Virus record (IMG/VR): IMGVR_UViG_3300037502_000285
Location: 1 to 22,069 of that record
Length of the DNA: 22,069 nt
From: a virus
Reading direction: 5' to 3' (one strand)
Under the pieces are notes generated by a model. The model was given only the letters and a program-made list of their open reading frames with translations, was not told where the DNA came from and did no database searches. The translations under genes were made by a program, and so were the position numbers. Numbering within the stretch: position 1 is the stretch's first letter; the number at the start of each line of letters is the position of its first letter. Below are positions 1 through 22,069 of this stretch, piece after piece.

Positions 1-961
1 AATCTGCATAGTCTTTCCACCATTGAACCGCAGCGTTATCAACGCTCAGTCCAAGTATATTAGCAAGATCACCTACCGTAGTTCCTTCAGATGTTTCTTG
101 TAAATACAATCTAAACTGCGCAAGTTTGTCTGATGGTAGCCCACCTGATAATTGGAAGTACTGTGGTTTTGCAGTAGATTTTAATTGCTCCAGTCTATCA
201 ATAAGAATTGACCCCTCTCTAATTGCAGTTCTTACTTTAGAATCTATTTTTGCAGGCTTACCAAGCGCTGTTTCTACAGCCAAATCTAGTTTACTTTCAA
301 GTTCTATTGCTTTGTCTAAATCTTTTTTAGCCTCTACTACTTTTCCTTGTTTTACTTTGGCTAAAATTAAACCGTCTTGCAATATTGGATCAAGACGTTT
401 TAAATTGACCATAGCGGCATTTTTGTCTGTAGAAAGCAAATCTATACTTTGGTCAAGAATTTGTTTGGCAAGCGCATTATTATCTTTCCACTGCTTTAAA
501 TCACGTTCATAATTTGCTACTTCTGTTTTGTATAAATCTTCACGCCCTTGTTTATGGCCCTCAGTAAATTTAGCCATAGATTTAAGGGCAGCACGACCAC
601 CTGCCATTCCAGTTAAAGCGCCAAGCAGTGCGGTCATTCCAGCAACTTCTGCTGCTGCTGGAGCATCAAACTTGGTAATATCTGCTTGAGGAACTTCCCC
701 AACTTGTTGTTGATAGCCCTCTACTAATTTACGTTGTTTGCCAGCAAAATCTTTAGCAATTTTTTCTTCTTCGTTAATTTGTGCTTCTTTTGCTCGTTTT
801 TCTTCGCGCATTACATTTTCTGCTGCTGAACTTTGCTCTCGCAACATTTGTTCGTAACCTTGACGAGCCGTTGTACCACGTTGTTCTGTGGTCTTTCCAC
901 GCATGACCTTGCCAACCTCTGAGATTGGATCGTAAATATTTAAGGATTCTTGCAAAGCCAT
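1..961 (-). CDS. Large coiled-coil virion/ejection-type protein, partial (C-terminus outside window)
   Basis: An open frame runs from ATG at 961-959 to the left edge without a stop; I translated all 320 visible codons. The start shares a TAATG junction with the stop of the preceding gene, so the two are translationally coupled. Residues 1-90 are charged and rich in Gln, Glu and Lys (likely long helices). Residues about 105-125 form an Ala/Gly-rich hydrophobic stretch (AAAEVAGMTALLGALTGMAG). Residues 130-280 are again helical and Lys/Glu-rich, and a WW pair lies near residues 314-315. The last visible residues (TTVGDLANILGLSVDNAAVQ) have a helix-turn-helix-like rhythm, which may be chance. It is more AT-rich than the genes before it. 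I do not recognise the family; its place after two other helical proteins suggests an internal virion protein. The function is inference. Confidence 0.85.
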   Translation of the reverse strand, partial: MALQESLNIYDPISEVGKVMRGKTTEQRGTTARQGYEQMLREQSSAAENVMREEKRAKEAQINEEEKIAKDFAGKQRKLVEGYQQQVGEVPQADITKFDAPAAAEVAGMTALLGALTGMAGGRAALKSMAKFTEGHKQGREDLYKTEVANYERDLKQWKDNNALAKQILDQSIDLLSTDKNAAMVNLKRLDPILQDGLILAKVKQGKVVEAKKDLDKAIELESKLDLAVETALGKPAKIDSKVRTAIREGSILIDRLEQLKSTAKPQYFQLSGGLPSDKLAQFRLYLQETSEGTTVGDLANILGLSVDNAAVQWWKDYAD

Positions 962-2058
962 TATGCTTCTCCGCGTGGAAGTTCAGGTCTACGGGTAATC
1001 TCAGGTGTGGCTTGCCGTGGCGTTCTTGGAGCGCGAGAAACTGGGGCGCTGCTTGCCAATTGTGAACCAATGTTTCCTGCAATTTGGCTTAAGTAATCAT
1101 CAGCCTCACGATCAGCAGCAATGGTTGCTTTGATTGCAGCCTCATCGTAGGCGTTAGCCAGATTCAACTGTTTTAGAGCATTATTTAGGTTAATTTGAGC
1201 AAACTCAGAACGCTGTCTACCTAACTGGTTTTCAATCATTCCAGCCTGTGTGCCGGTTACAGCGCCTCTACCTGCTGCGGTTTGACGCAATCTAGCGCGT
1301 TGTGCTTCTTGTTGAGCAGCCTGCTGTGGAGTCATCCCACCAGCCAAAGCCTGTTGACGCAGTGACTCTCCCTGAGCGCGTAAAGGTGCGCCAAGAGCCG
1401 ATAACCGTGCAGCCTCTTCTCTACCCTGCTTACGGGCACGGGCTGCTTGTAACATTCCTACTAAACCTTGGGCGCTATAGCCTGCGGCTTGCGCTAGGCG
1501 AGGGTATCTTTGCGCTAAATCTGCAATACCGCCAAGTTTTGACTCAGCCGTTTGTGCTGCTGATTGCAGGAAACTTGGCTCAATACCAGCCTGCATACGT
1601 TGAAACTGATCCGGTGCCATACCAGACACGTCTCGTGGCGTGTACTCTGGAGCAAAACGTCCGGGGCCAAAACCTATATCCATTTCACCCTGCGGACTAA
1701 ATTGTGGCCCAAAGTATTCATCTGCTGGCCCAAAATCTGTTTGTCCGGGCGCTTGTCTAGCAGCGCTTTGGGTGTAATAGGCTTCTGCCTCTGGCGTAAT
1801 TCCACCGCTTGTACTGGTTACTGCTTGACCAGCATAAGGGTCAAATTCATCGCCATACAAGAAATCACCCTCTTCTTGAAACTCGGGCAATCCAGTGTTG
1901 GGGTTTGTAGCGCCAGAGCCACCCGCGTCCATAAGCATTTGCGCCTCTTCGGGCGTAATGTGGGCAAGCACGGTATCCCGGCCTCTGCCCATCTGACGCA
2001 ACATTTCGGCTAACTCACGGGCATTACCCATGCCACCCATTCCAGTTAATGATTTCAT
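961..2058 (-). CDS. Helical Gln/Ala/Arg-rich protein, putative internal virion protein
   Basis: I chose the ATG at 2058-2056 because it forms an ATGA overlap with the stop of the preceding gene, as at several other junctions here. A start 14 codons upstream (2100) would give 379 instead of 365 residues but needs a 46-base overlap. The N-terminus is Met/Gly-rich. An acidic stretch (EFQEEGDFLYGDEFDPY) follows, then a Pro/Gly/Gln-rich region. From about residue 160 the protein is helical and rich in Ala, Gln and Arg with many QQA-type runs, and it ends in a Pro/Arg-rich tail. No enzyme motif is visible. The gene sits between two other long helical proteins at the end of the structural operon, which fits an ejection or internal core protein. 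No family is recognised. Confidence 0.88.
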   Translation of the reverse strand: MKSLTGMGGMGNARELAEMLRQMGRGRDTVLAHITPEEAQMLMDAGGSGATNPNTGLPEFQEEGDFLYGDEFDPYAGQAVTSTSGGITPEAEAYYTQSAARQAPGQTDFGPADEYFGPQFSPQGEMDIGFGPGRFAPEYTPRDVSGMAPDQFQRMQAGIEPSFLQSAAQTAESKLGGIADLAQRYPRLAQAAGYSAQGLVGMLQAARARKQGREEAARLSALGAPLRAQGESLRQQALAGGMTPQQAAQQEAQRARLRQTAAGRGAVTGTQAGMIENQLGRQRSEFAQINLNNALKQLNLANAYDEAAIKATIAADREADDYLSQIAGNIGSQLASSAPVSRAPRTPRQATPEITRRPELPRGEA

Positions 2059-4367
2059 AGTCCTAGCGCCTTTCTCAAGCGTAGTGAACGGCGGTTCCAT
2101 ACCGCACGTTGTTCATCTTCATCCCCGCCAAACAACGGTTCTTTTTCCCCAAGAATACCTACCAAAGCCTCTCCTGTCACCCTTGAAGATATACCCGGAG
2201 TAGCGCCATCTCTTGCGGCTGGCTCACCCCGTGCAACGGCAGTGGTTGTAATTGCTCTGCCCTGAGCATCAAACCTTCTAGCAGGCGGCTCACCTTCACC
2301 TTCTCCACCACCAAGTTCGATCTCGCCTTCCGGTGCCTCTTCCGGCGGCTCTTCTGATATTGGCTTAATCTCAGTTGGTCTAAACCCTGCCCCACCACCT
2401 GTTCCAAGGCCGTAACGTTCACCCTCTTCTGGGCTAAGTCCAATCAAACGCATGATCTCTTCATCAGAAATCTCACCCCTGCGTTCCTGTTGCGATGCAA
2501 CAACCTGTTCTCTTCTGGAAGCGGCCTCAGTTGCACGGCCTTTGGTCTGCTCGTACTCGTCCAATATTCCTTCGAGTTCAGCGTCAATTTGGGCTTGTAA
2601 AGTACCCGGCAAACGCCCTGCTTGCTGCAATCTTTGGCGTTGTTGCTCTACAAACTGTCTGCGAGAAGCATCCCTAGCGGCTGCATCTTCGGCTTCTTGT
2701 AAGTCTTGCTCAAAACGCTCTAGTTCTTTCTCAAATAGATCAGTCTCTACCGCGCCACGAATTGCACCGCCACGGGACTCACGGGCTTGGGCATTGATTG
2801 CCGCAATCTCTGATTCGGTCAGCGTTGGGCGCTGGCCTAAAAGTTGGCCCACATCCTCAATCAGTTGAGGTTTGTCAGCAAGACCTGAAATTTCTATATA
2901 TAGATTGCCACTTGGCGTTCTGATAGCGCCTTCTTCATCTTGGTAATAACCCTGAGCCTGCATATCGGGCGTTAACTCAGTTGCTTTACCGGGGCTTGCA
3001 GTCATTGTGCGGTAGTCTGGGCGGCCCTCTACCTCTCCAAGCGGGTTGTCTTGAGTAGCATATTCAGGGACAGCATAGGTAACTTTGTTTGTTTCTGCGT
3101 CAATAATGATGTTGTATTGGCGAACATTCCCATCAGCGTCTTGTGTCGTAACGGTACGGGTAAACCTACCATCACCTAAATCCTCTAACTCACTGGCCTC
3201 TTCTCCGATCAGCGGAAGAGTTTTGATTGACTCATCAATGCCAGCAGGCAAGCCACCAGCAATATCAATACCTTCGTAACGCCGACCCTCTGTTTCGCCA
3301 ACCAGTTTTATCAGAGTGTCAGCCAATTCATCGCGCTGAGTCTGCTCTTCGGCTAACATTTGGTCAGTCTTAGGCTTGAAGTCAAAACCTGTTTTCTTGG
3401 CTTCTTCCTCTGCTTTAACCTGCTCTGCCTTGTATTTATCTGAAAGTTCTTTTAACTGAGTGTTATAAGAGCCAATTTGGTCAGACAAATTGTTGATAAT
3501 TTTTAATTCAGCGTTCAGTTCTCTGGCGTAATTATTAGCCGTTGCTGTATCGCCAGCGTCTTTTGCCTGATTATAAAGTTCAAGTTTGCTGTTATAGTTT
3601 TCTACACGGTCTTTATAAGCCTGAACGGACGCGGCACGGCTTCGGCTAACATCAGAGGTTTCATTAGAGTATTTATTCATGGTTTGCAGGTAAGAAACCA
3701 TGCTGGCAGAAGCGCCCATTAGGATTGCTTCTTTGATCTCCACTCCCTGCAACGTGCTTTGCATCGTGACACGGGCAAAGTTAGCGGCGGCAACACTTCC
3801 AGTAGCCTTATAGACTTCGGTAGCGGCAGCGCCAGTAACGCCCCCAATAGCGGCGCTAGTTAATATTTGCTTAACATCGCCACCGGAAGCGGCAGCAGCA
3901 ACAGCAGATTGGGCGGCAGAGGTTGCAGCAGCGATTTCGCCTGCTGTGTAAACAGCCTCGCCACCTTGAGCAATAGCATCAGCATTAGCGGCTTCCATAC
4001 CGCCTTGCACTGATTGGCCTACCTGCTGGATTACCGCAACCGTGGCGGCTGATTTAACAGCATCTTCTGGCGATCCACCTTTAGCCAAGGTGTGCATACC
4101 CGCTGACATTGGGGCTGCAAACTGAGGAGGCACGCCCATAGCGACCAAGGCTACCTGTATGGCATATCGCTCTACAAGAACTTGAGCAAACTCTCCAATG
4201 TCGCTTAGAGCATCTCCTACGGCCTCAACCGCATCACCGATTGCCCTGCCAACATCTTCAACAGCGCCAACTACCGCGTCAAACGTATCCTCAATAACAT
4301 CGCCAACAGACTCAACTATCTCTCCAGCAAAATCAAGAACGTCACCAACAATAGGAACGCCACTCAT
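2055..4367 (-). CDS. Large internal virion / DNA-ejection-like protein
   Basis: This is a 770-residue protein that starts at an ATGA overlap with the gene before it. Residues 1-60 are a series of short amphipathic units of the type VGDVIED, VGAVEDVG, IGDAVEAVG and IGEF, with hydrophobic residues spaced by Asp/Glu, as expected for a long surface- or membrane-binding helix. Residues 100-225 are very rich in Ala, Gly and Val. Residues 245-350 are a likely coiled coil. About 395-435 looks like a small beta domain. Residues 540-640 are a second highly charged coiled coil, followed by a Pro/Glu/Gly-rich acidic linker (about 665-695) and a basic C-terminus. I see no lysozyme or transglycosylase motif. 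Size, make-up and position suggest a podovirus internal core protein ejected with the DNA; that is inference, not family recognition. Confidence 0.9.
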   Translation of the reverse strand: MSGVPIVGDVLDFAGEIVESVGDVIEDTFDAVVGAVEDVGRAIGDAVEAVGDALSDIGEFAQVLVERYAIQVALVAMGVPPQFAAPMSAGMHTLAKGGSPEDAVKSAATVAVIQQVGQSVQGGMEAANADAIAQGGEAVYTAGEIAAATSAAQSAVAAAASGGDVKQILTSAAIGGVTGAAATEVYKATGSVAAANFARVTMQSTLQGVEIKEAILMGASASMVSYLQTMNKYSNETSDVSRSRAASVQAYKDRVENYNSKLELYNQAKDAGDTATANNYARELNAELKIINNLSDQIGSYNTQLKELSDKYKAEQVKAEEEAKKTGFDFKPKTDQMLAEEQTQRDELADTLIKLVGETEGRRYEGIDIAGGLPAGIDESIKTLPLIGEEASELEDLGDGRFTRTVTTQDADGNVRQYNIIIDAETNKVTYAVPEYATQDNPLGEVEGRPDYRTMTASPGKATELTPDMQAQGYYQDEEGAIRTPSGNLYIEISGLADKPQLIEDVGQLLGQRPTLTESEIAAINAQARESRGGAIRGAVETDLFEKELERFEQDLQEAEDAAARDASRRQFVEQQRQRLQQAGRLPGTLQAQIDAELEGILDEYEQTKGRATEAASRREQVVASQQERRGEISDEEIMRLIGLSPEEGERYGLGTGGGAGFRPTEIKPISEEPPEEAPEGEIELGGGEGEGEPPARRFDAQGRAITTTAVARGEPAARDGATPGISSRVTGEALVGILGEKEPLFGGDEDEQRAVWNRRSLRLRKALGL

Positions 4368-4816
4368 TGTACGTCCCCCTCGCGTGATGGGCCTAACTTG
4401 AAGTTAGCAACGTAATCCCCGTTTCTGTTTTCTTTTAACTCATAACCCATCTCAGGTCTGGGAGGGTTTTTTGCAATAATGCGAAATATTTGAATTAACT
4501 CTGGCTGCTTAAAAATAGTTACAAGGTTGTCAAACCCAAGTAAGTACGCACTATTTATAAATTTCTTGACGTTTTCTATGAAGTTTCTAGGCGTGTCAAT
4601 GTTCATGGCGCTCATGTAGCCATTGCGACCTTCTCCCTTGTTGATAATAAACAAGGTATTGCCAAAACGCATGTGTTCGTTGACCGGCATGGACATTTCT
4701 GCCACAGCCATAAGAACCGCCTGCTCAGGAGGAAAGCCAGTTTCTTGCGCCTGATTGGAGGCAACAATCAACTCCGTTAGGCTGACCATTTTTTGTTTGC
4801 TATCTACTGGTTGCAT
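4364..4816 (-). CDS. Conserved-looking phage protein, possibly internal virion protein with GNAT-like fold
   Basis: This 150-residue protein starts with ATG at 4816-4814 behind a GGGG-type ribosome site (AGGGG, six bases before the start). It overlaps the next gene by ATGA. Residues 9-45 are helical; 48-75 hold alternating hydrophobic residues (FGNTLFIINKGEGRNGYMSAM) that look like beta strands; 75-115 are helical (NFIENVKKFINSAY). The tail contains GYELKENRNGDYVANFKLG. The mixed alpha/beta order with a central bulky hydrophobic strand recalls small acetyltransferase-like proteins found beside podovirus internal virion genes, but I cannot confirm the fold. Being first in the four-gene ejection-like cluster after a structured intergenic gap, it is probably a virion or assembly protein. 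Confidence 0.88.
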   Translation of the reverse strand: MQPVDSKQKMVSLTELIVASNQAQETGFPPEQAVLMAVAEMSMPVNEHMRFGNTLFIINKGEGRNGYMSAMNIDTPRNFIENVKKFINSAYLLGFDNLVTIFKQPELIQIFRIIAKNPPRPEMGYELKENRNGDYVANFKLGPSREGDVQ

Positions 4817-4995
4817 TGCTACCCCTAACTTATATCCCGATCAGACACCATATTCTCCATCAATTCACCTTTGTTAATCAATAACTTATTACTATATTGC
4901 ACCGCACAAAAACCCGTTTTTTTTGGGTGGCGGGGAAAGGTTTCAAAATTGACTGGTTGAAACCCAAAATCACAAATTTTGGTCATTTTTAGCCT
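4817..4995 (-). promoter_or_regulatory. Structured AT-rich intergenic region with three hairpins
   Basis: This is the longest gap between genes. On the minus strand it holds, in order: a perfect 7-bp hairpin (CCAAAAT/ATTTTGG, 5-base loop, 4964-4982); a perfect 8-bp hairpin (GGTTTCAA/TTGAAACC, 10-base loop, 4939-4964) directly abutting it; and a bulged hairpin (4902-4933) pairing CCG-CAC and an A-run with TTTTTGTGCGG. Downstream lies an AT-rich stretch with TATAGT at 4896-4891, a possible -10 box, but no good -35 box at normal spacing. An 11-codon ORF and the next gene's ribosome site follow. It may end transcription after the holin cluster, restart it for the ejection genes, or act as a processing site. 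None of the hairpins has a clean T-run directly after it, so a classical terminator is not clear. Confidence 0.5.
4825..4860 (-). CDS. Possible 11-codon leader ORF
   Basis: An ATG at 4860-4858 opens an 11-residue frame (MENMVSDRDIS) that ends in TAG at 4827-4825. An AAGGTG ribosome site lies about six bases before it. Its stop codon runs directly into the AGGGG ribosome site of the 150-residue gene, so ribosomes finishing here would be placed to start the next gene. It lies downstream of the hairpins at 4902-4982 and could act as a leader for translational coupling. It is very short and could be chance. Confidence 0.25.
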   Translation of the reverse strand: MENMVSDRDIS

Positions 4996-5337
4996 TTATG
5001 TGACCCCTAAAGAGCGTGCTATTTGCTCATGTATCAGCAAATGGCTGTTGATCCAGTCGTAAAAAGAATCCTCTTGGTTCCAATCTGTGTCTAAAAGGTT
5101 AAACGGGTTGTCCAAATCGAGGATTGTGGCAAACGCCTGATGCTCAATCTGGTGGATTGCCAGCCAATCGTCCAAATCCTCTACGTCAGCGTCTATCAGA
5201 GGATAGCGCGGCACCGTAAACCCAAGGTCAATCAACCTTTCGGCAAAGGCTTGGTGCTGGATACCGTTTTCAAACAGAAACTCTTTTAACCCATCTGGAT
5301 CGCCAAAGCGTACTTGGGCCAGACTTTCAAAGTTCAC
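4996..5337 (-). CDS. Unknown 113-residue protein with three His-containing helical repeats
   Basis: Translation starts at GTG (5337-5335), which overlaps the stop of the preceding gene as GTGA; the spacing supports this start even without a strong ribosome site. The protein contains three related segments at residues 17-39, 55-77 and 92-113. Each follows a pattern of acidic residue, aromatic or leucine, then about six residues, His, Gln/Glu, two residues, Ala (for example IQHQAFAERL, IEHQAFATIL, LIHEQIARSL). The protein is acidic and probably all-helical. No signal peptide or membrane span is visible. It directly follows the holin-like gene, so a role in lysis or late virion assembly is possible. 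I do not recognise a named family. Confidence 0.85.
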   Translation of the reverse strand: MNFESLAQVRFGDPDGLKEFLFENGIQHQAFAERLIDLGFTVPRYPLIDADVEDLDDWLAIHQIEHQAFATILDLDNPFNLLDTDWNQEDSFYDWINSHLLIHEQIARSLGVT

Positions 5338-5522
5338 AGTTTGGCTACCAGCCCAATCAACAGGTTAATTACCCATCCCATCGCGCCAATGATTGTTGCA
5401 GTTGCACCAATGCCAATAACCTCGATACGCTTCAGACGGGCGTTAATACCCCGGTAGCGCTCGGCGCAGATTACCTCATGGGCAGAAAGTTTGGTTTCCA
5501 CAATATCGGAATGAGTAGCCAT
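5334..5522 (-). CDS. Holin-like single-span membrane protein
   Basis: This is a 62-residue protein whose ATG shares one base with the stop of the fibre gene (TAATG). Residues 1-34 are a charged soluble helix (KLSAHEVICAERYRGINARL). Residues about 35-60 form one hydrophobic membrane span (IGIGATATIIGAMGWVINLL), ending with a Lys-Leu tail. An N-terminal charged helix followed by one C-terminal span is the layout of XhlA-type holin-associated proteins and of many small phage holins, and the place after the tail genes fits. No endolysin is found next to it in this window, so the holin role is inference; a small structural membrane anchor is the alternative. Confidence 0.8.
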   Translation of the reverse strand: MATHSDIVETKLSAHEVICAERYRGINARLKRIEVIGIGATATIIGAMGWVINLLIGLVAKL

Positions 5523-6844
5523 TAGACACCGTAATAAGGAATTTTCTTAGCCGCCCCGTTTACAATAATAGTGACATATCCTTCGGGGTTCAAGGGTAGG
5601 CTAGGATCAGGCATAGCGGCTGTATTGCTAGTAGCCAAGTTAGCGTAAAGATTAGCCGTGACGGTAAGATTTGCCGCTTGGATATTCGATAATTCTATGT
5701 TGGATGAGTTTACCCAGACGTTTGTTGTCGAGTTGTAAACAATAACTTGATTATTGGCTAGGCTTGTAAAGTTTACGTTTCCATCCGTGCCGCCAAGAAC
5801 TGATCCGTAAGTGGGGCGAACAAACAGGGTGCCATTAGAAGCCGCATGTATTACCGCAGCCACTTTAACAATAGCGTTGGGAACAGAGGGTTTGTTTTTG
5901 GTTAGACCGCCAGTAACGGACGGGTTGTAATACAACTCCGTACCATCCGTCCAAGATTCTGCCCCGCCAGTAGTGTTAATACCCTGAACCTCACCAAACG
6001 ATTGAACGTAAATCCAATCGTTTAACACCCCAGATTCTTTGGCTAAACCTAAGATATAGTCTGACTGTGTTGGTAAAAGTCCTGTTGCCGGTGCCGCTTT
6101 AAGGCCGCCGGAAGCGCCAGTGCTGCCAGTAAACATCATTACTTGGCCTACGTTAGCCGCACCGTCTAGTTTGACCCGATAATAGATTTCTTCGCCAAGA
6201 TGGTAAGGAATATTGTTTTTTAAACCAAGATCAAGCGTAGAAACTCTATCTTCATTGTTCCAAGTCAAAAGTGACTCAGTAACGGTAATATTTGCCGCAG
6301 TGTTGAAATCGATAGAATCTACCGACACGTTTCCAGATACGGCAGGAAAGTCAATGGCTACGTTAGAGGCTCCTGTGATCCGGCCTTGGGCATCTACGGT
6401 AACGACTGAAACATTGGTATTGCCGCCATAGGTGCCAGCGGTAACGGCTGTGTTGGCTAGGCTGATCGTGGTGTTTGAAGATAGTGTGCCTCCACCCGTA
6501 AGGCCAGTGCCAGCAGTAATTGTTGCCGTATCTGCTACGGCATTGACGTTTGCAGCGGTTAAAACTACGGTGCCTACTTGCCCGTTTACGCTAGTAACTG
6601 CGTCTGTGTTGTCTACCTTTTGCCATACGGAGCCATTAAAAATAGCCCAATCGCCAATCTGCCAATCAGTGATTCCATTGAGGTTTGTCGTACCAGCCAC
6701 GTTGACAACGTAATAGTCTCCTTGCGTTCCAACGCTAGAAGTCAAAGCGGGAGAGTTAGCATTTGCGTCCCACGTACCTTTGTACGTGACTGCGCCAATG
6801 CTGCCGCCACCCGTAAATCCAATAGTTGATACGACCTTTAGCAT
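5522..6844 (-). CDS. Tail fibre protein with YKGTWDAN-type N-terminal domain
   Basis: This 440-residue protein has a strong ribosome site (TAGGAGAG) before its ATG. Residues about 20-78 carry the motif order YKGTWDAN, GDYYVV, WQIGDWAIFNG and VWQKVDN, a module known from many phage tail fibres and often repeated there. It is followed by SVNGQVGTVVLTAANV and TGTGLTGGGTL, typical fibre-shaft trimer segments. The middle (about 195-340) is a beta-rich domain with ETELYYNP-like turns, and the C-terminus (PLNPEGYVTIIVNGAAKKIPYYGV region) resembles small beta ends of fibre proteins. It probably forms a trimeric fibre or its tip. It is third in a row of fibre-type genes and directly precedes the holin-like gene. 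Fibre identity is confident; the host receptor is unknown. Confidence 0.9.
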   Translation of the reverse strand: MLKVVSTIGFTGGGSIGAVTYKGTWDANANSPALTSSVGTQGDYYVVNVAGTTNLNGITDWQIGDWAIFNGSVWQKVDNTDAVTSVNGQVGTVVLTAANVNAVADTATITAGTGLTGGGTLSSNTTISLANTAVTAGTYGGNTNVSVVTVDAQGRITGASNVAIDFPAVSGNVSVDSIDFNTAANITVTESLLTWNNEDRVSTLDLGLKNNIPYHLGEEIYYRVKLDGAANVGQVMMFTGSTGASGGLKAAPATGLLPTQSDYILGLAKESGVLNDWIYVQSFGEVQGINTTGGAESWTDGTELYYNPSVTGGLTKNKPSVPNAIVKVAAVIHAASNGTLFVRPTYGSVLGGTDGNVNFTSLANNQVIVYNSTTNVWVNSSNIELSNIQAANLTVTANLYANLATSNTAAMPDPSLPLNPEGYVTIIVNGAAKKIPYYGV

Positions 6845-6853
6845 TATGCTCTC

Positions 6854-7183
6854 CTAGAGGCCATCACCTGCTGTGATGTATATAACAGCAGTGTTAGAAG
6901 CCGTTACCCCAGTAAAGTAGGCGTTTGGAACAAAGGTCAAAATCTCATCCGTCCCCGGCAACAAAGGCAATGCCTCTCCGCTAGTGCTTACTACGGCAGC
7001 GGCAGTGTTAGCCGCATCAGCAGTCGCGCCATAGCCTAAAAATACGGTCACTGTGCCTGCGTTAAGAATCCGGTACTGGTTTCCACCCAAAGTTGTAGAG
7101 GCGGCTTGTACGGGCGTAGGAGCAGTCGTAGCGGCAGTAAAAGCCACCGTATTGCCTAGTTTGGTAAACGCTTGAGTACCCAT
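6854..7183 (-). CDS. Small beta-rich phage structural protein, unknown
   Basis: This 109-residue protein has a good ribosome site (AAAGGAA) before its ATG. It is rich in Ala, Thr, Val and Gly with strand-turn patterns (QYRILNAGTVTVFLGYG; ILTFVPNAYFTGVTASNTAVIYI). There is no enzyme motif, signal peptide or membrane span. The overall pattern recalls small beta-barrel or beta-sandwich virion proteins that decorate or cap fibres. It lies between the FlbD-like gene and the fibre gene, so a fibre accessory or virion surface role is likely. No family is recognised. Confidence 0.82.
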   Translation of the reverse strand: MGTQAFTKLGNTVAFTAATTAPTPVQAASTTLGGNQYRILNAGTVTVFLGYGATADAANTAAAVVSTSGEALPLLPGTDEILTFVPNAYFTGVTASNTAVIYITAGDGL

Positions 7184-7185
7184 AT

Positions 7186-7380
7186 CTATTCCTTTGTCAG
7201 AGCCATCACTTCATCAATAGTTTGAGACAATTCCCAAGAATTACCATTCATGCCGTAAGCCACCGTTACTTTTGTGCCATCTTCTTGCGTATGCTCAAAA
7301 AACGATGCAATTAAATCGGTGTTAAGGATCAAGCCCTCACCGATACGGCCTTTTGCCGCATTGGTTAATTTAAGCAGCAT
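7186..7380 (-). CDS. Small FlbD-like protein
   Basis: This is a 64-residue protein whose ATG (7380-7378) lies inside the end of the preceding gene (11-base overlap), with AGAGG as ribosome site. Its pattern (LKLT, then G, ILNTDLIASF, DGTKVTV, NGNSWELSQTIDEVMALT) resembles the small FlbD family, where a short beta core ends in a helix with an EVxxL motif. FlbD proteins are known beside bacterial flagellar genes, but the motif is short and the match is by eye, so it may just be the same small fold. It is part of the fibre gene cluster, and a role as a small chaperone or regulator of virion assembly would be a guess. Confidence 0.75.
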   Translation of the reverse strand: MLLKLTNAAKGRIGEGLILNTDLIASFFEHTQEDGTKVTVAYGMNGNSWELSQTIDEVMALTKE

Positions 7381-7756
7381 CAGAAACCTCTACCCACGAA
7401 GTTGTAGCCTCATCCCATGAATAACGCTTTGGGTTTTTGGCTGTGCCAACATCTGTTGGGTATGGAACCGGAGACTCCCATAGGCAAGTATCCTCGTTTA
7501 GCACCCATGAGGCATAGGGCTTGGGAGGAATAAAAGCATCCCGACCAGCATCGTAGGTGTACCCAATACCAGCATAGTTCTTACGCAGAGGCGTGCCACC
7601 TAATGCGTGTACCCCACCGTGGGTGTTGTACGAGGTCTGTTTATAGACATCGCCTGTACGAGCGCAGAGGTCTGCCTCTTTACCGTCATCTTCCTGTCGG
7701 CCTACGGTCACGAATGTGACTATGTTGTTTTCATCTAATTTCGCAAAATGGGACAC
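7370..7756 (-). CDS. Conserved phage protein of RKNYAGIGYTYD type
   Basis: This 128-residue protein starts at GTG (7756-7754), backed by a perfect AAGGAG ribosome site six bases upstream; no ATG fits. It contains a string of motifs I associate with many aquatic phage proteins: FAKLDENNIVT at the start, YKQTSYNTHGGVH, RKNYAGIGYTYD, RDAFIPPKPYASWVLNEDTCLW, PVPYPTD, and a final YSWDEATTSWVEV. The motifs are aromatic and Pro-rich, suggesting a compact beta domain that packs against a fibre. In such genomes it usually lies near tail fibre genes, as here. Its precise role is not known to me; it is likely a virion or fibre-associated protein. Confidence 0.9.
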   Translation of the reverse strand: MSHFAKLDENNIVTFVTVGRQEDDGKEADLCARTGDVYKQTSYNTHGGVHALGGTPLRKNYAGIGYTYDAGRDAFIPPKPYASWVLNEDTCLWESPVPYPTDVGTAKNPKRYSWDEATTSWVEVSDAA

Positions 7757-7762
7757 CTTAAT

Positions 7763-7768
7763 CTCCTT
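7763..7768 (-). promoter_or_regulatory. Shine-Dalgarno site that fixes a GTG start
   Basis: AAGGAG lies six bases before the GTG at 7756-7754 and overlaps the TAA stop (7769-7767) of the polyglycine gene. It decides the start of the 128-residue gene and couples its translation to the fibre gene upstream. Confidence 0.85.
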
Positions 7769-10271
7769 AACTAAAAGTTACTGTTTCTGATGTGGTTGAA
7801 GTAGCAGTCACGGTGTAAATCTTAAAGCCGCCGGATGTTGTGGAGGATTGCGTTACACCGCCTGAGAAGGTTGCAGTACGGGCTTCTGGAATCTTGATGA
7901 TGACTACGCCTGAACCACCTGCACCGCCACCAACGGTATATCCACCACCCCCGCCACCGCCTGTATTGGCAGTTCCAGCAGTTCCGGTGCTGGTAGAGCC
8001 AGCGCCGCCACCATCAGAAGCAGTGCCACCAGAGCCGCCAGTCTGTGCGCCACCGCCACCACCACCAGCCCGAGAAACAGATGAGCCGGTAATTGAAGAA
8101 GATACACCAGACCCGCCATTACCGCCTACTCCTGAACTAGGAATATTGCTACCAACAGACCCTGCGCCACCACCTCCACCGCCAGCGTTTGTTGAATTAC
8201 TTGTTCCACCAGCGTAGCCTTGGTTTGCAGTTCCGCTTCCGTTTGATAAATTATTCCAACCCCCACCGCCTGAACCGCCCGCTTGCGGAGAGCCGTTTCT
8301 TCCAGCGCCGCCTTTTGTAGATGTAATTGTGGAAAAAATAGAATCATTGCCAGCATTTACTGCCGCCCCACCAGCGCCAACGGTGACGGTATAAGAAGTA
8401 CCAACTGCAAGACTTAACGAAGTTTCAGCAGAAGCACCGCCACCTGAAGTTCCGGCACTTGTGCGATACCCGCCAGCACCACCACCGCCAACATCTCCAC
8501 CGCCGCCTCCAGCAATAACTAGGAAGTCAACAGTAAAGTTTGGCTGGAACGTCACAGTCTCAGATGTAGTAGACGTAGCAGTTACAGAGTAGATGTTGAA
8601 CCCACCGGATGTGGACAATGACTTAGTAACGCCGCTAGAGAATGATGCGCCTATGTTGTCAGGTACTTTAATGATGACAATGCCAGAGCCGCCGTTACCG
8701 CCGTTGTAATTATTGCCGCCAAAATTAGCACTACTACCGCCGCCACCGCCACCTGTGTTAGTAGTACCAGCAGTTCCGTTTGCTCCTGTGCCAGCACCAC
8801 CACCGCCACCGCCGCCAGCACCGCCAGAACCAGCGGCGGTACTATTAGCACCACCGCCGCCACCGCCACCGGAACGAGTTACAGATGAGCCAGTAATAGA
8901 GGATGCAGTACCAGCGCCGCCATTTGCTCCAGCACTTCCACTTGATGTTCCACCAATTGCTGATGCGCCACCCCCACCACCTCCTCCGCTAGAGGCCGTA
9001 TTTACTGGGGCAGCACCACCATTGCTACCCTGTGATGGAGATGTATTAGGCGTGTTACCAGAACCGCCTAAATAATATGGGGTGTCGTTAGAAGTGCCGC
9101 CGCCACCAGAACCACCAGTTCCAGCCGCTTTTGCGCTTGATGCTCCATTGCCGCCACCCGTTGAGGTGATTGTTGAAAATACGGAATCAGAACCGCTATT
9201 CCCAGTTCCTGTATTTCCAGCAGTTCCTCCTGAACCACCAGCACCAACGGTTACGGTATATGCCTGACCAAAAGCAACCGATAATGTTGTGCTTGACCGA
9301 TAACCACCAGCGCCTCCACCTCCAGCGGCTCGACTGTTATTCGATGTTCCACCTCCACCTCCACCAGCCACCACAAGCAAGTCGCTCACAGGTGCGCCAG
9401 CAAGGAAAGTCACAGTCTCACTCGTTGTAGAAGTAGCCGTGACTGTATATACGTTGTATCCCGCAACAGAAGTCGAGAGAGATGAAGTTACACCAGATGA
9501 GAATGAGGCATAGTGCGTAGATGGGATTTTGATGATTACGACACCAGAGCCGCCTGCGCCACCGTTAGAGTTTCCTCCACCACCGCCGCCACCACCTGTA
9601 TTAGCCGTTCCGTTAGACGCTCCGGTTCCTGATGCGCCAGCACCGCCTCCACCAGCACCACCAGCACCAGCGTCATCTAATCCACCACCACCACCCCCAC
9701 CCGCCCTAGTTACTGAGGAACCAGTAATAGATGAGGCAGTACCCGCACCACCATCGCCAGACGTTGCCCCGCTTTGGTTTGCTCCTACCGCACCCGCACC
9801 ACCCCCTCCACCACCATAATTTACAAATCCTGTTGTACTTCCACCATTATTACCTTGAGATGGGCTTGTGCTTGGAGTATTACCAGTTCCACCAGATGCA
9901 GCAGCACTAGGAGAACCAGCACCACCTCCAGAGCCTCCATTTGCTCCAGCACCGTTTCCAAAAGAACCGCCACCGCCGCCACCAGCAGAAGTGTTGCTTG
10001 AAAAAACAGAATTACTACCACTTGACCCTTTGTTTGATGTGCTAGTTGAACCTGCGCCACCCCCGCCAACCGTAACTGTATACGCCGTTCCAATAGATAG
10101 AGATTCGCTAGTAAATGAACGATAGCCTCCAGCGCCACCACCGCCACTAGCGTATGAATTAACATTATTCCCTCTGCCACCACCACCCCCACCCGCTACT
10201 ACTAGGTAGTCAGCAAGAATTCCAGCGGCCCCGCCACCACCAGCAAGAAGAATCTGAAAGATGCCGGTCAT
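7767..10271 (-). CDS. Polyglycine-rich tail fibre / adhesin-like protein, triplicated
   Basis: This 834-residue protein begins right after the stop of the previous fibre gene (TAAATG). It is dominated by runs of four to eight Gly. Three large units of about 255-280 residues repeat the same order: a hydrophobic strand (LVVAGGGGG), GGYR, YTVTVGAGG, a SVFST or SIFST turn, several Gly runs, ASSITGSSVTRAGG or a close variant, TANTGGGGGG, GSGVVIIKIP, FSSGVT, and VTATSTTSETVTF. Runs of Gly of this kind form polyglycine-II helix sandwiches in the adhesin of phage S16, and glycine-rich modules occur in many phage fibres. It probably forms a receptor-binding tip or fibre part; the three units may give reach or avidity. 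No chaperone gene is obvious. Confidence 0.9.
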   Translation of the reverse strand: MTGIFQILLAGGGGAAGILADYLVVAGGGGGGRGNNVNSYASGGGGAGGYRSFTSESLSIGTAYTVTVGGGGAGSTSTSNKGSSGSNSVFSSNTSAGGGGGGSFGNGAGANGGSGGGAGSPSAAASGGTGNTPSTSPSQGNNGGSTTGFVNYGGGGGGAGAVGANQSGATSGDGGAGTASSITGSSVTRAGGGGGGGLDDAGAGGAGGGGAGASGTGASNGTANTGGGGGGGGNSNGGAGGSGVVIIKIPSTHYASFSSGVTSSLSTSVAGYNVYTVTATSTTSETVTFLAGAPVSDLLVVAGGGGGGTSNNSRAAGGGGAGGYRSSTTLSVAFGQAYTVTVGAGGSGGTAGNTGTGNSGSDSVFSTITSTGGGNGASSAKAAGTGGSGGGGTSNDTPYYLGGSGNTPNTSPSQGSNGGAAPVNTASSGGGGGGGASAIGGTSSGSAGANGGAGTASSITGSSVTRSGGGGGGGANSTAAGSGGAGGGGGGGAGTGANGTAGTTNTGGGGGGSSANFGGNNYNGGNGGSGIVIIKVPDNIGASFSSGVTKSLSTSGGFNIYSVTATSTTSETVTFQPNFTVDFLVIAGGGGGDVGGGGAGGYRTSAGTSGGGASAETSLSLAVGTSYTVTVGAGGAAVNAGNDSIFSTITSTKGGAGRNGSPQAGGSGGGGWNNLSNGSGTANQGYAGGTSNSTNAGGGGGGAGSVGSNIPSSGVGGNGGSGVSSSITGSSVSRAGGGGGGAQTGGSGGTASDGGGAGSTSTGTAGTANTGGGGGGGYTVGGGAGGSGVVIIKIPEARTATFSGGVTQSSTTSGGFKIYTVTATSTTSETVTFS
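7770..10208 (-). repeat. Three tandem polyglycine protein units
   Basis: Unit 1 spans about 9405-10208, unit 2 about 8547-9386 and unit 3 about 7770-8531. The protein segments line up motif by motif, and VTATSTTSETVTF is identical in all three. The DNA is not: between units 1 and 2, 7 of the 13 codons of that segment differ by synonymous changes, including a two-base Ser codon switch. The triplication is therefore old, or the DNA has been kept diverse while the protein stayed fixed. Confidence 0.85.
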
Positions 10272-11318
10272 TTATGACACGTTCCCTGTGATGACGCAGA
10301 CGTTTGCGTTTGCAAACAAGACTGTAGCGACACCACGGGTTGCTAAAGAAACCGTAGCCTTATCGCTATCCGTACCGGCAATATAAGCCGTACTGATCGC
10401 GCAGTTTACCGTTACAGCACCGTTAGAATTATTAAATAGTGACACAGCATCGCCATTGGCAAACGTACCGTCCGGCACGGTAATTGAACCGCCAGAGGTA
10501 ATCTGAATGTATTTGCCTACGTCAGAAGTGGTCAGCGTATACGAGGTATTTTTAGGCCCACCGTCAGGAATGTTTCTAAATCCCATTCTGAATCCGCTGC
10601 CACCTTCCGTAAACGAGATGGCATTTGCGCCAGATAAGAAAACACCAGTATCCGTATCGTCAGTAAAGCGCAAAGAAGGTGCCGCAGCATTGCCGTTAGC
10701 CAAAGAAGCAATGGTTATAGTCACGTTTCCGCTAGAAATGTTGGCACCAGCAATATTTGCCGCCGTAATTCCGGTCAATGTACCGCCAGTAACTACTACG
10801 TTGCCAGACTGAAGATTGGTAACATTGGCTGTAGTTAAGTTAGCCTGAGTCGCGGTTACGTTAGTAAATGTTGCATTGCCAGAACTGATGTTAGCGCCTG
10901 CAATATTGGCTGCGGTAATGCCTGTTAAGGTGCCGCCAGTGATCAATACGCTTGCCGATTGCATAGTTGCAATGTTGGCAGTCGTTAGGTTTGCTTGCGT
11001 AGCCGTAACATTAGTAACTGTTGCGTTGCCACTAGAAATAGTGACGTTAGAAATCGTGCCGCTTGTGACGTTTACGTTGACAAGGGTGACGTTACTAAGG
11101 GTTTCTACGTCCACCGTGACGTTATCTAGCGTAATGTTGCTGATCGTGCCGCCAGTGATTGTGACGTTGCTTGCTTTTAGATTGACTAAGGTTTCAGCAC
11201 CACTGTTTATACCGTTTATGGCGTTAGATAGTGTAGAAAAATTAGCATCTAGTTGCGACAACGGGATAGACGTTGTGGCATTAGCAAACGTATTGGGTAT
11301 AGTTACAGGAAGTGCCAT
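10272..11318 (-). CDS. Tail fibre protein with 50-residue tandem repeats
   Basis: This 348-residue protein starts one base after the nozzle stop codon (TAAATG) with GAGG as ribosome site. The N-terminus (IPNTFANATTSIPLSQLDANFSTLSNAIN) is typical of small phage fibre proteins and should attach to the virion. Residues 45-205 are Asn/Thr/Ile-rich strands with motifs such as TGGTLTGIT and GANISSGN, likely a repetitive trimeric beta shaft; residues 98-147 and 148-197 are near-identical tandem copies. Residues about 210-265 are a linker, and the C-terminal domain (YTLTTSDVGKYIQIT ... SLFNNSNGAVTV ... VATVLF) is a beta domain seen in many fibre tips. It is the first fibre gene after the nozzle and may be the adaptor to which the others attach. 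Confidence 0.9.
   Translation of the reverse strand: MALPVTIPNTFANATTSIPLSQLDANFSTLSNAINGINSGAETLVNLKASNVTITGGTISNITLDNVTVDVETLSNVTLVNVNVTSGTISNVTISSGNATVTNVTATQANLTTANIATMQSASVLITGGTLTGITAANIAGANISSGNATFTNVTATQANLTTANVTNLQSGNVVVTGGTLTGITAANIAGANISSGNVTITIASLANGNAAAPSLRFTDDTDTGVFLSGANAISFTEGGSGFRMGFRNIPDGGPKNTSYTLTTSDVGKYIQITSGGSITVPDGTFANGDAVSLFNNSNGAVTVNCAISTAYIAGTDSDKATVSLATRGVATVLFANANVCVITGNVS
10728..11027 (-). repeat. Two 150-base (50-codon) tandem repeat units
   Basis: Copies at 10878-11027 and 10728-10877 encode near-identical 50-residue units that start with NAT-TNVTATQANLTTAN and end with GANISSG; the end of the second copy is followed by NVT. Of the 13 codons for the shared TAANIAGANISSG segment, 10 differ synonymously. 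The shaft is thus repeated in protein but hardly in DNA. Confidence 0.88.
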
Positions 11319-13067
11319 TTAGAACCTCGCTCTCAATTCATGCTCAAGTTGGAAGCCGTTGATCGTAAACGGCGTAGTTGTTCCGTCAAGGGTGATTCCA
11401 AGATACTTACCATACATCTTGGCATCGGATTTGTATAGATAGTAGTCAGAACCGCCAGTCACGGTAGAAGAAATCCAGCCAATAAAGTTGCCACTAGAAT
11501 TAGTCCACTGCACCACTTGGCTAGAGTTGTTGATCCAGTCAATAGAGTTGGCAAAACTGATGGCATTAGACTGCTGGTTTTCAGAGTCAATGTAGGCCGT
11601 AAAGTCGGCAAAACCAGTGCCAAGCGTAGCCTCAATACCGACTTTTAGGGCTTGTTTGTCCCTAATTGGATCGCCCATAGGCCAAAGGGCAGACACCACC
11701 TCCCACTCAATACCTGCCGTGCTGTCTTGGTAGAACCTGACTAGGTCTTGCCCAGTCGTACCGTACATCAGAATATTGCCCGAAATCACTGCCGAAGCCG
11801 TGCGGGTTATGTTATCCCCTTGGCTCGTAAAGAACCACTTTCGGTCAAAGAAAATGGCTTGTATTTCCCGTGGCGTGGTAGTGCCATTGGTAGGCTCGTT
11901 ATAAGTAAACGTCCAAGCAGCGCACAAGATATTGTTGAGCAAGACCTGACCAGCCGTTACGGGCTTAGTAAAGTCTATGTCTGGGAAGATTCCATCTATG
12001 TCATCGCTGATCTTGGAGGTTGTAGCACCCACTAAGGCGTAAACCCCATAGCGATTCATAAACAACATGGATCGGAAATACGGAAAAATAGCGTACTTAA
12101 AGTTAGAACCAATAGATGCCGATACGTTGGTATTGGTAAATATTGTTTCACCTGTTGAACTATTCACCCGTACATCAGAAAACACGTTAATGCTATCTTC
12201 ACCGTAAATATACAGGAAGTTGTTTGCCGCAATAATTACGGCAATGTCGGTTCTTAGCGTTGAGTCGGTAAGCGTAATGAATCCGCTAGATACCGATATA
12301 AAGTCATTGTAGGTGTCAGCAGCAGAGTAGTACACCGTGCGACCATCAGCAATCCAAGTACGACCACTGAAAGTAGCAATAGAATTGCCATTTTGACTAA
12401 AAAGAGTACAAGTGACATTAGCGCCAGCACCGTTGCCTCCTGTATCTGTGATCGTGACTGTAGGTGCAGATGTGTAGCCACTTCCGGCCTCCGTAACAAT
12501 AATTTGAGATACGGCATTACCAACTAAAACAACCTCTCCTGTAGCCGTAACGCCGCCAGTTTCTCCGGGTGCGCCAAAAGTGACGGTAGGGGCAACGTAG
12601 TTAGCGCCACCATTATTGACGGTTACTGTGCCAATGCTACCAATACTGACAAGGTTTGTTCCGTCCCAAGTTTTATAACCTTTGGCTGGATCAATAATCA
12701 GGATTCTTTCGTTTTTCCACTGCACAATCTGTACATCAGCATTGGAAAAAGTGTTGGCAGCGGCTAGGTTGCCTTGAGTATTGGTCTCAATATTGACGTA
12801 CTGAGCGCTTCCGTTTTGCTGGAAGGCAAACATGTACTCAGTATTATTGATGTTTGCCGATGCCATATACGTGACCGTATTGGCAAAAGATACGTTAGCC
12901 ACGTTTTGTGGCGAGTTAACAATCTTGATATTGCCGTAGCCAATGGGCTGAGTGTTCTCAAGCCAAGCAAACTCGCCCTCGCCAATGGCGGTGCGGTTGT
13001 TTTTGACGTTTACGCCCTTGAAATCTTTGCTTACAAAGTATGATTTCTTTTGCTCGACAGCCGCCAT
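11319..13067 (-). CDS. Tail nozzle / packaged-DNA stabilisation (gp10-like) protein
   Basis: This 582-residue protein directly follows the adaptor stop (TAAATG). The N-terminal pattern (DFKGVNVKNNRTAIGEGEFAWLENTQP) and the later string of strand pairs (ILIIDPAKGYKTWDG, IATFSGRTWIADGRTVYYS, FLYIYGEDSINVFSD, MLFMNRYGVYAL) fit a beta-propeller-type nozzle protein of the P22 gp10 / T7 gp12 sort, which closes the tail channel after the adaptor. About residues 145-222 look like an inserted pair of small domains (NNGGANYVAPTVTF and GSGYTSAPTVTI), a module more usual in fibres. The C-terminus returns to strands with IDWINNSSQVVQW. Order after the adaptor supports the call. Confidence 0.85.
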   Translation of the reverse strand: MAAVEQKKSYFVSKDFKGVNVKNNRTAIGEGEFAWLENTQPIGYGNIKIVNSPQNVANVSFANTVTYMASANINNTEYMFAFQQNGSAQYVNIETNTQGNLAAANTFSNADVQIVQWKNERILIIDPAKGYKTWDGTNLVSIGSIGTVTVNNGGANYVAPTVTFGAPGETGGVTATGEVVLVGNAVSQIIVTEAGSGYTSAPTVTITDTGGNGAGANVTCTLFSQNGNSIATFSGRTWIADGRTVYYSAADTYNDFISVSSGFITLTDSTLRTDIAVIIAANNFLYIYGEDSINVFSDVRVNSSTGETIFTNTNVSASIGSNFKYAIFPYFRSMLFMNRYGVYALVGATTSKISDDIDGIFPDIDFTKPVTAGQVLLNNILCAAWTFTYNEPTNGTTTPREIQAIFFDRKWFFTSQGDNITRTASAVISGNILMYGTTGQDLVRFYQDSTAGIEWEVVSALWPMGDPIRDKQALKVGIEATLGTGFADFTAYIDSENQQSNAISFANSIDWINNSSQVVQWTNSSGNFIGWISSTVTGGSDYYLYKSDAKMYGKYLGITLDGTTTPFTINGFQLEHELRARF

Positions 13068-13706
13068 TTAGTACCCCGATTGGTACACAGATGGCAGTCG
13101 GCGTGTGAATGTGCTGTTTAACGCACCAAGGATTTGCTTCGTGTACTCTTGCTTGAAGATTTCCGATTCACCGTAGGACTGCTCTTGGTACTTGGCTTTG
13201 TGCGCCGCGTAGTACGCGACTGCTTCGTAGAACGGGCTTTGGATTTCGGTGTCGGACTGCGACCCAGTGACAAGAGGTGACGGAAGAACGACAGTATCCA
13301 GTTCGATTTCATACGCTTGATCCGGTTTTGGCCCTATGTAAATTGTCTTGGCACCATAAATGGAAAAGCCTATGGGCCTGCCATTGTAGTTTTGCCAGAA
13401 ACGTAATTGGGCGTTGAAGTCCGTCCAAGCCATGTAATACATAGGCCAGCGACTATCGCCCCAGTAAAGGTTGATATTAAGAATATCAATCGTGTTATTG
13501 CCCTGCGGCAAATCTAAGTAGTCGATGGTTTCATCGCCTACCGTCAAGGTATAGGTTTGTAGTATTCGCCTACACCCAGAATCCTGCACGGTATGACCCC
13601 GCGCATCGTTGATGTAGTCTATTAGTTCTGAGTCAGTCCAGAAGTTGCCATTAACGTCATGCAGCAACCGCCGTGTTTCGGTGATGTAGTCTGATAAGGT
13701 TGGCAT
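13068..13706 (-). CDS. Head-tail adaptor (gp4/gp6-like) protein
   Basis: This 212-residue protein has GAGGG as ribosome site. The N-terminal segment (YITETRRLLHDVNGNFWTDSELIDYINDARG) matches the helical start found in head-tail connector proteins that bind beneath the portal (P22 gp4, HK97 gp6-type and T7 gp11-type folds). The middle is beta-rich with DYLDLPQGNNTIDIL and IYIGPKPDQAYEIELDTVVLP, and residues 155-200 form the long C-terminal helix (FYEAVAYYAAHKAKYQEQS) typical of these adaptors, ending in TRRLPSVYQSGY. Its place between capsid proteins and the nozzle gene agrees. Which of the adaptor subfamilies it belongs to cannot be settled here. Confidence 0.85.
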   Translation of the reverse strand: MPTLSDYITETRRLLHDVNGNFWTDSELIDYINDARGHTVQDSGCRRILQTYTLTVGDETIDYLDLPQGNNTIDILNINLYWGDSRWPMYYMAWTDFNAQLRFWQNYNGRPIGFSIYGAKTIYIGPKPDQAYEIELDTVVLPSPLVTGSQSDTEIQSPFYEAVAYYAAHKAKYQEQSYGESEIFKQEYTKQILGALNSTFTRRLPSVYQSGY

Positions 13707-13715
13707 AAGCCCTCA

Positions 13716-14069
13716 TTACTGTAACTGTTGGACTTTTGCCACGCCTTTGACCTCGGCCTTTTGAACCTTGGGCATTGGCGCGGCTACTCGTTCCACCACC
13801 GGGGCTGTCAAGTGGACTTTCTTTGCAGGCTCGTTAGAAAACGAAAACTCAGCCAAGCGCTCTTTTGCGCGAGGCAAGTCTGTGTTCATTTTCATCCAGC
13901 CAAGCCTGACAAAATACTGCTCTTTATCATCATCGCCATAACCAAAGATATGCTTTGCAGCCTCCAATGAGATTTCAACCTCCTTATTGGTTTCAAAAAC
14001 GTATTCAGTGTTTTCAAAACGTCCGGTTGCTGGAATCCCTTTGTTGGTTACAAAGATACTTTGGCTCAT
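13716..14069 (-). CDS. Unknown 117-residue protein of the neck region
   Basis: It starts at an ATGA overlap with the preceding gene. Residues 1-70 look folded (IFVTNKGIPATGRFENTEYVFETNKEVEISLEAAKHIFGYG, then YFVRLGWM), with one mixed strand-helix domain. Residues 80-117 are Lys/Ala/Val/Pro-rich and probably flexible (VVERVAAPMPKVQKAEVKGVAKVQ). No family is recognised. Being between two beta-rich virion-type proteins and the adaptor, it probably is a structural or head-completion factor. Confidence 0.85.
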   Translation of the reverse strand: MSQSIFVTNKGIPATGRFENTEYVFETNKEVEISLEAAKHIFGYGDDDKEQYFVRLGWMKMNTDLPRAKERLAEFSFSNEPAKKVHLTAPVVERVAAPMPKVQKAEVKGVAKVQQLQ

Positions 14070-14467
14070 AGTGTGACAATATCTCCGTAAATGGCTACAT
14101 CACAAGTTACCCCGGATGCTGCCACGTTGACGTTAAAATACAAAGCAGGTGCAGTAAACACATTGGCGTTTGCCGCAGCAGATAAAGTCAGGTTCACATA
14201 CGATGAGGTGCTAGAAGCGCCGGTCAAAGTTTGTGTATCTGCAACATCTGTTCCGGTTGCTGCCGTTGAGGTGTGAACCCCAACGTCAGCGCCGGTTGCT
14301 GCGCCGCTAAAGTTACTTAGCGTAACTTGACGCACAATGTACTTATTGCCGTCCTGCACGGAAACTACAGTGTCTCCAGCAGTGCCAATAGATTGGCCTT
14401 GTAGGAAACCAAGACGCTTATACCCAAAACCATCTGGGTATTCACGACCTACGGCATTTGCGTCCAT
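14066..14467 (-). CDS. Beta-rich virion-type protein, unknown
   Basis: This 133-residue protein has a strong ribosome site (AAGGAGG) ahead of its ATG. The start (DANAVGREYPDGFGYKRLGF) is followed by repetitive Ser/Thr/Ala strands (VSVQDGNKYIVRQVTLSNF; SSTSSYVNLTLSAAANANVFTAPALYFNVNV). The low charge and strand rhythm match small capsid decoration or surface proteins. It lies two genes after the capsid gene. It may be a decoration protein, but no named family is visible. Confidence 0.87.
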   Translation of the reverse strand: MDANAVGREYPDGFGYKRLGFLQGQSIGTAGDTVVSVQDGNKYIVRQVTLSNFSGAATGADVGVHTSTAATGTDVADTQTLTGASSTSSYVNLTLSAAANANVFTAPALYFNVNVAASGVTCDVAIYGDIVTL

Positions 14468-14476
14468 AGTGCCTCC

Positions 14477-14818
14477 TTATACGTTACCGAATGTTTCGGG
14501 AGCAGCGACTTCGCTGCCGACCACAACATAGGTAGACGTAACAAGTTGGTTGCCAAGGTTAGTAATACGCACGTTTGTACCGTCAGCGATCATAAAACCG
14601 CCGGTGTTGTTAGCCAACACGTTAGCAAAGCCAGTACCGGCAGATGAGTTGTTCACCTGAACGGCTACGTTTGCCACTGGATAAAAAACATACGAACCAG
14701 CAGCCAACACGGACGATGCTCCAGAAGTCAGGCCGGTAGAGCCTGCAATGAAGTATGCAGCCGTGCTGTTGGCGTTAGCGCTTGCTAACAGGATTTTATT
14801 AAGGGCTAATGAAGGCAT
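14477..14818 (-). CDS. Beta-rich virion-type protein, possible head decoration protein
   Basis: This 113-residue protein lies immediately after the major capsid gene, with a perfect AAGGAGA ribosome site. It is rich in Ala, Ser, Asn, Val and Gly with short strands (YFIAGSTGLTSGASSVLAAGSYVFYPVANVAVQVNN; NVRITNLGNQLVTSTYVVVGSEVA). It resembles its neighbour at 14066-14467 in composition, and the two may be a related pair. Head decoration proteins often follow the capsid gene, so that role is plausible, but it is inferred from position only. Confidence 0.87.
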   Translation of the reverse strand: MPSLALNKILLASANANSTAAYFIAGSTGLTSGASSVLAAGSYVFYPVANVAVQVNNSSAGTGFANVLANNTGGFMIADGTNVRITNLGNQLVTSTYVVVGSEVAAPETFGNV

Positions 14819-14831
14819 GTCTATTTCTCCT

Positions 14832-15833
14832 TTACAGTGTCAGAGAGTTGTAGCCAGTAACCTTCGTCATCGACTTAGGCTTGGTGCTTACCATTTCGGC
14901 AATCATCAAGACAGCGCCAACATAACCAATTTGGAAGTTTGGCAGAGTCGATTCAAAGCCAGTAAACGCAAACGATGCCTGCTCATGTATGTACATGGAC
15001 AGATAGTTTGTGTTCAGCAGGTACAGAGTACCTTCCGGGCAATAAGGATCAGGATAGATGGGAACACCAGCAACCATCAAAGCGCGGAAAGCGGCTTGAG
15101 GGCCATTGGCATCAGCATCGAACCCGGAACCCGGAGTAATCATGTACTGCTCTTGGCCTACGTAGTCCTGAGCCAGCAATGTCCAAGTACCAAAACCGCA
15201 GACACCGAATGTCGGCACTTCTGCACAGTTCTTGACGGTACCGGAGATGTACTGAAGTACGTTCTGACGAGTCGGGTTAACCGAACCAGCAGCGTACTCT
15301 TTGGAAGCCCACCACGAATAAGCGCTACGGCTAATTCCACCGTAGGTGCCAGACGAGTCAACAGCGATGGGCAAGCCCGTAAACTGCTGAGTATCCGAGG
15401 TGTTGGTGTACAGCGAGGTAGCCATAGCATCCATCATCACGTTGGTCGCATCGTTCATGCGAGCCTCAATGAGGGGGATGATCGCGTAGTCTTGCTGAAC
15501 TGCGCCTTCCATACCGAGGAACGGTACCGGAGAGACAAGCAGTTTCAGGTTGAACTCAGCGTTATAAGCGCCTTGCTGAACTGAAGGTTGTGCAAAAGAG
15601 CCAGAATAATCTGACCATTGTGCGTTGACAAACTGCGACCCCTGAACGGGCACCGTCACCGATGACACACCGCCAGAAGCGGTTTGACTATTGGCGATCA
15701 GTGCAGCCATGAGGGGCGTAGAGTTGTAAATCTGCACGACCATCTTGGGAATAAACGCTCTACGGGTTACATACGTAAGTTCCGTATACTGTTGACTACC
15801 AGAGGCCGGTATAATTCCACCGCCAATAGGCAT
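14832..15833 (-). CDS. Major capsid protein (HK97-fold type)
   Basis: This 333-residue protein has a clear TAGGAGA ribosome site. It starts with a short Gly-rich segment, then TYVTRRAFIPKMVVQIYNSTPLMAALIAN, which looks like the N-arm and E-loop entry of HK97-fold capsid proteins. SVTVPVQGSQFVNAQWSDYSGSF and LKLLVSPVPFLGMEGAVQQ are beta-strand and E-loop parts; NDATNVMMDAMATSLYTNTSDTQQFTGLPIAVDSSGTYGGISRS matches the helix-plus-turn segment (SxTGLxxxV) of many such capsids. The C-terminal half has strands and ends with GYVGAVLMIAEMVSTKPKSMTKVTGYNSL. Order after the scaffold-like gene and size both fit. I am confident of the role, less so of the subfamily. Confidence 0.93.
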   Translation of the reverse strand: MPIGGGIIPASGSQQYTELTYVTRRAFIPKMVVQIYNSTPLMAALIANSQTASGGVSSVTVPVQGSQFVNAQWSDYSGSFAQPSVQQGAYNAEFNLKLLVSPVPFLGMEGAVQQDYAIIPLIEARMNDATNVMMDAMATSLYTNTSDTQQFTGLPIAVDSSGTYGGISRSAYSWWASKEYAAGSVNPTRQNVLQYISGTVKNCAEVPTFGVCGFGTWTLLAQDYVGQEQYMITPGSGFDADANGPQAAFRALMVAGVPIYPDPYCPEGTLYLLNTNYLSMYIHEQASFAFTGFESTLPNFQIGYVGAVLMIAEMVSTKPKSMTKVTGYNSLTL

Positions 15834-15866
15834 TTTGATCTCCTAAAAAAAAGCCCCTAAACCAAT

Positions 15867-15896
15867 AGAATCAAAGACCGATTGGCCTTGGATTCT
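15867..15896 (-). promoter_or_regulatory. Strong hairpin between scaffold and capsid genes
   Basis: Two 13-base arms pair with a 4-base loop; there is only one mismatch and one G-T wobble. The hairpin covers the last codons and TGA of the scaffold gene. A T8 run (15852-15845) lies 14 bases past it, directly before the capsid ribosome site TAGGAG. A shorter alternative stem (CCAAT/ATTGG) shares bases with it, so two folds compete. It could adjust capsid expression relative to scaffold or be a processing or attenuation site; the gap to the T-run makes a simple terminator less likely. Confidence 0.5.
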
Positions 15897-16401
15897 TCCT
15901 AAACTCGTTTAATGCCGCATGTGCTGCATCACGCGCAGCGCCTACCGGATTCTTCATAAAATCCTTGGTATTGAACTTCGACATTACGGGCTGCGGGAAC
16001 TGCGATGGTGTAGGTGCTGCTGCCTGCTTCATCCACGAATGGTACTCAGCGGCAGTTTCGTGATTGGCAATACCCTTTTCAACCATTAACTTCTCAACAT
16101 CCTTGATTTCATCTTCGGAGTCAACAAGTCCTTTTTTGATTAAGGTATCGCGGCGCTTCATCAATTCCTCTTTGGCTTCCTTTTGACGCAGTTTGTCCTC
16201 AAGGGATTTCACGCGATCTTCGGCTTGCTTCAATACGGAATTAGTACGCTCTTCAATTTCAATCTCAGGGATTGGAACGTCAGGACGTACTTGTTTTGTT
16301 AGTTGTAAGAATTGCTTGCGGGTATTGGGATTCTCAGCCAATGTCTTAGCCAATGCAGCCAATTCCTGTTGCGCTTCTACGGATAAATTCTCTAATGACA
16401 T
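15871..16401 (-). CDS. Scaffold-like coiled-coil protein
   Basis: This 176-residue protein has GGGG-type ribosome site (AAAGGGG). Residues 1-30 are helical, 45-105 are a long charged coiled coil (VLKQAEDRVKSLEDKLRQKEAKEEL), followed by a Pro/Gln hinge (about 130-140) and a basic C-terminal segment (KNPVGAARDAAHAALNEFRKNPRP) that could bind the capsid protein. A highly charged coiled coil with a basic helical tail directly upstream of the capsid gene is the classical scaffold layout. No protease motif is seen. Confidence 0.82.
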   Translation of the reverse strand: MSLENLSVEAQQELAALAKTLAENPNTRKQFLQLTKQVRPDVPIPEIEIEERTNSVLKQAEDRVKSLEDKLRQKEAKEELMKRRDTLIKKGLVDSEDEIKDVEKLMVEKGIANHETAAEYHSWMKQAAAPTPSQFPQPVMSKFNTKDFMKNPVGAARDAAHAALNEFRKNPRPIGL

Positions 16402-16421
16402 TTTTTAGCCCCTTTCTGTCT

Positions 16422-16607
16422 TTAGATGACTTTTTTACCGTCACCCGGCTTGCCAAGAGTCATTTTGTTCTTGGGGCCGATTTTGTTCGGTGCAGTAAGA
16501 CCGCCAAACTCAGCAAAGCGGGGAGTGTTGACCACTTGACCGTTTTGCTGCGTGTTATCCGTGGGTCGGCGCGGAGCAAGATTTCCGCGTGGTTTGAAAA
16601 GTTCCAT
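16422..16607 (-). CDS. Small basic protein, unknown
   Basis: This 61-residue protein starts at ATG 16607-16605, after a perfect AAGGAG site that overlaps the stop of the gene before. It is Pro/Gly/Asn/Lys-rich with no hydrophobic core (KPRGNLAPRRPTD, TAPNKIGPKNKMTLGKPGDGKK), hence likely disordered. It sits between the Pro-rich protein and the scaffold-like gene. It may be a small assembly or DNA-contacting factor; no family is recognised. Confidence 0.8.
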   Translation of the reverse strand: MELFKPRGNLAPRRPTDNTQQNGQVVNTPRFAEFGGLTAPNKIGPKNKMTLGKPGDGKKVI

Positions 16608-16613
16608 TTAATT

Positions 16614-16619
16614 CTCCTT
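16614..16619 (-). promoter_or_regulatory. Shine-Dalgarno site of the 61-residue gene
   Basis: AAGGAG lies six bases before the ATG at 16607 and overlaps the TAA stop at 16620-16618 of the Pro-rich gene. It supports the short basic gene as real and translationally coupled. Confidence 0.8.
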
Positions 16620-17037
16620 AAACTGGTAATGGAGGTTGTTCGGTTCCGGGTGCTGGTGCTGCTGCAACTGCTCTTGCTTCAGGCGTTGCACCACCGGCCT
16701 GCGGCAAGGTTTGAATTAGATTCATAATCTCGGCAGGCATCAACTGTCGGGTATCCGACTCACGCTCACCAAACTTAGCCGTAATCTTTCCAACAACATC
16801 CTGAAGCGCCATACCCTCTTCGGACTGCATGCCAAAGGTTTGCAGGGCGTTTTGTAGCATGTCGAGTGCCATCATCACGTTCAAACGTGCCTGCTCCATG
16901 TTTCCTGACTGTGGCTCAGGCGTGGTCATTGGGGAAGGCATAGGGGCAGTCTGACTCGCCTGCTCGTTTGGAGGCGGTGTCGGTTGTGGTTGCTCAGATT
17001 TGAGCATGTCCATCATTTCTTTGCTTGAAACAGCCAT
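16618..17037 (-). CDS. Pro/Gln-rich protein next to scaffold gene, unknown
   Basis: This 139-residue protein has AGGA eight bases before its ATG and is the first gene after the promoter-like sequence at 17065-17094. Residues 1-15 are helical, 17-48 are Pro/Gln/Ser-rich (SEQPQPTPPPNEQAS), 49-90 are a hydrophobic helix pair (NMEQARLNVMMALDMLQNAL; GMALQDVVGKITAKFG), and the C-terminus is again Ala/Pro-rich. The layout suggests a linker-bearing virion or assembly protein. The family is unknown to me. Confidence 0.83.
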   Translation of the reverse strand: MAVSSKEMMDMLKSEQPQPTPPPNEQASQTAPMPSPMTTPEPQSGNMEQARLNVMMALDMLQNALQTFGMQSEEGMALQDVVGKITAKFGERESDTRQLMPAEIMNLIQTLPQAGGATPEARAVAAAPAPGTEQPPLPV

Positions 17038-17064
17038 AAGTGATCCTGTTCCTATGATGTGCGG

Positions 17065-17094
17065 ATTTTCAATTGTTACAAACTATTGTGTCAA
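17065..17094 (-). promoter_or_regulatory. Promoter-like sequence before the capsid operon
   Basis: TTGACA (minus strand, 17094-17089) is a perfect -35 box. With an 18-base AT-rich spacer it is followed by GAAAAT (17070-17065), a 4-of-6 match to the -10 box. An ATG with its ribosome site follows (17037). It begins immediately past the T8 run of the terminator-like hairpin, as expected for restarting transcription. The -10 box is weak, so a phage activator might be needed. Confidence 0.45.
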
Positions 17095-17096
17095 CC

Positions 17097-17130
17097 AAAA
17101 AAAAGTAAGTGTTCGCATTTTCGCCACTTA
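17097..17130 (-). terminator. Terminator-like hairpin with T8 run
   Basis: The arms TAAGTG and CACTTA (17130-17125 and 17111-17106) pair perfectly, with a 13-base loop that may add a few inner pairs. One C and then eight T (17104-17097) follow directly. The left arm contains the TAA stop of the 59-residue gene. The 6-bp stem is weak in G-C, so termination may be partial. Confidence 0.5.
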
Positions 17131-17307
17131 TGATTTCCGCATGTAACGGGTACCGTATGAAGTTTTGGGGAAGTTTCCGCGCTGTGCTTGGCGTGTATAG
17201 GAGATTCTACCCATACTACGCTCGGTATCCTTGATAGAAGTCTCGGTAGCGCGTGGCTGATCGCCACTACGCAGGTTTCCTTCTGGTTGGTTAGGCAGGG
17301 CCGCCAT
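17128..17307 (-). CDS. Small 59-residue gene overlapping the portal end, unknown
   Basis: An ATG at 17307-17305 opens a 59-codon frame with TAA at 17130-17128. Its start lies inside the portal gene (17-base overlap) and has a good ribosome site, GGGAG six bases upstream. The protein (start MAALPNQPEG, end SYGTRYMRKS) is basic, Arg/Ser/Thr-rich, without membrane span, and looks unstructured except for a possible RISYTRQAQRGNF segment. It fills almost all of what would otherwise be a long gap between portal and next gene. It is the last gene before the terminator-like hairpin. No family is recognised; a virion-bound or packaging accessory role would be a guess. Confidence 0.7.
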   Translation of the reverse strand: MAALPNQPEGNLRSGDQPRATETSIKDTERSMGRISYTRQAQRGNFPKTSYGTRYMRKS

Positions 17308-18934
17308 CTATCTCTCCCGGTTGAGGTGCAATTGGCTCTTGGCTCTGAGGAATCTCAGGACTTTGAGGCGTTTGGATAGTTTGAGTCTGTTTTTTCAAAT
17401 CTTCAAGCAGTTGTTGCTTCATCGGCGGGTCAATCATCTCGATTAAGCGCTCTTTGCTGATGGTTCCAGCCTGATAGAGGCTAAAAGCCATCTCCCGCTG
17501 ATCTTCCATGAAGATTGGACTATTGCTGTGGGCATCAACCTTGACATTGAAATCATCGGTAAACTGTTTTGCTATAAACTTATTACCCTTTTCATCAACG
17601 TAAACGGTATCATCATATACCATCATCATCTTCAAATAGAGGGTAGCCAGTTTCTCCAAAGCGCTTTCAATGACCAAAGCACGCTTTTTAGCCCGTGAAG
17701 AGCCGAGTCTAGCCAGTTGGGAGGCGTGTCCAGCGCTTCTAACACCACTTTCACCCCGGCCTTGTAGAACGGAAACGATACCTGAAGCCTCCGCAAACAT
17801 GGCATCAATCTCAGCAATCTCACGGAATATGTCATTTGGAATGTCTGGAGCAAACTGTTCTACTTTGCCATTGGGCATATCGTTAGCCAATAGGCCACCG
17901 GCACGGCGTAGGGCAAAGGTTTTCTCATCTAAAAGACCGCCAAACCCCTGTAATACAGTGGGTGGGTCTACCTGTTTGTCCAGCAATTGCATGATCTGGG
18001 TGGTGCGCTTATTACGCATGTCTTGCAAGAAGATTAAGCGCTGTACTTCAGATTGTCCCCAGTAGTAATCGTACTGTGGATTGGGAGAAATCTGAACAAA
18101 AGGCACTTCGCCTTCTAAGAACATCATTTTGGATGATCGATCAAAGATTATTACGTCTGGGTCAGCAATCGTGACGCACATGTAATCGTCTTGCTCATCA
18201 TCGTAAATCCATAGTTCGTGCATCATCACCGTATCTTCGGCAATCATTGGCACGTAGCGGTTTACGCCGGTCAGGTTTAAGTTAATGTTTCCGTAAATCG
18301 TAGGATTGGTTGCAGACGTAATTACACGATCCATACCGGAAGCATTGTCAGACGTTTCTTGCTGAGAGAAGGTGATGCGGCGCACCAATTCATCACGCTT
18401 GGGGTGCGACCAAAGGCGTGAGAACAATTCGCTCTTCGTCATGTAGTAGCGCTGGATCATGGCTTCTTGCCGATCCGTGTACGGCACATCTTCGCGCAAC
18501 ACGCCAACGGCAGCAGGTTCTACCATGTACGGATGGATACCATTGCGCCAAACTGGTTTGACAAAGGTTGTGTTGTAGCAAAATGACCAGTTAAGCGCTT
18601 GACCAAAAACCTGATCTGCGTTGCTATTTAACCAATAATCGTATAACGCCTTGGTTAAAACAGGCACCATGCGCTGATACTCTTCAGATTCGCTTGCTCC
18701 AATATTGATTGAAAAGCGTGTAGAGTCTGCTGCATACATAAACGCAGATAGTTGATCTATGTGCGGGAAGATTTTGTTATATTGCGCTGGCGCTTCTTCT
18801 GGCCCTGCACCAAACAGGTAGTAGGATCGCAAGCCTTCTGATTCCGTGCGTCTGGACTCCATAGACACCATGCACTTTTGCATAACGTCCATGTAGAACA
18901 TCTCACGTTCTAATGGGTCGGTAGGTATTCTCAT
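17291..18934 (-). CDS. Portal protein
   Basis: This 547-residue protein starts at an ATGA overlap with the preceding gene; it has no strong ribosome site, so translation is coupled. Residues 1-130 carry long helices and strands (ESEGLRSYYLFG, KIFPHIDQLSAFMYAADS, WSFCYNTTFVKPVWRNG). Residues 280-320 contain the typical PNPQYDYYWGQSEVQRLIFLQDMRN motif, and 392-420 the GRGESGVRSAGHASQLARLG segment of podovirus-type portals, followed by the long helix KKRALVIESALEKLATLYLKMMM that lines the channel. The C-terminal 50 residues are Pro/Gln-rich. It forms the dodecameric vertex through which DNA is packaged and ejected. Position after the terminase and before the scaffold supports the call. Confidence 0.93.
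   Translation of the reverse strand: MRIPTDPLEREMFYMDVMQKCMVSMESRRTESEGLRSYYLFGAGPEEAPAQYNKIFPHIDQLSAFMYAADSTRFSINIGASESEEYQRMVPVLTKALYDYWLNSNADQVFGQALNWSFCYNTTFVKPVWRNGIHPYMVEPAAVGVLREDVPYTDRQEAMIQRYYMTKSELFSRLWSHPKRDELVRRITFSQQETSDNASGMDRVITSATNPTIYGNINLNLTGVNRYVPMIAEDTVMMHELWIYDDEQDDYMCVTIADPDVIIFDRSSKMMFLEGEVPFVQISPNPQYDYYWGQSEVQRLIFLQDMRNKRTTQIMQLLDKQVDPPTVLQGFGGLLDEKTFALRRAGGLLANDMPNGKVEQFAPDIPNDIFREIAEIDAMFAEASGIVSVLQGRGESGVRSAGHASQLARLGSSRAKKRALVIESALEKLATLYLKMMMVYDDTVYVDEKGNKFIAKQFTDDFNVKVDAHSNSPIFMEDQREMAFSLYQAGTISKERLIEMIDPPMKQQLLEDLKKQTQTIQTPQSPEIPQSQEPIAPQPGEIDGGPA
17314..17318 (-). promoter_or_regulatory. Shine-Dalgarno site of the 59-residue gene
   Basis: GGGAG lies six bases before the ATG at 17307, within the portal coding sequence. 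It is the main sign that the short overlapping frame is translated. Confidence 0.6.
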
Positions 18935-19344
18935 TTTTCAACTTTTAAGTTTTGATGGTCGGCAATATAACTGCCGATACGCGGCCCCGAAAGTTTTGCT
19001 GATTCTTTAAGCGCACCGATACCAGATACGTTTTCGCCTCCGACAGAACGCAAGTTAAAGCCGCCAAGATCACCCGGAGAACCCCATCGTGGGGCAAATG
19101 GGTTGTCAGGTTTTGCAAACCGTGGTGGTTGTGCCTCACCTTTTTTGACAGACTTCACATCGCTCATCTTAAAGTCCAGTGCAAGTTGTTTTAGGGTTTT
19201 GTCGCTACCCTTGGTACGATCACTTGTCATACCGACAGGCTGCAAGAAAACCACTTGTACATCGGTACACCCATGAGGACATACCGCTTCACGCGATTCA
19301 AAGTATCCGTGAGCCGGACACTTATAGTCGTTCATCACTGCCAT
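18931..19344 (-). CDS. Small protein with N-terminal Cys/His cluster, unknown
   Basis: This 137-residue protein follows AAAGGGG as ribosome site and overlaps the portal by ATGA. Residues 9-26 hold three Cys and two His (CPAHGYFESREAVCPHGC), spaced like a small zinc-binding knuckle, though with unusual order. The rest is low in hydrophobic residues, with a Pro/Gly-rich middle (PPRFAKPDNPFAPRWGSPGDLGG) and a Lys-rich end. A zinc-binding protein next to terminase and portal could take part in packaging or bind DNA. No named family is recognised. Confidence 0.85.
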   Translation of the reverse strand: MAVMNDYKCPAHGYFESREAVCPHGCTDVQVVFLQPVGMTSDRTKGSDKTLKQLALDFKMSDVKSVKKGEAQPPRFAKPDNPFAPRWGSPGDLGGFNLRSVGGENVSGIGALKESAKLSGPRIGSYIADHQNLKVEK

Positions 19345-19345
19345 A

Positions 19346-19744
19346 TTAGCCCCTTTTTTTCACTGAGTCATCAAGTCTTGGTTTAGAAAAATCGTACTTA
19401 TTGGTGATTCCTACCTTCATTTTGAACCCATCGGCAGTCATTTCAAGCCCCATACTGCGGCGCAAAACGGGCTTCGCCTTTGGGTGAAAGCCTATAAACT
19501 TCTTGCCCAAAATGTCGATTCTTGGGCCAGCCTCCCCTCGCTCCAGAGCCAGTAACGCCTTGGATAACTTACGTTGGGTGAGTTCGGTAAAGTTAGAAGT
19601 CTGGTCGCGGGTGATCGACTCCATGTGCCTGTAGCCTATGGCGGCAAAGGCGGCAAACATCCGCATGGTAAAGCCGCGCTTGCGCTTAGAGCGCATGATC
19701 TCAAGCCTACGGATAATCTCTTGCTTAGTCAGTACCGTATCCAT
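19346..19744 (-). CDS. Basic HTH-like protein, possible small terminase subunit
   Basis: This is a 132-residue basic protein lying between terminase and portal. Residues about 5-70 form a helical series (TKQEIIRRLEIMRSKRKRGF, FAAFAAIGYRHMESITRDQ, LTQRKLSKALLALERGE) whose turn-rich pattern recalls Cro-type DNA-binding domains; LSKALLALERGE looks like a dimer or recognition helix. The C-terminal half (KKFIGFHPKAKPVLRRSMG) is basic. There is no obvious small terminase elsewhere in the window, so this DNA-binding candidate might fill the role, but small terminases usually precede the large subunit. A transcription regulator or DNA-binding virion protein is equally possible. Confidence 0.82.
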   Translation of the reverse strand: MDTVLTKQEIIRRLEIMRSKRKRGFTMRMFAAFAAIGYRHMESITRDQTSNFTELTQRKLSKALLALERGEAGPRIDILGKKFIGFHPKAKPVLRRSMGLEMTADGFKMKVGITNKYDFSKPRLDDSVKKRG

Positions 19745-19746
19745 AT

Positions 19747-21507
19747 CTAAAAGCCAAGTGCCTTGAGGTAGTTATTGACCTGTTTCCTGACCTGCTCTCC
19801 TTCAGGATTTGTGGCGCTTTCGTCTTGCGCTTGCTTTTGTACCCTAGTGAGTCTTGCCGCAATGAGTCTTGGCTGGACTTGTTCTGCGTAGGCTGCACAG
19901 GCCAGCGCTGAAGCAATAACGCGATCATCTTTTCCCCTTCCGTATGCTGCAATCGTCCCTTGGTCACGTACTATACCTTTCATCTCATCTAGTAAATCAA
20001 CGCCATACACATTACACATACCACGCTCAAAGTAATCCTTGAAGTAATTGAGCATCCGTTCTTTGCTAGAGTGAGTAGTTACCCACCCAATGCTATTAGA
20101 AACGCCGCCCATAGAGTCGTTTCTTCGCCATAGGTAGTGCTGCATATTGGCTAGTACGTTGTATAAACTTGCCGCTTCTGAGCCTCCCATAGCGGTTGCC
20201 TGCCTCTTTAGGTTACGCATCTCGTTAATAACCGCCTGTCCGGGGCCATTGACTTCCAAATTTAGGGTGGAGTTCTTATAAGCACCTGCCAAGTAGCAGA
20301 TAACCCACGCAAACTGGAACGTATTAAGTTCAGCAGAGCAGAATTCAGCCACCTGATCTAGCCCATCGGCATAACAGCGGTAGACCTGTACACAAAAGCG
20401 GTCAGCCCAGTCAGATGAGCCGTAGGCAGGGTCAGCACCGATCACGTAATAGGCAGAGTCAATGGGTTCTTCCCAAATCGTCATGGTAGATAGCCTAGCG
20501 GTGGACTTTATTAACTCCGTGTCTTGGAAGTTGGCCCCCATGCTGAACCGATAATAGTTAGCGTCTATTAACTTTGCTTCTTTCATAGCATCTGTACATC
20601 TGCTAGTAGAAAAGAAGGATGAGCCGGTCATTACGAAGGCGTAGTCCTCGGTAGGAGGAAACTCTTGGTACATTAAGCCTTCGTCTTTGAGTCCTTCGTG
20701 CAGTTTCCAGCGCCACCAAGCCATCTGGCGGCTATTGATCTCGTAGTTGTAAATCTTTTTAATCTCTCGCGTCCATTCTTTCTCTTCCGGGCTAAGTTTT
20801 CCGTCCCAGTAGACGCGGTACACATCGGAGTTTGGGTCAGCAGCATAGAGTTGATTACGCCACCAGCCACAGAATATGGCTTTTTGGGTACGCGCTCTCT
20901 TGGCTGTTACCCACATGTCATGGAACATATTGAACCCACGGGCGGTGGACTCGAACATGTAATAGCGTAGTGGGTTTGTTTCTGCAAGGGAGGCGAGAAG
21001 AGAGGCGAGTCCTTCTTCGTCACCCCAAGAAGAAGTCTCAGTGCCGTGCAAGAAAGTGATACCTTTACCGCGTCCCAGTGTTCCCTTTGATCTTGTGCCT
21101 GCGACTTGGTAGAACATCCTTGATCGGTTTTTGAGAACCATTTGGTTTCTGTTGTGGGACATGAGAGGAATCTTGTATTCCTTTGGTAGTCCGTCCATGT
21201 ACATCTGTAGAGTGCTTCTAAACTGTTCACGGTTTTCCTCCGTATCGGTTGTAAGCGTGCCTTGCATACCGGGGTTTAGGAAGTGCCAATACAAATCCAT
21301 TGCAAGGCTGATAGTGGTTATCCCTAACTGCCTGCCTTTAAGCACAATAAAGAAATGAATGTTCTCTTCTAAGCCCTTGGCTACCTCATCAATCACATAG
21401 GTCTGCGTACCTAATAGGGTTTCCCCCAAGGTAATCATGCCTTGCTCTTTGGATTCAATCTTTAGGTTGCGGCAAAACTGGTAAAACTTCTTAGTGTCAA
21501 ACTTCAT
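19747..21507 (-). CDS. terL: Terminase large subunit (packaging ATPase/nuclease)
   Basis: This 586-residue protein starts at an ATGA overlap with the methyltransferase-like gene. Residues 57-65 (KGRQLGITT) are the Walker A site. Residues about 150-161 (ITFLHGTETSSW) take the place of Walker B; the usual Asp-Glu pair is replaced by Thr-Glu, leaving Glu157 as likely catalytic acid. FESTARGFNMF (184-195) is the coupling motif. The C-terminal RNase H-like nuclease has D359 (GADPAYG), E418 (NLEVNG) and D527/D528 (KDDRVIASALA), three acids in the expected order. The enzyme pumps DNA into the procapsid through the portal and cuts concatemers. Its length fits this family. Confidence 0.95.
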   Translation of the reverse strand: MKFDTKKFYQFCRNLKIESKEQGMITLGETLLGTQTYVIDEVAKGLEENIHFFIVLKGRQLGITTISLAMDLYWHFLNPGMQGTLTTDTEENREQFRSTLQMYMDGLPKEYKIPLMSHNRNQMVLKNRSRMFYQVAGTRSKGTLGRGKGITFLHGTETSSWGDEEGLASLLASLAETNPLRYYMFESTARGFNMFHDMWVTAKRARTQKAIFCGWWRNQLYAADPNSDVYRVYWDGKLSPEEKEWTREIKKIYNYEINSRQMAWWRWKLHEGLKDEGLMYQEFPPTEDYAFVMTGSSFFSTSRCTDAMKEAKLIDANYYRFSMGANFQDTELIKSTARLSTMTIWEEPIDSAYYVIGADPAYGSSDWADRFCVQVYRCYADGLDQVAEFCSAELNTFQFAWVICYLAGAYKNSTLNLEVNGPGQAVINEMRNLKRQATAMGGSEAASLYNVLANMQHYLWRRNDSMGGVSNSIGWVTTHSSKERMLNYFKDYFERGMCNVYGVDLLDEMKGIVRDQGTIAAYGRGKDDRVIASALACAAYAEQVQPRLIAARLTRVQKQAQDESATNPEGEQVRKQVNNYLKALGF

Positions 21508-22067
21508 GCGCGAGACAGTATGGTTAGCCCGTGGCAGTTGCGGTAGCGCTCATGCAGTATCCAGTCTTTGTGTTCCTCTAAAAACTCCTCTATGGCAGGC
21601 CAAAGACCGCGATCAGGTGAGCCATCATCGACTTCGTTCTTAAACCCCCAAGGGGCATCGGTGTCGTGCATGATGATGTACTGCTTGGCTTTAGAGTGGT
21701 GTAACTCCAACTCCACCTTCAATTGCCCATAGGTATGCAGGGTGTCAATAAAGAGTAGGTCACAGGTTGGTATATCAACGTGCCGTGAGTCTGCCTGCTT
21801 AAACTCAATGCTGATCTCAGAGAGTTTGCACAGTTCCTCTAACTTCAAGTTTTGGCAGGCGTTAATATCCAAGTAGAGCATCCACTTGCCTTTGTAGGGG
21901 CTGGCCTCTAGTCCAGCAGCCAAAGCGTAGGCAGAGCAGCCACCTCTTACCCCCATCTCGACTACAGAGGCACACTCACGGGCAAAGTCTCTAAGGGTGG
22001 TGAAGTGTTCCCACATATCGGTACACATGGGAGCAATCTGAGGGAGAACCTTATTTAAGTTTGACAA
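21504..22067 (-). CDS. SAM-dependent methyltransferase-like protein (Methyltransf_24/TylF type)
   Basis: The frame is open up to the right edge; the start shown is a TTG at 22067-22065, so the true start may lie outside the window. An inner ATG (Met14) exists. Residues 35-46 (VVEMGVRGGCSA) look like the SAM-binding loop; LYLDIN (65-69) is a likely acidic loop contact; DLLFIDTLHTY (103-113) and YIIMHDTD (130-137) match metal-binding carboxylate and His positions of small O-methyltransferases that act on sugars or similar substrates. The ATGA overlap with the terminase makes its translation coupled to packaging. The substrate is unknown; modification of a host surface glycan or a virion component is inference. 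Confidence 0.82.
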   Translation of the reverse strand: MSNLNKVLPQIAPMCTDMWEHFTTLRDFARECASVVEMGVRGGCSAYALAAGLEASPYKGKWMLYLDINACQNLKLEELCKLSEISIEFKQADSRHVDIPTCDLLFIDTLHTYGQLKVELELHHSKAKQYIIMHDTDAPWGFKNEVDDGSPDRGLWPAIEEFLEEHKDWILHERYRNCHGLTILSRA

Positions 22068-22069
22068 TT

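Follow-up and report, generated by a model that had tools for sequence, protein, structure and literature searches.

A tail fibre gene on the minus strand of a 22,069-base virus record (the window, by which we mean the whole stretch analyzed) probably encodes an adhesin of three units, in which a vertically inherited, slot-specific scaffold holds polyglycine cores that are swapped as cassettes between related phages. This suggests that the host-binding parts of the fibre are swapped like cassettes.

The fibre gene and its neighbours

On its minus strand the window carries structural genes of a tailed phage, with genes for a terminase, a portal, a major capsid protein and an SU10-type adaptor, followed by tail and fibre genes. 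The capsid protein is 85-87% identical to those of two uncultured spring-water phages; as a clue to the host, MAG contigs fell into conflicting bins (Balneolaceae, beta- and alphaproteobacteria). The fibre gene (7767-10271, minus strand) codes for 834 residues. It matched the Gly_rich_2 profile (PF21722) over three stretches, with an E-value of 6.4e-48 and a score of 164.1 bits against a curated cut-off of 24.3, and also phrog_2295 (E 3e-120). Long, proline-rich ORFs on the plus strand at 7840-8217, 8713-9075 and 9529-9819 mechanically mirror the glycine codons of the opposite strand and are unlikely to be genes.

AlphaFold modelled the full protein with a pLDDT of 81, the first 15 residues falling below 50, and a single unit with a pLDDT of 91.7 and a pTM of 0.90. 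Among solved structures, the single-unit model came closest to the glycine-rich chain in the tail tip of Bxb1 (PDB 9d93; Z 14.7, 177 residues aligned) and to fibre gp24 of Pam3 (PDB 7ypx; Z 13.7, 174 residues aligned), both with Z scores far above those of other chains. Weaker matches of the full model included the glycine-rich regions of ALK and LTK. S16 gp38 (PDB 6f45) was not among the structural matches listed, though it may share the fold. As modelled, each unit consists of stacked glycine runs on a beta base, of the polyglycine-II sandwich type. A polyglycine fold like that of phage receptor-binding tips had been proposed in the initial annotation, and the matches of the predicted structure to the Pam3 and Bxb1 proteins bear this out. 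When units were aligned, the invariant columns were mostly glycine and were separated by variable stretches without a consensus. The alignment points to a conserved glycine stem with hypervariable segments, which may lie at the tip as in polyglycine-II sandwich receptor-binding domains.

Downstream of the fibre gene lies a gene for a 128-residue protein (7370-7756, minus strand) that matched phrog_7759 (E 3.1e-38). In 66 of the 72 loci with room for it, a gene with glycine-rich units ends at most 300 nt upstream of a phrog_7759 relative, and such relatives occur in pelagiphages, cyanophages and Methylophilales phages. The phrog_7759 protein is possibly a fibre partner or chaperone. Upstream of the fibre gene, a 348-residue repetitive protein (10272-11318, minus strand) gave no Pfam match; its position and repeated segments make it a possible shaft or anchor bearing the adhesin. 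It carries the 22-residue segment TGGTLTGITAANIAGANISSGN twice (10725-10790 and 10875-10940, minus strand), identical in protein and with 16 of 22 codons different, and is thus a second repeat protein with this pattern. Farther along, a 62-residue protein (5334-5522, minus strand) has the same position as a gene annotated as a holin in the related phage MW202825, whose fibre slot holds a gene annotated as an endo-N-acetylneuraminidase.

Scaffold and core conservation among related genes

A scan of viral contigs yielded 79 loci, with complete ORFs of one to five units, three being the commonest number. A second set of loci, found through the downstream gene, had mostly one unit, and also two, three and four. 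The first set was partly found by linker peptides, and the test was redone with genes carrying the N-terminal peptide and with the downstream-gene loci. For the codon profile, we took 24 genes, all with the N-terminal peptide MTGIFQIL and thus findable whatever their linkers, of which 22 were kept after near-duplicates were dropped. Searches of cultured phages by tblastn, with the whole protein and with one linker, gave no match, probably because of low-complexity filtering and distance. Two loci of the survey, L162 and L163, have neighbour genes 94% identical in DNA and adjoining fibre genes of one and three units, respectively; the number of units thus turns over quickly.

Along the 22 three-unit genes, synonymous conservation followed a sawtooth, with 0.50-0.84 of codons shared in the N-terminus, the linkers and the C-terminus and mostly 0.34-0.47 in the cores, where chance would give about 0.34. 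The N-terminal segment (residues 1-30, MTGIFQILLAG... DYLVVAGG; 10182-10271, this and all following segments on the minus strand) had a same-codon fraction of 0.58-0.65 versus 0.35-0.38 expected, as would befit vertical inheritance. The values were 0.62-0.84 for linker 1 (residues 241-300, VIIKIPSTHYASFSSGVT...VTATSTTSETVTF...LLVVAGG; 9372-9551), 0.63-0.80 for linker 2 (residues 526-585; 8517-8696) and 0.50-0.71 for the C-terminal scaffold (residues 781-834; 7770-7931). In contrast, the polyglycine cores, the putative exchanged cassettes, stayed close to expectation: 0.35-0.47 versus 0.32-0.38 for core 1 (residues 31-240; 9552-10181), 0.34-0.45 versus 0.32-0.38 for core 2 (residues 301-525; 8697-9371) and 0.36-0.42 versus 0.31-0.37 for core 3 (residues 586-780; 7932-8516). 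Codon sharing was near chance even where the core protein is 92% identical, at residues 181-195, whereas the downstream genes, at 0.60-0.61 (0.61 for the phrog_7759 gene), matched the scaffold segments. Judged from these codons, one mutation rate along the gene cannot give the sawtooth, and the cores appear to have a history different from that of the DNA on either side.

For pairwise comparisons we defined the linker as the last 42 residues of a unit and the core as the polyglycine remainder. Between phages, same-slot linkers were 83-93% identical in protein and shared 0.57-0.66 of codons, against 0.36 expected. Core proteins were 58-60% identical in the same slot and 57% in different slots, with 0.38-0.40 of codons shared either way. 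In 33 genes, the best match of a linker was found at the same slot of another phage in 99 of 99 cases. The best match of a core was at the same slot in 55 of 99, with 33 expected by chance, so that exchange between slots is not random. Linker conservation faded in a deeper sample and is therefore a property of this lineage.

Cores and linkers were decoupled. Of the same-slot pairs, 75 had linkers that matched at 97% or more in DNA; their median core identity was 58%, and only four of them had cores above 90%. Over all same-slot pairs, core identity was bimodal, nearly all values lying at 50-65% or at 95% and above, and linker identity did not predict core identity until the phages were clones. 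Eight other contigs have a linker 1 that matches that of the window at 95-99% in DNA, while their core 1 shows 58-63% identity to core 1 of the window; likewise, core 3 of the window is 55-61% identical to those of genes whose linker 3 is 97% identical. Two of the eight contigs, L061 and L062, are near-identical to each other up to core 3: they agree at 99.7% over the 7.0 kb before it and at 95% over the 4.1 kb after it, and their core 3 is 44-69% identical. In a second pair, L032 and L029, cores 1 and 3 are replaced, while the DNA before core 1 is 98-100%, unit 2 95-100% and the end of the gene 95-96% identical. The reverse was also found. Core DNA was 88-99% identical and linker DNA 62% between unit 3 of L063 and unit 1 of L036; the figures were mostly 97-100% and 73% between unit 3 of L009 and the single unit of L068, and mostly 85-97% and 64% between unit 1 of L074 and unit 1 of L023. 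In the independent set found through the downstream gene, neighbour genes 85-94% identical in DNA stood beside last cores of 55-64% identity. Near-identical scaffolds thus enclose strongly diverged segments and near-identical segments sit on different scaffolds, with sharp borders between core and linker whose breakpoints are located within about 10-20 codons.

Hypermutation in place, for example by a diversity-generating retroelement, is an unlikely source of the core diversity: the differences reach synonymous sites and length all along the cores, and two cores are either near-identical or far apart, as replacement would leave them.

In the architecture that we propose, the core of each unit forms a polyglycine-II sandwich with variable loops, and the linker forms the beta-rich base on which the core stands and by which the unit joins the next one. 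The N-terminus, linkers and C-terminus would be old, having descended vertically together with the downstream genes, and each would be bound to one slot. The cores would be drawn from a large pool and replaced whole by recombination with related phages. Ordinary homologous or near-homologous exchange is the probable mechanism, starting in the linkers and in the runs of glycine codons at the core borders; it seems the simplest route because glycine runs border each core.

Alternatively, the linkers could be selected as DNA: a single protein joint written in a different selected code at each slot would let cassettes recombine in register and keep the repeats from doing so, without loss of units. 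Nowhere in the region, indeed, are synonymous sites better conserved than in the linker DNA (up to 0.84 in slot 1, against 0.61 in the downstream neighbours). The linkers match their own slot without exception, and a 32-nt linker-1 pattern occurs in 31 viral contigs with one copy per contig. We nevertheless regard this explanation as unlikely. To account for the slot specificity, it is enough that a conserved base domain was inherited vertically, and the codon divergence between slots does not go beyond chance. Moreover, exchange is not strictly in register, given that cores also pass to other slots beside different linkers, and the number of units varies from one to five.

Codon divergence between units of one gene

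The 13-residue segment VTATSTTSETVTF is identical in protein in units 1, 2 and 3 (9405-9443, 8547-8585 and 7773-7811, respectively; minus strand). It sits in the beta-rich linker that closes each unit, outside the polyglycine part. Comparing codons by eye, we confirmed the seven of 13 synonymous changes reported in the initial annotation between units 1 and 2, including a serine switch (AGT/TCT); both other comparisons gave 10 of 13. The codon scrambling is real, but it is no special feature of the 13-mer, as whole units are equally diverged. Between the three units of the window gene, identity is 61-66% at the protein level and 59-62% at the DNA level; as had been anticipated, DNA identity did not rise above what the protein leads one to expect. 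Identical residues had a common codon at 66 of 176, 52 of 145 and 61 of 155 positions in the three unit pairs, near the 59.7, 49.1 and 53.0 expected from the codon usage of the gene. Nei-Gojobori estimates gave a pS of 0.65-0.67, a dS of about 1.5-1.7 and a dN of about 0.33-0.35. Since identical residues share codons no more often than codon usage predicts, synonymous sites between these units are saturated, and the codon differences in VTATSTTSETVTF are at the level given by saturation, with no excess of change. Strong selection on the protein, also proposed initially, was evident from a dN/dS of 0.09-0.23 between units 80-95% identical taken from different phages.

The same annotation had suggested selection against homologous DNA that would recombine out units. 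This found no support. The excess of codon sharing averaged 0.036 in same-gene unit pairs and 0.037 in pairs of different slots from different phages (p = 0.96). A faint same-gene deficit (p = 0.08) arose when the expectations were drawn partly from the very units under comparison, and unbiased expectations removed it. With linker codon usage as the expectation, linkers of the same gene were no more diverged than linkers of unrelated genes, and the longest exact DNA match had a median of 16 nt in same-gene and different-gene unit pairs alike. Active avoidance of shared codons between units was rejected, as none of the three tests (codon sharing, linker divergence and longest exact matches) spoke in its favour. 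Because same-gene units are no more codon-divergent than units of different phages, active scrambling against recombination is not needed.

These results also bear on the possibility that the units arose by triplication in place, their DNA being kept diverged by selection against recombination between them. All linkers keep slot-specific codons for one protein motif, and codon sharing between linkers of different slots is slightly below the pooled expectation (0.32 versus 0.36), as that scenario would have it. It is, however, very unlikely: none of the comparisons above, of whole units, linkers or exact matches, set units of one gene apart, and the cores are unrelated in DNA between phages even within one slot, which argues against divergence in place. 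Of the old triplication initially put forward, the age of the slots stands, since every linker finds its best match at the same slot elsewhere; the cores, however, behave as imports from a shared pool, and genes carry one to five units.

If, as we favour, inherited slots hold swapped cores, then the codon scrambling of VTATSTTSETVTF would reflect an early divergence of the slots that was never evened out by recombination within one gene, whereas the cores would be scrambled because each was imported separately. Among three-unit genes, no same-gene pair had an exact match above 26 nt that would point to gene conversion between units. The earlier idea that the units serve as a store of loop variants is without support, as no transfer was found between units inside one gene.

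All comparisons used assembled metagenomic contigs, in which cores could have been falsely joined across linkers that are identical over about 130-180 bases. Such joins could alter which cores sit together, but not local core/linker junctions or near-identical cores with different linkers. That assemblers merely joined different cores at identical linkers is hardly credible, even though contigs that differ in their cores can agree at up to 100% over 126 nt of linker, a length that about equals or exceeds that of common assembly words. A local junction of core and linker is short enough to fall inside a read, false joins do not yield near-identical cores on different linkers, the L032 and L029 pair would need several joins, and saturated core codons beside conserved scaffolds are a property of the pool and not of joins.

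Comparison with known fibres and adhesins

Exchange in phage fibres is usually taken to mean that a whole tip is lost or gained. In this multi-slot adhesin, synonymous sites mark, codon by codon, where vertical inheritance ends and exchange begins, and such a profile offers a clear way to define receptor cassettes in uncultured phages. It also gives a plain account of protein-identical repeats coexisting in one gene, with no special mechanism needed. By analogy with Pam3 gp24 and the gp38 adhesins, the cores are probably host-binding modules that carry the receptor-contacting tips, and a core swap would change the bacteria bound. Should the choice of receptor reside in the cores, one phage could combine three specificities and alter each of them separately. 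Neither the fold nor the modular build of phage fibres is new; in mainly open-access literature, we found no earlier description of a multi-slot fibre with homologous internal cassettes resolved by synonymous sites.

In the Pam3 tail fibre gp24 (PDB 7ypx, 7yfw; PMC9608196), as in the predicted window fibre, a TNF-like beta domain runs into a stacked glycine-rich domain, whose conserved glycine stem bears hypervariable tips proposed to bind the host. In contrast to the window fibre, gp24 has one unit per chain and an alpha-helical trimer shaft, and lacks tandem units and slot-specific linkers; its chaperone gp25 is of the Tfa type, whereas the neighbour of the window fibre belongs to phrog_7759. 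Mycobacterial siphoviruses are described as bearing glycine-rich brush domains whose fingers vary in number (PMC13243795). The Bxb1 glycine-rich chain, the closest solved fold, differs from the window fibre in being part of a siphophage tail tip, and the available part of its description reports no cassette exchange.

In T-even phages, gp38 caps the gp37 fibre via an N-terminal helical platform. It acts as a single adhesin at the gp37 tip (PMC9608196). As in the window fibre, polyglycine motifs alternate with hypervariable segments in the gp38 adhesins of S16, T2 and PP01. Recombination between conserved motifs swaps the specificity of T-even adhesins (Tetart et al., 1998, as cited in PMC12529663), and the seeding of exchange in linkers and glycine codons that we propose would be in line with this. 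The conserved motifs of gp38 are, however, glycine motifs within one domain, whereas those of the window fibre are linkers outside the glycine core, in relatives with up to five tandem units. A recent swap of receptor-binding parts on a near-identical scaffold was also described by Smug et al. (2023; PMC10684548). In the fibre cases presented in the accessible text of that study, a C-terminal domain is replaced by an unrelated one, whereas in the window fibre homologous internal cassettes of the same fold would be exchanged slot by slot.
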